Source of the DNA: Cycloclasticus sp.
GTDB taxonomy: Bacteria; Pseudomonadota; Gammaproteobacteria; Methylococcales; Cycloclasticaceae
Length of the DNA stretch: 64,000 bases
Assembly (NCBI GenBank): GCA_040743155.1
Contig: JBFLJU010000001.1
Coordinates: forward strand, 1,302,001-1,366,000
Direction: 5' to 3'
Below the pieces are notes generated by a model. It had not been told where the DNA came from. It did no database searches and saw nothing but the letters and a program-made list of their open reading frames with translations. The stretch's first letter is position 1. Every line of letters begins with the position of its first letter. This document shows, in pieces, positions 1 through 64,000 of this stretch. The position numbers were made by a program, and so were the translations under genes.

Positions 1-1605
1 CGCGCCCAATGAAATGGTGTCCGGCACTAAGTCCTCAACCAATTTTGGTGCTGATTTTTTCAATGTATCCAACATTTGTTGCACTTCTTCATGGCCTAAT
101 AACTCATGTGCATGTGTCTGGATAATTTGACTCAAATGGGTCGCAACCACGGTGCCTGGATCGACCACGGTATAGCCCATTGTTTGGGCTTGGTCTTTCT
201 GCGCAGCATCAATCCAAATTGCGTCCAAACCAAACGCCGGGTCTTTCGTCGCAATCCCCTGAATATCACCAAATACTTGACCGGGATTAATCGCTAACTC
301 TCTATCTGGGTGAATTTCTACTTCACCAATGCTGACACCCATTAACGTTAAACGGTATACATTTGGTGCCAAGTCCAAATTGTCGCGAATATGTACCGCA
401 GGAATTAAGAAACCAAGTTCCTGCGATAACTTCTTACGCACCCCTTTAATGCGCGACATCAATTCGCCACCTTGGGTTTTATCAACCAATGGAATCAAAC
501 GGTAGCCAACCTCCAAGCCAATCATATCCACCGGTGCCACATCATCCCAAGACAATTCTTTAGGCTCATCAGGCAGCGCTTGAACGATTGCCTCTTGCTC
601 GACTGGGGCCAATTCAGCCAGCCGTTGTTTATTGTATATTCTATAAGCGGCGTAGCCCAAACCTGAAGACAGCGAAATAAACACAAAATTTGGCATCCCT
701 GGGATCACCCCTAATAGCCCAATAATGCCTGCGGAAATCGCCAATGCTTTTGGATTATTTAGCACTTGCAATGACACTTGCTCGCCCATATCTTGATTAC
801 TATTGACACGTGTAACAATAATCGCTGTAGCGGTTGATAGCAGTAAGCCGGGTATTTGCGCCACTAGGCCGTCACCAATGGTTAGCAATGTGTAATATTC
901 CATCGCTTGAGAAAATGCCAAATCATGCTGCAGGATGCCAACACCCAAGCCACCCACAATATTAATCAATAGAATTAAAATACCCGCTATAGCATCGCCT
1001 CGAACAAACTTACTTGCGCCGTCCATTGAGCCGTAAAAATCCGCCTCTTGGCTGATTTCTTTACGACGATCACGCGCTTCATCTTGCGTCAATAAACCTG
1101 CATTTAAGTCGGCATCAATCGCCATTTGTTTACCTGGCATTGCGTCCAAGGTAAAACGTGCACTTACTTCAGATACGCGTCCAGCACCTTTTGTCACAAC
1201 CACAAAGTTAATGATGATTAAAATGCTAAACACCACTAAGCCAACGGCATAGTTACCACCAATAACAAAGGCACCAAACGCCTCAATCACCTTACCTGCT
1301 GCGTCACCCCCGTTATGCCCTTCTAGCAACACAATACGTGTTGAAGCAACATTCAAACTCAGTCGTAATAAGGTAGCGACCAACAAGAAACTTGGGAAAA
1401 CAGCAAAGTCTAATGGGCGCAACGCATAAACCACCACTAACAAAACAATCAATGACAAGGCAATGTTGAAGGTAAAAAACAAGTCCAGTAAGAAGGGCGG
1501 CAACGGCAACACCAACATAGCCAGTATCACCATAATGAGAATAGGCGCGCCTAAGCCATTTTTAGCAAAGTCTAATAAGAGTTTTGAAATTTCGTTAAAA
1601 TTCAT
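1..1605 (-). CDS. flhA: Flagellar type III export gate protein FlhA (C-terminus beyond the window edge)
   Basis: FlhA forms the nonameric ring of the flagellar export gate in the inner membrane; its cytoplasmic part docks chaperone-substrate complexes. Reading back from the ATG at 1605, an uninterrupted frame runs to base 1 (535 codons of a family usually near 690-700). It shows about eight hydrophobic segments in residues 1-330, then the start of the soluble domain. The conserved FHIPEP-family cytoplasmic loop (DAMPGKQMAIDADL followed by a RR-rich stretch) is clear at about residues 150-180. It follows flhB by 26 bases in the same operon. The C-terminal export domain is cut by the window edge. 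Confidence 0.97.
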   Translation of the reverse strand, partial: MNFNEISKLLLDFAKNGLGAPILIMVILAMLVLPLPPFLLDLFFTFNIALSLIVLLVVVYALRPLDFAVFPSFLLVATLLRLSLNVASTRIVLLEGHNGGDAAGKVIEAFGAFVIGGNYAVGLVVFSILIIINFVVVTKGAGRVSEVSARFTLDAMPGKQMAIDADLNAGLLTQDEARDRRKEISQEADFYGSMDGASKFVRGDAIAGILILLINIVGGLGVGILQHDLAFSQAMEYYTLLTIGDGLVAQIPGLLLSTATAIIVTRVNSNQDMGEQVSLQVLNNPKALAISAGIIGLLGVIPGMPNFVFISLSSGLGYAAYRIYNKQRLAELAPVEQEAIVQALPDEPKELSWDDVAPVDMIGLEVGYRLIPLVDKTQGGELMSRIKGVRKKLSQELGFLIPAVHIRDNLDLAPNVYRLTLMGVSIGEVEIHPDRELAINPGQVFGDIQGIATKDPAFGLDAIWIDAAQKDQAQTMGYTVVDPGTVVATHLSQIIQTHAHELLGHEEVQQMLDTLKKSAPKLVEDLVPDTISLGA

Positions 1606-1631
1606 TTTGTAACATCTTTATCATTGATCGG

Positions 1632-2777
1632 TTAATGTGTTCTATCAGCATATTTTTTATACTCATCTGGAATAGAAATATCTTTTGGTGCTGCAGGTTT
1701 TTTCCAGCGTTTTTCTGTCGCAATGCGTAGCTGATAAACGTATGCCAATACTTGAGCAACTGCCAAATACAAGCCTTTTGGTACTTCTTGATCTATCTCT
1801 GTTGAGAAGAACAAAGCACGAGCAAGCGGCGGCGCGGAAACTAAAGTAATACCATTTCCAACGGCAATATTTCTAATTTGTGCGGCCATTAAATCTGCTC
1901 CTTTAGCGACAACAGTCGGCGCACCGTTACCACCATCTTCATATTTAAGCGCTACCGCGAAGTGTGTTGGGTTAGTCACAATGACATCGGCCTTAGGCAC
2001 CGCTTCCATCATTCTTCCCTGAGACATTTCCTGTTGTAATTGACGTATTTTGCCTTTTACTTCAGGCCTGCCTTCGGTTTGCTTCATTTCATCTTTTACT
2101 TCTTGAAGCGTCATCTTCAATTTCTTCTTATATTCCCACAAACTAAACGGCACATCGATCGCCGCAACCAGCAATAAAGACGAGCATAAAATAACGAATG
2201 ACATGGTCATAACATCACTCGCTCGAAGTAGCGCATCTTCTATTGGCAATTTACTGAGGGATATAAATTCAGGCAAATATATGTCCGCTAATAGCGCCAT
2301 AATGCCCATCACTAAACCAAATTTAAGCAATGACTTAACCAGCTCAATCAAGCTTCGTACCGCAAACATTCGCTTCATGCCTTCAATCGGGTTCATTTTG
2401 CTAGCTTTGGGCGCGAATGCTTGGGCGCTAAAAGACCAACCACCCATCGCAATGGGCCCGACTAAGGCGGCAACAACCATAGCCGCCAAAAAAGGCGCAA
2501 CAAACATCAGCGCTTCTTGCATGGCAAATTGCAAGCTTGCCACCGTTTCCAATGGGTCAAACATGCTGCTTCTATCTATTTTGAACGCACCTTCCATCAC
2601 ACGCCACATACCCTTTAGAATACGATCACCCGTCATCCAAATCATCATTGAACCCATCATCAAAACGACGACCGTATTGAGTTCCCTAGAGCGTGCGATA
2701 TCCCCCTTTTTTCGGGCATCCTCCTCCCGCTTGGCGGTGGGTTCCTCGGTTTTTTCTTGATCGCTATCGTCTGCCAC
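1632..2777 (-). CDS. flhB: Flagellar export switch protein FlhB
   Basis: FlhB is the autocleaving substrate-specificity switch of the flagellar export apparatus. The 381-residue length is normal. Four membrane segments lie at about 33-50, 88-112, 150-168 and 190-212, followed by the cytoplasmic domain with the cleavage motif NPTH at residues 269-272. The lysine/glutamate-rich N-terminus is typical. The start is GTG at 2777, immediately after the fliR stop, and no better ATG is in frame. With fliK upstream in the cluster it sets the rod/hook-to-filament switch. Confidence 0.97.
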   Translation of the reverse strand: MADDSDQEKTEEPTAKREEDARKKGDIARSRELNTVVVLMMGSMMIWMTGDRILKGMWRVMEGAFKIDRSSMFDPLETVASLQFAMQEALMFVAPFLAAMVVAALVGPIAMGGWSFSAQAFAPKASKMNPIEGMKRMFAVRSLIELVKSLLKFGLVMGIMALLADIYLPEFISLSKLPIEDALLRASDVMTMSFVILCSSLLLVAAIDVPFSLWEYKKKLKMTLQEVKDEMKQTEGRPEVKGKIRQLQQEMSQGRMMEAVPKADVIVTNPTHFAVALKYEDGGNGAPTVVAKGADLMAAQIRNIAVGNGITLVSAPPLARALFFSTEIDQEVPKGLYLAVAQVLAYVYQLRIATEKRWKKPAAPKDISIPDEYKKYADRTH

Positions 2778-2778
2778 A

Positions 2779-3558
2779 TCAGTGCCTTATACGCAGAAAA
2801 TCGCCAATAACGCCGTAGCTTTCGGCAAGCAAATTTGTAAAATTACCTAACACCGATGGAATCGTCACCCACATTAAAAGCAAACCCAAGGTCAAGGTAA
2901 TAGGAAAACCAACCGCAAAAATATTTAGCTGTGGCGCCGCTCTTGTCACCACACCAAATGCAATATTAATCATGAGTAATGACGCAATAGCAGGCATCGC
3001 CATTAAAAGGCCAGCAGAAAAAATCCTGCTCGACCACGCGATAATTGACCAAACATCTGAACGTTCCATGCCCATCGCGCCTATTGGAAGCGTATTAAAA
3101 CTATCAATTAACATCTCTATTAAAACAAGGTGCCCACCCAAGGTTAGAAATAATAACGTGGACAATACCAAATAAAATTGACTAACAACTGGCACGCTCA
3201 CACCCGTTGTAGGGTCAACCATAGAAGCAAAACCGAGACCCATGCTGTAAGCGATACCCTGCCCAGCGAATATAATCGCACTAAACACCAGCTGCAAAAC
3301 AAAACCCATTGAGATACCGATTAAGGTTTGCTGTAAAGCAGTGATAATACCTTCGTGACTTAACACTTCAATGGCCCGGTGCTCGGGTAACAATGGAAGA
3401 GTAAAAAACGTAATAATCAAGGTCGCGCCGACAAGAAGTTTACTATCGACAAAGCGGCCGCTAAACACAGGGATCGCAATAAACATAGCGCTAATGCGCA
3501 GCAGCGGCCAGAAAAAGGTTGATGCCCACATCATGATTTGTTGTTCGCTGTAAACCAT
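2779..3558 (-). CDS. fliR: Flagellar export protein FliR
   Basis: This is an integral membrane component of the flagellar export gate that assembles with FliP and FliQ at the core of the basal body. The 259-residue protein is almost wholly hydrophobic, with about six membrane segments. It has the family feature of a glycine-rich segment around residues 100-125 (GQGIAYSMGLGFASMVDP), which marks it as FliR rather than SpaR/YscT of an injectisome. It starts at ATG 3558, 14 bases after the fliQ stop, and its stop abuts the flhB start. Confidence 0.96.
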   Translation of the reverse strand: MVYSEQQIMMWASTFFWPLLRISAMFIAIPVFSGRFVDSKLLVGATLIITFFTLPLLPEHRAIEVLSHEGIITALQQTLIGISMGFVLQLVFSAIIFAGQGIAYSMGLGFASMVDPTTGVSVPVVSQFYLVLSTLLFLTLGGHLVLIEMLIDSFNTLPIGAMGMERSDVWSIIAWSSRIFSAGLLMAMPAIASLLMINIAFGVVTRAAPQLNIFAVGFPITLTLGLLLMWVTIPSVLGNFTNLLAESYGVIGDFLRIRH

Positions 3559-3572
3559 GCTAAATACGTGTT

Positions 3573-3842
3573 TTAACCAATCATGTCTGGAATACTAAGG
3601 TACGTTTGCCGCGTAAAACTAATAATTAAACGCAGCATCCAAGGACCAGCAATAGATAAAACAACCACTGTTATCAATAATTTAGGAACAAAACTTAGAG
3701 TTTGTTCATTAATTTGCGTCGCCGCTTGAAACATGGCGACCAGAAGGCCTATTGCTAACGCCGATAATAAAATCGGTGCCGATAGCATCACTGTTACTTG
3801 TAACGCATGCTCGCCTAAACTCATTACGCTGTCAGGTGTCAT
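3573..3842 (-). CDS. fliQ: Flagellar export protein FliQ
   Basis: FliQ is the small two-helix membrane subunit (89 residues, family-typical) of the FliPQR export core. Both transmembrane hairpins are visible (about 17-37 and 53-74), and the motif QAATQINEQTLSFVPK lies between them. A strong ribosome binding site, GGGAGG, sits 8 bases before the ATG at 3842, inside the short gap after fliP. Confidence 0.96.
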   Translation of the reverse strand: MTPDSVMSLGEHALQVTVMLSAPILLSALAIGLLVAMFQAATQINEQTLSFVPKLLITVVVLSIAGPWMLRLIISFTRQTYLSIPDMIG

Positions 3843-3855
3843 CTCTTCAACCTCC

Positions 3856-4587
3856 CTATGTAAAAAAGCTCGCCGCTAATGTTTCCATGATCAGCGCCCA
3901 ACCATCGACTAAAACGAACAACATCAGCTTAAAGGGTAGTGAAATAATCAACGGCGATAGCATCATCATGCCCATCGACATTAAGACACTGGCCACCACC
4001 ATATCGATAATCAGAAACGGTATAAAAATCATAAAGCCAATTTGAAAAGCCGTTTTCAACTCACTGGTCACAAACGCAGGCAATAACAATGACAACGGGA
4101 TATCGGAAGCATCTTCTATCGGTTCGGCTCCAGAAATTCTAGCAAACATTTCCAAGTCATCATTTCTAGTTTGGCGCAACATAAAATCTCTGAATGGCTC
4201 CATGGCGTTGGTTATCGCAATATCCGCCGCAATTTCATCATTCAAATAAGGTTGCAAAGCATCCTCATTCGCTTTTTCTAATACCGGTGACATGATAAAA
4301 AACGTAAGGAATAGCGCGAGGCCCAATAAAATCTGGTTACTCGGTGTTTGCGGTGTACCCATAGCTTGTCGGAGAATTGAAAAAACGATAATTATTCGTG
4401 TGAACGATGTCATCATCACCAGTAAACTGGGTAGCACTGTCAGCAGCGTCATCACTGCTAAAATTTGCAAGGTCACCGAATAACTTTTACCGTCACCAGC
4501 GATAGTGATGGCTTCAATTCCATTAGCGGCAAAACCACTCATTGGCGTTAACGCCAGAAAAATGGCGCACAACTTTAATACCTTCAT
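3856..4587 (-). CDS. fliP: Flagellar export protein FliP
   Basis: FliP forms the pentameric core of the flagellar export channel. The 243-residue protein has a cleavable-looking N-terminal signal (residues 1-20, ending GFA-A), then membrane segments and the family signature around residues 60-90 ([20 protein letters not shown]). A second signature region rich in isoleucine/leucine/phenylalanine follows at about 185-215. Its ATG overlaps the fliO stop by four bases (ATGA), so translation is probably coupled. Confidence 0.97.
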
Positions 4588-5018
4588 TTGACCACTCTGT
4601 TCTTCATTAAACCTTGCAAACTGTCTTGAAAAGAAGCTGAGGATGATTCTGTTTGCCCCACTTCGTCTTGAATCTCACCCGCTTCGAAGGTGTGCAAGTT
4701 CACCACTCGTCCCGGTGAAACGCCTAATAAAAGATGATGATTACCCGCTTTTATCAATACTGCTTTTTCACGATTGCCTAAAGAGATACCGGACAAGACT
4801 CTTAAATTTCCTTTAGGGCTTGTACCCAAGCTTGTAAATCGCTTTACCGACCATGCCACCAGCAAAATCATCAGTAGAACAAATATTAAACCGACGGTCC
4901 ATTGCGTCAAATTAGCCATTGAAACGGGTTCGACACTCTTCGAGCCAACAATAGATGGCTCAGCCGACAGCGCAAGCTCTGACAAAACGATAAGTGCTGA
5001 GCAAAACATGTATCGCAT
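4584..5018 (-). CDS. fliO: Flagellar protein FliO
   Basis: FliO is a bitopic membrane protein that assists FliP complex assembly. The 144-residue product has an N-terminal hydrophobic signal (1-18), one membrane segment at about 38-60 ([13 protein letters not shown]) and a basic cytoplasmic FliO/YscJ-like domain (about 62-115). The family is poorly conserved, so the call rests largely on size, topology and position between fliN and fliP. The ATG overlaps the fliN stop by one base (TAATG). Confidence 0.9.
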
Positions 5019-5449
5019 TATTTTAATTTCCTAACTCGCTCTGCAGGACTAATAATGTCTGTTAAACGTAAGCCAAATTTATCATTCACAACAACCACCT
5101 CACCGCGAGCAATCAGCGTTTTATTGACTAAAACATCCATTGGCTCACCCGCTAATCGGTCTAATTCAATAACAGACCCTTGATTCAACTGTAGCAAGTT
5201 GCGAATACTGATTTTAGTACTACCCACCTCCATAGACACCGTTACTGGCACGTCTAAAATGACATCCAAATTTATTTCACTGTCTAAGCCCAGCTGCCCG
5301 CCCGTGTCTGAGATAGGATCAAAAGCAGCCGCTTCTGCATTAGCCTGTTCACTTAACGCATCACCCCAGCCATCCGCCGCTTCACCCGACGCTTGCTCCT
5401 CTAGCGCATCACCCCAATCAGCACCGTCGCTATTGTTTTCTTCACTCAT
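5018..5449 (-). CDS. fliN: Flagellar motor switch protein FliN
   Basis: FliN builds the lower C-ring of the flagellar switch complex and helps bind CheY-P and export components. The C-terminal SpoA domain (about residues 62-140) contains the typical DVPVTVSMEVG and the NQGSVIELDRLAGEPMDVLVN segment. The N-terminal 45 residues are acidic and alanine-rich and hold two imperfect copies of a WGDALxEQA motif (about 12-20 and 28-36), suggesting a short internal duplication of the linker. It ends one base into fliO and starts two bases after the fliM stop. Confidence 0.96.
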   Translation of the reverse strand: MSEENNSDGADWGDALEEQASGEAADGWGDALSEQANAEAAAFDPISDTGGQLGLDSEINLDVILDVPVTVSMEVGSTKISIRNLLQLNQGSVIELDRLAGEPMDVLVNKTLIARGEVVVVNDKFGLRLTDIISPAERVRKLK

Positions 5450-5451
5450 CT

Positions 5452-6459
5452 TTATTCCTCTTCTTCAAACATATTTTGCACTTCTTCACGTTCCATTTTC
5501 TCTTGAAGCTTCACCGCAAAGCGATCATTACTCACCCCAAGTTTGCCTCTAAATAACGGCATTTCGCCCGACTCAATAATCACTTGTTCAGGCAGGTCAA
5601 TCGGTAAAATATCGCCCTCTTTAAAGCTCAACACATCTTTAAGGGACATTTCTTTTTTTAATAGCACACTATGCAAGTCCACGTCCGCCGTTTTAATGTC
5701 GTTACGTAAGCTAGATTTCCAACGTACGTCGGTATCACCACGGTCACTTTGAATACCCGCGTCTAGCAATTCACGAATAGGCTCTAACATGGTGTACGGC
5801 AAACTAAACTGAATGTCGCCACCACCGCCTTCTAGTTCAAGATGGATCGTTGAAACCACCATCACTTCAGTTGGACTAACGATATTGGCAAACTGTGGGT
5901 TTACTTCCGAATTTATATATTCATATTCAAGCTTTAAAACGGGCTCCCAAGCCTTCATCAAATCTTTAAAAACAATATCCAACACAATTCGAACAACCCG
6001 CATTTCTGTTGCAGTGAATTCACGGCCTTCAACTTTATTATGAAATTTGCCTGAACCACCGAAATACGTATCCACAATCGTGAAAACCAAACTGGGATCA
6101 AAAACAAATAATGCTGACCCACGGAGTGGCTTAATTTTTACGATGTTTAAATTCGTTGGAACAAATAGACTATGAACATATTCAGAAAACTTCAGCATCT
6201 GAATGCCTGAAATCGAAATTTCCGTTGAACGCCTTAAAAAATTGAATAAACTAATACGGAAGTAACGGGCAAAACGTTCATTAACCATTTCAAGCGTCGG
6301 CATCCTGCCACGAATAATTCTATCCTGACTTTGAAAGTCATAATTAGACGCTTCGCCATCCGGTGCATCAACACCTGCTTCCGTTTCTACATCACCATCA
6401 TCAACACCATGCAATAACGCATCAATCTCATCTTGCGATAGTAAATCCATATCAGACAT
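5452..6459 (-). CDS. fliM: Flagellar motor switch protein FliM
   Basis: FliM is the middle C-ring protein that binds phosphorylated CheY and reverses motor rotation. The first residues hold the CheY-binding EIDALLHG-type motif (LLSQDEIDALL, 5-15). The middle domain (about 45-230) carries the GGxG-type signature near residue 135, and a SpoA domain follows at about 250-320. The 335-residue length is normal. The ATG directly follows the fliL TAA. Confidence 0.97.
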   Translation of the reverse strand: MSDMDLLSQDEIDALLHGVDDGDVETEAGVDAPDGEASNYDFQSQDRIIRGRMPTLEMVNERFARYFRISLFNFLRRSTEISISGIQMLKFSEYVHSLFVPTNLNIVKIKPLRGSALFVFDPSLVFTIVDTYFGGSGKFHNKVEGREFTATEMRVVRIVLDIVFKDLMKAWEPVLKLEYEYINSEVNPQFANIVSPTEVMVVSTIHLELEGGGGDIQFSLPYTMLEPIRELLDAGIQSDRGDTDVRWKSSLRNDIKTADVDLHSVLLKKEMSLKDVLSFKEGDILPIDLPEQVIIESGEMPLFRGKLGVSNDRFAVKLQEKMEREEVQNMFEEEE

Positions 6460-7023
6460 TTATTGCATCACCAAGTCGGTAAAAAAAACTTCTAATACTT
6501 TCGACGAAACTTTTCTTTCTGCTAAAACCTTATTAATCTCAGCTTTGACGACAGCTTGTAACTGAGTCTTACCTTCTGCTGTTTTTAGCATTTCCGGATT
6601 TTGACTAGACAACAACATCAAAATATTATTTCGAATAACCGGATCATGCTTTTTAACGGCTGAAATCACTTTCTCATCTTTCACCATTAAACTCATTGCT
6701 ACTTTAATCACCTTGATATTACCATCGGGAAAATTCACCATAAACGGAGGTGTCAACGCTTGATACAGCGTTTCCGCAGCATCACCAGATTCTTCCGCTT
6801 CAGCACCCTCTTCTGCACTATCGCTTCCTTCGGGTAAGGTTCCTTCAGAACTAGAAGACTCGGCCGTCACCGGTGCCTTTTCTTCTTCGAAAAACCCGGT
6901 GAAGTACAAACCAGCACCGGCAAGAATGGCCAGTAGCACAACTCCACCAGCGACCATAATGATTAGTTTCTTTTTAGAACTGCCCGCTTCCTCAACAGAT
7001 TCTTCTTGTTCTTCTTCAGCCAT
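6460..7023 (-). CDS. fliL: Flagellar basal body-associated protein FliL
   Basis: FliL is a single-pass inner-membrane protein around the stators that affects motor torque. It has a short acidic cytoplasmic N-terminus, one membrane segment at about 19-44 (KLIIMVAGGVVLLAILAGAGLYFTG), a long Glu/Ser-rich acidic linker (about 47-85) and the conserved periplasmic domain (about 90-187). It is the first gene of the fliLMNOPQR-flhB-flhA unit. Its ATG lies 33 bases downstream of a sigma-54-type promoter. Confidence 0.95.
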   Translation of the reverse strand: MAEEEQEESVEEAGSSKKKLIIMVAGGVVLLAILAGAGLYFTGFFEEEKAPVTAESSSSEGTLPEGSDSAEEGAEAEESGDAAETLYQALTPPFMVNFPDGNIKVIKVAMSLMVKDEKVISAVKKHDPVIRNNILMLLSSQNPEMLKTAEGKTQLQAVVKAEINKVLAERKVSSKVLEVFFTDLVMQ

Positions 7024-7056
7024 AATATTCTCTATATGTGTATTAAGAATATTATT

Positions 7057-7072
7057 AGCAATTGCTATGCCA
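7057..7072 (-). promoter_or_regulatory. Sigma-54 (RpoN) promoter for the fliL operon
   Basis: The minus strand reads TGGCAT-AGCAA-TTGCT. It has the invariant GG and GC dinucleotides exactly ten bases apart and matches the TGGCAC-N5-TTGCT consensus at all but one position. Transcription would start about 12 bases past the GC, leaving a leader of about 22 bases before the fliL ATG at 7023. Class II flagellar operons in Pseudomonas and Vibrio are driven this way with a FleQ/FlrC-type activator; no activator gene is in the window. Confidence 0.85.
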
Positions 7073-7190
7073 TTAAATAACCCTATTTATTACAATAAGT
7101 TAAAAGATGAATTCAACACAATGTCAAATTCAAGTCATAAATATAGTGAGCCAACTCTAATATTCGTCAAAATTTAGTCATGCATTACAT

Positions 7191-7227
7191 GCAAAGAAGC
7201 CCGAAGTGCATTCAACGCACCTCGGGC
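7191..7227 (-). terminator. Rho-independent terminator after fliK
   Basis: The hairpin arms at 7199-7209 and 7217-7227 (GCCCGAAGTGC / GCACCTCGGGC) pair over ten of eleven positions around a seven-base loop. On the minus strand they are followed by a short T-rich tract (TTCTTTG, ending at 7191). It lies 32 bases after the fliK stop and before the fliL promoter, so fliK is probably transcribed apart from fliL. The weak T tract may allow some read-through. Confidence 0.75.
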
Positions 7228-7259
7228 CACTCAAATAAGTATTTCCGTGGGCTTAACTG

Positions 7260-8594
7260 TCAGGCAAAATCGCTAAATAACCCGTTATATTGCCTTTGTT
7301 GTGTATTTTCTTGCTGATCGAAAACCGACTCTTCCAATTCTCCATCTAGGTTAGATACATGACCCTTACCATCTTGACTATTGGACGCTTGTTGGTCACG
7401 TTGCTCAGCAAAAGAATGCTGGGAAACATCAATATCAACAACATTTACATTTTGCTCGCTTAGCATTTCACGCAAACGAGGTAAAGCAGCATCAATAGCT
7501 TCCCTTGTTGCACCATGTTGCGCTGTAAAAGAAACTACTGCTTGATCATTTTGCATTTGAATCCTAACTTCAACAGGCCCCATGTGCTGCGGGTTTAATC
7601 GAATCTGCGCCCCACTCATCGATTGATTAACAACCCACTGTACCCGTTGACTAAAGTTTTCACCCCAGCGAGAGCTATTCATAGGCGTATCCAATTGAAT
7701 GGTTGGTCTGTCGACGGCTGCCTGCTGCCTCGCTTCTATTGTCATTACTGCCGGATTAGCTTGTAAGCTTTCAGTAGTTATTTTTGTAACACCTATATCC
7801 TTCGCCAGACTGGATACCGAGTTGGCTTCTTGTAACGGCTTTTGAATACGATCAAGAAGCACGTCACGCACATCAGCATTATTAGACTCATCTGTTGGCA
7901 AAGCTACGCTTGATGAGTTAAAAAAATCGGCCGCGTTATTCTTCCCATTAAACTTAACTTTTTCATTCGGCAAGTGACCGACAGTAGATGCAGCCATTTG
8001 AGCCGATTTCTCATTTGCTTGACCAAGAGGATCAAATATTATCTTTTTATCTTGCACATCTAAATTAACAACGCTCCCATCAGTTAGCAATATTTCCGTC
8101 TCATCAGCGAGCAGCCGCTCTTCGTCACTTGCTGATAGAGCTCCAGCATTTATACCTGCCGCCTGTGGCAATTCATTGCCGCTTATGCTGTCATCGGCAA
8201 AACCGATACCAAGATGACGCTTCTCCGAAATAATACCAATAGCAGTCGATAGACCAGGTGCCTGTTCAAGAACAGAGCCTTCTTCAATCAATGCATCCAA
8301 ACCTTTAGGCATCCCAAACTGAGTTGCGATTGTTTCCTTTGGCACGTCATTTTCACCCCGTGATGTGTTGGTTTTTGATACCGCCTCATCTTCGGCTACA
8401 ACCCCTACCCTATTAAGCTTTGTAGGAGGTGCCGCATGCCTCTCCTTTTGTTCTCCTTTAATACGGTCTACATTTTCCCCAAGGTGTTCAGAAAAACCAC
8501 GACCTGCCAGTTCTTTGGAATCGCTTCCAACTAAATCAACACCGGAGCCACTGGCCTTACCTACAGGTAAATTAAACATGACTGGCACTTCCAT
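7260..8594 (-). CDS. fliK: Flagellar hook-length control protein FliK
   Basis: FliK is a secreted molecular ruler that measures the hook and triggers the FlhB specificity switch. The first 300 residues are low-conservation, polar and probably extended. The C-terminal Flg_hook domain (about 305-400) is recognisable by WGENFSQRVQWV, RLNPQHMGPVEVRI and the VSFTAQHGATREAIDAALPRLREML helix. The ATG at 8594 is preceded by GGGGAT at a good distance, favouring it over the internal Met6. The gene has its own sigma-54 promoter and terminator. Confidence 0.92.
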   Translation of the reverse strand: MEVPVMFNLPVGKASGSGVDLVGSDSKELAGRGFSEHLGENVDRIKGEQKERHAAPPTKLNRVGVVAEDEAVSKTNTSRGENDVPKETIATQFGMPKGLDALIEEGSVLEQAPGLSTAIGIISEKRHLGIGFADDSISGNELPQAAGINAGALSASDEERLLADETEILLTDGSVVNLDVQDKKIIFDPLGQANEKSAQMAASTVGHLPNEKVKFNGKNNAADFFNSSSVALPTDESNNADVRDVLLDRIQKPLQEANSVSSLAKDIGVTKITTESLQANPAVMTIEARQQAAVDRPTIQLDTPMNSSRWGENFSQRVQWVVNQSMSGAQIRLNPQHMGPVEVRIQMQNDQAVVSFTAQHGATREAIDAALPRLREMLSEQNVNVVDIDVSQHSFAEQRDQQASNSQDGKGHVSNLDGELEESVFDQQENTQQRQYNGLFSDFA

Positions 8595-8904
8595 AAGTTA
8601 TCCCCATCTTTCATAAAATATTTATAAAAAGATAAAGCAAATGATATGCCATATATAAAATATATAAACTCAATGTACAACTCAATAAAAACATCTCAAT
8701 TATTCAAAACAAAAACACAACAAATAAGAACATTGAAATCCTAAATTTAAACTTAAAATTCAATTAGTTAACGTTAGATATTATCTTCACAATTAAGCGT
8801 GTTGCTTTTTTGGTAATAATCCATTAAAGTCCTCCTACTAATAAGAAGATTAGTTGCTTTAAAGATATTAAGACTATCTAAAATAAAATAGGGGAAATTA
8901 ACCA
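8595..8904. other. Divergent intergenic region between fliK and the FadL-like gene
   Basis: This AT-rich stretch of about 310 bases has no convincing coding frame. The left part holds the sigma-54 promoter of fliK. The right end holds the ribosome binding site (AGGGGAAA) of the porin gene. I saw no clear sigma-70 promoter for the porin: a TTGCTT near 8802 and another near 8854 are only weak -35 candidates. Confidence 0.7.
8636..8651 (-). promoter_or_regulatory. Sigma-54 (RpoN) promoter for fliK
   Basis: The minus strand reads TGGCAT-ATCAT-TTGCT, with GG and GC spaced by ten bases, essentially the same element as the one before fliL. The predicted start point is near 8625, about 30 bases before the fliK ATG. 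The two near-identical elements before flagellar genes support each other. Confidence 0.85.
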
Positions 8905-10542
8905 ATGAGAGTATTTCAAAAAACACCTTTAGCGCTCGGCGTTGCAGCAGGCATGGTCATGCTAGTAGCATCAACTGGCGCGCAGGCGATCAGTACAGGT
9001 ACTGATCTTAACTTATCCGCACACGCAGCCGCAGGCGGCATGGCAGGTGCAGCTTACACACGCCCACAAGAAGTTTCAGCAGCTGTTGCCGGTAACCCAG
9101 CAACACTAACTCAATTCCCTGGCGTAAACTTTAACTTTGGTGCTGCGTTAATTAGCATCACGGACGTACAAACAAACACTGACACAACATTAGATGTTGG
9201 CGGCGGCGGAGAAAGTGCACAAACTGTCTTGGCTTTCCACAATGAATCTCATTCAGATGCCGACAATTATATTGTTCCAACGTTAGGCGTATCACTGCAA
9301 GTTTCTCCAAAACTCTTTTTAGGTCTTGGTCTTGAAGCAGATGCGGGCTTAGGTTCAGACTTTCGTGATGACGCACTTCAATTATATGCGGGTTCTGTAG
9401 AAGATGCTGTCAACGGTTTTGGTTTAACTGGTGATGCTTTGGGGTTATTAGACGGGCCAGTTGCCGCACCGTTACTGGTTGAAGTTATTTCTTTCAACGC
9501 AAACTTAGCAGCTGCTTATAAAGTAACTGATCAACTCTCAGTTGGTGGCGCACTTACTATTGGTTTTGGCCTTGCACAACTTGGCACAGCAGGTCCAACG
9601 ACAGGGTTTGATACAGTAAGTGACTTAGTTGTTGACGGTCTTGCTGGAGCTCCTGCAAATGATGGTAATGTTGATTCGGGTGTTCTAAGCAATTGGGGCG
9701 GTTCTACATCATCAGTTCATGATATTGGCTTTGGGTGGACATTGGGCTCCACATACATCGTTGCTGACGGCATAACAACCAGCTTAACGGTCAAAAGCCC
9801 TCTTGAATATAAGTTCAAAAACATTATATATGCTGACCCGGCAACAACAGGTGGCGACATGGTACCCGGTAACGCAGTTGACGGTTGGCAGCATCTCGAT
9901 ATTGAACAGCCACTTGAAATCATTGCTGGTGTAGCTCTTGAAGACGTGATTGCTCAAGGTTTATTGGTTGAATTAGACGTTGTTTGGAAAAACTGGGGCG
10001 ATGCTGATGCTTATGAAGATGCCTATGAAGATCAGTTCTTAGTGAATTTAGGCGCCCAGTACACCACTGGTAACTGGCAACTCAGAGCCGGTTATAGCTG
10101 GGCTGAAGACATCTTAAAAAGCACTCCTAATAGCACATTAGGACAGTTAACCGGACTAGGTAATTTACCTCTTGGCGAAGGAGCTGCTGCACTAGATGAA
10201 TTAACAGGTGCCGGCATAGTAGAACCTTTAGCAACTGACTTCGTTGAAATTGTTCAAATGAGCCTGTTACCTGTCATTTGGGAACACACATTTACCGCGG
10301 GTGTTGGTTATAACTTTACCGATGCTGTGCGTGTAGATGCTTTTGTTGCCTATGCTCTAGGTGAAAAAGAATCGCGTGACCTCGAAACTGCTGCGCTTGC
10401 TTTAGACGTGGGCTTAGGCTTAATTGATGCAGATAACGGCAATTCAGGCGCCTTTGTATCGAATGGTACTACTTCAAGTATTACCGCAGATATTGATACA
10501 GAAATCATGTTTGGCATAGGTATCAATGTAGCACTACCATAA
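8905..10542 (+). CDS. FadL/TodX/OmpP1-family outer-membrane hydrophobic-compound porin
   Basis: The family forms 14-stranded outer-membrane barrels that pass long-chain fatty acids or aromatic hydrocarbons inward. The 545-residue product has a clear signal peptide cut after AQA (about residue 28) and the FadL-type N-terminal plug region with GGMAGAAYTRPQ and the NPATL motif near 65-69. Alternating barrel strands follow, ending in a terminal aromatic/hydrophobic strand (IMFGIGINVALP). It is longer than E. coli FadL (about 446), with acidic, glycine-rich loops. It is monocistronic: its own ribosome binding site precedes the ATG and a strong terminator follows. The substrate cannot be read from the sequence. 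Confidence 0.85.
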   Translation: MRVFQKTPLALGVAAGMVMLVASTGAQAISTGTDLNLSAHAAAGGMAGAAYTRPQEVSAAVAGNPATLTQFPGVNFNFGAALISITDVQTNTDTTLDVGGGGESAQTVLAFHNESHSDADNYIVPTLGVSLQVSPKLFLGLGLEADAGLGSDFRDDALQLYAGSVEDAVNGFGLTGDALGLLDGPVAAPLLVEVISFNANLAAAYKVTDQLSVGGALTIGFGLAQLGTAGPTTGFDTVSDLVVDGLAGAPANDGNVDSGVLSNWGGSTSSVHDIGFGWTLGSTYIVADGITTSLTVKSPLEYKFKNIIYADPATTGGDMVPGNAVDGWQHLDIEQPLEIIAGVALEDVIAQGLLVELDVVWKNWGDADAYEDAYEDQFLVNLGAQYTTGNWQLRAGYSWAEDILKSTPNSTLGQLTGLGNLPLGEGAAALDELTGAGIVEPLATDFVEIVQMSLLPVIWEHTFTAGVGYNFTDAVRVDAFVAYALGEKESRDLETAALALDVGLGLIDADNGNSGAFVSNGTTSSITADIDTEIMFGIGINVALP

Positions 10543-10569
10543 TCCTTGGTCAGCGCTAAATAAGAATCG

Positions 10570-10594
10570 AACCCCGCTTAAAGCGGGGTTTTTT
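10570..10594 (+). terminator. Rho-independent terminator after the FadL-like gene
   Basis: An eight-base-pair GC-rich stem (AACCCCGC / GCGGGGTT) with a TTAAA loop is followed by a run of T residues on the plus strand, 27 bases past the stop codon. Confidence 0.92.
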
Positions 10595-10753
10595 ATTATG
10601 GGTAACCGTACGGCGTCTAATAATTACTTCAAGCTGGCAATGTATATCATCTACAACGAACTGGTTAGCGCATATACTTAATGACGGTGCTAAACAACCC
10701 AACATTCACTACCAGTTATTTTTAGGAAAAAACAAAAACATACTTACTTTACG

Positions 10754-12568
10754 ATGCCTCAACAAAAAACCATTCCTGTCTTTATCGATCTCTCATCGTT
10801 CCCAACGACTTTAATAAATCTTGATACAATTGATAAGTGGCTATCAACTGTTTTTGAATTAAACATTTCGAACTCTTTTCTCAGCAATCAAACATCATTA
10901 AGTAAAAAAAATAGCTCGCTCTACGCTCTAGCCTACAGAGTTCAACAGTTATCGAATGTTTTCTTACAACTTACTAATATTCCCGCATTTTACTCAAGTG
11001 ATAAAATTCAAATCATCAAAAATAGGGACCAACCAGCCAGCTCAAGCATCTCTATACCGATTGCTTTCATCGAGAAAACTGACCTAAAAGCCTATGAAGT
11101 AGCTGCTTTATCAGCCTTTGAAATCATTTACTGGATGAATTCAAACAAGTTAAACACCAGTAATATTCAGCTTTTATATAAAATTGTTGAACAAAAAATT
11201 AACAAACCTCTTGAACCCTTTTTCACTGGTTGGAAATCCACTCTTCCCATTCTTAGAGCAGCATATGAAGAAAATGTACCCTTTATTCACTTTGGTTCTG
11301 GTGCTTACCAATTAGGCTGGGGTTATAAGGCACGATTGATTTCTAATTCTGCTAATGAGCATGATTCAGCATTAGGCGCTCACATGGTACAAAATAAAAT
11401 AAAAGCCGTTTCCACCCTTAAAATGGCAGGGCTTCCTACGACACAACAATCTGCTGTTAACTCAGAAAAATCCGCGTATTCTGCTGCGAGCAAGTTTGAC
11501 TGGCCTGTTGTCGTAAAACCTTCATCTCGTGACCGAGGCGAAGGGGTAACAACTGGTATTAATGATAAAGAAAAGTTATTAAGCGCCTATAAGAAAGCTC
11601 TCAAACTTTCCCCCCACGAGCCTGTTCTAGTTGAAAAAATGTTAGAGGGTACGTGTCACCGCCTATTTATTTCTAATTACTCTTTTCTATATTGTGCCAG
11701 ACGTTGGCCTAGATCAGTTAAGGGTGATGGACGCCGTACGGTAGCCCAGTTAATTTCTGATTTTAATTCCGAAGAGAATGCTAAAGCCCCCTGGTTAAGA
11801 TCTACACCTTACCCTAGTGATTCTCTCGCCAAAAAGGTAATGCATAACAATGGCTATTCTTTACAGTCCATTCCTAGTACCGGAGAACTTGTACATTTAA
11901 GACCTTTTCAGTCAGACGAATGGGGAGGCTCTGCTGATGATGTATCGACAAGCGTTCATCCCGACAACATTGCGATTGCAATAAAGGCAGCGAGGTTATT
12001 TGGCCTTTATAATTGCGGTGTCGATATAATTAGTTCGGACATTAGCCAACCATGGCATGTAAATAATGCGGCCATACTAGAAGTAAACTACACTCCTTCC
12101 TTAGGCGATTCGCCTGTATCAAAACATTATGTAAAACCCTATATAAAGGGACTAGTTGATGGTAACGGAAGAATTCCAATACACATTTTTATGGGTAAAA
12201 AGACAGCTCTTGGAAAGGCACAAAAAAAACATAAGGAACTTTTAGGGAGTGACGTTAAGTGCTATTTAACTACACATGATACGACGCTAGGCTCTTTAGA
12301 AAATGAAATAAAAATGCCTGTTAACGGGCTCGCAAAGCGTAGTTTTTCTCTGCTACTAGACCGCCAAGTGGAAGCTCTTTTAGTTGTCGTTCAAACCGAT
12401 GAATGCTTATTTGAAAGCCTCCCTTTCGATCAAGTTGATAGCTTTACAAAAGCTGATGAGCAGTTGTCTTCATGGACAAATTCAAACGCTATTTTACCCT
12501 CTCAAGCAGGCAATGCTGTTAGTGGACTACTTGAGCAACTCGTTATGAGCCAACCTTACAATACATAA
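10754..12568 (+). CDS. Cyanophycin-synthetase-like ATP-grasp ligase with a degenerate, truncated Mur-ligase tail
   Basis: ATP-grasp enzymes join a carboxylate to an amine through an acyl phosphate. Residues 1-170 match the CphA N-terminal region in size. Residues 171-468 are a CphA-type ATP-grasp: LGWGYKARLISNS (187-199), VVVKPSSRDRGEGV (252-265, Lys255), VEKMLEGTCHRL (293-304), GDGRRTVAQLI (324-334) and the metal-binding segment LEVNYTPSL (442-450). After NGRIPIHIF (471-479), where CphA enters its Mur-ligase P-loop GTNGKTT, this protein has MGKKTALGK and stops near residue 604, lacking the rest of that module (CphA is about 870-900). It cannot be a normal cyanophycin polymerase. The start has no good ribosome binding site: AGGA lies about 25 bases upstream. 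It is followed after nine bases by an ornithine-cyclodeaminase-family gene. Substrates are unknown. Confidence 0.75.
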   Translation: MPQQKTIPVFIDLSSFPTTLINLDTIDKWLSTVFELNISNSFLSNQTSLSKKNSSLYALAYRVQQLSNVFLQLTNIPAFYSSDKIQIIKNRDQPASSSISIPIAFIEKTDLKAYEVAALSAFEIIYWMNSNKLNTSNIQLLYKIVEQKINKPLEPFFTGWKSTLPILRAAYEENVPFIHFGSGAYQLGWGYKARLISNSANEHDSALGAHMVQNKIKAVSTLKMAGLPTTQQSAVNSEKSAYSAASKFDWPVVVKPSSRDRGEGVTTGINDKEKLLSAYKKALKLSPHEPVLVEKMLEGTCHRLFISNYSFLYCARRWPRSVKGDGRRTVAQLISDFNSEENAKAPWLRSTPYPSDSLAKKVMHNNGYSLQSIPSTGELVHLRPFQSDEWGGSADDVSTSVHPDNIAIAIKAARLFGLYNCGVDIISSDISQPWHVNNAAILEVNYTPSLGDSPVSKHYVKPYIKGLVDGNGRIPIHIFMGKKTALGKAQKKHKELLGSDVKCYLTTHDTTLGSLENEIKMPVNGLAKRSFSLLLDRQVEALLVVVQTDECLFESLPFDQVDSFTKADEQLSSWTNSNAILPSQAGNAVSGLLEQLVMSQPYNT

Positions 12569-12577
12569 ATTTTAAAC

Positions 12578-13594
12578 ATGCTATCAAATACAAATACACC
12601 CCCTAATATTCTAGATCCTTTAGTAGATATATTTAAATTAAGCGGTGAACCCTTTGAGTACTTAAGCGAATCTGATGTCCACTTAGCTCTTACTCAAAAC
12701 CCTACCGAGTATTATCAATTTGTAAAACAACGCGTAACAAATTTAGCCATTCAAAAATCTAAATTCATAATGCCACCAAAGACTTTATTTCCTGACAAGG
12801 ATACTGATGGTGACTTTCGGATCATGCCCTGTATTATCGAAGAAAATGACGAGGTAATGAAGACTGTTAAACTAGTTGGCACAAATGTTATCCAACAATC
12901 TGTACCTAACCAAATTACTGTAGGTAAAGCATGCGTCCTACACCCCACCGAGAACTATATTACGCATATTGTTGAAGCGTGCCTTTTATCATCCGCAAGA
13001 ACCGCCATTTGCGCCATGCTAGGCGTTGAATTGTTATCTGCTCGTGATGCTAGCAAGCTTACAATTATAGGTGCTGGTCGCGTTGGTTATTATTGTGCTT
13101 ATTACGCATCTGCATTGTCTTGGTTTAACGAAATCATTATTCATGACACAGACAGCTCACGTGCGCAAAGCTGTGTGAAGACATTACAATCACTCTTCCC
13201 AAAAATAAAATATATAACATCTAAAAGGCAAGATTTAATCGATACTGACGTACTCATCTTATCTACTACCAGTACCGCTCCACTTTATGCAACACATGAT
13301 TTTAAGGCAGACTTAATCATCAGTGTAGGTGCTGACATTGATACACAAAGAGAATTGGATAATAGTTGGGCTAAAGCGGCATCTGTATTTGTTGATAGCT
13401 ACGATAGTGCACGTTACGGAGATATTAAAGTTTGGCTAGACAATAATTTAATCACCTCAACCTGCTTAACAGATCTATTTAGTTTGCTACGTAGTGAAGT
13501 CTCAATCACTTATAACAAACCACGCATTTTTGTATCTACGGGCACTGCTTTTTTTGATAACCTTTCACTTTCATATATCTTAAGAAAGGTCTAG
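12578..13594 (+). CDS. Ornithine cyclodeaminase / mu-crystallin family NAD(P)-dependent enzyme
   Basis: The family includes ornithine and lysine cyclodeaminases, alanine dehydrogenases, ketimine reductases and the siderophore enzyme SbnB. The 338 residues show the substrate-binding lid with PPK (66-68, PPR in many relatives), TVKLVGTN (96-103), SSARTAICAML (138-148), the Rossmann turn IIGAGRVGYYCA (163-174) and SVGADIDTQREL (249-260), where Asp253 aligns with the catalytic aspartate of ornithine cyclodeaminase. Key residues look intact, so an active enzyme is likely, but the exact reaction cannot be assigned. It is spaced nine bases from the ATP-grasp gene and has no other partner, which suggests it makes the amino or imino acid that the ligase uses, or modifies its product. 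Confidence 0.8.
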   Translation: MLSNTNTPPNILDPLVDIFKLSGEPFEYLSESDVHLALTQNPTEYYQFVKQRVTNLAIQKSKFIMPPKTLFPDKDTDGDFRIMPCIIEENDEVMKTVKLVGTNVIQQSVPNQITVGKACVLHPTENYITHIVEACLLSSARTAICAMLGVELLSARDASKLTIIGAGRVGYYCAYYASALSWFNEIIIHDTDSSRAQSCVKTLQSLFPKIKYITSKRQDLIDTDVLILSTTSTAPLYATHDFKADLIISVGADIDTQRELDNSWAKAASVFVDSYDSARYGDIKVWLDNNLITSTCLTDLFSLLRSEVSITYNKPRIFVSTGTAFFDNLSLSYILRKV

Positions 13595-13672
13595 TCAGCA
13601 CCTTATTTATGTAGACCAAAAAATACTAAACCTCCCAGCCGCATCACTTATTCAAGATAACACCTACACATT

Positions 13673-13701
13673 AAAAAGCCCCGATAATCCGAGGCTTTTT
13701 T
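13673..13701. terminator. Bidirectional terminator between the ligase cassette and icmF
   Basis: Arms AAAAAGCC (13673-13680) and GGCTTTTT (13693-13700) flank a short partly paired loop. The A tract on one side and T tract on the other suit both the plus-strand cassette and the minus-strand icmF, whose stop lies just beyond. Confidence 0.85.
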
Positions 13702-13721
13702 ATGTTTATGAAAGTAGTTTT

Positions 13722-16700
13722 CTACATATTCCGCCTATACTGCCCCCCGACTTCGAAGAAGGTATCGGTAATTTGACCCAGCGAACAATAACGCCCCGCT
13801 TCCATCAGCACCTCAAAGACATTCTCGTTTGCTTGAACCGCTTGTCTTAAGTCCTTAATAGCTTGCTCAGACTTTTCTTTGTTTTCACCGTGTACGGCAT
13901 TTAAACGACTCAATTGACTTTGCTTTTCTTCCTCAGTTGAACGAGCAAGTTCAATGGTTGTTTCCGCGCCGTCTTCATTTGGATTTTTAAACGTGTTCAC
14001 ACCAATAATAGGTAATTCACCGGTATGTTTTAGCATTTCATAATTCATTGATTCATCTTGAATTTTGCCACGCTGGTAACCCGTCTCCATTGCACCCAAC
14101 ACACCGCCACGTTCGGAGATGCGTTCAAATTCACGAAGTACAGCTTCTTCAACTAGGTCAGTTAATTCATCAACGATGAACGAGCCTTGCAATGAATTTT
14201 CATTCTTTGCTAAACCATATTCTTTATTAATGATCAGCTGAATCGCCATGGCACGACGCACAGACTCTTCGGTCGGTGTGGTAATCGCCTCGTCGTATGC
14301 ATTCGTGTGCAGACTGTTGCAATTGTCGTTTATCGCAATAAGGGCCTGCAAGGTGGTTCTAATATCATTAAAGTCCATCTCTTGCGCATGTAGCGAACGA
14401 CCGGATGTTTGAATATGATACTTAAGTTTTTGCGAACGATCACTCGCGCCATATTTAAAGCGCATAGCCACGGCCCAAATACGACGAGCCACACGGCCCA
14501 TCACAGTATATTCTGGGTCCATACCATTCGAGAAAAAGAACGATAAACTTGCTGCAAATTCATCAATTTCCATGCCACGTGACAAATAGGTTTCTACATA
14601 AGTAAAACCATTTGACAAGGTAAAGGCTAATTGTGAAATTGGGTTCGCACCCGCTTCAGCAATATGGTAGCCAGAGATTGAAACAGAATAGAAGTTACGC
14701 ACTTTTTTCTGAACGAAATACTGCTGAATATCACCCATCATTTTCAGGCTGAATTCAGTCGAAAAAATGCAAGTGTTCTGACCTTGGTCTTCTTTTAAAA
14801 TATCCGCCTGTACCGTCCCGCGCACATTGGCTAGTGCCCAATCTTTAATTTCATTACGTTCTACTTCAGACGGATAATGGCCATTTTCTGCTTCGAACTT
14901 AACGCATTGCTGATCAATAGCGGTATTTAAGAAGAAGGATAATAGCGTTGGTGCTGGGCCGTTAATGGTTAACGAAACGGAGGTACTGGGTGCACATAAA
15001 TCGAAGCCATCAAACAACACTTTCATGTCGTCTAAGGTCGCAATAGAAACGCCAGAGTTACCAACTTTACCGTAGATATCTGGGCGCAAACCAGGGTCGT
15101 TTCCGTAAAGCGTCACCGAGTCAAAGGCTGTAGACAACCGTGTCGCTTCTGCATTTTCGGACAACAACTTGAATCGTCGGTTGGTTCTGAACGGGTCACC
15201 TTCACCAGCGAACATACGTGCAGGATCTTCACCTTCACGCTTAAAACCAAACACACCCGCCGTATACGGGAAGCTGCCGGGAACATTTTCTTTCAATAAG
15301 AAGCGCAGTTGTTCACCATCATCTTCAAAAACCGGTGTCGATACCTTAGGAATGCGTGTACCCGCCAGCGAGTAACTTGCAATATTGGTGGTAAATTCCT
15401 TACCACGAATATTACTAATATAAGTGTCTTTTTTATACGCCGTTTTAATCTCTTCCCACACTTCAAGAAGTCGCTTACAACGCGGATCCAGCGCATCCTC
15501 ACGTTTGGCTATTTGCTTGCTAAACGCACCTTCAACCACCACATCGTCGCCCAGCATACGCTGTGCTTCTTTAAGTTGCTGACGTTCTCTTGCAACAGTG
15601 ACTTGTTGCCGAATTGTTTTATGATAATCGCGTACCGTTTCGGCAATTTCCGCCAAATAGCGCTGGCGTTCCGCGGCAATAATTGAGGTGGTGGTGGTAG
15701 AACGCTTCGACTCAACTGGCGCAAAGAAATCTCCTTCCCAGACATTCAATTCTTTGCTTTCAAAGGTTTTTAACAGTCCTTGGTACAGAGCTGTTACGCC
15801 ATCGTCGTTAAATTTTGATGCAATCGTGCCGTATATCGGCAGGTCTTCCATCGGAGTTGTAAATAATTCGTAGTTGCGCTGGTATTGCTTTCTTACATCA
15901 CGGAATGCATCTTCACTGCCTTTGCGGTCAAACTTGTTAATAACAACCAAATCGGCAAAGTCCAACATGTCAATTTTTTCAAGCTGACTGGCGGCACCAA
16001 ATTCAGGTGTCATCACGTACATAGACGTATTTACATACGGCACAATACCTGCATCGCCCTGACCAATACCCGGTGTTTCTACGATGATCAAATCAAAGCC
16101 TGCGACTTTACACGCATTGATGATATTCGGTAATGCTTCTGGCACTTCGCCTTGCGTGTTACGCGTTGCGATAGAACGGAAATAAATATTAGGCTGATTA
16201 ATGGCATTCATGCGAATACGATCACCCAATAAGGCACCCCCTGTTTTACGCTTAGTGGGGTCAATCGCGATAATGGCAATTTTTAAATCTTCAAGCTCTA
16301 AGCTAAAACGCCTCACCAATTCATCGGTTAATGACGATTTACCTGCTCCCCCTGTACCGGTAATACCGAGCACCGGTGTTTTGGCAAAATCAGCGGCACT
16401 CGTTGAGAGCGCTTCGAGTTGTTTATCAGATATCGTTTGCTCGTCCAAACCAGTGATTAGACGGGATAGTTCTCGGTATTCATTCGCCGTTAAATTATCA
16501 AAATTACTTGGAATATCAGTGCTTGCTAAGTCGTAATCTGATGTTTCGATCATTTCATTGATGATGCCTTGCAACTGCATGCTCTGACCATCGTGTGGTG
16601 AGAAAATATGCGACACGCCGTAGGCGTGCAACTCTGCAATTTCCTCTGGCACAATAACGCCACCACCGCCGCCAAAGATTTTAATGTGCGAGGCACCTTT

Positions 16701-16997
16701 CTCTTTTAACAGGTCGATCATGTATTTGAAATATTCAACATGACCGCCTTGATATGAACTGATCGCAATGCCGTGCGCATCTTCTTGAATAGCGGCATTA
16801 ACCACTTCTTGTACTGACCGGTTGTGCCCTAGGTGAATAACCTCTGCACCGGTGGATTGTAAAATACGGCGCATAATATTAATGGCCGCATCATGACCAT
16901 CGAATAAACTTGCTGCGGTAACAAAGCGAACATGATTTTTGGCTTTATATCTCGGTATTTTGGTTGGGTCAATTACTGCTTCTTGTGCTGCTGACAT
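13722..16997 (-). CDS. icmF: Fused isobutyryl-CoA mutase IcmF (B12 domain, MeaB-like GTPase, mutase)
   Basis: IcmF interconverts n-butyryl-CoA and isobutyryl-CoA with adenosylcobalamin and carries its own G-protein chaperone. The 1091 residues show an N-terminal B12-binding domain (about 22-150) with FDGHDAA at 32-38 supplying the cobalt-ligand histidine. A MeaB-type GTPase follows, with P-loop GTGGAGKSS (214-222) and NKFD (in [10 protein letters not shown]). The methylmalonyl-CoA-mutase-like barrel (about 540-1075) is recognisable by the [19 protein letters not shown] stretch. This order distinguishes IcmF from methylmalonyl-CoA mutase. The start ATG has AGGAG nine bases upstream. It follows an acyl-CoA synthetase gene by ten bases. 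Related acyl-CoA specificities (for example pivalyl-CoA) cannot be excluded by eye. Confidence 0.93.
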
Positions 16998-17007
16998 ACA
17001 CTTACTC

Positions 17008-18627
17008 CTAACAATTTTGTCTTAATTCGATACGTCTGATTTTGCCCGAAATGGTTTTTGGCAACGATTCAACGTACTCGATTTCACGCGGGTATTTATA
17101 TGGAGCGGTATGTTGCTTCATAAAGGTTTGAATTTCTTTGGTCAACTCGGCACTGCCCTCATAACCTTCCGCCAAGATGATGAACGCTTTAACGATTTCA
17201 CCACGTGCATCATCTGGTTTACCTATAGCAGCTGATTCCAAAACAGCAGGGTGTTCGAGTAAAGAGCTTTCCACCTCAAACGGACTAATTCTATAACCCG
17301 ATGACGTGATAATGTCGTCTGAGCGACCAACGAACCAGAAATAGCCGTCTTCATCCACCGTGCCATTATCACCTGTGTGGTACCAGCCGTTTGTAAAGCA
17401 CTTAGCGGTCGCCGCTTCATCTTCCCAATAACCCGGGAACATACCGGGTTGCAAAGGATCAGTGATTTCAATAGCTATACTGCCCACGCTATTCGCAGCA
17501 CAAATGTTACCGTCTTCATCCACAATCTGAACGTTCACACCCGGCACCGGTTTACCCATTGAACCAGGCTTTACTGCCATGCAAGGATAGTTTGCGACGA
17601 TATTAATGGTTTCTGTTTGTCCGTAGCCATCATAAATATTAGCACCAGTTGCCTCGTGCCAAATTTTAATGACCTCAGGGTTTAAGGGTTCACCTGCACC
17701 AATCGCATGGCGAATAGAACTTAAATTATATTTTGATAAGTCCATTTGTGCGAATGAGCGGTACACCGTTGGAGGCGCACAAAACGTGGTGACGCCCAGC
17801 TTTTCGATTAAATTCAAATGTAACTCAGCGTCAAAGCCGCTACCGTCAAACAACACCATCGCCGAACCCATTTGCCAAGGTGAGTACAACATACCCCAGG
17901 CTGCTTTTGCCCAACCCGTATCGGATAATGTCCAATGGATATCATCCTCTTTTTGATCCATCCAATACTTACCGGTGATCGTGTGCGCAAGCGCATAGGC
18001 ATTATCACGCGGCACCATTTTTGGCATACCGGTTGTGCCCGACGTAAAGTAGATCATCATTAAATCAGAAGATTTACTTGGCGCTAACTGGCTTTTATCC
18101 AGCGCCGTACTCGAATGCTTTGTTAATTGATCGAAGGTATTCCACCCTTCACGCTCATCACCAATAACGATTAATGTTTTAAGGCTTGGGCAGTTATTCT
18201 TAATGGCGTCAACTTTGTCGGCATTATTCGCCGTTACAATCGCCATTGAGGCTTTAGAACGATTAATGCGATACTCAATGTCTTTAGGCGTTAATAGGTT
18301 TGTGCCTGGCATCGTCACAACACCCAACTTACAACAACCCACCATCACTGAGTACCATTCGCCTATTCTAGGAATCATCACAAAGGCTAAGTCACCTTTT
18401 TTAGCGCCTAAATCAAGCAGCCCATTGGCAAACTGATTAGAGACATCTCGTAAATCACTGAATTGGTAATGTGTAATCGTTTCACCGCTACCGTCTACTT
18501 CTATATAAGCCAGTTTATCCGCTTCATCAGCGCGCTTATCAATCACATCAAAACCAAAGTTATAAAACTCAGGTATTTCTAATTTAAATGATGATTTAAT
18601 CTCATCATAATTTTCCATATTAAACAC
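17008..18627 (-). CDS. AMP-forming acyl-CoA synthetase (medium/short-chain type)
   Basis: This enzyme activates a carboxylic acid to its CoA thioester through an acyl adenylate. The motifs are [14 protein letters not shown] (AMP-binding P-loop), DGYGQTE, the [21 protein letters not shown] hinge block and [10 protein letters not shown] with the catalytic lysine near the C-terminus. The overall form resembles ACSM-type synthetases rather than acetyl-CoA synthetase, which is about 100 residues longer. The start may be GTG at 18627 (GGAGG four bases upstream) or ATG at 18618 (13 bases from it). Its co-transcription with icmF suggests butyrate- or isobutyrate-like substrates (inference). Confidence 0.88.
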
Positions 18628-18701
18628 GTACCCTCCTCATATCTATTTTTTATTATTCATATAGCTTAACATTTTCTAATTTAGAGTCAAAAAACCAAAA
18701 A

Positions 18702-18718
18702 AGGAAAAAGAATTTCCT
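18702..18718. promoter_or_regulatory. Small inverted repeat upstream of the acyl-CoA synthetase gene (possible operator)
   Basis: AGGAAA-AAGAA-TTTCCT forms perfect six-base arms around five bases in the AT-rich gap between the purA terminator and the synthetase start, near a TTGACT that could serve as a -35 element. An operator role for the synthetase/icmF unit is only a guess, as this much symmetry can occur by chance in AT-rich DNA. Confidence 0.25.
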
Positions 18719-18756
18719 CTTCTAACAATTAATTTTACAATCAATAACTTAACAGC

Positions 18757-18792
18757 ATAAAAAAAGCCCCTATAAAAAATTCATAGGGGCTT
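18757..18792 (-). terminator. Rho-independent terminator after purA
   Basis: Arms at 18764-18773 and 18783-18792 (AAGCCCCTAT / ATAGGGGCTT) pair perfectly. On the minus strand they are followed by seven T residues, 25 bases beyond the purA stop. It separates purA from the acyl-CoA synthetase unit. Confidence 0.92.
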
Positions 18793-18816
18793 CTTTAAAA
18801 TATTGACCGTATTAGA

Positions 18817-20118
<1,302 letters not shown>

Positions 20119-20154
20119 CTATTAATTATTTAATTGAACTGCAAGCCGGTAGTG

Positions 20155-21327
20155 CTATTCACTAACTTGCCATTGACCATTTGCATTTGTAATGACTAAC
20201 CTGTGTTCAGGCTGTTGTTGATTATCTGGAAGCTCTTGTATCACTATTTTACCAGATGCTCTCAAGCCTCGGATAACATCGTGCAAATCCGCATCATCCA
20301 CATCAGGCGCCAAAATAATGTCATTAATACTGACTTCATCCGACGTGCTTAAGCGTGATAGAACTTTAATATCAGCACTAAAGCCTGTAGCCGGCAATGA
20401 ATCATCTAGCTGTTCGGTCAAATTATCATATCGACCGCCACGCGCTACTTCCGAACCGAATCCTGGCACAAACGCCGCAAACACAATACCCGTTTGGTAT
20501 TGGTAACAACGTAATTCCCCAAGGTCAAAATAGAATGGTAACGCGGGATAAATCCGTTGCAGCAATTCAGCAACTTCTTGAAGTTCTTCGATGGCGCTAA
20601 TAACATCGTCACCACCGATAGATAAACTAGATTTAGCGTCTTCCAATACCGACACATCGCCATTAAGGTATAGCAGTTGATAAAAAGCTTTGTGCCACTC
20701 CGCGTCTAATGAATACGTGTTAAGTAGCTCCTCTAATTCATCGCTAGCTTTACGCTGTAATACTTCAAGTAATTCAGCTTCTTGCGCCGATGTAAGACCC
20801 GCCTTATTTGCAAGCCCTCTAAAAATAGCCACGTGCCCTAAATCCAAATGGACTTCTTGTAGCCCCGCTGTTGCCAATGTTTCAAGCATTAAGCGTATGA
20901 TTTCCACGTCGCTTTTAATATGTTGACTGCCGTACAGTTCAACACCTACTTGTATCGGGCTACGTGATTTTTCGATTTTAGCGCCACGGGCTTGTAGCAC
21001 CGAGCCTAAATAGCAAAGCCTTGTTGGCGCGCCTTTATGAATATGATGTGAAGCCATACGAGCCACCTGTGGCGTCATATCTGCTCTAATACCGAGTGCT
21101 TTGCCGCTAATTTGATCTGTTAAATTAAAGGTTTGAAGCGCTAATTCACTGCCAGTACCTGTCAGTAATGTATCGCGAAACTCAACCATCGGCGGAATAA
21201 CATACTGATAGCCCCATGATTGAAATAAATTTAACAATTCACGGCGCATCGTTTCCAAACGCGCAGCATCAGCCGGAAGTAATGCATCTATCCCTTCAGG
21301 CAATATCCAATTATTTTTTTTTACCAT
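20155..21327 (-). CDS. hisZ: ATP phosphoribosyltransferase regulatory subunit HisZ
   Basis: HisZ is a histidyl-tRNA-synthetase paralogue without tRNA charging that is needed with short-form HisG for the first histidine step. The 390 residues show the class II synthetase fold: motif-2-like RADMTPQVARM (about 98-108) and YLGSVLQARG, with the anticodon-binding domain absent, as expected for HisZ. hisG is not in the window, so a short-form HisG elsewhere is implied. It precedes purA by 45 bases. Confidence 0.94.
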   Translation of the reverse strand: MVKKNNWILPEGIDALLPADAARLETMRRELLNLFQSWGYQYVIPPMVEFRDTLLTGTGSELALQTFNLTDQISGKALGIRADMTPQVARMASHHIHKGAPTRLCYLGSVLQARGAKIEKSRSPIQVGVELYGSQHIKSDVEIIRLMLETLATAGLQEVHLDLGHVAIFRGLANKAGLTSAQEAELLEVLQRKASDELEELLNTYSLDAEWHKAFYQLLYLNGDVSVLEDAKSSLSIGGDDVISAIEELQEVAELLQRIYPALPFYFDLGELRCYQYQTGIVFAAFVPGFGSEVARGGRYDNLTEQLDDSLPATGFSADIKVLSRLSTSDEVSINDIILAPDVDDADLHDVIRGLRASGKIVIQELPDNQQQPEHRLVITNANGQWQVSE

Positions 21328-21342
21328 TGACTTGCTTAAACC

Positions 21343-21531
21343 TTAACGTACTAACGTTAATAAGATAACGCCCGCAATCATGCTGACGAGACCCGATACA
21401 CGAACTGTTTGATCATCCATTTCCATCAAACGTTGATAGGTCTTACGTAAAGAGTTGGGGCTCATAAAAGGAATAATTCCCTCTAAAATCAATACCAAAG
21501 CCACTGCTGCAAATAATTCTTGCCACGCCAT
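21343..21531 (-). CDS. Small inner-membrane protein of the DUF2065 (YjeT) family
   Basis: This 62-residue protein has two hydrophobic segments (about 5-22 and 44-60) separated by a short polar loop with RKTYQRLMEMDD. It has the size, hairpin topology and position (directly after hflC) of the YjeT family in other gammaproteobacteria. The function is unknown; neighbourhood suggests an accessory to the HflKC membrane complex or simple synteny. Confidence 0.85.
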   Translation of the reverse strand: MAWQELFAAVALVLILEGIIPFMSPNSLRKTYQRLMEMDDQTVRVSGLVSMIAGVILLTLVR

Positions 21532-21570
21532 ACGCGAACACCATCACCAATAAATGTCTGAAATTAAATA

Positions 21571-22428
21571 TTAATGCTGCTTAAAATATTTAAAGAAGTC
21601 AGATGTAGGCTCAAGAACAATCAAATCATCGCCAGAGCCCATACTTTTCCGATACGCATCTAAACTACGGTAAAAAGCAAAGAATTCTTTGTTTTGATTG
21701 TAGGCATTTGCATAGGTTTTAGCCGCCTCTGCATCACCTTTACCTCGTAATTCTTGTGATGTTTTATAAGCTGTCGCTAGAATAATCTCGCCTTGCTTAT
21801 CGGCATTAGCTTTAATCTTTTCAGCTGCTTCTTTACCTCTTGATCTAAAGTCACGCGCCACTCGTTCACGCTCTGACTCCATCCGTTTATAAACAGATGC
21901 ACTGACTTCATCGGGCAAATCAATACGTTTAATACGGACGTCGATAATATCAATACCCAAACCTTTACCCAGTAAATTAATATCCTCAACCAAACCTAAA
22001 CGAATTTTATCCCTGCCAACCGAAATCAATTCTTTAATCGTTTGCTTACTAAAGGCTGCTCTCATGCCTTCCTTAACAAATTGATTTAGTCGTGTATCGA
22101 CTTGTCGTGGATCACCGCCAACGGCACGATAGAAGTTATCTACATTAGAAATCTTCCATTTAACAAACGTATCGACAATCACGTTTTTCTTTTCAGATGT
22201 TAAAAAGCGTTCGGGTCTAGAGTCCAATGTTTGTAGACGTCCGTCATATTTTCTAACATTGTTAATGAACGGCATTTTAAAGTGTAAGCCAGGCTCAAGG
22301 TCTGTACGTACAATTTCACCCAACCTAAACACAATAGCCTTTTCACGTTGATCAACGGTAAAGATGCTAGCAGAGCCTATAAAAAGAATGGCTATTAAAA
22401 CAACCAATATCAGTGGATTAATTTTCAT
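21571..22428 (-). CDS. hflC: HflC, SPFH-domain modulator of FtsH protease
   Basis: HflC forms a large periplasm-facing cage with HflK around FtsH and limits its access to membrane substrates. The 285 residues have an N-terminal membrane anchor (about 4-24), the SPFH/band-7 domain (about 25-190) with FTVDQREKAIVFRLGE and a coiled C-terminal helix rich in Arg/Glu/Ala. The ATG overlaps the hflK stop by one base (TAATG), so the two are translationally coupled. Confidence 0.96.
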   Translation of the reverse strand: MKINPLILVVLIAILFIGSASIFTVDQREKAIVFRLGEIVRTDLEPGLHFKMPFINNVRKYDGRLQTLDSRPERFLTSEKKNVIVDTFVKWKISNVDNFYRAVGGDPRQVDTRLNQFVKEGMRAAFSKQTIKELISVGRDKIRLGLVEDINLLGKGLGIDIIDVRIKRIDLPDEVSASVYKRMESERERVARDFRSRGKEAAEKIKANADKQGEIILATAYKTSQELRGKGDAEAAKTYANAYNQNKEFFAFYRSLDAYRKSMGSGDDLIVLEPTSDFFKYFKQH

Positions 22429-23633
22429 TATCTGCCCCTCCCTCTATCTCTATAACTGGTATCTCGTCCTGTGTTAACAGGCGTGCTCTTTTCTGCTGGC
22501 GTAATAAAACGGTTTGAACTTGCCGCTGTTTTAGCCGATGAAGATTCCATTAGTTTATCAATGGGTAGATACATAAGATTATTACCACCCTTAACATCCA
22601 TAATAACTTTCTTAGAATTACCTAATACGTCTTCCATGGTTTCTAAGTACAGCCGTTTACGAGTAACTTCTGGCGCCAACTCATATTGCACCAGTAATTG
22701 TGTGAAACGAGACGCGTCACCGGATGCTTCTGCTATAACACGTTGCTCATAAGCTTCTGCTTCTTGCACAATTCTTGACGCTGCGCCACGAGCCTTTGGT
22801 ATTATTTCATTTGAATACGCTTGAGATTCGTTAATAAAACGCTGTTCATCTTCACGCGCTCTAATAGCATCGGAAAAGGCACCTTGAACCTCTTCCGGTG
22901 GCTGTGCTTCGACTAAGTTAACCGTTGATATAATCAAGCCAGTATTATAGGCATCTAACATTTCCTGAAGCGCTGTTTCAACCTTTGCAACGACTTCACT
23001 TCGACCCTCTGTCAAAACGAAATCCATTTTGTTTTTACCAATAACGGCCCGCAAGGCACTTTCAGCAGATTGTTTCAAGGTGACTTCTGGTGCTCTTACA
23101 TTGAAGATGTAATCCTGTGCGCTTTTTACTTTGTATTGCACAGCTAAGCGAACATCGATGATGTTTTCATCTTCCGTCAACATCAGCGCTTCTTTTCTAA
23201 CGCCACTAGCAGCTTGTTGGTTTGCACCTGAACGGTAGCCAATTTCAATAAATCGCTGTTGATCAACATTGATAATGATGGCGCTATCGATTGGGCGAGG
23301 GAAACGCCAGTGTGGTCCCGGCAACGTTGTTTCCAAGTATTGACCAAAACGTAACACAACACCTCTGTTGCCTTCATCAACAATATAAATGCCGGATGCC
23401 AGCCATATTACAGCCGCCAAGCCAATTAACATTCCTACGCTGGCGCCTGATGGACCGCCCGATGTTTTTTTGTTGGCAGTACCTTTTGAACCACCGCCAC
23501 CAAATAGACCACCAAACTTTTCTTGCAAAGAGCGCACTAGCTCATCTAGGTCTGGGGGAGTTTGTTGTTCTTTTTTTCGCCCACTCCACGGGTCCTTCTT
23601 ATTCTTATCGTTATCCGATTCATCCCAAGACAT
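22428..23633 (-). CDS. hflK: HflK, SPFH-domain partner of HflC
   Basis: HflK pairs with HflC in the FtsH-regulating complex. A glycine-rich, polar cytoplasmic tail (1-65, with FGGGGSKG-like repeats) precedes one membrane segment (about 67-85). The band-7 domain (about 87-260) and a coiled C-terminal region follow. A basic, disordered tail ends the 401-residue protein. A gap of 92 bases separates it from hflX upstream. Confidence 0.96.
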   Translation of the reverse strand: MSWDESDNDKNKKDPWSGRKKEQQTPPDLDELVRSLQEKFGGLFGGGGSKGTANKKTSGGPSGASVGMLIGLAAVIWLASGIYIVDEGNRGVVLRFGQYLETTLPGPHWRFPRPIDSAIIINVDQQRFIEIGYRSGANQQAASGVRKEALMLTEDENIIDVRLAVQYKVKSAQDYIFNVRAPEVTLKQSAESALRAVIGKNKMDFVLTEGRSEVVAKVETALQEMLDAYNTGLIISTVNLVEAQPPEEVQGAFSDAIRAREDEQRFINESQAYSNEIIPKARGAASRIVQEAEAYEQRVIAEASGDASRFTQLLVQYELAPEVTRKRLYLETMEDVLGNSKKVIMDVKGGNNLMYLPIDKLMESSSAKTAASSNRFITPAEKSTPVNTGRDTSYRDRGRGR

Positions 23634-23725
23634 AGTTAAAACCTCAATATTTAGATTATTTTGTTACAGCAGCTAATTCTAGGGTGCTATGCCATGCTAG
23701 GCAAGAATTAAAGCATTAATTCGAG

Positions 23726-24994
23726 CTAAAACGACTGAACCTCATCAAGCAAATATTTATATTTATTCGGTATATTTAGATCCATCACCCAACAGCCATC
23801 GTCCGTGTTTTCTTCTTTGATCACCTGCGCCACTTCAAATAATTTGGCACGCAATCTAGCGTCTTTTGGTCTTAGAATAACGCTCGTCCGTGTATTTTCA
23901 TCATGACAATGAATGGACAGGCTTTCCAACAAAAGATCCACCCCACTATTCATCATCGCAGACAGCCATATCGCCGTCACCTTACCCGTACTATCTTTAT
24001 CAACATGCGAATCGACACTAGAAAGGCGATCAATTTTATTATAAACCATCAGTTGCGGAATCTTATCAGCGCCAATTTCCTTTAAAACCGCGTTGACTTC
24101 GTGTATCTGCTCTTGACGATTTGGACTACTGGCATCAACCACATGTAACAACAAATCCGCCTCTATCGTCTCTTGCAAGGTTGAACGAAAAGCCGCAACT
24201 AGCTCATGCGGCAAGTCTTGAATAAAACCAACTGTATCGGCAAGCACTAATTCACCATAATCTGGCAACTTAACTTGTCGAAGGGTCGGGTCTAATGTTG
24301 CAAAAAGCTGATCAGCGGCATAAATAGATGCTCCTGTCAGCGCATTAAACAGTGTGGACTTCCCGGCATTGGTATAACCAACAAGAGACACCGTTGGCAC
24401 ATCCGCACGTTGTCTGCCACGTCGTCCTTGGTCACGCTGTTTATTCACTTTTGCTAAACGAGTCTTAATTTGACGAATACGGTGGCCGATTAAACGGCGA
24501 TCTGTTTCCAGCTGAGTTTCGCCAGGGCCGCGCAAACCAATACCACCTTTTTGCCTCTCTAAGTGAGTCCAACCTCTGATTAATCGCGTTGATAAGTGTT
24601 GTAGTTGCGCCAACTCTACTTGTAATTTACCTTCAAATGATTGCGCACGTTGGGCAAAAATATCAAGAATCAGGTTCGTACGGTCTAATACACGCACCTC
24701 CAATTCTTTTTCTAAATTTCGTTGCTGGCTGGGGCTCAATTTATGATTAAACAAAACAACATCTGCACAATGTTCATGCAACAAGTGTTTCACCTCTTCC
24801 AACTTACCTTTGCCGACAAAAAACCTTGAATCCGGGACACGTCGAGAACCAGTGACCGTCACCACTGGCTCAACATTAGCCGAGGTCACCAATTGAATAA
24901 ATTCGCTCAGGTCATCTTCTGAGTAACTTTCATTAATAGATAAATGAACAACAAGAGCCTTTTCACCCGTTTCAGGGCGATCAAACAACTCCAT
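23726..24994 (-). CDS. hflX: Ribosome-splitting GTPase HflX
   Basis: HflX binds the large subunit and rescues stalled or heat-damaged ribosomes. The 422 residues show the N-terminal HflX domain with the signature GGIGLRGPGETQLETDRRLI (about 150-170). The G domain has P-loop GYTNAGKST, the DTVGFI G3 motif and NKID (G4). Its neighbours hfq and hflKC are the usual ones. Confidence 0.97.
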   Translation of the reverse strand: MELFDRPETGEKALVVHLSINESYSEDDLSEFIQLVTSANVEPVVTVTGSRRVPDSRFFVGKGKLEEVKHLLHEHCADVVLFNHKLSPSQQRNLEKELEVRVLDRTNLILDIFAQRAQSFEGKLQVELAQLQHLSTRLIRGWTHLERQKGGIGLRGPGETQLETDRRLIGHRIRQIKTRLAKVNKQRDQGRRGRQRADVPTVSLVGYTNAGKSTLFNALTGASIYAADQLFATLDPTLRQVKLPDYGELVLADTVGFIQDLPHELVAAFRSTLQETIEADLLLHVVDASSPNRQEQIHEVNAVLKEIGADKIPQLMVYNKIDRLSSVDSHVDKDSTGKVTAIWLSAMMNSGVDLLLESLSIHCHDENTRTSVILRPKDARLRAKLFEVAQVIKEENTDDGCWVMDLNIPNKYKYLLDEVQSF

Positions 24995-25038
24995 TAGTTA
25001 AACCGACCCAAGATCGCTAATTCAAACAAATTTACAGC

Positions 25039-25272
25039 CTACCCTTCCTCGTCGTTGCGAGCCATGTTGACTGCTCTTGCAGGCACAACGGTTGAAATAG
25101 CGTGCTTATAAACCATTTGATTAATTGCGTTTTTCAAAATCACAACGTATTGATCAAAAGAGTCAATTTGACCCTGTAATTTAATGCCATTCACCAAAAA
25201 AATGGCGACAGGAATGTGTTCTTTTCTTAATGTATTTAGAAATGTATCCTGTAAATTATGTCCTTTAGACAT
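25039..25272 (-). CDS. hfq: RNA chaperone Hfq
   Basis: Hfq is the hexameric Sm-like protein that pairs small RNAs with mRNAs. The 77-residue form is compact, with Sm1 ([28 protein letters not shown]) and Sm2 containing the YKHAIST signature (55-61). The C-terminal tail is very short and ends in acidic residues (NDEEG), shorter than in E. coli (102 residues). It lies between miaA and hflX as usual. Confidence 0.98.
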
Positions 25273-25433
25273 TGTTTTGCTCCTAATTTTTATTTTTACT
25301 CTGACAAAGTCACTTTAATAACCGCTTCTTCCATCTTACGGCGTAACGAATTTTAGCTCAGACAGCATTATAACCGCTAAACCAATCGCCTATGTTGTTA
25401 TATAAGTGGTGGCAATATTACGGCATTTCAAGC

Positions 25434-26369
25434 CTATTTATTATTATTTTTAACATCACTCAAAACTTGCCCTAAGGCAGATTTCTCACCCATCTCAAAA
25501 AAAGTCGTATCGCTTTGTTGACGCAGCCAAGTAAATTGCCTTTTTGCCAATTGTCGAGTCGCTATAATCGCCCTTTCTCGGAACATGGCCTCATCGTACT
25601 CCCCTTCTAAAAAGGACCACGCTTGACGATACCCTACCGCCCTGATTGCTGGCATTGTCGCATCCAAATCAGCTCTCCGAAAGAGTGTTCGAACCTCATC
25701 CAAGAATCCGTGAGCCAACATCTGATCCATTCTTAAAACGATTCTTTCGTGCAGCTTAGCGCGATCGGTTGGTGCGATAGCAAATTTAATCGCATCAAAC
25801 GGCCGCGGTTCTGCCGCCTGCTCTCGCAACCAATCCGTCTGGCTTTTCCCTGAAACCAAATAGACTTCAAGTGCTCTTTGGGTTCTTTGGGTATCATTTT
25901 GATGGATACGATTCGCAGCAGCAGGATCAACTTCTTTTAAGTGATTATGCACGGCAGCCCAACCTTCTATTGCCGCCTGCTCATTTATAGTCTGGCGAAT
26001 CTGTGCATTTGCATCCGGCAGTTTCGCCATACCATTGAGCAACACATGAAAATACAACATTGTGCCGCCAACCAACACAGGAACTTTCCCTCTGGCAGAA
26101 ATTTCATTTATTAATGCTAGCGCTTGGTCGCGAAATTGACCGGCAGAAAATGACTCCGAAGGATCCAATATATCAATCAAATGATGTTTAATACCTTGTC
26201 GCTCTTGCTCGTCAGGCTTCGCCGTACCAATGTCCATACCCCGATAAACCAACGCAGAATCCACACTAATAATTTCACCATTCAGTGCTTTGGCTATTTC
26301 GACACCCAAGGCTGTTTTGCCTGACGCGGTTGGCCCCATCAACATAATAACGCGTGGTAAGACAGTCAT
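25434..26369 (-). CDS. miaA: tRNA dimethylallyltransferase MiaA
   Basis: MiaA adds the isopentenyl group to A37 of tRNAs reading UNN codons. Motifs are P-loop GPTASGKTALG (12-22), DSALVYRGMDIGTAKP (37-52), HHLIDI and the QRALEVY/ RQLAKRQFTWLR tRNA-contact region. The 311 residues are typical. It starts three bases after the mutL stop and is separated from hfq by 161 bases. Confidence 0.97.
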   Translation of the reverse strand: MTVLPRVIMLMGPTASGKTALGVEIAKALNGEIISVDSALVYRGMDIGTAKPDEQERQGIKHHLIDILDPSESFSAGQFRDQALALINEISARGKVPVLVGGTMLYFHVLLNGMAKLPDANAQIRQTINEQAAIEGWAAVHNHLKEVDPAAANRIHQNDTQRTQRALEVYLVSGKSQTDWLREQAAEPRPFDAIKFAIAPTDRAKLHERIVLRMDQMLAHGFLDEVRTLFRRADLDATMPAIRAVGYRQAWSFLEGEYDEAMFRERAIIATRQLAKRQFTWLRQQSDTTFFEMGEKSALGQVLSDVKNNNK

Positions 26370-26372
26370 CAG

Positions 26373-28160
26373 CTACTGGCCTCGTAAAAACAACGCATCC
26401 AATTGCTGCACGTTAAGCAGAACCCAAGTGGGGCGTCCATGATTACACTGACCACTGTTTTCCGTTTGCTCAATATCACGCAATAGAGCATTCATTTCCA
26501 TTTCAGTTAATCGGCGGTTGGCTCTAATAGAACCGTGACACGCCATATTTCCTAACACGGTATAACAGGCATCTTGAACGCTTTTAGTTTCACCTGTTTG
26601 CGCAAGGTCTTGCAGCAAGTCCCGCACAAGCTTTTCAGCATCGTCTAGAGCCAACAAAACTGGAATAGCGCGGACTAATAAGGTATTTGGACCCGACGAA
26701 CTCAAGTCCAAACCTAACTCATCCAACATGTGTTGATGCTGTTCAAACACCAGCATTTCTTCATCAGACAACTGCACTTTTTGCGGAATCAATAATGGCT
26801 GAGATGGCATATCACCGGCGTCATACTGCTTTTTCATCTTTTCATACACAATACGCTCGTGCGCCGCGTGCGTATCGACCAGCACCAAGCCTTTTTCCGA
26901 TTCAGCAAGAATGTAAGTATTGTGTAAATGAGCAATGGCAAAACCCATCGTCGGTATCGCCCCGTCCGTTTGCCCGCTATTGCTAGCAAAAGCGGTTGGT
27001 GTTGCACCCTGCCGTGGCGCCGAATACGCCATGCCACTACTATAACTAACCGAAGGTTCGGCCACTGACATCGGTATATGCCGCTGTTGCATACTACTAG
27101 GTGCGGATAAGGGTAATGTAGAATCTACCTGCGGTTGCTGCACTGGATATTGATCTGCCGGCCGCACGTCTGTCAATAATTGCTTAACTCGACGATAGAC
27201 AAAGTCATGCACCGCCTTGCTTTCTCGAAACCGCACTTCTAACTTAGCTGGATGAGCATTCACATCCACTAAAACGGGGTCGATAGTCAAATACAAGACA
27301 TAAACAGGGTGACGACCATGAAATAAAACATCTTGATACGCCAAACGAACCGCATGATTAATCAGTTTATCGCGTATTAAACGACCGTTCACATAGAAAA
27401 ACTGCATGTCGGCTTGCGACCTTGAATAGGTTGGCAGGCCAACCCAACCTTGCAATGCTAAAGCACCATTTACAACGTCAATGCGCACTGACTCCTGCGC
27501 AAAACCATCGCCGCAAAGCAAACTGACTCGCTGATCTTTTTGTTCGTCACTTAACGCAGGCTTAAGGTCTATCACCTGCCGTTGATTATGTTTAAGGGTA
27601 AATTCCACGTCAAAACGACTAAGTGCCATGCGCTTAATTACCGTTTCAATATGGCCAAATTCGGTCTTATCAGTTTTCAGGAATTTTCTGCGTGCTGGCG
27701 TATTATAAAAAAGATCACGCAACTCAACGCTAGTACCAATAGGGTGCGCAGCGGGAACCGGATCCAATTCACTTTCAGTACCATCTGCTTTTACGCACCA
27801 ACCCGCATTTTCACTGGCTTGTCTCGAAACTAAGGTGAGACGAGAGACAGAACTCATGCTAGGCAGGGCTTCTCCCCTAAAGCCAAAGCTAAGAACCGAT
27901 TCCAAGTCCAATAATGAACCAATTTTACTGGTCGCATGTCGAGATAAGGCTAAATCCAAATCCGACTTATCAATGCCTGAACCATTATCACTCACGCGTA
28001 TTAAACGTGAACCCCCTTCTTCAATTTCCACCAAAACACGCGTTGCACCCGCATCAAGCGAATTCTCAACCAACTCTTTGACCGCCGAGGCTGGGCGCTC
28101 AATCACTTCACCCGCGGCAATTTGGTTAATTAGTTGTGGCGGTAGTTTTTTAATGGACAT
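26373..28160 (-). CDS. mutL: DNA mismatch repair protein MutL
   Basis: MutL couples mismatch recognition to strand incision. The GHKL ATPase is clear (ENSLDAGA, DNGSGI, FGFRGEALPS), then the dimerisation domain after a Pro/Gln/Ser-rich linker (about 340-405). Near residue 427 the C-terminal domain has DTHAAHERIVYE, matching the DQHAx2Ex4E endonuclease motif except Gln to Thr, and CNHGRP near the end. This suggests a latent nick-making MutL as in MutH-lacking bacteria. The start is set at the ATG at 28160 (MSIKKLPPQ), matching family N-termini; a longer in-frame extension to 28205 looks spurious. Confidence 0.96.
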   Translation of the reverse strand: MSIKKLPPQLINQIAAGEVIERPASAVKELVENSLDAGATRVLVEIEEGGSRLIRVSDNGSGIDKSDLDLALSRHATSKIGSLLDLESVLSFGFRGEALPSMSSVSRLTLVSRQASENAGWCVKADGTESELDPVPAAHPIGTSVELRDLFYNTPARRKFLKTDKTEFGHIETVIKRMALSRFDVEFTLKHNQRQVIDLKPALSDEQKDQRVSLLCGDGFAQESVRIDVVNGALALQGWVGLPTYSRSQADMQFFYVNGRLIRDKLINHAVRLAYQDVLFHGRHPVYVLYLTIDPVLVDVNAHPAKLEVRFRESKAVHDFVYRRVKQLLTDVRPADQYPVQQPQVDSTLPLSAPSSMQQRHIPMSVAEPSVSYSSGMAYSAPRQGATPTAFASNSGQTDGAIPTMGFAIAHLHNTYILAESEKGLVLVDTHAAHERIVYEKMKKQYDAGDMPSQPLLIPQKVQLSDEEMLVFEQHQHMLDELGLDLSSSGPNTLLVRAIPVLLALDDAEKLVRDLLQDLAQTGETKSVQDACYTVLGNMACHGSIRANRRLTEMEMNALLRDIEQTENSGQCNHGRPTWVLLNVQQLDALFLRGQ

Positions 28161-28230
28161 AGGACGTTCGATAGCTGTAATGTTTTTACCGTATAGGTTA
28201 CACACATTGTATCGAAAAATAACTCTCTGA

Positions 28231-29580
28231 CTAACTCGGTATTTGGATAACTTGCCCGACTTTAATTTTACTGCTCCGCAAGGCGTTTACTTTTTTTAGG
28301 GATGACAACGAGACTCGATGCCGTTGAGCAATAGCCGACAGCGTATCGCCTTTTTTAATTTTGTATGTGGACTTTGCTAAACGTATCGTCGGTGCCGATG
28401 GCTGATGTTGATGCGCAAAGTAGGTTTTAATACCCTTCAAAATAGCACTCGCCACCTTTGACTGATGTCTTGGAGTACGCAGTTTCGCTTCTTCATTTCT
28501 ATTTGAAATAAAAGCGGTTTCTACCAGAATGGAGGGGATATCAGGTGACTTCAGCACCATAAAGCCAGCCCGTTGAACTTGCTTTTTATGCACGTGTCCA
28601 AGGCCTTTCAGGTTTTTAAGGACCTCGGCAGCTACCGTTGCACTCGCGTCCTCAGTATGATTTTGTGACAAGTCCAACAATACCGACGCTAACATATCAT
28701 CCTTATCATCCAAACTGACGCCACCCACTAAATCCGCCGCATTTTCACTTTTCGCCAACCAACGCGCAGCCTCACTACTAGCACCTCGATTAGATAGCAC
28801 ATACACCGAAGAACCTCTTGCACGCTGATCTTTAAACGCATCAGCATGAATAGAAACAAACAAATCTGCTTTCGCTTTACGTGCCTTTTCCATACGCTTG
28901 CGCAAACCAATATAGTAATCACCCTTGCGGACTAAATAGGCTTTCATATTGGGCTGTTTATTCACCAACGCTGCTAGCTTTTTAGCAATGGCCAATACCA
29001 CTACTTTTTCACGTGTCCCTCTATGCCCCTTTGCACCCGGATCTTCACCACCATGGCCAGCATCAATGGCAACGATCCATTTGTTTTTCTTATTGGTACT
29101 AGAAGCTTTTTTTATAGCACGCGGGGGGACCCCAGACTTGTTTAACTTTGGGTATAAATCAATCACCAAACGATGGCCGTAATCCGCGTTAGGCTTTAAT
29201 AAAAAGCTTTTTGCATTAACGAGTGTTTTTAAATCGATAACTACCCGGAGGTCTTTTTTATTACGCGGCGCCTGCCTCATTAGGCTAACAACCTTGTGCG
29301 TCGGCGAAAAATTCGGCAATGTTGCGTTAAATTTAATGTTATCTAAATCCACCACTAATCGCGGTGGGTTATCGAGCGTAAACACCTTGTATTCAACGGG
29401 GGAAGTCAACCCAAGAACTAAGCGGGTATGATCTGGAGCAGTCCAAAATCGTAATGATTCGACTTTTTTGTTCGGCGCCGCCATAGAAACAGCGCTCGAA
29501 GACAACATAAATACCAGTAAAAGCAGCTTCGAAAAACGCCGAGTCAGTTTAAAGTTATTCGAGAATAGTTCCATAACCAA
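28231..29580 (-). CDS. N-acetylmuramoyl-L-alanine amidase with AMIN and LysM domains (AmiB/AmiC type)
   Basis: This is a periplasmic zinc amidase that cuts septal peptidoglycan during daughter-cell separation. The 449-residue protein has a signal peptide (about 1-34, ending SMA-A) and an AMIN targeting domain (about 38-140). The Amidase_3 domain (about 165-385) has zinc-site features AIDAGHGGEDPGAKG, SIHADAF and LVETAFISN. A C-terminal LysM repeat occupies about 403-448. The LysM tail follows the E. coli AmiB pattern rather than AmiC. It lies between tsaE and mutL, a common gammaproteobacterial order. Confidence 0.94.
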   Translation of the reverse strand: MVMELFSNNFKLTRRFSKLLLLVFMLSSSAVSMAAPNKKVESLRFWTAPDHTRLVLGLTSPVEYKVFTLDNPPRLVVDLDNIKFNATLPNFSPTHKVVSLMRQAPRNKKDLRVVIDLKTLVNAKSFLLKPNADYGHRLVIDLYPKLNKSGVPPRAIKKASSTNKKNKWIVAIDAGHGGEDPGAKGHRGTREKVVVLAIAKKLAALVNKQPNMKAYLVRKGDYYIGLRKRMEKARKAKADLFVSIHADAFKDQRARGSSVYVLSNRGASSEAARWLAKSENAADLVGGVSLDDKDDMLASVLLDLSQNHTEDASATVAAEVLKNLKGLGHVHKKQVQRAGFMVLKSPDIPSILVETAFISNRNEEAKLRTPRHQSKVASAILKGIKTYFAHQHQPSAPTIRLAKSTYKIKKGDTLSAIAQRHRVSLSSLKKVNALRSSKIKVGQVIQIPS

Positions 29581-29586
29581 CTGTTT

Positions 29587-30003
29587 TTATGAGTCTTTGT
29601 AGTTAGATATTAACAGTTCTCGCTCACTTCCGTAAATATTTATTTTAACCACAGTGTCAGGTGCAGGAAGCAAACCATCCCCTTTATCTGGCCATTCAAC
29701 AAAACAAATTGTCTCGTCATTTAAATAATCACGCATACCCATATATTCCAATTCTTCTGCATCCATCAATCGGTACAAGTCAAAATGAAAAACAGGCTGG
29801 TTATTGATCGAGTACGGTTCGACCAAATTATACGTTGGACTTTTAACCGAGCCTTGATGTCCCAAGCCATTCAGCACACCGCGGACAAAGGTTGTTTTCC
29901 CCGCACCTAAGTCACCCACCAAGAAAATTAACAGGCCTGGTTTCAACTGCAAGGCAAATTGTTTACCCGCATCTAACATCGCCTGTTCATCTTTAATAAT
30001 CAT
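29587..30003 (-). CDS. tsaE: tRNA threonylcarbamoyladenosine biosynthesis ATPase TsaE
   Basis: TsaE is the ATPase of the t6A37-forming TsaBDE complex. The 138 residues have Walker A GDLGAGKTTFVRG (about 32-44), the SPTYNLVEPY segment and HFDLYRL. It overlaps the end of nnr by 11 bases and precedes the amidase by six. tsaB is also in the window (47695-48378). Confidence 0.96.
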   Translation of the reverse strand: MIIKDEQAMLDAGKQFALQLKPGLLIFLVGDLGAGKTTFVRGVLNGLGHQGSVKSPTYNLVEPYSINNQPVFHFDLYRLMDAEELEYMGMRDYLNDETICFVEWPDKGDGLLPAPDTVVKINIYGSERELLISNYKDS

Positions 30004-31456
30004 TCACTAACTCACGTATCGAGGTCATTAAGTCACTTGCCAACAAGCCTTTTTCACCATTTTTTGCCGCTCGGTCACCCGCTAAGGCATGGATCATAAC
30101 AGCTAATTTGGTTGCCTCTGACAACGGGTGTTTTTGCGCCACTAATGCGGCGATAATACCTGTTAGCACATCGCCCATTCCCGCCGACGCCATTCCCGGA
30201 TTGCCCGCAGTGCACACTGAAATAACCACACCGTCGTTCACTAAACTACCGGCACCTTTCAACACAACGACACCGCCATATTGTTGTTGCAATTGCTTAA
30301 TCGCTGCAAACCTGTCTTGCTGAATGTCCATTGTTGAACAGCCCAACAAGCGAGCCGCCTCGGCAGGGTGTGGTGTTAACACCCAATTGTCACGCTTTTC
30401 AGGGGACTTAGCCAACATATTAAGAGCATCTGCATCCAGAACCATCGGTTTATTTAGTTCTAACGTTGCTTCAAACAAGGTTTCTGACCACGGCGTTTGT
30501 CCCAAACCAGGACCAACAGCTAGCAAATCACAACGCTCTGCCAACGCAAACAACTCGGCTGACGTATTTACCCCGTGGCACATCAGCTCAGGCCTCGCAA
30601 TATTAATAAAGGCCGCGTGTTCTTGCCGCGTTGCGACACTGACCAAGCCTGCACCGGCTCTTAGTGCCGCCTCACCCGTCATCCGAATGGCACCGCTATA
30701 ACCACAACAGCCCCCCAGCATTAAAACATGACCAAAATCACCTTTATGTGTGTTTTTAGCCCGTGGCAGCAAGTTTTTTTTCATTAACTCGAAGACGAGT
30801 AGTTGTGCCTCAGCGGTTTGATTTACAAGTATCTGTGAGTCTACGGATAGATCATCAAGCAACACTTCCCCACTGTGCTGAACACCATCTGCGGTAAATA
30901 GGCCGCGCTTTAAGGCTATAAAACTCAAGGTTGTATCCGCCTGCACGGATCCAGCACTTGCACAGCCGGTATTGGCGTTTAAACCGGAAGGCACATCAAC
31001 AGATAGAACCGTTAGTTCCGAAGCATTTATTAGTTCAACAGCAGCCAAAAAAGCACCCGTTAACGGTTTACTCAAGCCAGTACCAACCAACGCATCGACA
31101 ATAACACCCGAGTCAAGCACCGCTGGTAGTGTTGTGCTCAGCTCGCCAACTTCATTGTATTTCTCATAGGCACGTAAACCATCGCCACTCAATTTGCTCA
31201 CGTCGACCAGCGTATAAACTCGTGGATTAACGCCCGATTCAATTAATAATGTCGCTAACACATAACCATCGCCTGCGTTATTGCCCGCACCACAAAAGAT
31301 ATGCACCGTGTCATTTTTAGAAACCATTTGCTGAAGCTGCTGAAAAAGCGCTTGCCCAGCTCGCCGCATTAAATCAAAACCCGTTATTCCGGTTGCAGCC
31401 GTCGCTTGCTGATCCATTTGACGCACTTGCTCTACGGTAAACAATGGAAATGACAT
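29993..31456 (-). CDS. nnr: Bifunctional NAD(P)H-hydrate epimerase/dehydratase
   Basis: This enzyme repairs hydrated NADH/NADPH. The N-terminal YjeF epimerase domain (about 1-215) shows FCGAGNNAGDGYVLA and SVDVPSGLNANTG. The C-terminal ADP-dependent dehydratase (about 235-485) shows GGCCGYSGAIRM, VLDADALN, LTPHPAEAARLLG and GNPGMASAGMGDVLTG. The length of 487 is normal for the fusion. It forms a unit with tsaE; a 263-base divergent gap separates it from queG. Confidence 0.96.
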   Translation of the reverse strand: MSFPLFTVEQVRQMDQQATAATGITGFDLMRRAGQALFQQLQQMVSKNDTVHIFCGAGNNAGDGYVLATLLIESGVNPRVYTLVDVSKLSGDGLRAYEKYNEVGELSTTLPAVLDSGVIVDALVGTGLSKPLTGAFLAAVELINASELTVLSVDVPSGLNANTGCASAGSVQADTTLSFIALKRGLFTADGVQHSGEVLLDDLSVDSQILVNQTAEAQLLVFELMKKNLLPRAKNTHKGDFGHVLMLGGCCGYSGAIRMTGEAALRAGAGLVSVATRQEHAAFINIARPELMCHGVNTSAELFALAERCDLLAVGPGLGQTPWSETLFEATLELNKPMVLDADALNMLAKSPEKRDNWVLTPHPAEAARLLGCSTMDIQQDRFAAIKQLQQQYGGVVVLKGAGSLVNDGVVISVCTAGNPGMASAGMGDVLTGIIAALVAQKHPLSEATKLAVMIHALAGDRAAKNGEKGLLASDLMTSIRELVNDY

Positions 31457-31719
31457 GGTGATAATTTCTCGGTTAAGAAGAAGTTAATTCTAATCTATCT
31501 AGCTAGCTAAATCGCGTCGTGCTTTGAACATAGTGCCCATAGGGATGCTTTTTTCTACGAAAAAGTAGTTTATATCAAAGCAGCGAGTTGTTAGTGCATG
31601 GTAACCTGCCCCAATATCGAGCAGCTTGGGTTAGTTATCAATAAGAGATAGGTTTAATCTGTATTCCTGATAACAGTAACCGAAATAAAGCACTTGCAAT
31701 AAAACAACCAGTTCTTTTA

Positions 31720-32802
31720 ATGCGCATAGACGACGAATCAAACTTACAACAATTAGCCGATGAAATTAAGGCCCTCGGGCAGTCCCTAGGCTTTCAGCAA
31801 GTTGGTATTACAGATACAGACCTTTCAGAAGCAGAAACACAGTTAAACAACTGGCTCGATAAGGGCTTGCATGCTGACATGGCGTATATGCACAAGCACG
31901 GTACCAAACGCACCCGTCCCGACGAATTACACAGCGGCACCATACGTATTATATCGTGCCGCATGGACTACTTACCCGAGCCGATGAAGCAGACAAACGC
32001 GCTAATGGACGACCCTATTAGAGCGTATATTTCTCGTTACGCACTGGGCCGTGATTACCATAAAGTTATCCGCAAAAAGCTACAGCGTCTCGCCAGTTTA
32101 ATTGAACAAAAAATTGGGCCTTTTGGATACCGCGCCTTCGTTGACAGCGCCCCCGTTATGGAAAAAGCCATCGCACAAAAAGCCGGTTTAGGCTGGATTG
32201 GCAAACACAGTAATGTACTCAACAAAGAGGCTGGTTCTTGGTTTTTCCTTGGTGAGTTATACGTCGACCTAGCACTACCTATCGACCAAGCCACCGAGGA
32301 ACATTGTGGCGAATGCACCCGCTGCATCGACATATGTCCAACTCAGGCGATTATTGCTCCCTATACCGTCGATTCTAGACGCTGCATTTCATATCTAACC
32401 ATTGAATTAAAAGGCGCTATTCCCGAGCAGTTTCGCTCTTCAATGGGAAACCATATTTATGGTTGCGATGATTGCCAGCAAGTTTGCCCTTGGAATCGTT
32501 TCGCAAACTTAACAGGGGAAAAAGATTTTATCGCTCGCCATGGCTTAGACGCCATCAGCTTAATTGAGACTTTCCACTGGGACGAGAAAACCTTTCTCTC
32601 AAATACCGAAGGCTCTGCCATTCGTAGAATTGGTTATGAAAGCTGGATTAGGAACATCGCCATTGCCTTAGGTAACGCCCCATACAATGAACTTATTTTA
32701 AACGCTCTGAATAAGAAAAAAGATGACCAAAACCCTATCATCAAAGAACACGTACAGTGGGCTATTCAACAACAAAAAAACGTTTCTAATATAAAAAACT
32801 AA
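31720..32802 (+). CDS. queG: Epoxyqueuosine reductase QueG
   Basis: QueG performs the last step of queuosine synthesis in tRNA with cobalamin and two [4Fe-4S] clusters. The 360 residues include the N-terminal DUF1730 domain. Cluster motif CGECTRCIDICPTQAI begins near residue 196 and the second ligand set CDDCQQVCPWN near 249. The promoter should lie in the divergent gap 31457-31719, where I saw no clear element. Its stop codon overlaps the start of a sigma-28-type promoter for the next gene. Confidence 0.96.
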   Translation: MRIDDESNLQQLADEIKALGQSLGFQQVGITDTDLSEAETQLNNWLDKGLHADMAYMHKHGTKRTRPDELHSGTIRIISCRMDYLPEPMKQTNALMDDPIRAYISRYALGRDYHKVIRKKLQRLASLIEQKIGPFGYRAFVDSAPVMEKAIAQKAGLGWIGKHSNVLNKEAGSWFFLGELYVDLALPIDQATEEHCGECTRCIDICPTQAIIAPYTVDSRRCISYLTIELKGAIPEQFRSSMGNHIYGCDDCQQVCPWNRFANLTGEKDFIARHGLDAISLIETFHWDEKTFLSNTEGSAIRRIGYESWIRNIAIALGNAPYNELILNALNKKKDDQNPIIKEHVQWAIQQQKNVSNIKN

Positions 32803-32826
32803 AGTTTAAGCCACACCGACCGTTAA
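32800..32826 (+). promoter_or_regulatory. Sigma-28 (FliA) promoter for the chemoreceptor gene
   Basis: TAAAGTTT (32800-32807), an 11-base spacer and ACCGTTAA (32819-32826) match the FliA consensus TAAAGTTT-N11-GCCGATAA at 14 of 16 positions with ideal spacing. The -35 element begins with the queG stop codon. Transcription would start near 32834, about 34 bases before the receptor ATG. Confidence 0.8.
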
Positions 32827-32867
32827 GTTAATACATACCAACAATAACTAAAATATTCTGAGGAAAA

Positions 32868-34568
32868 ATGGAAAAATCACGCCAGTACCCTATCCAAACT
32901 TTATTTCCCGTCTTTGCTGTTAGCATTATCGTTGCTTCCGCTTGCGGCTTACTCATTGGGTATCTCACGCCGGACCAAACAAACGCCATGGTAACCGCCG
33001 TTTTAATCGCGTTATTCTCTGCTCTATCAACCCTCTCTGTTGTTTTTACTTTATCTTTACGGCCCACCTTTCGATCGCTTGGCTCCATCGAAGATGCGCT
33101 CAACACAAACAAAAGAATACCGGAAGAAGAAGCCAGCGCCATTGCTAAAAACTCTCTAGTTAAGCACCTAAATACCGCCATCAATAAATATGTCGGCGAT
33201 TTCCATCAGCGTGCTAAACGCTTAGGCAATAGTGGCAACACCATTGCTATTGGCTCTGCTGAAGTATCCGGTTTTGTCGACACCCTAAACAAGACTATCC
33301 AAGGTCAAGCTGATAAGGCCACTCAAATCTCCAGCGCTGCAGAGGAAATCTCACAATCTACAAGCCAAATTGCAGAGCTTCTAGTAGAAGCCGTTAGTGC
33401 CGCCGCTAGAACCAATTCCTCTTGTACCGAGGGTGAACTCGCTATTAATAGCGCCATTAGCACCATTCATAGCGTCAACAATCAAGTGCAATCAACCTCT
33501 GATTCAATTCGCAGCCTTAAAGCCAAATCAGAACAAATACAGTCCATCACAGAAGTTATCAACAGTGTTGCAGATCAAACCAACCTGCTAGCCTTAAATG
33601 CCGCCATTGAAGCTGCTCGTGCAGGCGAACATGGCCGAGGGTTTGCCGTGGTAGCTGACCAAGTCCGTGAATTGGCAAACAAAACAGCCACAGCCACCAG
33701 TGACATTGCAAAAATGCTTGGGGAAATTAGTAGCGAAACGGGTACTGCTGTCAACATCATGGAAAAATTAGAAGTGGACGTAAATGAGGTGGTTGGATCA
33801 ACCGAACTCATCGGACAGTCTCTTCAGACCATTAACGCCGAAGCCTCTGCCTCCGAGCAGCAAGCACGCGATATCCAACAGATGATCGAAGAACACGTCT
33901 TAGCGACCTCTGAAATTTCCAATTCAATTGATCATATACGTGAAGAACTTGAACACACAGAAAAAGAGTCACTCGCAGCATCCGATCAGGCGATGCAATT
34001 GGCTGCTATATCCGAGACTATCTACAATGATTTATCGATGTTCAACCTAGGCACATTTCACGACGAAGTGAAAAAAATGGGCAAACAAATGGCACAAGAA
34101 GTACAGTCATTATTTGAATCTTCCATTAAGAATAATACGATACCTGAAAACTATTTATTTGACCGTGAATATAAAGCTATTTCAGGCACAGACCCACAAA
34201 AATTCAACACTAAATATGATAATTTCTGTGATGCGACCTTACCTTTAATTCAGGAAAAATTTCTAAACAATGAAAGAGTAATATACGCAGCTTGTACCGA
34301 TCCGAATGGCTACATTCCAACACATAACAATAAATTTGCTAAGGCCCCCACAGGCGATTATCAAACCGACTTGGTCAGTAGCCGGAGTAAACGTATATAC
34401 CAAGACCCAACAGCAGTTCGTTGCGGTTCACACACCCAAGATTTTTTATTACAAACGTATAAACGCGATACTGGAGAAATTTTCCACGACTTATCTGTCC
34501 CAATATACGTTAATGGTCAACATTGGGGTGGTGTACGCATGGGGTATAAAGCCGATGCCACTGCTTAG
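32868..34568 (+). CDS. Methyl-accepting chemotaxis protein with a C-terminal extra domain
   Basis: Chemoreceptors pass ligand signals to CheA/CheW. The N-terminus has two close membrane segments (about 8-30 and 38-62) and no real periplasmic sensing domain. A long coiled signalling domain follows, with the highly conserved hairpin tip [21 protein letters not shown] and [15 protein letters not shown] at about 232-270. After residue about 425 comes a separate domain of about 140 residues with [15 protein letters not shown] and HWGGVRMGY, which looks like a soluble Cache/PAS-type sensor. Sensing is thus probably cytoplasmic and C-terminal. No CheR-tethering pentapeptide ends the protein. The ribosome binding site is GAGGA five bases before the ATG. 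Confidence 0.92.
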
Positions 34569-35110
34569 ACTTTGATAAAATTTTCTCTGTAATGCTTCAG
34601 TTCTTCAATCGACTCAATGACATCATCTAAGGCTTGATGAGTCGCTTTCTTCTTGAAACCCTTCATAACATCCGGTGCCCAACGACTCGCCAACTCCTTT
34701 AGAGTGCTAACGTCCAAGTTCCTGTAATGAAAAAAAGTTTCAAGCGTTGGCATGTAATTGGCCATAAAGCGTCGATCTTGGCAGATGCTATTCCCACACA
34801 TGGGTGAGGCACCTTTTGGAACCCATTGCTCTAGAAATTTGATCGTTTGTTGCTCAGCATCACTTTCAGTCAGCGGACTTTTTAATACACGTTCAATCAA
34901 CCCCGACTGGCCATGATGTTTTTGATTCCAATCATCCATCGCATCCATCGTTTGCTTTGTCTGATGTACCGCTAACACGGGTCCTTGAGCGAGAATCCTC
35001 AAGTCCTTATCAGTGACAACAGTCGCTATTTCAATGATAGAATCTGTGGCAGGCTCTAAACCTGTCATTTCAAGATCGATCCAAATTAAGTTTTGCTTGT
35101 CTTGAGACAT
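34565..35110 (-). CDS. orn: Oligoribonuclease
   Basis: Orn is the DEDDh exonuclease that clears 2-5-nucleotide RNAs and pGpG, the end product of c-di-GMP breakdown. The 181 residues show WIDLEMTGL (DxE) near the start, the Exo II/III acids and [11 protein letters not shown] at the C-terminal Exo III site. It is convergent with the chemoreceptor gene and overlaps it by four bases sharing TTAG/CTAA. Confidence 0.97.
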
Positions 35111-35163
35111 TTAATGACCTTTTAAGTTAGAAATATAAATTACACCGGTATATTAATGAAATT

Positions 35164-36417
35164 ATGAACGAATTTAGCTATATATTTTTATTTTTTTTAG
35201 TGACATCGCTATTGCTTAAACTTTGGCTGAATAAACGTCAGATGAGCCATGTTATGTACCATCGAGACAGTGTACCGGATGATTTCAAAGGTAAAATTGA
35301 TCTGGACGCACACCAAAAGGCTGCTGATTACACCATCGCTAAGACTAAAGTGGCTAACTTAAACACCATTCTGGGCAGCGCTTTATTAGTCGTGTTGACA
35401 TTAGGTGGCATCATCAATGTCCTTGTCGACGCCTCTCAAGCTTATATTAATAATGATATTTGGTCGGGCGTTGCCCTGATCATGTGTGTTTTTATTGCTT
35501 CCCACCTTATCGAACTGCCGATTTCCATCTACCAAACATTCAATATCGAGCAAGCATTTGGCTTTAACCGGACAACCGTTGGGCAATTTATTAAAGACCA
35601 ATTCTTACAAATCGCCTTAATGCTCACCATTGGCCTGCCTCTTTTATATGCCTTGCTTTGGGTCATGGCAAAAATGGGCGATTATTGGTGGGTCTATGCT
35701 TGGCTACTAACCATTAGCTTCACTTTTTTTATGACATGGCTTGTGCCCACCTTTATTGCCCCACTATTTAACAAGTTCACACCGCTTGAAGATGAGGCGT
35801 TAAAGTCGCGAATCACACAGCTATTCGAACGCTGCGGCTTTAACAGCAAAGGTATCTACGTAATGGATGGATCACGTCGTTCAGGTCATGGCAACGCCTA
35901 CTTCACCGGCATTGGTAACAATAAGCGAATCGTCTTTTTTGACACGCTAATAGAATCACTAAATACCGATGAAATTGAAGCCGTACTGGCCCATGAGCTC
36001 GGCCATTTTAAGTGTAAACACATCACTAAACAGATGTTTGTTTCGACCGGCGTAACGCTCATTGGCTTCGCTCTTTTGGGCTGGCTAAAACAACAAAATT
36101 GGTTTTTTGATGGCCTTGGTGTGTTGCAAATTAATGATGCAATTGCTCTACTGCTTTTTATTCTTGTCACCCCAATTTTTACGACTTTTCTACAACCTAT
36201 CGGTAGTTACTTTCAACGTAAATTTGAATTTGAGGCGGACGCCTTTGCAAGCACCATGGCTAAACCTGAACATCTCATTCAAGCGTTGGTTAAATTGTAT
36301 CGCGAGAATGCCAGCACACTAACGCCAGACCCACTTTACTCAAGCTTTCACCATAGCCATCCACCAGCGGGGGTTAGAATTAACCATCTGAAGAGTCTAG
36401 CCAATTCAGCGTCATAA
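35164..36417 (+). CDS. M48-family membrane zinc metalloprotease (Ste24/CAAX-protease type)
   Basis: This is an integral membrane endopeptidase with the zinc motif HELGH at residues 277-281 and the third-ligand region EFEADAFA (about 356-363). The 417 residues with about seven membrane segments and an N-terminal CAAX_prenyl_protease-1-like region (RTTVGQFIKDQ) match Ste24-type M48A proteins rather than HtpX (about 290 residues). The substrate is unknown; envelope protein quality control is likely. It is divergent from orn with a 53-base gap and runs directly into a small cytochrome gene. Confidence 0.92.
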   Translation: MNEFSYIFLFFLVTSLLLKLWLNKRQMSHVMYHRDSVPDDFKGKIDLDAHQKAADYTIAKTKVANLNTILGSALLVVLTLGGIINVLVDASQAYINNDIWSGVALIMCVFIASHLIELPISIYQTFNIEQAFGFNRTTVGQFIKDQFLQIALMLTIGLPLLYALLWVMAKMGDYWWVYAWLLTISFTFFMTWLVPTFIAPLFNKFTPLEDEALKSRITQLFERCGFNSKGIYVMDGSRRSGHGNAYFTGIGNNKRIVFFDTLIESLNTDEIEAVLAHELGHFKCKHITKQMFVSTGVTLIGFALLGWLKQQNWFFDGLGVLQINDAIALLLFILVTPIFTTFLQPIGSYFQRKFEFEADAFASTMAKPEHLIQALVKLYRENASTLTPDPLYSSFHHSHPPAGVRINHLKSLANSAS

Positions 36418-36431
36418 CATTGAGATGTGAC

Positions 36432-36725
36432 ATGACAATAAAACAAAGCATCATTATCAGCTATTTGATATTACTGTCTTTTAACAGCCACGCGGTCGAC
36501 ATTAATAACGGAAAAGCTCTGCATACAGAGTATTGCTTAACCTGTCACACTACAACTAAGTACACCGCTAAAAATCACAAGGTTCGCGACCTAGCGACAC
36601 TTGAAAGCCGAGTAAAACGTTGCGACTTTTCACTAGGCACGCAGTGGTTCGATGAAGATATTGCAGATGTTGTTGCCTATTTAAACCAAGACTTTTATCA
36701 CTTTAAAACTGAATACAATAAATAA
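36432..36725 (+). CDS. Small periplasmic monohaem cytochrome c-like protein without an obvious axial methionine
   Basis: The product of 97 residues has an Arg-poor signal peptide (about 1-21, cut after SHA) and one haem-binding CLTCH motif (35-39). No methionine follows the motif, so the usual sixth ligand is missing, and an extra cysteine sits in RVKRCDFSLG. The end WFDEDIADVVAYLNQDFYHF resembles the C-terminal helix of class I cytochromes. The chosen ATG has GAG seven bases upstream; a TTG at 36420 would only add four residues. The function is unknown. Confidence 0.75.
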   Translation: MTIKQSIIISYLILLSFNSHAVDINNGKALHTEYCLTCHTTTKYTAKNHKVRDLATLESRVKRCDFSLGTQWFDEDIADVVAYLNQDFYHFKTEYNK

Positions 36726-36765
36726 TGCTATCAAATAATATCCGTTCTAATTAGGCTAATGGTAT

Positions 36766-37695
36766 ATGAGCAAAAATAGACAGTTAAGCCACACTAAACA
36801 AGATAGCGCGTCACTTCTAAAAGGTAGGATCATAGCCCACTTGGGCAAAGCCTTACTGGTGGAGGATAACGAGGGGCAAACCGCTCTTTGTAAAAAACGC
36901 ACACAACTCGAACAGCCTGCCGTTGGAGATTATGTTGAGTGGATAAAAACAGAAGACGGCGCTGGACGCGTGGAAAAGATCCTAGAACGTAGGTCTTTGC
37001 TGTCTAGGCCTGCCAAAAATGGTAACACACGACCTGTTGCAGCTAATCTAGATCAAATCGTTGCTATTCTAGCCGTTAAACCCACGATAGATCCGCTACT
37101 ACTCGACCAATACCTCATCGTTTGTGAACTTCAAGAAATAAGGCCGCTCATTGTATTGAATAAGACTGACCTTCTTGATGAAAAATCCAAAGAATATATC
37201 GATGACTTAGTCTTAGTGTATAGAAATCTAGGTTATGAAGTCATTGAGATCAGTGCCATTAGCAAAACGGGGTTAGACACCTTAAGGGAACGCTTGAGAA
37301 ATGAAACCAGTATTTTAGTGGGACAGTCTGGTGTGGGCAAATCGACGATTACTAACGCTTTATTACCCGACTTGGAATTGCAAACAAAAACGCTATCCAC
37401 CGCATCAGGTTTAGGCAAGCACACGACCACTTCAACAAACCTGTATAAATTACCTGAAGGTGGTGACATTATTGACAGCCCGGGTGTCAATATTTTTGGC
37501 TTAGCTCACATTACCGAACAGAATTTGGCCTATGGCTACCGTGAAATTAAGCAACTGGCCGACCAGTGTAAGTATTCAAATTGCATGCATTTAAAAGAAC
37601 CAAAATGCGCGGTTAAAGACGGTGTTGAAAGCGGTGAAGTTTCAAAACAGCGTTATTTACGCTATTTAAAATTAAGAGATAAATTATCGTATTAG
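36766..37695 (+). CDS. rsgA: Ribosome small-subunit-dependent GTPase RsgA
   Basis: RsgA is a circularly permuted GTPase that checks late 30S maturation. The order is OB domain (about 18-90), NKTD, P-loop GQSGVGKST, DSPGV, then the zinc knuckle CxxxxCxHxxxxxC (CKYSNCMHLKEPKC). The 309 residues are a normal length. It overlaps the convergent HIT gene by four bases. Confidence 0.97.
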   Translation: MSKNRQLSHTKQDSASLLKGRIIAHLGKALLVEDNEGQTALCKKRTQLEQPAVGDYVEWIKTEDGAGRVEKILERRSLLSRPAKNGNTRPVAANLDQIVAILAVKPTIDPLLLDQYLIVCELQEIRPLIVLNKTDLLDEKSKEYIDDLVLVYRNLGYEVIEISAISKTGLDTLRERLRNETSILVGQSGVGKSTITNALLPDLELQTKTLSTASGLGKHTTTSTNLYKLPEGGDIIDSPGVNIFGLAHITEQNLAYGYREIKQLADQCKYSNCMHLKEPKCAVKDGVESGEVSKQRYLRYLKLRDKLSY

Positions 37696-38036
37696 CCCGG
37701 TGGCCACTGCATTGCTCGACCACCTAATAAATGCAAGTGGATATGATAAACCTCCTGCCCTGCATCCTGTTTGCAGTTAAAAACCGTTCGATACCCAGAA
37801 TCTGCTAGCCCTTCCATTTCCGCTACTTTTTTAGCGGCTTGTACGATCTCACCGATTAGCAGCGTATCTTCCTCGGCCATATCTGCCAACGTTGGAATAT
37901 GTTTTTTAGGAATCACTAAAACATGGGTCGGTGCCCGTGGATTAATATCCCTAAACGCTAAAATAGAATCCGTTTCATAGACAATATCTGGCGTAATCTC
38001 ACCGTTCGCCATTTTACAAAATAAACAATCACTCAT
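37692..38036 (-). CDS. hinT: HIT-family purine nucleoside phosphoramidase (HinT type)
   Basis: The 114-residue protein has the histidine triad HIHLHLL (98-104) and the N-terminal CLFCKMANGEITPDIVYE with two cysteines. HinT-type enzymes hydrolyse adenosine phosphoramidates. It is convergent with rsgA and lies 11 bases after recR. Confidence 0.93.
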   Translation of the reverse strand: MSDCLFCKMANGEITPDIVYETDSILAFRDINPRAPTHVLVIPKKHIPTLADMAEEDTLLIGEIVQAAKKVAEMEGLADSGYRTVFNCKQDAGQEVYHIHLHLLGGRAMQWPPG

Positions 38037-38047
38037 TCTCGCCTCCT

Positions 38048-38644
38048 TTACACTTCACTACGGCCACTAAACGCATGCGATAGTGTGCCACTGTCAATAT
38101 ATTCTAGTTCGCCGCCAAATGGCACGCCGTGCGCAATCCGTGTTGCTTTGATATGGTGTTTCTTAGCCATTTCACTGATGTAGTGAGCTGTCGCCTCACC
38201 TTCAACGGTTGGATTGGTGGCTAAAATAATTTCTTTGATCGCACCTAACTTGAATCTGTCGACTAGTTTATCTAAGCCAATTTCAGCCGGCCCCAAACCA
38301 TCTAACGGTGACAAACGACCATTGAGTACGAAGTACAAGCCTTTAAACGATGTCGCCCCTTCTACCGCCATGACATCAGCCGGCGTTTCTACAATACACA
38401 ATAATTCTTGGTCACGACGATCGTCCGAACATAAGCCACAAATTTCGGATGAAGTCAGTGTTTGGCAAGCCGTACAATGGCCTATCTTCTCGACCGCTTC
38501 AGCCAAGCTTTGCGCTAACTTAAACGCCCCTTGACGATCACGTTCTAACAGGTGAAACGCCATCCGCTGAGCCGATTTTTGACCTACGCCAGGCAAGCAA
38601 CGCAGTGCCTGCATAAGGTCCTGTAGAACGGGTTCTGACAGCAT
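38048..38644 (-). CDS. recR: Recombination protein RecR
   Basis: RecR is a ring-forming partner of RecF/RecO that loads RecA at gaps. The 198 residues include the helix-hairpin-helix LRCLPGVGQKSAQRMAFHLL, the zinc finger CTAC...CGLC (about 57-72), the Toprim domain with CIVE and the C-terminal Walker B-like region. It belongs to the dnaX-ybaB-recR unit. Confidence 0.97.
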   Translation of the reverse strand: MLSEPVLQDLMQALRCLPGVGQKSAQRMAFHLLERDRQGAFKLAQSLAEAVEKIGHCTACQTLTSSEICGLCSDDRRDQELLCIVETPADVMAVEGATSFKGLYFVLNGRLSPLDGLGPAEIGLDKLVDRFKLGAIKEIILATNPTVEGEATAHYISEMAKKHHIKATRIAHGVPFGGELEYIDSGTLSHAFSGRSEV

Positions 38645-38645
38645 A

Positions 38646-38975
38646 TTAGAACGGTAATTTAAAACCAGGGGGTAATGGAATACCTGCTGTCATACCGGCC
38701 ATACTCTCTTTGTTTTCCACTTCAACCTTACGAACGGCATCATTAATCGCCGACACAATTAGGTCTTCTAGCATTTCTTGGTCATTATCTTCGATGAGAC
38801 TTGGGTCAATCGTCAGCTTTCGAGCTTCATGCTTGCCCGTCAGAACAATTTTAACGAGACCAGCGCCGGACTCACCTGTTACTTCAAGTTCTGCAAGTTT
38901 TTGCTGCGCCTCTTGCATCTTTTCCTGCATTTTTTGCGCTTGTTGCATTAAATCACCTAATTGGTTCTTCATCAT
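38646..38975 (-). CDS. ybaB: Nucleoid-associated protein YbaB/EbfC
   Basis: This 109-residue dimeric DNA-binding protein forms part of nucleoid organisation. It has the N-terminal coiled helix ([24 protein letters not shown]), [20 protein letters not shown] and a C-terminal [12 protein letters not shown] tail, all family hallmarks. It lies between dnaX and recR, one base from recR. Confidence 0.95.
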
Positions 38976-38995
38976 TTCTCCGTACTGTATTCTGG

Positions 38996-40723
38996 TTAAT
39001 CTATTGGCTTAATTGAGCCGTCTATAATGTTAGCGTCAAACAACTCAATGATCTTCTTTACTGCTGGGCTGTTCATCACTTCTTGTTCTGCCAGACGTTG
39101 CCTATCGGCCACTTTCCCGTTGGCAATGCTGTTCGGCGTCACGATGTCTTTTGAACCTTGCGTTAACTTAAGCGCTAATTTACGGCCATAGTAGCCTGAC
39201 AGTGCTTGTTCTAAGTTCTGCTCTGACCTCTTATTTAACGACACGTGCCCCCCCACCAGCAATAACTCACACTCATGTTCACGCAAGGCGACAAACGTCG
39301 CATTATTGGCAAGCTGGAGAGTTATGGGGTCTAAGCCTAAAACCGGAACCAGCTCATGCCACGGCAGACCGTCTTTAGCCTTCGATTCGTTTGGGCTAAC
39401 AAAAAGCGCTGCTGCCGGCGTTACTTTGGGCTTATTTAGCGGTTCTTTTTGCGATACTTTTGCAGGCGCTATATTTTCAAGTGTTTTTTTTTCAGGAACA
39501 ACCAGTCTGGGGGCTTTTTTTTTCGGACTCTCACCCTGACTTTGTTGAACGCTTGGTTGCTTTATCTGAGCTGGTTCACCCGCTGACTGAATCACCGCTG
39601 GGGGTTGTTGGCCCTGTAACTGGCTTACTGGTTCATCAACGGAAGTACCCAATTGAGCTGGCGCGAAGGCTAACATACGCAATAAAACCATTTCAAAACC
39701 AACTTTAGGCGTAGGTGCTAACGGTAGATCTTTTTGCCCCATCAACGCAATTTGATAGTACAGCTGTACGTCTTCTTTAGTCAGTTCTTCCGCTAATGCA
39801 TTTAATGACTCATCTCCCGCCTCACTACCTACTATTTGGCACACTGCAATTTGGTGCAAATAGCTCAGTAACGATTGCAATACCTCAGCGTAATCTGGTG
39901 CGAACTCATCTAGTGTTTGAATACTGTCTAACACTGCAGAACCTTGCTTCGTTAACAATGCATTTAGCAGCTCAAGCATCGGCTCCCGAGCAACACTGCC
40001 CAGCATATCAATCACTTCAGCTTCGTTAAGCCCACCATTGCCGTGCACAATAGCCTGATCTAACAAACTCAAACCATCTCGCATACTACCATCTGCTGCA
40101 CGCGCTAATAACTCAGTGGCTTGAGGCTGATAGTCAATGCCCTCGCTTTCCAGAATCAGCTTAAATTGCCCTTCGATTTGCTCAGGCAATAAGCGTTTGA
40201 GATTGAATTGCAGACAGCGCGACAACACCGTTACCGGCATCTTCTGCGGATCTGTCGTGGCTAATAGGAATTTAACGTGGGCAGGCGGCTCTTCTAACGT
40301 TTTAAGCAACGCGTTAAAGCTGCTCTTGGAAAACATATGAACTTCGTCAATTAAATACACTTTGTACTTACCGCGACTCGGTGAATACTGAACGTTCTCA
40401 AGCAAGTCTCTCGTATCATCAACACCGGTTCTAGATGCCGCATCCACTTCGATTAGATCAGGATAGCAACCCTGATCTACATCTAAACAAGTATCACATT
40501 GTCCACAAGGCTCTGCATCGATAACATTCGGGCAATTAAGCGCTTTAGCCAATACTCGGGCAATCGTTGTCTTTCCTACTCCCCGTGTACCGGTAAATAA
40601 GTAAGCATGATGCAAACGGTCATTTTTAAGCCCATTAACTAATGCACGTACAACGTGCTCTTGCCCAACAACTTGGGCAAAATTCAAAGGACGCCATTTT
40701 CGTGCAAAAACTTTATAACTCAT
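38996..40723 (-). CDS. dnaX: DNA polymerase III subunits tau (full length) and probably gamma
   Basis: DnaX is the clamp-loader motor of the replicase. The AAA+ region holds Walker [10 protein letters not shown] (45-53), zinc cysteines in [16 protein letters not shown] (64-79), DEVHM (Walker B), SRTG and the sensor/arginine region. Domains III-V follow, with a Pro/Gln/Lys linker at about 355-440. The tau form is 575 residues, shorter than in E. coli (643). An A9 run at codons 401-403 can shift the frame to give a gamma form of about 410 residues. The gene lies just downstream of the 4.5S RNA gene. Confidence 0.96.
39515..39537 (-). other. Predicted slippery site for the gamma form of DnaX
   Basis: On the minus strand nine A residues (39523-39515, three Lys codons) follow a Shine-Dalgarno-like AGGGTGAG (39537-39530). 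The AGGG core lies ten bases before the run, close to the spacing of the stimulator in E. coli dnaX. A -1 shift at the end of the run reads Ser-Pro-Gln-Thr-Gly-Cys-Ser and then TGA (39494-39492). I did not find a clear downstream stem. Transcriptional slippage on A9 is an alternative mechanism. Confidence 0.6.
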
Positions 40724-40795
40724 AAGCTGAATAGGGTAACAAAGCGCTGCGTGTTTGTACGAATTTTTGGAAGGTTAGAGAAACTAAAAGAATGG

Positions 40796-40910
40796 GTGGT
40801 AACTCATGCCAGCCACACCCCGGCACACGATTCCGTCGCTGCCGTTGCTCCCTTCCGGGCCTGGCGGAGTTCACGACTTCACGTTGCGAGGGGACCGACA
40901 TGAGTCACCA
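40796..40910 (-). ncRNA. ffs: 4.5S RNA (bacterial small SRP RNA)
   Basis: The minus strand carries the conserved SRP apical loop: a CCAGGCCCGGAAGGGAGCA segment (near 40869-40850) that matches the GGTCAGGTCCGGAAGGAAGCAGCC region of E. coli 4.5S RNA, including the Ffh-binding loop. The 5' end (GGTGACTCATG...) pairs with the 3' end (CATGAGTTACC), closing the long hairpin of about 115 bases. It lies upstream of dnaX as in related genomes. The ends are estimated from the pairing. Confidence 0.93.
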
Positions 40911-40917
40911 TTGTTCG

Positions 40918-40946
40918 TTGATATAAATCAGGATGAGGATTGTCCA
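40918..40946 (-). promoter_or_regulatory. Sigma-70 promoter for the 4.5S RNA gene
   Basis: TGGACA (40946-40941), 17 bases and TATCAA (40923-40918) match the -35 and -10 consensus at five and four positions. The first base of the RNA lies about seven bases downstream of the -10, consistent with the 5' end inferred from pairing. Confidence 0.55.
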
Positions 40947-41027
40947 TCATTGCGTTCCATCAATCAAGAACAGAGCATCAAGTTTTCTTCATTTATTTAC
41001 ATAAAATAACTATCTAGCTAGTTCCAC

Positions 41028-41822
41028 TTAGTCAGTCGTTAACATTTTAAGCACTTCAACTTCTTTTTTATCTAAAAACTGATGTTGTCCCGCCGGCAAA
41101 CCTGGTGGCAAAAAGACACTGCCGTAACGTACCCTAATCAAACGGCTAACTTTGCAATCCTGTGACTCCCATAGCCTCCTCACAACACGGTTTCGCCCTT
41201 CCGCTACAACAACGTGATACCAGCGATTGATGCCTTCTCCACCCGACTCTTGGATATCTTCAAAACGCGCCTTGCCATCTTCCAGCTCAACGCCATTGAC
41301 TAAGCGATCCATCATATCGTGCGTCACCACACCCATCACTCGAACTGCGTATTCTCGATCAATTTGTTGAGACGGGTGCATCAGCTTATTCGCCAAATCA
41401 CCATCGTTGGTAAAGATCAGTAAACCTTGTGTGTTTAAATCAAGCCTACCCACTGCAATCCATCGACCGACCTTTAGCCTTGGTAGGCGCTTAAATACGC
41501 TAGGGCGACCCTCAGGGTCTTTCTTACTGACAATTTCACCCGCCGGTTTATGGTAAATCAATACTTGAGTTTGAACGTCAAGCTTACCTGCCAATTTAAC
41601 CGGTCGCCCTCTTAGCTTCACAATGTCGCGCGTGGTAATTTTATCACCTAGTTTTGCAAGCACGCCATTCACATGGATAGTGCCGTCTGAAATCCATTTT
41701 TCAACTTGCCGGCGCGAACCGACACCAGCTTGCGCTAATAACTTCTGAATTCGCTCTGGTTGCTGACGCTTAGTTTTATTGGAAATTCTCGGGGAGTTTT
41801 TTTGAGGAATGTTCTTTTTCAT
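41028..41822 (-). CDS. rluB: 23S rRNA pseudouridine synthase RluB (RsuA/RluB/E/F family)
   Basis: This enzyme makes pseudouridine 2605 in 23S rRNA. An N-terminal basic tail precedes the S4 domain (QKLLAQAGVGSRRQVEKWI). The catalytic motif GRLDLNTQGLLIFTNDG carries the aspartate, and VVAEGRNRVVRRLWES is conserved. Its presence after scpAB is typical of rluB. The start is put at ATG 41822 (MKKNIPQK), which overlaps scpB by 47 bases; a longer in-frame extension to 41897 lies wholly inside scpB and has no support. Confidence 0.92.
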   Translation of the reverse strand: MKKNIPQKNSPRISNKTKRQQPERIQKLLAQAGVGSRRQVEKWISDGTIHVNGVLAKLGDKITTRDIVKLRGRPVKLAGKLDVQTQVLIYHKPAGEIVSKKDPEGRPSVFKRLPRLKVGRWIAVGRLDLNTQGLLIFTNDGDLANKLMHPSQQIDREYAVRVMGVVTHDMMDRLVNGVELEDGKARFEDIQESGGEGINRWYHVVVAEGRNRVVRRLWESQDCKVSRLIRVRYGSVFLPPGLPAGQHQFLDKKEVEVLKMLTTD

Positions 41823-42411
41823 TTTGAATGGTATCTCTATCTGTTGGGGTATCGTCACCCAGGTTAAGTTGCACATCACTGCTCGGCAACAAATCAATAT
41901 CTAGCAAACTTGCTAATGGCGGAAGGTCTGACAGTGTTTGCAAATTAAAATAATCTAAAAATTCTTTAGTTGTTGCATACAAAGCAGGCCTGCCGGGCAC
42001 TTCTTTATGACCAATCACTCGAACCCACGTTCGTTCTTGTAGCGTTCTAATAATATTGGTACTGACTGCAACACCACGGATCTCTTCTACTTCACCTCGA
42101 GTTGTGGGTTGCTGATAAGCAATAATAGCCAGCGTTTCGAGCAGTGCACGGCTGTATTTTACAGGTTTTTCTTCCCACAATCTTGCCACCCAAGGTGAAT
42201 AAATTGATTTAACCTGAAAACGGTAACCACTGGCTGTTTCAACAAGTTCGATAGATTGAGTTGAATACCGTTCTTGTAACTGCTTAATTGCCTCGCGTAC
42301 CGCGTGTTTGTCAGGTCTATCCTCAAGTAGAAACAAACCTTGCATCTCTGCTATTGATAACGGCTCATTCGCTGCAAACAGCGATGCCTCAATAATATCT
42401 TTTAGTTCCAT
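41776..42411 (-). CDS. scpB: Chromosome segregation/condensation protein ScpB
   Basis: ScpB is a kleisin-associated protein of the SMC-ScpAB condensin. The 211-residue product has two winged-helix domains: LLFLEDRPDKH-like N-terminal half and the signature LAIIAYQQPTTRGEVEEIRGV with RTLQERTWVRVIGHKEVPGRPALYATT. The C-terminal 40 residues are polar and read over the rluB start. It follows scpA by 12 bases. Confidence 0.95.
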   Translation of the reverse strand: MELKDIIEASLFAANEPLSIAEMQGLFLLEDRPDKHAVREAIKQLQERYSTQSIELVETASGYRFQVKSIYSPWVARLWEEKPVKYSRALLETLAIIAYQQPTTRGEVEEIRGVAVSTNIIRTLQERTWVRVIGHKEVPGRPALYATTKEFLDYFNLQTLSDLPPLASLLDIDLLPSSDVQLNLGDDTPTDRDTIQNEKEHSSKKLPENFQ

Positions 42412-42423
42412 AATTATTACTCG

Positions 42424-43236
42424 TTATTCAACGACTGGCTTCACCCACACCTCAGATAAAGGTTCACCTTGTACTATTTCAACCAAGCCCTCTTTACACA
42501 ATTCTAAAATAGCCAAGAATGTCACAACCGCACCTTTTTTACCTTCTTCTAGAGTAAAGAAACGGTGAAAAGCCAGAAATTCTTCCTTGGCCTCTCCTAA
42601 CACGAGCAATATATTAGACATTCTCTCTCTAACCGACAGCGGTTCACGTTGAATTTGGTGGTGGCTAAACTTCTCTGCTCGCTTAAGCACGTCTTGAAAG
42701 GCGATTAAAATAGCGCTCAACTCAACATCAGGTAACGGTTTATCCACTTTATCGACAATGAGTTCCGCTGTTGCTAGGTAATTATCACGATATAAACGAG
42801 GCATCGCATCAATATCATCTGCCGCTCGCTTAAAACGCTCATATTCTTGTAGCCGTCTGATGAGTTCTGAACGTGGGTCCTCTTCCTCATCATGATCACT
42901 CGGCTTTTTTGGCAATAGCATCTTAGACTTTATTTCGGCTAACATTGCTGCCATCACTAAGTATTCGGCTGCCAGCTCCATACGCAAGTTTTGCATCAAC
43001 TCTATATACTCGATGTATTGCTCGGTGATTTTTAACACCGGGATATCAAGAATATCTAAATTTTGATGCTTAATGAGGTAAAGCAACAAGTCTAATGGGC
43101 CTTCAAATGTTTCTAAAAAAACCTCTAAGGCATCCGGCGGTATATAGAGGTCTTCAGGTAATTCCTGAAATGGCTTGCCATCAACCAAGGCCAAAGTCTG
43201 CTGAATTGGCTCGACATTATCCGCTATGTTTTTCAT
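42424..43236 (-). CDS. scpA: Chromosome segregation/condensation protein ScpA
   Basis: ScpA is the kleisin bridging SMC heads. The 270 residues start with a polar tail, then FEGPLDLLLYLIKHQNLDILDIPVLKITEQY (about 44-74) and EYLVMAAMLAEIKSKMLLPK, both signature segments, and a C-terminal winged helix (VVTFLAILELCKEGLVEI). It has the normal partner scpB downstream. The smc gene itself is not in the window. Confidence 0.96.
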   Translation of the reverse strand: MKNIADNVEPIQQTLALVDGKPFQELPEDLYIPPDALEVFLETFEGPLDLLLYLIKHQNLDILDIPVLKITEQYIEYIELMQNLRMELAAEYLVMAAMLAEIKSKMLLPKKPSDHDEEEDPRSELIRRLQEYERFKRAADDIDAMPRLYRDNYLATAELIVDKVDKPLPDVELSAILIAFQDVLKRAEKFSHHQIQREPLSVRERMSNILLVLGEAKEEFLAFHRFFTLEEGKKGAVVTFLAILELCKEGLVEIVQGEPLSEVWVKPVVE

Positions 43237-43300
43237 TTATATAGTGTAGAAAAGGCCAATAAACACTTAGTCTACCACAGCAAATATCTGCTTAAAGCGG

Positions 43301-44740
43301 CTACCCAACCTGCAAAATTTTCATCGAATTTGTTTCTCGCTGACTGCCGCTCATTTCACCTTTTGTGATAATCACCAAGTCACCTTGATTAGCTATTTTC
43401 AGCTGCTTTAATTTAGTCAATGCCGCTTGATTAACGTCCATCAAGCCATCTTGAGGAATAACAATAAGAATGGGCGTAACACCGCGATACAAGGTCACAC
43501 GGCGACAAATATTCTCATCCGCTGCCATGGCAAAAATAGGTATTCCAGAACTAATTCTAGACATTCTCATCGGCGTACTGCCAGACTCGGTAAATGCCGC
43601 GATAGCCTTTATATCTGCATGGTTGGCCACATACATGGCTGACAATGCAATGGCCTCGTCAATTCTACCAAACTCTTTACCAACCCGGTGCCTTGAGCGA
43701 ATCGTCCTCGGCTGGCGCTCTGTCTCTTCACAAATTCGACCCATCGCTTCAACCGTTTTTATCGGGTATTTTCCGATTGATGTTTCAGCCGACAACATCA
43801 CAGCATCGGTGCCATCGGCAACCGCATTGGCGACATCGAACACTTCTGCACGCGTAGGTATTGGATTGTGAATCATCGACTCCATCATTTGCGTTGCAGT
43901 AATGACCACCGTATTCCTATCACGCGCCATTCTAATAAGACTCTTTTGAACAGGTGGCAGGTTCGCGTCACCAATTTCCACACCTAAGTCGCCACGAGCC
44001 ACCATAACAACATCAGACGCATCAACTATCTCTTCGAGAACGTCTAACGCCTCCGCTCGCTCGATTTTGGCAACAAGGTGAGCATGACTCCCCGCCGCTT
44101 CCACCAATGCACGCGCTTGATGCATATCTTCGGCATTTCTTGGAAACGAGACAGCCACAAAATCCACGTTAATCTCAGCCGCCGTCTTGATATCTTGTTT
44201 GTCTTTATCCGTTAACGCATTAGCCGATAAGCCACCGCCTTGTAAATTGATGCCCTTGTTATTTGACAACAGCCCAGCAACGGCCACTTTACAATGTATT
44301 TTAGAGCCATCGATCTGCTCAACATCGAATACAATCCGTCCATCATCCAATAATAAGCGGTCACCTTCAGATACGTCCCTCGCTAAGGCTTTGTATGAGC
44401 AACCCACTTGTGTTTCATCACCAGCCATTGCCTCCAACTCCACATCAATCGTGAACTTAGCGCCTTCCTCTAACATTACTTTGTCATTTTTAAAGCGAGC
44501 AATACGGATTTTAGGGCCTTGTAAATCGGCCAAAATACCGACATGACGGCCCAATTTTATTGCAATATCCCGAACTGCTCTAGCACGTTGCACTTGCTCC
44601 TCGGCATCACCGTGAGAGAAATTCAGCCGCACCACATCAACGCCCACTTTAATCAAACCTTCTAAAACGAGAGGGTCGTCGGTTGCTGGCCCTAGTGTTG
44701 CAATAATTTTTGTCCGTCTAGGTTTTTTATAATCAGTCAT
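43301..44740 (-). CDS. pyk: Pyruvate kinase
   Basis: This enzyme converts phosphoenolpyruvate and ADP to pyruvate and ATP. Its 479 residues show KIIATLGPAT, RLNFSHGD, the active-site segment HLVAKIERAEALDVLEEI with the catalytic Lys, VMVARGDLGVEIG, ITATQMMESMI and a C-terminal allosteric domain. The form resembles PykA (type II) more than PykF, but I did not settle the class. It is monocistronic by spacing. Confidence 0.97.
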   Translation of the reverse strand: MTDYKKPRRTKIIATLGPATDDPLVLEGLIKVGVDVVRLNFSHGDAEEQVQRARAVRDIAIKLGRHVGILADLQGPKIRIARFKNDKVMLEEGAKFTIDVELEAMAGDETQVGCSYKALARDVSEGDRLLLDDGRIVFDVEQIDGSKIHCKVAVAGLLSNNKGINLQGGGLSANALTDKDKQDIKTAAEINVDFVAVSFPRNAEDMHQARALVEAAGSHAHLVAKIERAEALDVLEEIVDASDVVMVARGDLGVEIGDANLPPVQKSLIRMARDRNTVVITATQMMESMIHNPIPTRAEVFDVANAVADGTDAVMLSAETSIGKYPIKTVEAMGRICEETERQPRTIRSRHRVGKEFGRIDEAIALSAMYVANHADIKAIAAFTESGSTPMRMSRISSGIPIFAMAADENICRRVTLYRGVTPILIVIPQDGLMDVNQAALTKLKQLKIANQGDLVIITKGEMSGSQRETNSMKILQVG

Positions 44741-44821
44741 GCCTTACTTTCCATTTGAAGATAAGCATTAGTGTATAGACTGTTAATGACAATTCGATGT
44801 CAACCCTAGCAATAAAGCGCT

Positions 44822-45136
44822 TTACTCAACAAACGAGCAGCAGTAGTCCGTTGCCTTATGAACCTTTAATTGGAAATTTGAATTAGCAGGTACATCGAAA
44901 GACTCGCCACCGTTAATCGCTAGCCATTCTTCAGAGCCCGGCAATAACACATCTAATTGACCGGCCAATATTTCCATTACTTCAGCTGCCGCGGTATTAA
45001 AATCGTACTCACCCGGCATCATATAGCCTAATGTTTTCATTGAGCCATCTTCAAAGTTAACGGTTCGGCTAACAACCTTACCCTCAAAATACACATTAGC
45101 TTTTTTAACAATTGTTACATTTTTAAATTCTGACAT
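44822..45136 (-). CDS. ppnP: Pyrimidine/purine nucleoside phosphorylase PpnP
   Basis: The 104-residue cupin-fold protein matches the PpnP/YaiE (DUF1255) family throughout: [60 protein letters not shown] and the terminal DYCCSF. The family phosphorolyses many nucleosides. It is flanked by pyk and trpS with no operon overlap. Confidence 0.93.
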
Positions 45137-45168
45137 TTTCGCTTCCTTAAGTATTGTCTACCACTAGA

Positions 45169-46389
45169 TTACAAATAGTTCATACCCATCGCGGATTTCA
45201 CTTCTTCGAGTGTCTCTTTTGCGACATCCCGCGCCTTCTCCGTCCCTTCGCTAATAATGGAACGAACGAGCTCTGGCTGTTCTGTATATTCGCGCGCTCT
45301 TTCTTGCATGGGTTTAAGCTCTCGAAGAACTGCATCTATCACCGGTTGTTTGCAATCTAAGCAACCGATAGCCGCCGTTTTGCAGCCTTCCTTAGCCCAC
45401 TCGCAAACACTTTCTTCAGAATACACTTCATGAAACTGCCATACAGGGCATTTAGCTGGATCACCCGGGTCTGTTCGACGAACGCGCGCTGGATCTGTCG
45501 GCATTGTACGAATTTTTTTCTCAACATCACTGGGTTCGTCACGTAAGGCAATCGTATTGTTATAGGATTTGGACATTTTTTGTCCGTCCAGCCCCGGCAT
45601 TTTAGAGGCCTTCGTGAGCAACGCTTTAGGTTCTGGCAAAATGACACGACCACTTCCTTCCAAATAACCGAACAAGCGCTCTTTATCTCCAACGGTAATA
45701 TTTTGTTGCGCTTCTAATAAAGCTCTCGCCACACCAAGGGCTTCTTGATCACCAGTTTCTTGGTAAGCACTACGCAACTTATTAAACATTTTTGCATTTT
45801 TTTTGCCCATTTTCTTGATCGCGGCTTCTGCTTTTTCTTCAAAATCCAGCCCACGACCATATAAATAATTAAAACGTCTGGCGACTTCACGTGTTAATTC
45901 AACGTGTGCTACCTGATCGGCCCCAACCGGTACTAAACCTGCTTTGTACATCAAAATATCGGCGCTTTGCAGCAATGGATAGCCTAAAAACCCATAGGTA
46001 GCCAAGTCCATTTCTTTTAATTTTTCTTGTTGATCTTTATAACTTGGCACACGTTCTAGCCAGCCTAAAGGCGTCATCATAGAAAGCAATAAATGCAGTT
46101 CAGCGTGTTCTGGAATACTCGACTGAATAAACAAATCGGCTAAGCCATGGTCAACACCTGCAGCCAACCAGTCAATCACCATATCCCATGTGCTATCAGC
46201 AATGATCGAGGGATCTTCATAATGCGTTGTTAACGCATGCCAATCGGCCACAAAGAAATAACATTTGTATTCTTGTTGCAACTCAACCCAATTTTTTAGC
46301 ACACCATGATAGTGACCTAAGTGCAATCGACCGGTTGGCCTCATGCCCGATAGAACACGACGATACTGCGCTGGAACTTCTGAACTCAC
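45169..46389 (-). CDS. trpS: Tryptophanyl-tRNA synthetase (long form)
   Basis: This class I synthetase has the HIGH-equivalent GRLHLGHYHG (about 19-28) and KMSKS within DGQKMSKSYNN. The 406 residues exceed the E. coli form (334) by an insertion around residues 185-250 rich in Lys/Glu/Ala (KAEAAIKKMGKKNAKMFNKLR), as seen in the long TrpS of pseudomonads and xanthomonads. Two cysteines (GCLDC) lie near the C-terminus. It starts nine bases after the M50 protease gene. Confidence 0.95.
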   Translation of the reverse strand: MSSEVPAQYRRVLSGMRPTGRLHLGHYHGVLKNWVELQQEYKCYFFVADWHALTTHYEDPSIIADSTWDMVIDWLAAGVDHGLADLFIQSSIPEHAELHLLLSMMTPLGWLERVPSYKDQQEKLKEMDLATYGFLGYPLLQSADILMYKAGLVPVGADQVAHVELTREVARRFNYLYGRGLDFEEKAEAAIKKMGKKNAKMFNKLRSAYQETGDQEALGVARALLEAQQNITVGDKERLFGYLEGSGRVILPEPKALLTKASKMPGLDGQKMSKSYNNTIALRDEPSDVEKKIRTMPTDPARVRRTDPGDPAKCPVWQFHEVYSEESVCEWAKEGCKTAAIGCLDCKQPVIDAVLRELKPMQERAREYTEQPELVRSIISEGTEKARDVAKETLEEVKSAMGMNYL

Positions 46390-46397
46390 ACTGCCTC

Positions 46398-47057
46398 CTA
46401 AAGACCAAGTATTTTAAAAATACTGGTTTGTAAAAAATAAACGGGCGGGCCTAATATTTTAGATAACCAACCCATTGCAATTATAACGACTAAGATTGGA
46501 AGCCCGTATCTTTCTAATTTACTAAACTCATAACTTGCCTTACGAGGTAATAAACCGGCTAATACGCGCCCGCCATCGAGTGGTAAAATCGGTAATAAAT
46601 TCAACATCATTAATACCGAGTTAATAAAAATTCCCGCATAGCCCATGTAAATAAGCGGCATCGAAATAGACTCATTATCGCTACCAATGATAAAACCGAT
46701 CTTCATTAAAACGCCCCATGCAATAGCCATCACTAAGTTGGCTAGCGGCCCAGCTATTGCCACATAAACCATATCGCGTTTTGGATTACTTAAATTATTC
46801 CAATTTACCGGCACAGGCTTTGCCCAACCGAATATAAAACCACCTAAAAACAATAAAACAGCGGGGACAATTACTGTTCCAACCAAGTCCATATGACTAA
46901 GGGGGTTCAAAGTTAATCGACCTAAGCTTTTCGCTGTATTATCGCCTAACTTATTGGCAACCCAGCCATGCGCCACTTCGTGAACCGTGACCGCAAAAAT
47001 AACGGGTAACGCCCAAACAGCAATTCGACCGGCTAAGGTCAACTCATCCATCGGCAT
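46398..47057 (-). CDS. Site-2-type M50 membrane metalloprotease
   Basis: This short rhomboid-like S2P protein has HEVAH at residues 26-30 in the first membrane helix and the LPLDGGRVLAGLL third-ligand motif near 158-170. The 219 residues with about five or six membrane segments and no PDZ domain match the SpoIVFB/YwhC-like short group rather than RseP. Its substrate is unknown. The ATG shares one base with the stop of the upstream TsaC-like gene. Confidence 0.92.
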   Translation of the reverse strand: MPMDELTLAGRIAVWALPVIFAVTVHEVAHGWVANKLGDNTAKSLGRLTLNPLSHMDLVGTVIVPAVLLFLGGFIFGWAKPVPVNWNNLSNPKRDMVYVAIAGPLANLVMAIAWGVLMKIGFIIGSDNESISMPLIYMGYAGIFINSVLMMLNLLPILPLDGGRVLAGLLPRKASYEFSKLERYGLPILVVIIAMGWLSKILGPPVYFLQTSIFKILGL

Positions 47058-47692
47058 TAGTTATCGTCCTTTCGTGTAATAAAGTCGGCCTCACCCTTAC
47101 CTTCTCTCACCACTTCAGGGAAATCGTTATCCCAAACGATCATTGTAGTTGGCTCATACGGTATAACGCCAGCATCAACCACGAGATCCAGTACTCGATC
47201 CAATTGATCGTTTATATCGTATGGATCAGCTATCGCTTCCGTTTCACCTGGCAAAATCAAGGTGCTACTCAGCATCGGTTCGCCAAGTTCTTCAAGAATT
47301 TTCTGTGCCACCAAATTATCAGGAACACGAATACCGACCGTTTTTCGTTTCGGGTGCTGAAGACGGCGAGGTACTTCTTTAGTTGCTTTCAACACAAAAG
47401 TAAACGCACCCGGCGTTAGCGATTTGAGTAAACGATAAGTATCATTATTCACTTGGGCATACATTGAAATGTCAGTTAGATCACGACACACCAAGGTAAA
47501 GTTATGCTTATCGTCAATACGACGGATTTGGCGAATACGATCAATCGCCTGCTTATCCCCTAAATGACACGCTAAGGCATACGAAGAGTCTGTTGGATAG
47601 GCGATCACACCACCTCGTCGAACAATATCAGCCGCTTGTTTTATTAATCGCTGTTGTGGGTTATCTGGGTGGATATTGAAATATTGAGCCAT
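47057..47692 (-). CDS. Sua5/YciO/YrdC-family protein (probable L-threonylcarbamoyladenylate synthase paralogue)
   Basis: The 211-residue YrdC-fold protein has GGVIAYPTDSSYALACHLGDKQAIDRI and KHNFTLVCRDLTDIS, with the basic patch RRLQHPKRKTVGIRVPDN. The family includes TsaC, which makes threonylcarbamoyl-AMP for t6A. The sequence pattern resembles the YciO group (KRK, PTDSSYAL). Lying next to tsaB it may serve t6A synthesis, but YciO paralogues have weaker or unclear activity. Confidence 0.88.
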   Translation of the reverse strand: MAQYFNIHPDNPQQRLIKQAADIVRRGGVIAYPTDSSYALACHLGDKQAIDRIRQIRRIDDKHNFTLVCRDLTDISMYAQVNNDTYRLLKSLTPGAFTFVLKATKEVPRRLQHPKRKTVGIRVPDNLVAQKILEELGEPMLSSTLILPGETEAIADPYDINDQLDRVLDLVVDAGVIPYEPTTMIVWDNDFPEVVREGKGEADFITRKDDN

Positions 47693-47694
47693 CT

Positions 47695-48378
47695 TTATTG
47701 TTGTGCCTTTTTCTTTGCCACATTATCACGTAAATACACGGGCAATGCATGCTCGGCTGGCACCGTTTGTCCATCATTGACAAGGCTGACCGCTAATTGC
47801 GCCACTTCTCTAGCCCTTGGTAAACCGTCTGCTGCCAAAACTAAGCTTTGCGCATTAACCAAAGCCGTCAACTCGCTGGCATAAGTGTCCCAACCATGGC
47901 CAATACCAACCGCATCCTTGCCCTCTTGCGTCTGTATTTTTAATGGCGCGATGACTGACTCATCCGATACTTGTTTAAGGGCGGCGTTAATAACCTCATA
48001 TTCACACCAATACACCTCTCCCATTCTTGCATCAAGCGCCGCGTAAACTGTTTTACCCTCCGTCAAGGGGAGAGCTTGCTGCGCCAGAGCCGCTAAGCTT
48101 GACACTGGGGCGACGGGCAAATCCGTTGCGAAAGCTAGACCCTGAATAACACCAGTTGCCATTCTAACGCCGGTAAAAGATCCGGGGCCACGACCAAAAG
48201 CAAGTGCATCCATTTGTTGTAATTTAAAGCCCGCTTCGTTCAATAACTCGTCGACCATCGATAGAATTAAATCCCCGTGCCGACGTGGGGCGACTTGAAA
48301 ACGATCAATGATGTCGCCGTCTACTAATAATGCCGCAGAACAGGCTTCTGTTGCGGTTTCAATCGCTAAAATTTTCAT
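47695..48378 (-). CDS. tsaB: tRNA threonylcarbamoyladenosine biosynthesis protein TsaB
   Basis: TsaB is the catalytically inactive ASKHA partner of TsaD in t6A37 synthesis. The 227 residues show ILAIETATEACSAALL, ALAFGRGPGSFTGVRMATGVIQGLA and ARMGEVYW, all family signatures. Its ATG overlaps the yoaA stop by four bases (ATGA). Confidence 0.95.
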   Translation of the reverse strand: MKILAIETATEACSAALLVDGDIIDRFQVAPRRHGDLILSMVDELLNEAGFKLQQMDALAFGRGPGSFTGVRMATGVIQGLAFATDLPVAPVSSLAALAQQALPLTEGKTVYAALDARMGEVYWCEYEVINAALKQVSDESVIAPLKIQTQEGKDAVGIGHGWDTYASELTALVNAQSLVLAADGLPRAREVAQLAVSLVNDGQTVPAEHALPVYLRDNVAKKKAQQ

Positions 48379-50330
48379 GCTGATTTTTTTACTTGGTCTT
48401 TAAGATTAAGCTTTGAGTTATTAATACGGCGGAAAAAACGATTCACATCATTAATATCTTGCGTAATCGGCATCGCCGGTAAGGATTGAATAAATACTTT
48501 GCCGTAACCCTTGCTTGATAACCGAGGGTCGCACAATACCAGCACGCCTTTATCTTCAATATCACGAATGAGTCGCCCCGCCCCTTGTTTTAAGGTTAGC
48601 GCAGCCGATGGCAATTGAAACTCTGAAAAAGGTGACTGGCCATTATCAGTCATATATTCAAGTCGCGCCTTGGTCACCGGATCTCCTGGAGAGGCAAAGG
48701 GTAACTTATCAATAATAACGCAGGATAGCGCCTCACCTCGCACATCAACACCTTCCCAAAAACTGGCGGTACCCAGCAAAACGGCTCTTTCTGAACGCCT
48801 AAAAGACTCGAGCATTTGTTGTTTAGGCAGGTCGCCTTGCACAAGCAATTTAAAATTTGTTTCCGCCAATAAAATATTCGCCGCCTCTTGAAGTGCCTTA
48901 TGAGAAGTAAATAAAATAAAGGCCCTACCCTCACTGGCTTCAAGTACTGGGATGACTTTTTCAATCATCGTTGCGGTGTAGTTATAATCCCGAGGCTCTG
49001 GCATGCCTGTTGGCACATACATTAAGGACTGATGCACAAAATCAAACGGGCTTTCCCAGAGGCCGGTTTCAGCTTCCTGTAAACCCAGCCGTTGAGTAAA
49101 AAAATCAAATTTATTGTTTACCGACAACGTAGCCGAAGTGAACACCCAGCTTGCATCGCTGGTAAAAGCGAAACTAGCAAAGGCTTTTGAAATATCCAAT
49201 GGCGTCCTGTTAAAAGTAAACGTCCGGTGGAACGTTTCAAACCATTGTATCCAGTCGCTTGTATCCTGATTTGCGAACAACCTTAGACGCAGCAAGACAT
49301 CTTCACAACGCTTCCAACATGCTTCCAAGCCTTTCGAACGTACAGCAACCTCCGTTAACACCTTGAACAATTGTTCAATGCGGTCAATCAAACAGTCGAG
49401 CGCGTGTAAAAAGTCTTTCAGTTGTTCCAGCTCATCCCAAGAGCCTTTTATCGACTGTTCGGGTAACAGCTTACGCATTTCACGAATATCTTCGTTAATG
49501 ACGTGCGTTAAATCGATCAACGACGGCATATCCGCGGCTAACTTTAATTGTTCAGAACTCACGTCGCTTAATAAAGACAGAATTTGGCGCGCACTCACCG
49601 ACACCCCTAAAAACCGTGATGCCGTATCAATCAACTGATGTGCTTCATCTATGATAATCAGCTCTGCTTCCGGCAATAATTGGCCAAAACCGTCATCCTT
49701 TAAAGACCAATCCGCACACAACAAGTGATGGTTAACAATTAGCACATCGACTTCTTGCGCTTTTTTTCTAGCCATCAATGGAAAGCACTCACTAATCATT
49801 GGGCATTCTTGCCCTAAACAATTATCGGCTGTTGATGTCACCTGCTGCCATACAAACGAGTCTTCAGCCACCGATGTTACTTCAGCAATATCGCCGTCAA
49901 TTGTTTGGTTTGACCAACGTTCTATCTCCGCTAATTCTGCGTCTGACTCTTTATCAAAACTAGTCGTTTGCATTTGCGCCTGATCAAGGCGATATAAACA
50001 CAGATAATTTGATCGCCCTTTCAGCACTGCTCCTTGAACAGGGACATTCAAAACATTACGAATCAGCGGGAAATCTTTTTCAAAAATTTGATCTTGTAGG
50101 TTACGCGTACCTGTTGAAATAATGGTTTTTTTACCGGATAAAATCGCAGGAATTAGGTAGGCAAACGTTTTCCCCGTACCTGTCCCAGCTTCTGCCACAA
50201 GGTGCGTATGTTGACTAATGGCAGTTTCAATAGCACGCGCCATGGACAACTGCCCTTGGCGTGGCTGGAAGCCTTTTATGTGTTTTACTAGCTCACCATC
50301 TGAGCCAAATATGCTGTCAAGGTCGTACAA
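48375..50330 (-). CDS. yoaA: DinG/XPD-family iron-sulfur DNA helicase YoaA
   Basis: The 651-residue SF2 helicase has P-loop AGTGTGKTFAYLIP (about 45-58), IIDEAHQL, HHLLCAD and the C-terminal GTASFWEGVDVRG and QGAGRLIR motifs. Cysteines between motifs Ia and II (NCLGQECPMISEC) are the expected [4Fe-4S] ligands. The YoaA group helps tolerate chain-terminated or damaged replication ends. It precedes tsaB and follows an unknown gene by 21 bases. Confidence 0.92.
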   Translation of the reverse strand: MYDLDSIFGSDGELVKHIKGFQPRQGQLSMARAIETAISQHTHLVAEAGTGTGKTFAYLIPAILSGKKTIISTGTRNLQDQIFEKDFPLIRNVLNVPVQGAVLKGRSNYLCLYRLDQAQMQTTSFDKESDAELAEIERWSNQTIDGDIAEVTSVAEDSFVWQQVTSTADNCLGQECPMISECFPLMARKKAQEVDVLIVNHHLLCADWSLKDDGFGQLLPEAELIIIDEAHQLIDTASRFLGVSVSARQILSLLSDVSSEQLKLAADMPSLIDLTHVINEDIREMRKLLPEQSIKGSWDELEQLKDFLHALDCLIDRIEQLFKVLTEVAVRSKGLEACWKRCEDVLLRLRLFANQDTSDWIQWFETFHRTFTFNRTPLDISKAFASFAFTSDASWVFTSATLSVNNKFDFFTQRLGLQEAETGLWESPFDFVHQSLMYVPTGMPEPRDYNYTATMIEKVIPVLEASEGRAFILFTSHKALQEAANILLAETNFKLLVQGDLPKQQMLESFRRSERAVLLGTASFWEGVDVRGEALSCVIIDKLPFASPGDPVTKARLEYMTDNGQSPFSEFQLPSAALTLKQGAGRLIRDIEDKGVLVLCDPRLSSKGYGKVFIQSLPAMPITQDINDVNRFFRRINNSKLNLKDQVKKSA

Positions 50331-50351
50331 GAAAGTATCCGCGTTAATTTT

Positions 50352-50861
50352 TTATGAGGTCCAATCACGCCACGCCGTGACATCCAAACCGTCTTCTTTT
50401 GTCCATACTAGCGTAGCAATATTGCGGAAGCGTGCAACTGACATCGCTCCGCGTTTCATCCGGCTAGAACTCTCGTTAAGATTATCAAAAATATCATCAC
50501 GCGTTGCTTCGAATATATCGAACGCCTGATAGTTTTCGTTCATCAAAACCAGCACTACCGAGTCCCATTCTTTATCAAGCTTGAGCTGCCCTAGCCGTTG
50601 CCCTCTATAGTTATCGTTAAAAATGGTACGTGCTTTAATTTGTACCCGCTTTGGCCCTCGCGTCGTTACACGATTGGCATCAAAACCTTGTGAGCGGTCA
50701 TCACACAACTCCAGCCCCAGTAGCTTGCAGGCATCGTGCTCTGCGATTTCATTACTAACACCCGGCAGTGGTTTACCAGTCATTCGTTTAAAGTCTGTCG
50801 CTAACTGCCTAGCTTGCTCTATCAATTTATCGACTGAGTAAACACTCGTTGGCGTAGTCAT
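50352..50861 (-). CDS. Unknown protein with a possible PD-(D/E)XK nuclease-like core
   Basis: The 169-residue product begins with a helical region. The pattern IAEHDACKLLGLEL (about 38-51), then GFDANR (about 58-63) and RVQIKART (about 71-78), looks like the E, D and (Q/E)xK series of the restriction-endonuclease fold. The end is a basic helical region. I do not know a function. The ATG at 50861 lies just one base past the stop of the lipoprotein gene. An in-frame upstream ATG at 50882 lacks a ribosome binding site. Confidence 0.6.
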   Translation of the reverse strand: MTTPTSVYSVDKLIEQARQLATDFKRMTGKPLPGVSNEIAEHDACKLLGLELCDDRSQGFDANRVTTRGPKRVQIKARTIFNDNYRGQRLGQLKLDKEWDSVVLVLMNENYQAFDIFEATRDDIFDNLNESSSRMKRGAMSVARFRNIATLVWTKEDGLDVTAWRDWTS

Positions 50862-50862
50862 C

Positions 50863-51429
50863 TTAGAACAACCTAGCCGCATGAGTGCGAGCTTCCAGCG
50901 CAGCGCTGTCGTTACTTAAACTATCGTAGCAAGCAGCCATCAGCAACCAATTATTACGCTGTAACTTTCTATTACCGTCTGATAATAAATTAGATTTCTT
51001 CGCTAAGCTGATCGCTAATACGTGTTTATTTTGCTGATACCGAACGTTGGCTAACGCGTGCCAAACTTCTGGGTCTCGCGGCGCTATGCGAACGGCTCGC
51101 TCCAATTTAGAGGCCGCAATATCTAGCTGGCCGGTTTCACTTTGTTGATACGCGCTATCCAGTAAAGCAATCACCGCTGGGTTCTGAGATCCCAATGAAT
51201 TATCACTGGCTTGGCTGTAAGGAAGTTCAACATCACCGTGCGCGGGCAGTTCTTCAATGGGGAATGTTTTTACCTGCTGCGGGAGTGTCTGCGATGGGTA
51301 GCGTGCCGCCTCACCCGAGCGGCCTATGGGCGCGGGCTCTTGGTTGTACATCGAAAAATCTGCACACGCCGATAAAGCCAACGTCATCACGATGAGGGCT
51401 ATTAATTTTATAATTTTTTTATCTGTCAT
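50863..51429 (-). CDS. TPR outer-membrane lipoprotein, probable PBP1b activator (LpoP-like)
   Basis: The 188-residue product has a lipoprotein signal (lipobox L-S-A-C, Cys22) with Ala at +2, so outer-membrane targeting is expected. A Pro/Gln-rich disordered linker (about 25-85) precedes TPR-type helices (about 90-170, NPAVIALLDSAYQQSETGQLDIAASKLERAVRIAP and WHALANVRYQ). It overlaps the end of the PBP1b gene by 11 bases. In Pseudomonas aeruginosa the TPR lipoprotein LpoP, encoded next to PBP1b, activates it. The start ATG at 51429 is chosen because it opens the signal peptide. Confidence 0.75.
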   Translation of the reverse strand: MTDKKIIKLIALIVMTLALSACADFSMYNQEPAPIGRSGEAARYPSQTLPQQVKTFPIEELPAHGDVELPYSQASDNSLGSQNPAVIALLDSAYQQSETGQLDIAASKLERAVRIAPRDPEVWHALANVRYQQNKHVLAISLAKKSNLLSDGNRKLQRNNWLLMAACYDSLSNDSAALEARTHAARLF

Positions 51430-53773
51430 TACCCAAGCTCTCGAACCAACTCCTTGTGCGCTCCAATGTCCTGCCAACAGCCCCTACACACGGTGAAAAT
51501 TCAACGGGTGAAGAGCCTTTTATAAATGGATATTGTACAGCATTTGTACAAAATTCATTAGCACGATAGCCCCGCCGGTCGACCCAGTTATACACCACGT
51601 CATCTGGTTTAGTCAGCTGCACACTTTCCTTGGAAATAGCACTCATCACACTTGACCAAACTTGCAAGGCACCTGTAGCCCCTGTCAATTTGGACGGTTT
51701 ATTGTCATCACGACCTAACCATACAACCGCCAAATAATCACCACTGAACCCAGCAAACCAGCTATCTCTTAATTCATCAGTCGTACCCGTTTTACCCGCC
51801 AATTTATAATTAACCGATAACTGCCTATAAGCTGAGCGCCCCGTGCCTTTGGTCATCACCTCTTGTAGTGCGGTATTAACTAAATACACAGCTGATGGGT
51901 TTGCCACCTGCCGCACACTTAAGGGGTAACGTTGCAACGCCAAATGCTCACTAGAGGTAACCGATTGAATAGAGCGTAAATGCGTAAAAAACCCTTCACC
52001 CGCCAACGTTTGGTACATTTGTGTTACCTCAATAGGCGATAACGACAACGCACCCAGTAATAACGATGGGTACGGCTTAATTGGACGCCTAACACCTAAT
52101 TCTTCGAGCGTTCGCTTTACGTTCGGCACTTTAAGCTCCATGCCTAAGCGAACAGTCGCTAAATTGTATGAATGCGATAGCGCTTCATGCAGTGGCACCT
52201 CGCCATGCTCAACTTTATCATAATTTTGTGGCATCCAAAGTTCACCCGAGCGTTGCTTCAAGCTTATTGCCGCATCATCTATAAGACTGGTTAATGTGTA
52301 TTTGGATGGTTGAGACAGTGCTGTTAAATACACCGCCGGCTTGACCAACGAGCCAATCGGCCTAATCGCGTCTAAGGCTCGATTAAAGCCACTAAACATA
52401 GGATTCCTATCGCCAATAACAGCAACAATTTCACCGCCTTCACGACGCGTAATCACCATCGCGCCTTGCAGTTTTCCCCTCTCAATGCCGTACTGCTTAT
52501 TCAACGCTTCAAGCTTCTGCTTAAACAGCTTTTCAGCCGTCGTTTGAATATTATAATCGAGCGTTGAGAAAATATTTAAGCCATCAGAACGGAGGTCTTC
52601 GTCTTTATAATCTCGACTGAGCTGACGCTTTACCAGATCTAAGAAAGCGGGAAAACGCGAACTTTTAATTTGTTTGAATGGCGAAATATCGGCATTAAAT
52701 CGCTTTGCAATCCGCCTTTGTTGCTCAGGTAACACACCGAAACGAGTCATCTCATCGAGCACTAAATTCCTACGTTTTACTGCACGCTCAGGGTGTCGTC
52801 TCGGATCATAATAAGACGGACCTTTCACCAACCCAACCAACAAAGCTGCTTGATGTGGCTTTAACTCGATCAACGGCTTATTAAAATAGAACACACTGGC
52901 CATGCCAAAACCATTGATGGAGCGTTCGCCATCTTGACCCAGAAACACTTCGTTGATATACGCCTCTAAAATTTCATCCTTGCCGTAACGAACCTCGAGG
53001 ATAACCGCCATCAAGGCCTCTTTTATTTTTCGCCATAAACTTCGCTCTGACGTTAAATAAAAGTTCTTAACCAGTTGTTGAGTTAACGTACTGCCACCTT
53101 GTACAACGCCGCCTGCTTTGATATTCGCCCACAGTGCACGCAAAATAGACTTGACTGACACGCCATAATGATAATAAAAATCACGGTCTTCAACTGCAAT
53201 TAAGCCATCAATTAATGTACGCGGAACACCGTCAAGCTTAACTAGTATTCGGTCTTCTTTATGGCTTGGATAAAAACTTCCTACTTGTACCGGGTCTAGC
53301 CGAAGCAGTGCTTCATTCAAACCCGAATTAACGTTCCTAATTGCGCTGACGCGGTTAATACTAAAGTTGATCTTGACCATTTTTGAGGGTTCTTGTCCAT
53401 CAAAGAAATTAAATACACGCGTCTTAATGGTAAATGTCGAGCCAGAACGATAATACTGCCCCCCAGAGGTAAATTTAGAGGAGCGTTGATAATGCAGGTC
53501 TTTGAGTAGCGCCTCAAATTTATTAGTGGACAGTTGCAAGCCCTGATAGATTTCTACTGGGTTAGCGAAAACATGTGCGGGTAATTCCCAACGTTTCCCC
53601 TCAAATTGAGCTCGAACAACATTATCTAAGTAGAAAACAAATACGGTTAAAACGATCACGAATAACAAACACGCCTTTAGAAATACGTGTTTAAAAAAAC
53701 CTGATGATTGTTTTTTTTGTCGCCGGACAGGCTTCTTTCTGGGAGGGGTTGCTTTAGTTCTGGACTTAGCCAT
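51419..53773 (-). CDS. mrcB: Penicillin-binding protein 1B
   Basis: This bifunctional peptidoglycan synthase has a Lys/Arg-rich cytoplasmic tail (1-27), one membrane helix (about 28-50), a UB2H-like region and the GT51 glycosyltransferase with catalytic VEDRDFYYHYG, GGSTLTQQLVKN and KIKEALMAVILE. The transpeptidase has SxxK within RPIGSLVKP, SHSYN and KTGTTDELRDSWFAG. The 784 residues are standard for PBP1b. Its partner lipoprotein overlaps downstream. Confidence 0.96.
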   Translation of the reverse strand: MAKSRTKATPPRKKPVRRQKKQSSGFFKHVFLKACLLFVIVLTVFVFYLDNVVRAQFEGKRWELPAHVFANPVEIYQGLQLSTNKFEALLKDLHYQRSSKFTSGGQYYRSGSTFTIKTRVFNFFDGQEPSKMVKINFSINRVSAIRNVNSGLNEALLRLDPVQVGSFYPSHKEDRILVKLDGVPRTLIDGLIAVEDRDFYYHYGVSVKSILRALWANIKAGGVVQGGSTLTQQLVKNFYLTSERSLWRKIKEALMAVILEVRYGKDEILEAYINEVFLGQDGERSINGFGMASVFYFNKPLIELKPHQAALLVGLVKGPSYYDPRRHPERAVKRRNLVLDEMTRFGVLPEQQRRIAKRFNADISPFKQIKSSRFPAFLDLVKRQLSRDYKDEDLRSDGLNIFSTLDYNIQTTAEKLFKQKLEALNKQYGIERGKLQGAMVITRREGGEIVAVIGDRNPMFSGFNRALDAIRPIGSLVKPAVYLTALSQPSKYTLTSLIDDAAISLKQRSGELWMPQNYDKVEHGEVPLHEALSHSYNLATVRLGMELKVPNVKRTLEELGVRRPIKPYPSLLLGALSLSPIEVTQMYQTLAGEGFFTHLRSIQSVTSSEHLALQRYPLSVRQVANPSAVYLVNTALQEVMTKGTGRSAYRQLSVNYKLAGKTGTTDELRDSWFAGFSGDYLAVVWLGRDDNKPSKLTGATGALQVWSSVMSAISKESVQLTKPDDVVYNWVDRRGYRANEFCTNAVQYPFIKGSSPVEFSPCVGAVGRTLERTRSWFESLGNDR

Positions 53774-53848
53774 AGTCGATTTAACAGATTCACAAAGTTA
53801 AGCAGTTTGCACCGCAAACACTTGCGCCATCATGTCATAGACTGGTTT

Positions 53849-55688
53849 CTACAGGGTGATTAATTTCTCAATATCCAGCGGTTTATTTAATAGCTTATCT
53901 AACGAAATAAACTGCTCTGGCAACAGCTCTTCTTCGGGCTTGCCCAACAAATAACCTTGAACATAATCAACACCCAGTTCTTTTAAAACACGGAGTATTT
54001 CAGCATTAGAGACGTATTCTGCAATCGCTTTTTTACCCAAGCTATGCGCCCACTTCGATCATCGATTTAACTAATACTTGATCTGCATGATCAACCGCTA
54101 AGTTACTGATAAATTGACCATCTATTTTCAAATAGTCAACTGGAAAGTTTTTAATATAGTTAAACGAACTAAACCCAGCTCCAAAGTCATCTAACGCAAA
54201 ACGGCAGCCTAGTGCACGAATTTTTGACACCATCTGACGTGTTTTATCAAAATTTGATACCGCAGCGGTTTCTGTAATCTCAAACGTTAAACGAGAAGGT
54301 GAAATCCATGTGGTTTCAAGTTTTTTCTTAATAACCGGTAACAAGTAATCACCTTGTAGAGCATGGCTTGATAAGTTGATCGTAAAACAAATATCTTCCT
54401 GCGTTTTAGGTAAGGCTGCAATGTAATCGATCGCGTGAGAGACCACCCATAGATCAATATGGTGGATAAGCCCCATACGCTCCGCAACTGGAATAAATTT
54501 AATTGGGCTTAATAGCTCACCATCATCACCAATCATACGAAGCAAGGTTTCATAATGCGAAACCTTTCCATTTGAAACGTCAACAACCGGCTGAAAGACC
54601 ATTTTGAATAAATCTTCACTCAACGCATGGCGTATTTTAGGCACCCATTTCGCATCATCCCTTAAGATGATCAGCTCATCATTATCGCTTTCAAACAAGT
54701 TAACCCGGTTGCGGCCTAATGTTTTAGCTGAATAGCAAGCATGATGCGCTCTAGACATCAGTTCACTCGGGCGTTTAATAGACTCTAGTGGCTCCAGCAT
54801 GGCGACACCAATACTGGCTGAAATATTATAAATATTAGAACCGGACTTAAAATCAAACTCGTCAATGGTGAGTCTAATTTTTTCAGCCATTTCCAATGCT
54901 TTCACTTTCGTTGTTTTACCGATAAAAACCTGGAATAAATTTGAACCAACACGCGCAATAAAAGCTTGGGTATCGAGAGCAGAACGAATAAGCACCGCTA
55001 CTTCTATCAGCAGCCGATCGCCTACTTCATGCCCTTCAACATCATTAACGACCTTAAATTGATCCAAGTCGATATCCAATAAAGCACCATGTTGCTTAAA
55101 GTTATTACACCTTAAAATAGCAAAATCCAACGTTTTCTCCAAACCGCTTCGATTTGACAAGCCCGTCAGTTCATCATGCGCTACTAAGTATTGAAGTCGA
55201 GCCTCCATAATCCGCCGCTCTGATAACTCCCTTACCAACTTCTCTTCATTTTCAATTCGGTCATCACGTTCACTTTTAAGCGCAAACGCTAAGTCCATCA
55301 CCGGTATTAGGTCACCACCTTCCATTGGATAATGAATAGCCGTCGCGGCATTAGCCTCGTGGCACTTAAGCATAAACGCATCATTAATCTTTGTTGTTTT
55401 ATTCGTCAAAAAGATCAATGGGATACCGTCATGCCCATCTAAGGTTGTCAGTATTTGACTAAATTTTAGTGTGTCACTCTGAGGTAATTCATAATTGAGA
55501 AGGATCGCGCCGATCTCATCAATTCGCCCTTGAAATGGACGTATCAACTCAAACACTTGGTCTTGTTTTGAAGCGCAGATGAAATTTCTATAACCACCCA
55601 ACGACAGAATCTTCTGGAGTGCTGACAAACGCTCTTCATCGTGTTCGATGATGAGGATATGCTGCTTTTTTTGTCCCAAGCTCTTCAT
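53849..55688 (-). pseudogene. REC-GGDEF-EAL c-di-GMP-type protein interrupted by a one-base frameshift
   Basis: The first frame runs from 55688 to a TAG near 54042 (548 residues). The last part continues in another frame to 53849. Removing one G from the GGG at 54051-54049 restores IEVAHSLGKKAIAEYV and a 612-residue protein, as expected for a full EAL domain. The receiver (about 8-125) has Asn at the usual phospho-Asp (ILLNYELP). The GGDEF site is GSNLF and EAL is ETL, but DDFGAGFSSFNYIKNFPVDYLKIDG is intact. This degenerate set resembles FimX-type c-di-GMP receptors rather than an active cyclase. The extra G may be a real mutation, a sequencing error or phase variation. Confidence 0.85.
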
Positions 55689-55773
55689 GTCAGTGGCCTT
55701 GTTCAGTTTACATAGTCGCTATTTCATCCTGGAAACAACCATGTGGAAATAATTTTTTTCTTTTCTATCAAGA

Positions 55774-55803
55774 ACTTTACGCCCACTCTTAACCAAATGT
55801 CAA
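55774..55803 (-). promoter_or_regulatory. Sigma-70 promoter upstream of the frameshifted REC-GGDEF-EAL gene
   Basis: The minus strand has a perfect TTGACA (55803-55798), an 18-base spacer and TAAAGT (55779-55774), four of six to the -10 consensus. It lies about 85 bases upstream of the ATG at 55688 in the divergent gap shared with the HDOD gene. Confidence 0.45.
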
Positions 55804-55978
55804 CAATAATTTCATAACAGCTTGATATTCCTAATAAGAAGGCCTTAGAATATCCGTTATTAGTAAGGGTAGCTTTCACCTTTTCATTTAGCCTATATAA
55901 CTTTCATGAGGCTTAGATAAACTTACACCTTTCACTATGCTTATTACCTTTAAAAATTACTTACTAGGATAGTAAAAC

Positions 55979-56845
55979 ATGACACGGACAGCAGCAAATA
56001 TTTGTACTCTTGACGATTTTTTAACAGGTGAGATAGAACTTTGCTCCCCACCTGAGGTTTTCATGCGCATTACACAAGCGCTTGATGACCCCATGAAAAA
56101 TGCTAAAGATGTTGCAAACATTATCGAGCAGGACCCTTCGTTAGCGGCCAGAATGTTGAAAATTGTTAACTCAGCTTTTTTTGGCTTTCCCGCTACTGTT
56201 AAAACGATTGATCACGCCATTGCTATTTTGGGAAACCGTGAAATCCGCATGCTTGTTATGACCACTAGCGTTGTTGAGAAATTCTCAAGCATGCCTAATT
56301 CCATTTTAGATATGCGCGAGTTCTGGGCTCATAGCCTAAAAACGGCTCTTTTTGCAAAATTCCTTGCTGATAACCACCCTAAAAAACGCCAACTATCATC
56401 TGTTTTTATTAGCGGGCTTCTGCATGATATTGGACGTTTAATTTTATACACTAAAGCGCCAGACCTTGCTCGCGCGGCAGCCTTACTTGTCAAAGCCAAT
56501 AAGGTCAGCGAAATTGAAGCAGAGTCATCAACTTTTGGCTTTAACCACGCTGAACTGGGTGGCGCATTGCTAGAGATGTGGAAAATACCAGAGTCCATTC
56601 AAAGTGCAGCGTCTTTTCACCATCAACCAGAAATGGCGACTAGCAATCAAGATGAAACCAATATCATCTACCTTGCAAATCTGCTAGCCCATGCAGACAC
56701 AACGTCCGAGGAAACAATAAGCGCAACAATACTGCCTGAAGATGAAATATGGGAAAACATCAATATACCTTACGGCATCGTTACACCTGCTTCTGCCCAA
56801 GTAAATGAACAGTTTAGCCACACCTATGCGATGTTTTTTAGCTAA
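55979..56845 (+). CDS. HDOD-domain signalling protein
   Basis: The 288-residue protein is a single HDOD domain (about 18-215) with [14 protein letters not shown], the [13 protein letters not shown] helix and [11 protein letters not shown] (HD pair retained). HDOD proteins act in bacterial signalling, often around chemotaxis, c-di-GMP or stress. The C-terminal 70 residues are variable. The ribosome binding site AGGA lies about nine bases before the ATG. It is divergent from the REC-GGDEF-EAL gene and convergent with the amidotransferase gene, overlapping it by four bases. Confidence 0.9.
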
Positions 56846-57621
56846 CAAACACTTGTAAACTCTTTTAAGCCGAGGTGAAAGACACTAAACTCACCTATCG
56901 CCATTTTCGTCCACTGTTCATTTGACGTTAATGGCTCTGTTGCTATCACCGTAACCACATCAGTGTTTGATGTTTCTTTTTTAAAGTCGACACACAAATC
57001 CGCATCGACTAGTTGAGCTTCAACAAAAGGCGCTTGCCGAGTTAACCAAGACAATTTAGTGTTACAAAAAGTATATAAGTTATCCACATTACTCATGAGT
57101 ACATTAAATATGCCATGAGTAGCCAGTTCGCGGCACAAACGTTCTATGGCTTTTCTAAGTTTTACCTTGCTCTTCGGTTTAATGGGAAACTCTTCATGAA
57201 GTTGACCCAATATCCAACAAAAGGCATATTCGCTGTCTGTCGTCCCAACCGGGATATAACCATGAAGCTCTTTCTTTTTAATGCCTTTCAATTGGCCGTT
57301 ATGAGCAAATGACCACATTTGACCCCATAATTCACGTGAAAACGGGTGCGTATTTTCCAGACACACACGGCCCCTATTAGCTTTTCTAATATGACAAATA
57401 ACCTGAGTACTTTTTATTGAATATTGCTGAATAAATTTTGCAACTTCGGAATCCGCACTCGCCACTGGGTCATGAAAAGACCGATATCCTCTGCCTTCAT
57501 AAAACGCAATACCCCAGCCATCTTTATGCGAACCTGTTTCTCCACCACGCTTAATGAGTCCACTAAAACTAAAGCAAATATCCGTTGGTACGTTCGCACT
57601 CATCCCTAACAGTTCGCACAT
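56842..57621 (-). CDS. Class II glutamine amidotransferase (YafJ family)
   Basis: The 259-residue Ntn-hydrolase starts MCELLGMS, with Cys2 as the nucleophile after Met removal. It shows [26 protein letters not shown] and FAHNGQL, the YafJ/EgtC-type signature. No synthase domain is fused, so the ammonia acceptor is unknown. It starts nine bases after the small lipoprotein stop. Confidence 0.9.
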
Positions 57622-57630
57622 ACTGCAGTA

Positions 57631-57903
57631 TTACAACTCCTCTATCACTGTGCGTGCTATCGGAACTTGAATGTATTTTTTCTTACCGTCTTTTGTAACC
57701 CAAAAATAATAGTAGCCTTTTTGTGGGTCAGACGTTACTTTACTGTCTAAAACCATCCATGACTTTTTATGCTGCCCTTCATAAAAGGTCACTTCATAGT
57801 CACCTTCAAGCCAACTAACGCCCAAGCGAGAAATTTTATTTTGCTGCTCTTCAGAGCAACCACTAGCAAGCAATATCACAGCCAGTAACACTATATATTT
57901 CAT
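57631..57903 (-). CDS. Small lipoprotein of unknown function
   Basis: The 90-residue product has a signal with lipobox A-S-G-C (Cys16) and Ser at +2, so outer-membrane lipidation is likely. The mature part is one small domain with aromatic and lysine residues (GDYEVTFYEGQHKKSW, KGYYYFWVTKDGKKKYIQVP), which looks like a beta-rich fold. I do not recognise the family. The start at 57903 overlaps the upstream small membrane gene by four bases (ATGA), and a longer in-frame reading would bring in non-signal residues. Confidence 0.7.
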   Translation of the reverse strand: MKYIVLLAVILLASGCSEEQQNKISRLGVSWLEGDYEVTFYEGQHKKSWMVLDSKVTSDPQKGYYYFWVTKDGKKKYIQVPIARTVIEEL

Positions 57904-58100
57904 GAGTTTTCCAATTTTCTTAATACAAGGAACACCATTACAAAAGCCCCCGCAATGGCACATAACCATACGTCTGACCGTTGCAAACCCAATAAGCTTC
58001 CGACACCAGCACCCATAGCTGCCCCAAGACCACTAAACGCCATACTCCGCATCATTCTACAAAAACCACAATCTGAACCCGGTCCAAAAATCTTTGGCAT
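57900..58100 (-). CDS. Small membrane protein of unknown function
   Basis: The 66-residue product has a CGFC pair near the N-terminus, a glycine/alanine-rich stretch (FSGLGAAMGAGVGSLLG) and a final hydrophobic helix ending in LRKLENS. The Shine-Dalgarno AGGAG sits directly on an upstream ATG (58109) but is nine bases before the ATG at 58100, so the shorter start is preferred. It follows hemH by 12 bases and is coupled to the small lipoprotein gene. Confidence 0.65.
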   Translation of the reverse strand: MPKIFGPGSDCGFCRMMRSMAFSGLGAAMGAGVGSLLGLQRSDVWLCAIAGAFVMVFLVLRKLENS

Positions 58101-58112
58101 TTCAACCATCTC

Positions 58113-59111
58113 CTAAGTCGGTATTGAGTCGTCACCTTTGTTTTCTTCTTCCACTAAAGAAAAAAGCGCACGAATATTCGCATCATTATCATTTAATGCG
58201 GGAATGTAACGGTAATTCTCGCCTCCAGCTTTCATAAAAACATCACGATTCTGCATAGCAATTTCTTCAAGTGTCTCTAAACAGTCGACCACAAAACCGG
58301 GGCAAATGATATCTACATTTTTAATGCCTTCTTGCGCCAACTCTTCTAATGTTTCCACGCAATAGGGTTGAACCCATTTAGCCTTACCAAATCGAGATTG
58401 GAAAACCATGCGCCATTCCAGTGGCTCTAGCTCCAGCTTTTCAACCAACAATTCAGTCGTTTTCGTACAGTGTTCCAAATAGGGGTCACCCTGTTTAATC
58501 GTTCTATCGGGTACTCCGTGATATGACAATAGCAAGCAGTCGCCTTTGCCGTGCTCGCTCCAATGCCGTTGAACACTCTCTACCAATGCATCTATATAAC
58601 CATCATCATCATGATAATCAGTAATCGTTCTACAACTTGGAGCACCCTCCCATTTTAGATAAGCTTGTCGAAAAGCGTACCAAGCTGTTCCAGTACTCGA
58701 CGTTGCAAATTGAGGATACAAGGGCAGTACAATAATATTTTCTGCGTCGCCTTCCTCTTTAACCTCTTCTAATACTGATGAAATTGAGGGCTGGCCGTAA
58801 CGCATCGCCAACCTAACGTCATACTTCCCTTCTGACTCCTTATCAGACATTGACTGTAATGCCTGCTGAATGCGTTTGGAATACACCATTAATGGTGAGC
58901 CGTCTTCGGTCCAAACTTTTTGATAGGCTTTTGCTGATTGCGCAGGACGGCTTTTCAATACAAAGAAATTCAGAATGACCCACCAAAGCAAGCGCGGTAT
59001 TTGAACCACTCGCGGGTCCCACAAGAATTCACGCAAGTACTCCCTAACAGCCTCTTCTGTAGGTGCCTCAGGTGTTCCCAAATTAATCAGTATAACGGCC
59101 GTCTTTTTCAT
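58113..59111 (-). CDS. hemH: Ferrochelatase
   Basis: HemH inserts iron into protoporphyrin IX. The 332 residues show the N-terminal ILINLGTPEAP, PLYPQFATSSTGTA, LLSYHGVP with the key histidine, FQSRFGKAKWVQPY and CPGFVVDCLETLEEI. It is a common gammaproteobacterial form without an N-terminal extension. It follows folE by 19 bases, then a small membrane gene and a lipoprotein gene. Confidence 0.97.
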   Translation of the reverse strand: MKKTAVILINLGTPEAPTEEAVREYLREFLWDPRVVQIPRLLWWVILNFFVLKSRPAQSAKAYQKVWTEDGSPLMVYSKRIQQALQSMSDKESEGKYDVRLAMRYGQPSISSVLEEVKEEGDAENIIVLPLYPQFATSSTGTAWYAFRQAYLKWEGAPSCRTITDYHDDDGYIDALVESVQRHWSEHGKGDCLLLSYHGVPDRTIKQGDPYLEHCTKTTELLVEKLELEPLEWRMVFQSRFGKAKWVQPYCVETLEELAQEGIKNVDIICPGFVVDCLETLEEIAMQNRDVFMKAGGENYRYIPALNDNDANIRALFSLVEEENKGDDSIPT

Positions 59112-59130
59112 TCTAGAATACCATTCACAA

Positions 59131-59682
59131 CTAATGAGCCATCCGTAATAAGCTCAAAAATTCTGCCCGAGTTTCAGAGTTTTTACGAAATTGCCCTAAC
59201 ATACTCGACGTTGTCATTTGCGAATTCTGTTTTTCAACACCACGCATCATCATGCACAAATGCTGTGCTTCGACCACAACCGCTACACCTCTTGCACCTG
59301 TTACTTCTAATAAGGAATCTGCAATTTGAGTCGTTAGCTGCTCTTGAATTTGCAAGCGACGTGCAAACATATCAACAATCCGCGCCACCTTAGACAAACC
59401 TAGCACTTTACCTGCCGGCAGATATGCCACATGGCACTTACCAATAAATGGCAACAAATGGTGCTCACACATTGAATACAATTCAATGTTTTTCACAATG
59501 ACCATATCGTCGGCGTCAGAATCAAAAACCGCACCATTAACAATCTGCTCAAGCGATTGTTGATACCCACTGGTTAGAAAGGACATCGCTTTTGCCGCGC
59601 GTTTCGGTGTTTCAACCAAGCCTTGTCGCTCAGTATCTTCACCAATATCTTTTATAATTTGTTTGTAGAGTTTTTCCATCAT
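59131..59682 (-). CDS. folE: GTP cyclohydrolase I
   Basis: FolE makes 7,8-dihydroneopterin triphosphate for folate and queuosine precursor. The 183 residues contain [20 protein letters not shown] (zinc ligands), [23 protein letters not shown] and [18 protein letters not shown]. The presence of queG elsewhere in the window fits a queuosine route, though folate alone explains it. Confidence 0.97.
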
Positions 59683-59720
59683 TCAAAGGCCGTTAAAATT
59701 TTGCCAAGTATACCGTTATA

Positions 59721-60707
59721 TTAGTTATTTGAAGCCAATAAGTTTGGCTGATAAGGAAGCATTTTATTCAGTGCCGCTAACAAAACATCAGGCCCTGCAT
59801 TTTTAGACCGCGCATTCTCACTCAAATAACGCCGCCAAATTTTGCCGCCCGGCTGCCCAGCAAACAAACCAAGAATATGCCGCGTGATACTTTGTAAGCC
59901 AACACCCCTATTTAACTGCCGCTCAACGTAAGGTATGAATTGGTGTAATACATCCACTCTATCCTTCATCGGTTGAGCACATAATTGATGCTCAATATCT
60001 ACCAAGAAAAATGGGTTATGGTAAGCCTCTCTGCCTATCATCACACCGTCTAACTTAGCCCAATGCTGTTGAATATCCTCTACCGTATTAACGCCACCAT
60101 TGACGACAACAGACAAATGCGGAAATTCGCGTTTAACCAGATACGCCCGATCATAATTTAATGGCGGAACTGACCTATTTTCTTTTGGTGATAAGCCCTT
60201 TAATATTGCTTTACGTGCATGAATAATGAACGTATTACAGCCTGCTTTAGAAACTGTTTCAACAAATTGCAATAAAAACTCAGGCGAATCAAAATCATCT
60301 ATACCAATGCGCGTTTTAACTGTCACAGGGATATCAACCTTGTTTTTCATCTCGCTAACACATGCCGCAACCAAGTCGGGCTCGGACATTAAACACGCGC
60401 CGATACGTCCATTTTGCACACGATCACTCGGGCAGCCCACATTGATATTCACCTCTTGGTAGCCAGCTTTCTGCGCGAACTCCGCGCACTGTGCCATCGC
60501 AGAAGAATCACTACCACCCAGTTGAAGTGCTACCGGTTGTTCGGCATTATCGAACTCCAAAAACCGTTGCTTGTCGCCGTACAATAACGCACCCGTGGTC
60601 ACCATCTCTGTGTACAACAAAGCATGCGGAGACAGTAAACGGTGAAAGTACCGGCAATGCCGATCCGTCCAATCCATCATCGGCGCTACGGATAACTGTT
60701 TATTCAT
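59721..60707 (-). CDS. dusA: tRNA-dihydrouridine(20/20a) synthase DusA
   Basis: DusA is an FMN enzyme that reduces uridine 20/20a of tRNA. The 328 residues have the TIM-barrel N-terminus VAPMMDWTDRHCRYF (DusA type), GCPSDRVQNGRIGACLM with the catalytic cysteine, VKTRIGIDD and VNGGVNTVEDI. The pattern is DusA rather than DusB or DusC. It is upstream of folE with a 38-base gap. Confidence 0.95.
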   Translation of the reverse strand: MNKQLSVAPMMDWTDRHCRYFHRLLSPHALLYTEMVTTGALLYGDKQRFLEFDNAEQPVALQLGGSDSSAMAQCAEFAQKAGYQEVNINVGCPSDRVQNGRIGACLMSEPDLVAACVSEMKNKVDIPVTVKTRIGIDDFDSPEFLLQFVETVSKAGCNTFIIHARKAILKGLSPKENRSVPPLNYDRAYLVKREFPHLSVVVNGGVNTVEDIQQHWAKLDGVMIGREAYHNPFFLVDIEHQLCAQPMKDRVDVLHQFIPYVERQLNRGVGLQSITRHILGLFAGQPGGKIWRRYLSENARSKNAGPDVLLAALNKMLPYQPNLLASNN

Positions 60708-60782
60708 AATAGTGTCGTGTGATAATAAATTTCTTTGCTAAGATTAAGCATATGTAAATGAATATAAGAATATCCTACTAAA

Positions 60783-61904
60783 ATGTCCACTGCGCGAACG
60801 ACAAGCAAAACAAATAGAGGCTCATATATTCTAGCCTTACTTGTATTTGTTTTTTTTGCTGGTGGCGCATTATATTACATCAAGCTTCAATCGAACGAAC
60901 TGCAGAAACAGTCGACTATATCGATTATCAAAATGCAGCAAAAAAACCATTTCGTGAATGGCATGGCAAGCAATATCCGTTCTCGTTCTTATACTTTATT
61001 AAGTATGCTGAACGAAAAGGATCCTTTCGTATTAGATAAGCTCAACCAGAAGCTTTTCCATACCGCTTTTTTGTTTAGAACTAACCGTGATGCCCTCAAA
61101 GAAATTCCGTTGACAGCACAACAGACTCACACATTAAATGAATTGCTTGAGCTCACTGGCGCTAACTCTAAGAAACAAATCGAGGTTGCCAATTTATTGA
61201 TCAATGAGCATAAAGTTCAAGCTACGTCGTTATTATTTGATACCGCTATTCCTAACCAAGCCCCAATGACGTCTCTGATAAATGCCTTTGTTGATTTGGT
61301 CGAACAAGAAAACAAACTCATACTAGACGAGCTTCAAAACCGTATCAGTAAAAATCAAAAAATAACATTCTTCATTAGCATGTTATTAAGTCTCTTTGCC
61401 ATCAGCTTAATAACACTCCTTATTCAGCTGCTAAAAGATCGTGATCTATTGATAGCTAAAAAAACAGTATTAAATAAAAACCTTATCGATTCCGCACTTG
61501 ACGCCATCATTGTTACAAATGACAAGGGTACCATTACTGTTTTTAATGAGGGCGCATCAAATTTATTTGGTTACACACAAACTGAACTCTTAAATAAACA
61601 CATAAATTCACTGCTAACGATCGACTTTGACTACTTACTCATACTCAATGAAAAGAGTGACTTTGAAAAAAACAACGAAGGGCCTTACCTCGAAGACGCC
61701 GCTATCCACAAGAATTTAAGGTTGCTGCCCGTGCTGTTATCGATAGCAGATACTGGTGTATCTGGTGACAGTCGGTACAACTTAATCATTCGTGACCTCA
61801 CTACAAACAAAGCCAGCGAGCGTTTCCTGCTTGAGCAAACTCGCGAACTGAACGAAATAAGGGCTCGATATAAAAAGTTAAGTGAGACAGAACATCTTAA
61901 CTAA
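60783..61904 (+). CDS. Membrane-anchored PAS-domain sensor without an output domain
   Basis: The 373-residue protein has a membrane segment (about 15-34), a periplasmic helical domain of about 160 residues, a second segment (about 198-217, ISMLLSLFAISLITLLIQLL) and a PAS domain (about 232-350) with DAIIVTNDKGTITVFNEGASNLFGYTQTELL. It ends shortly after with a coiled helix (ERFLLEQTRELNEIRARYKKL). No histidine kinase, GGDEF, EAL or receptor module follows, and no continuing frame appears in the 120 bases after the stop. It may be truncated, or signal by pairing with another protein. Confidence 0.75.
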   Translation: MSTARTTSKTNRGSYILALLVFVFFAGGALYYIKLQSNELQKQSTISIIKMQQKNHFVNGMASNIRSRSYTLLSMLNEKDPFVLDKLNQKLFHTAFLFRTNRDALKEIPLTAQQTHTLNELLELTGANSKKQIEVANLLINEHKVQATSLLFDTAIPNQAPMTSLINAFVDLVEQENKLILDELQNRISKNQKITFFISMLLSLFAISLITLLIQLLKDRDLLIAKKTVLNKNLIDSALDAIIVTNDKGTITVFNEGASNLFGYTQTELLNKHINSLLTIDFDYLLILNEKSDFEKNNEGPYLEDAAIHKNLRLLPVLLSIADTGVSGDSRYNLIIRDLTTNKASERFLLEQTRELNEIRARYKKLSETEHLN

Positions 61905-62026
61905 TACACCGAACCCGCTTATTTACGAGTAAAGATTAGCCACTGTATTCACTGTCGCCAAGGTAGCTGACAGCAATAAGGCCAATACATTAAGCCGCTA
62001 AGCCAATGAATATTTAGAATACCAGC

Positions 62027-63160
62027 CTAGCCTACTACGGCTAACAATACACCGGCCGCAACAGCAGAACCAATAACACCTGCTACGTTAGGCCCCATTG
62101 CATGCATCAACAGGTAATTATGTGGGTTCGCTTCTTGCCCGACTTTATTCACCACTCGCGCCGCCATTGGAACCGCTGATACGCCGGCCGCACCAATTAA
62201 AGGATTAACTTTTCCACCTGTTACTTTATGCATCACTTTACCCATTAGGATGCCGCCTGCTGTACCGATTGAAAAAGCGGCCATACCTAATACTAAAATA
62301 CCCAGTGTTTCAGCTGTTAAGAACTTATCAGCTGACAGTTTTGAACCCACTGCCAACCCCAAGAAAATCGTTACGATATTAATCAGTTCATTTTGAGCTG
62401 TTGAGCTTAGACGATCAACCACGCCACTTTCGCGCATTAAATTACCGAAGGCCAACATGCCAATCAGTGGCGCTGACGCCGGTAAAAACAAAATGACAAC
62501 GGTCAGTATTGCTAAGGGGAAAATAATCCTTTCTTTCTTACTGACGTGCCTTAGATGCTTCATTTCAACTTTACGCTCTGATTCAGTTGTCAAAAAGCGC
62601 ATTATCGGTGGTTGAATAAGCGGTACTAAAGCCATATAAGAATAAGCCGCCACAGCGATAGCGCCCAATAAATCAGGTGCTAGTTTGGACGCCAAGAATA
62701 TAGCCGTCGGCCCATCTGCACCACCAATAATGGCGATAGCCGAAGCATCTGCTAAACTAAATTCCATACCCGGAATCATATTCATGGCTAATGCGCCGAG
62801 CAAAGTGGCAAAAATGCCAAATTGTGCTGCCGCACCAAGCACTAATAAACTTGGCATCGCAATAAGCGCACCAAAGTCTGTTAACGCCCCCACTCCCATG
62901 AAAATCAGTAACGGAAACAAACCCGTATCAACACCCATGTGGTACAACATGCCTAACAAGCCCTCTGGCCCACTAATTTCCGCAATGGGAATATTCGCTA
63001 AAATACCACCAAAACCAATCGGTAGTAATAATAAAGGTTCAAAGTTTTTAGCAATCGCTAAATAAATTAATAATAGACCAATGGCTATCATTAAGATATT
63101 TCCCCATTCGAAATTTGCGATGCCAGTCGATTGCCAAATTTGTAATATGCCGCTATCCAT
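62027..63160 (-). CDS. oadB: Sodium-pump carboxylate decarboxylase beta subunit (OadB type)
   Basis: This is the integral membrane sodium-transporting subunit of oxaloacetate, methylmalonyl-CoA or glutaconyl-CoA decarboxylases. The 377 residues have about nine to eleven membrane segments and the conserved [19 protein letters not shown] region carrying an aspartate thought to take part in sodium flow, plus [26 protein letters not shown] near the end. It follows the alpha-subunit gene by 11 bases. oadG was not seen and would lie beyond the window if it is upstream. Confidence 0.94.
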
Positions 63161-63171
63161 TATCTAAACCC

Positions 63172-64000
63172 TTAACAAATTAGGATCAATGGTGCACCAG
63201 CAGGAACTGATTCACCTTCTTTAACAAAAACATCGGATATTTGGCCTTCAATATGCGCTCTTACTTCCGTTTCCATCTTCATCGCTTCTAAGGTGATAAC
63301 TACATCACCTTCATGCACATCATCACCTGTTGCGACTGCTATTCTAATAATATTGCCAGCCATAGGAGACAACAAAGGCTCATTTTGGCAATAAGCACCC
63401 GATGCTTCAACTTCTTTTGGGGCAGCAGCAGGAGTACTAGGAGCAGCTACCGCTTTCAGGTTGTCGATTGAGCCGCTTGGGCCCACTTCAACTTGATAGA
63501 GCTTGCCGTTAACAGCCACGTCATATGTTTCACTACCCACAGGCTCAGCCGCAGCAACTGCAACAACACCTGTTGGTACGGGTTCAAAAGCGTCTGGGTT
63601 ATTTCTATTTTTAATAAAGTCCAAACCAACTTGAGGAAATAGCGCATACGTTAGTACGTCATCAATCACTTGGTCCGCTAACTCTAAGTTTTCTTCTTTC
63701 GCTTTAGCTTCTAGCTCTGATGCTAATTTATCTAACTCATCATCTATTAAGTCAGCTGGGCGACAAGTGATCACTTCTGCCCCTTCTAAAACGCGTGCTT
63801 GAAGCTCTGCATCTACAGCTGCAGGTGTTGCGCCGTATTCGCCTTTTAGGACACCCGCGGTTTCTTTGCTGATTGATTTATAACGTTCACCCATCAAAAC
63901 ATTCATCACCGCTTGCGTACCTACAATTTGCGATGTCGGTGTTACCAATGGTAAATACCCTAGGTCTTTACGAACCAATGGGATTTCAGCCAATACTTCA
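63172..64000 (-). CDS. oadA: Oxaloacetate decarboxylase alpha subunit, C-terminal part (N-terminus beyond the edge)
   Basis: The frame is open to base 64000, so the gene begins outside the window; 276 codons are visible. The conserved carboxylase domain shows LGYLPLVTPTSQIVGTQAVMNV. A Pro/Ala-rich linker precedes the biotin domain with EAMKMETEVRAHIEGQ; the biotinyl lysine lies 35 residues from the C-terminus. With OadB this makes a membrane decarboxylase linked to sodium export. Which acid it handles (oxaloacetate most likely) needs the upstream carboxyltransferase domain. Confidence 0.93.
   Translation of the reverse strand, partial: EVLAEIPLVRKDLGYLPLVTPTSQIVGTQAVMNVLMGERYKSISKETAGVLKGEYGATPAAVDAELQARVLEGAEVITCRPADLIDDELDKLASELEAKAKEENLELADQVIDDVLTYALFPQVGLDFIKNRNNPDAFEPVPTGVVAVAAAEPVGSETYDVAVNGKLYQVEVGPSGSIDNLKAVAAPSTPAAAPKEVEASGAYCQNEPLLSPMAGNIIRIAVATGDDVHEGDVVITLEAMKMETEVRAHIEGQISDVFVKEGESVPAGAPLILIC

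Follow-up and report, generated by a model that had tools for sequence, protein, structure and literature searches.

A CphA-like ATP-grasp ligase gene adjoining a gene of the ornithine cyclodeaminase/mu-crystallin family at a variable site in Cycloclasticus: a possible minimal amino-acid or peptide tailoring module

ATP-grasp enzymes of the CphA type are known mainly as polymer makers. CphA1 (PDB 7lg5, 7wae) has an ATP-grasp domain, a Mur ATP site and an HxxEH motif in its N domain, while CphA2 (PDB 7ta5, 8fxh/8fxi) combines the N domain and the ATP-grasp (G) domain with the first half of the Mur-like domain only. Other ATP-grasp enzymes, the graspetide ligases such as PsnB (PDB 7drm/7dro), take ribosomal peptides as substrate, the cores of which contain acidic residues, and the PylC/PylD couple of pyrrolysine synthesis provides a chemical precedent for an ATP-grasp enzyme working with a dehydrogenase. 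The ornithine cyclodeaminase (OCD)/mu-crystallin family covers pyrroline- and piperideine-2-carboxylate reductases, alanine dehydrogenase, the iminosuccinate reductase BhcD, SbnB, and ornithine and lysine cyclodeaminases. Finally, aKG-HExxH peptide beta-hydroxylases (TIGR04267; PflC/PosC) are known from RiPP clusters; the main text of the PflC/PosC paper (PMC12636437) uses none of the words ATP-grasp, ligase and cyanophycin. For the gene pair analysed here, no named pathway was found in the literature searched, which leaves out most subscription journals, in line with the preliminary description of the pair as an undescribed system.

The pair lies in a window of 64 kb (the whole stretch of DNA analysed, from the genome called G000 below). 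A gene for a CphA-like ATP-grasp amide ligase of 604 aa (10754-12568), recognized from its ORF, CphA HMMs, PDB sequence matches and an AlphaFold model, is followed 9 bases later on the same plus strand by a gene for an OCD/mu-crystallin-family NAD(P) enzyme of 338 aa (12578-13594), which PF02423 and its model point to as a probable imine reductase or amino-acid dehydrogenase. On the left, an outer-membrane porin-like gene (8905-10542, plus strand), named from the preliminary description and its sequence, flanks the unit and marks the insertion site; it gave no NCBIfam match at 1e-10 and was matched in 10 of 18 Cycloclasticus genomes. The right flank is formed by the minus-strand gene of the fused isobutyryl-CoA mutase/GTPase IcmF (13722-16997), which scores 1904 bits with NF045497, a model whose cut-off is 1500. 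The pair occupies a junction between porin and icmF that varies among Cycloclasticus genomes: in the three congeners where both flanking genes were seen, the junction is empty in one and holds other genes in two, which supports the earlier view of the pair as an inserted unit. The ORF coordinates and base composition likewise bear out two closely spaced, AT-rich genes, with a G+C of 0.392 for the ligase gene and 0.376 for the OCD gene against a median of 0.44 for the 48 window ORFs; third-position G+C ranks lowest among these ORFs for the OCD gene and fifth lowest for the ligase gene. The adjoining porin gene is equally low at third positions (0.316), and we therefore rejected composition alone as proof of foreign origin. 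Of the two terminators said to enclose the pair, the left one, a plus-strand terminator-like hairpin 3' of the porin gene (10569-10594), was recovered by the terminator scan (10569-10591, once per strand), though sites in the region were no commoner than in shuffled sequence (2 against a mean of 2.5); the right one (13673-13701), where the OCD and icmF genes converge, is absent from the scan list and was recognized by eye as a stem with one mismatch.

The ligase is a CphA-type protein with an N domain (about residues 1-160), an ATP-grasp domain (about 161-475) and a dead, degenerate half Mur domain (about 476-604). The CphA profile models cover residues 161-450 (PRK14016, 211 of 877 bits; TIGR02068, 200 of 850), and the AlphaFold model (pLDDT 80.6) aligns end to end with CphA1 and CphA2 over 495-551 residues, with a Z of 17-22 and an rmsd of 4.5-6.5. 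Nine ATP-grasp residues (K215, K255, E294, R303, R317, R383, D424, E443 and N445) are invariant in all ten aligned members of the ligase family, whereas the Mur P-loop (GTNGKT) is missing from the window ligase and from all ten, so that the earlier statement that there is no working Mur ligase holds. Although CphA1 enzymes give the closest profile matches, the window ligase has neither their Mur ATP site nor their HxxEH motif, with no His at all in residues 1-160, and cyanophycin-type polymerisation is unlikely. Graspetide ligases share the ATP-grasp fold but match the window ligase weakly and partially (TMq 0.26-0.27). In a tree, the ten family members form a clade apart from eight other CphA-like proteins and protein L012c (support 100/98); a single clade of OCD-paired ligases, supported at only 69/65, is not claimed. 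The frame-broken ligase of genome G345 was excluded from the tree and alignments, and that of G998 was found later and stands outside the tree. We also looked for residues marking the clade. At the G-site position of SuCphA1 H267, whose replacement by Ala inactivates that enzyme, all ten members carry Arg (Arg261 in the window ligase, by profile alignment), but this mark was dropped, since His is also absent from all eight CphA-like outgroup proteins. In these alignments, a better clade mark is Glu at the SuCphA1 R269 position, present in ten of ten family members, in none of the eight outgroup proteins and not in L012c. These outgroup proteins are not classic CphA1, since the Mur P-loop is seen by eye in three of the eight and by a strict pattern in one. 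Both genes of the pair appear to be under purifying selection, with a pN/pS of 0.31 for the ligase and 0.24 for the OCD enzyme at saturated pS.

The second enzyme was earlier placed in the ornithine cyclodeaminase family from its NAD(P) fold and Asp253. Family and fold stood (PF02423, 98.4 bits against a cut-off of 24), as did Asp253, invariant in the four aligned proteins together with the Arg/Lys/Asp set of the family, but the enzyme falls far under every NCBIfam equivalog cut-off, including those for ornithine cyclodeaminases (PRK07589, 41.6 of 350 bits; PRK08618, 58.5 of 417; PRK06823, 44.6 of 438) and for SbnB (TIGR03944, 68.4 of 326.9); the best is a pyrroline/piperideine-2-carboxylate reductase model with 77 of 322 bits. 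Asp also occupies the Asp253 position in the family's alanine dehydrogenases, so that this residue does not show cyclodeamination, and the model (pLDDT 76.8, from four rows) drops below a pLDDT of 50 at 252-254, the site of Asp253. Its Z of 26.6-31.6 to solved family members is highest for 7rbp, a piperideine-2-carboxylate reductase (31.6), followed by mu-crystallin (30.5) and pyrroline-2-carboxylate reductase (30.1); scores on a par with those of the imine reductases come from iminosuccinate reductase (30.1), alanine dehydrogenase (30.0) and SbnB (29.4), with 28.8 for 3hdj, labelled a probable cyclodeaminase, and 26.6-27.3 for the cyclodeaminases. An acidic residue directly after the second Rossmann strand goes with NAD preference, and D190, invariant at this place in the four aligned proteins, suggests that NAD is used. 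No ORF for an SbnA-like PLP partner lies between the flanking genes of the pair; a threonine/cysteate-synthase-like gene was seen on another contig of the relative G010. A scan of viral contigs gave no match to the OCD enzyme, and 32 plasmid records matched it, with identities of at most 29.1% among the 15 matches listed; for the ligase, 129 plasmid records matched and none covered 80% of the protein.

The ligase family was found in ten genomes, and an OCD gene of this type adjoins it in three (G000, the Cycloclasticus relative G010, which is 83% complete, and the distant G557). In four others (G297, G184, G345 and G656), its neighbours are an aKG-HExxH peptide beta-hydroxylase and a short precursor-like peptide; the G998 ligase forms a fusion with an adenylating enzyme, with no OCD or HExxH match in the 20 kb neighbourhood, and in G472 and G061, it stands without an OCD, HExxH or adenylating neighbour. 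The ligase is therefore not tied to the OCD enzyme. Nor is the OCD family in general limited to genomes of the OCD group, because weaker matches occur in G184 (E 9e-13), G472 (6e-10) and G345 (1e-4). The description of the pair as self-contained is weakened by G010, where a methyltransferase gene follows 23 bases after the pair. G010 also has a second cluster, with three ligases, and a dioxygenase gene. A first scan of genome contigs with one sequence as query gave no match, no new family members were found in the orders of G557 and G656, and the large genome surveys scored three or four candidates per genome. Several profile matches (A2, A5, A6 and A7) are rows of the profile itself, so parts of these searches hold by construction; independent evidence exists for these rows.

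We favour, at roughly even chances, the reading that the pair is a minimal amino-acid or peptide tailoring module in a variable genome site, in which the stand-alone ligase works with a partner that supplies or tailors the amino acid. The ligase would descend from CphA, with the ATP-grasp site retained and the Mur site lost; as judged from family and conserved residues only, it would turn one carboxylate into an acyl phosphate for coupling to an amine. The OCD enzyme would most likely use NAD(H) to reduce a cyclic or N-substituted imine, or to convert a keto acid and an amino acid into each other, and would supply or finish a non-standard amino acid which the ligase would couple into a small amide or peptide. 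Within the clade, the partners would be exchanged: the OCD enzyme here, the peptide beta-hydroxylase with a precursor-like peptide or an adenylating enzyme elsewhere. What the data show is gene linkage, fold, conserved catalytic-type residues and the alternative partners; the reaction direction, the order of steps and all substrates are what we infer. Counted against this reading are the small number of adjacent pairs (three, two of them in one genus), the two genomes whose ligase has no such partner, the weaker OCD-family matches outside the OCD group, the tied fold scores and weakly modelled Asp253 region of the OCD enzyme, the short, unlinked OCD enzyme of G061, and the lack of a product, transporter or regulator with the pair. 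The earlier idea that a dehydrogenase or cyclodeaminase and the ligase together make a small peptide-like metabolite remains plausible, with the ligase not bound to an OCD partner; a compatible solute as the product found no support.

The tailoring might instead be RiPP-like, with the ligase acting on a ribosomal peptide, the OCD enzyme oxidising or cyclising the attached residue, and the precursor encoded elsewhere or unrecognisable. The PylC/PylD precedent is in favour of this, and so are the four relatives, whose peptide genes (43-79 aa), preceded by a purine-rich stretch seen by eye, encode an LDxSKLxGFK-like start and one to three K[IVL]G[KI] units, a short leader-plus-repeat, RiPP-like arrangement beside the ligase and the aKG-HExxH enzyme that was absent from the full-text literature searched. 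The GAKIGK-like units hold Lys and no acidic residue, unlike graspetide cores. Against it, no HExxH enzyme was found in G000, nor in the incomplete G010; among nine genomes tested, the enzyme is in these four and in none of the four with a close OCD enzyme, a distribution that speaks for the exchange of partners, and the control genomes gave one match, below the cut-off (Haloferax volcanii). A precursor profile search of nine genomes was likewise negative for G000, G010 and G557 up to E 1, and the motif was in no plausible short ORF of the window or of two 20 kb loci of G010; its three matches in the window fall in reading frames 26, 22 and 12 residues long and were put down to chance. Profile matches in G472 (E 0.37), resembling chance on reading, and in G061 (E 0.37), interrupted by a stop, were discarded, and a weak one in G345 (E 0.10) was retained because it adjoins a second HExxH gene. 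We consider RiPP-like tailoring by the window pair unlikely.

Less likely again, the two genes could be chance neighbours with separate roles in one variable site. The porin-icmF site does hold unrelated cargo in congeners, G061 has both genes unlinked (its OCD enzyme being short, 279 aa), and the one OCD-family match of G472, a weak one, lies away from its ligase. The spacing argues otherwise, with gaps of 9 bases in G000 and 13 in G010 and, in G557, a reversed order with a 4-base ATGA overlap. So does co-occurrence, which the preliminary description proposed to check: across the 18 Cycloclasticus genomes, eight of them less than 90% complete, both close homologues are present in the same two, including the query genome, or both are absent, and the pair is adjacent again in the distant G557. 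A CphA2-like polymerase, re-polymerising beta-Asp-Arg or a similar dipeptide while the OCD enzyme consumes released ornithine, is very improbable: the N + G + dead half Mur architecture is common to both and the ligase model aligns end to end with CphA2 structures, among them 7ta5 and 8fxi, over 499 and 515 residues (7ta5: 499 residues, rmsd 4.5, Z 20.6), but the identity is 18-20%, the partner genes of the family encode amino-acid- or peptide-modifying enzymes, G000 gave no second CphA (one match among eight scored candidates) from which cyanophycin or its dipeptide could come, and the R269 position is changed to Glu in all ten family members, the change at H267 being a weak argument because it also occurs in the outgroup and in CphA2 7ta5 (pairwise alignment).

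With relatives beside precursor-like peptides and a peptide-hydroxylating enzyme, the ligases of the tailoring module look like a little-studied family of partner-swapping amide-bond makers. More tentatively, and with low confidence, the Mur-dead CphA-derived ligases may constitute an undescribed peptide-tailoring class, acting with the aKG-HExxH hydroxylase on GAKIGK-repeat ribosomal peptides in one branch and, in the Cycloclasticus branch, in a PylC/PylD-like manner with the OCD enzyme, where the group attached would be a diamino or imino acid produced or cyclised by the dehydrogenase. The exchange of partners offers a direct route to testing the ligase substrate. If true, the family would make it possible to mine genomes for small amides and ribosomal peptides of a kind missed by searches based on NRPS genes, with marine hydrocarbon degraders such as the oil-degrading Cycloclasticus among the hosts.

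The genes for the CphA-like ligase (604 residues; 10754-12568, plus strand) and the OCD-family enzyme (338 residues; 12578-13594, plus strand) are flanked, in a genome of 2,563,313 bases, on one side by a porin-like gene and on the other by icmF (fused isobutyryl-CoA mutase/GTPase), which runs towards them. Their G+C contents, 0.392 and 0.376 respectively, lie below the window's median of 0.44 (48 ORFs). The porin gene was matched in 10 of the 18 Cycloclasticus genomes, and the comparison of the porin-icmF junction (window 10542-13722; L045 3195-4498; L046 387-1501; L055 2937-3044) used the three porin-matching genomes whose fetched stretch reached icmF. One of these (G008) has three porin copies with icmF only about 0.1 kb further on, while the gap is occupied in the second (G007) by small genes resembling a RelE-type toxin-antitoxin pair and in the third (G012) by transposase-like ORFs, both named by eye. 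The closest relative with the same pair, G010 (placed in Cycloclasticus by the search), also carries it behind the porin, and no icmF was seen in that stretch. Because the junction is thus empty, toxin-antitoxin-like, transposase-like or filled with ligase and OCD genes depending on the congener, the pair is cargo of a variable site. Between the window and G010, pN and pS are 0.236 and 0.763 for the ligase gene and 0.184 and 0.778 for the OCD gene; pS is saturated in both cases, and the values fit purifying selection.

CphA models match the window ligase across the ATP-grasp domain only. The structure model was built on an alignment of ten sequences and has a pLDDT of 80.6, with low stretches at 320-328 and 376-392. 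It can be superposed on CphA1 and CphA2 over almost its whole length, starting at residue 2 or 3 and ending near residue 600, though with an rmsd of 4.5-6.5; on this end-to-end alignment, the C-terminal 125 or so residues are the first half of the Mur domain. The Mur P-loop is missing in all ten ligase relatives, which bears out the earlier statement that the protein has no working Mur ligase. The ATP-grasp catalytic-type residues are invariant in all ten family rows. A glutamate at the R269 position of SuCphA1 marks the clade, being present in 10/10 family rows versus 0/8 other CphA-like proteins. These outgroup rows were the weaker CphA-like matches of the order and class searches (cut-off 1e-60; three genomes each with only such matches) and a second match in G297, seen at the same cut-off.

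Whole-genome searches with family profiles, taking an E of 1e-118 or better as a clear member, found the ligase in 4 genomes out of the 311 from the order, in 5 out of 369 sampled from the class, in 4 out of 398 sampled from the phylum, and in 1 of 394 and 1 of 5 in two further samples; the samples overlap and each includes one genome previously known to carry the ligase. With one more from a scan of the contig collection (L015, genome G061), the family totals ten genomes: G000 (the window genome), G010, G061, G184, G297, G345 (frame-broken), G472, G557, G656 and G998.

An OCD-family gene adjoins the ligase in three of these ten: the window genome, G010 and G557. In the latter it precedes the ligase, overlapping its start by ATGA, and its product passes PF02423 (64.7 bits) with 29% identity to the G010 enzyme. 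A short OCD relative in G061 lies on a different contig from the ligase. Of the 18 Cycloclasticus genomes (8 of them less than 90% complete), the same two contain both the close ligase and the close OCD; the query genome is one of them. The pairing proposed in the preliminary description is seen in these two genomes and in G557, but not in most carriers of the ligase. The window enzyme scores 98.4 bits with PF02423 and reaches no cut-off of the NCBIfam equivalog models. Its structure model (4 alignment rows, pLDDT 76.8, weak around Asp253) resembles the whole family: Z is 30-32 for imine reductases, mu-crystallin, iminosuccinate reductase and alanine dehydrogenase, 29.4 for SbnB, 28.8 for the probable cyclodeaminase 3hdj and 26.6-27.3 for cyclodeaminases, a weak pointer towards imine reduction or amino-acid dehydrogenation over cyclodeamination.

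A different partner, the aKG-HExxH peptide beta-hydroxylase (TIGR04267, above cut-off), adjoins the ligase in four of the nine ligase genomes searched (G297, G184, G345 and G656) and is absent from the other five. Between the two genes lies in each case a gene for a peptide of 43-79 residues. A purine-rich stretch precedes the gene's start; the peptide has an N-terminus resembling LDxSKLxGFK and contains K[IVL]G[KI] once, twice or three times. The ligase, LDxSKLxGFK/GAKIGK peptide and HExxH genes (L036 of G297, 8123-11362; L037 of G184, 9737-13253; L040 of G345, 9591-12925; L041 of G656, 8517-11561) share one strand in G297 and G656, and the ligase is divergent in G184 and G345. A second precursor-like peptide, sharing the DPSKLLG start, and a second HExxH gene stand without a ligase in G345 (L083, about 6981-8278). 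Also in G184, a radical SAM protein, a 2OG-Fe(II) oxygenase and an HExxH enzyme are encoded in a row (L084, 4950-7526), possibly a separate peptide-modifying cluster. None of the nine genomes tested has both the close OCD and an HExxH enzyme; weaker matches to the OCD family occur in G184 (E 9e-13), G472 (E 6e-10) and G345 (E 1e-4). The ligase-peptide-HExxH arrangement is RiPP-like, and we found no report of it in the open-access literature. That the window ligase itself acts on a ribosomal peptide is possible but less likely: a precursor and an HExxH gene were both looked for in its genome and neither was found. Cyanophycin chemistry is unlikely, because that genome yields a single CphA-like match.

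Other contexts are more varied. In G998 the ligase is fused to an adenylating enzyme: it forms the C-terminal portion of a protein of 1102 residues that also contains an AMP-binding domain, and a second CphA-like ligase adjoins it (L082, 9257-14760). CphA-like ligase domains behind TPR-like N-terminal regions, apparent fusions by eye, were seen in L086 (G218, 8046-10496) and L087 (G088, 164-2644). A second G010 locus, downstream of a gene that by eye resembles kdsB (2574-3329), is an NRPS-free cluster (L012, contig 15, 3357-15115). It encodes three CphA-like ligases, two of them family members and the third more distant, together with a GNAT protein and a paralogue of it that has no Pfam match. 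Its other products are two methyltransferases, an AMP-binding enzyme, and amino-acid oxidase-like and threonine-synthase-like proteins. No OCD, HExxH or adenylating partner stands beside the ligase in G472, which has a YbiX-like dioxygenase upstream, or in G061. A P-loop-less CphA-like ligase with a cytochrome P450 and a dioxygenase-like protein (L088, G297 contig 43, 6209-10953; L090, G540 contig 13, 5430-9947; the P450 checked by model search in L088 only, the remainder named by eye) is possibly a second conserved pathway.

No description of the ligase-OCD pair was found in the open-access literature (OCD with ATP-grasp or amino-acid ligases, Cycloclasticus with ATP-grasp, amidoligases), nor of the ligase-HExxH-peptide arrangement (RiPP, ATP-grasp and cyanophycin synthetase topics), matches being judged by title and abstract start and subscription journals lying mostly outside this coverage. 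Neither arrangement is described among the matches listed (best 20 of 101) for CphA2 and ATP-grasp gene clusters. Operons of paralogous methionyl-tRNA synthetases, whose varied members include ornithine cyclodeaminase and ATP-grasp genes, are a different system (PMC2922099).

In G010 a methyltransferase gene, 57% identical in product to a methyltransferase of the second locus, follows 23 bases past the OCD gene, and after it comes a convergent dioxygenase gene (best models GntD, clavaminate synthase and VioC, all below cut-off); the window pair may therefore be a reduced form of a longer pathway. The analysis establishes a conserved ATP-grasp site, an inactive Mur site, the linkage of the two genes and the existence of other partners for the ligase. 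ATP-grasp ligases use ATP to activate a carboxylate, which is then attacked by an amine, and by analogy the window ligase would do the same. What the ligase partners have in common is an action on amino acids or peptide residues, which each of them either makes, activates or oxidises. It is on this ground that we propose that the OCD-family enzyme would supply or finish a non-standard amino acid, which the ligase would then couple.
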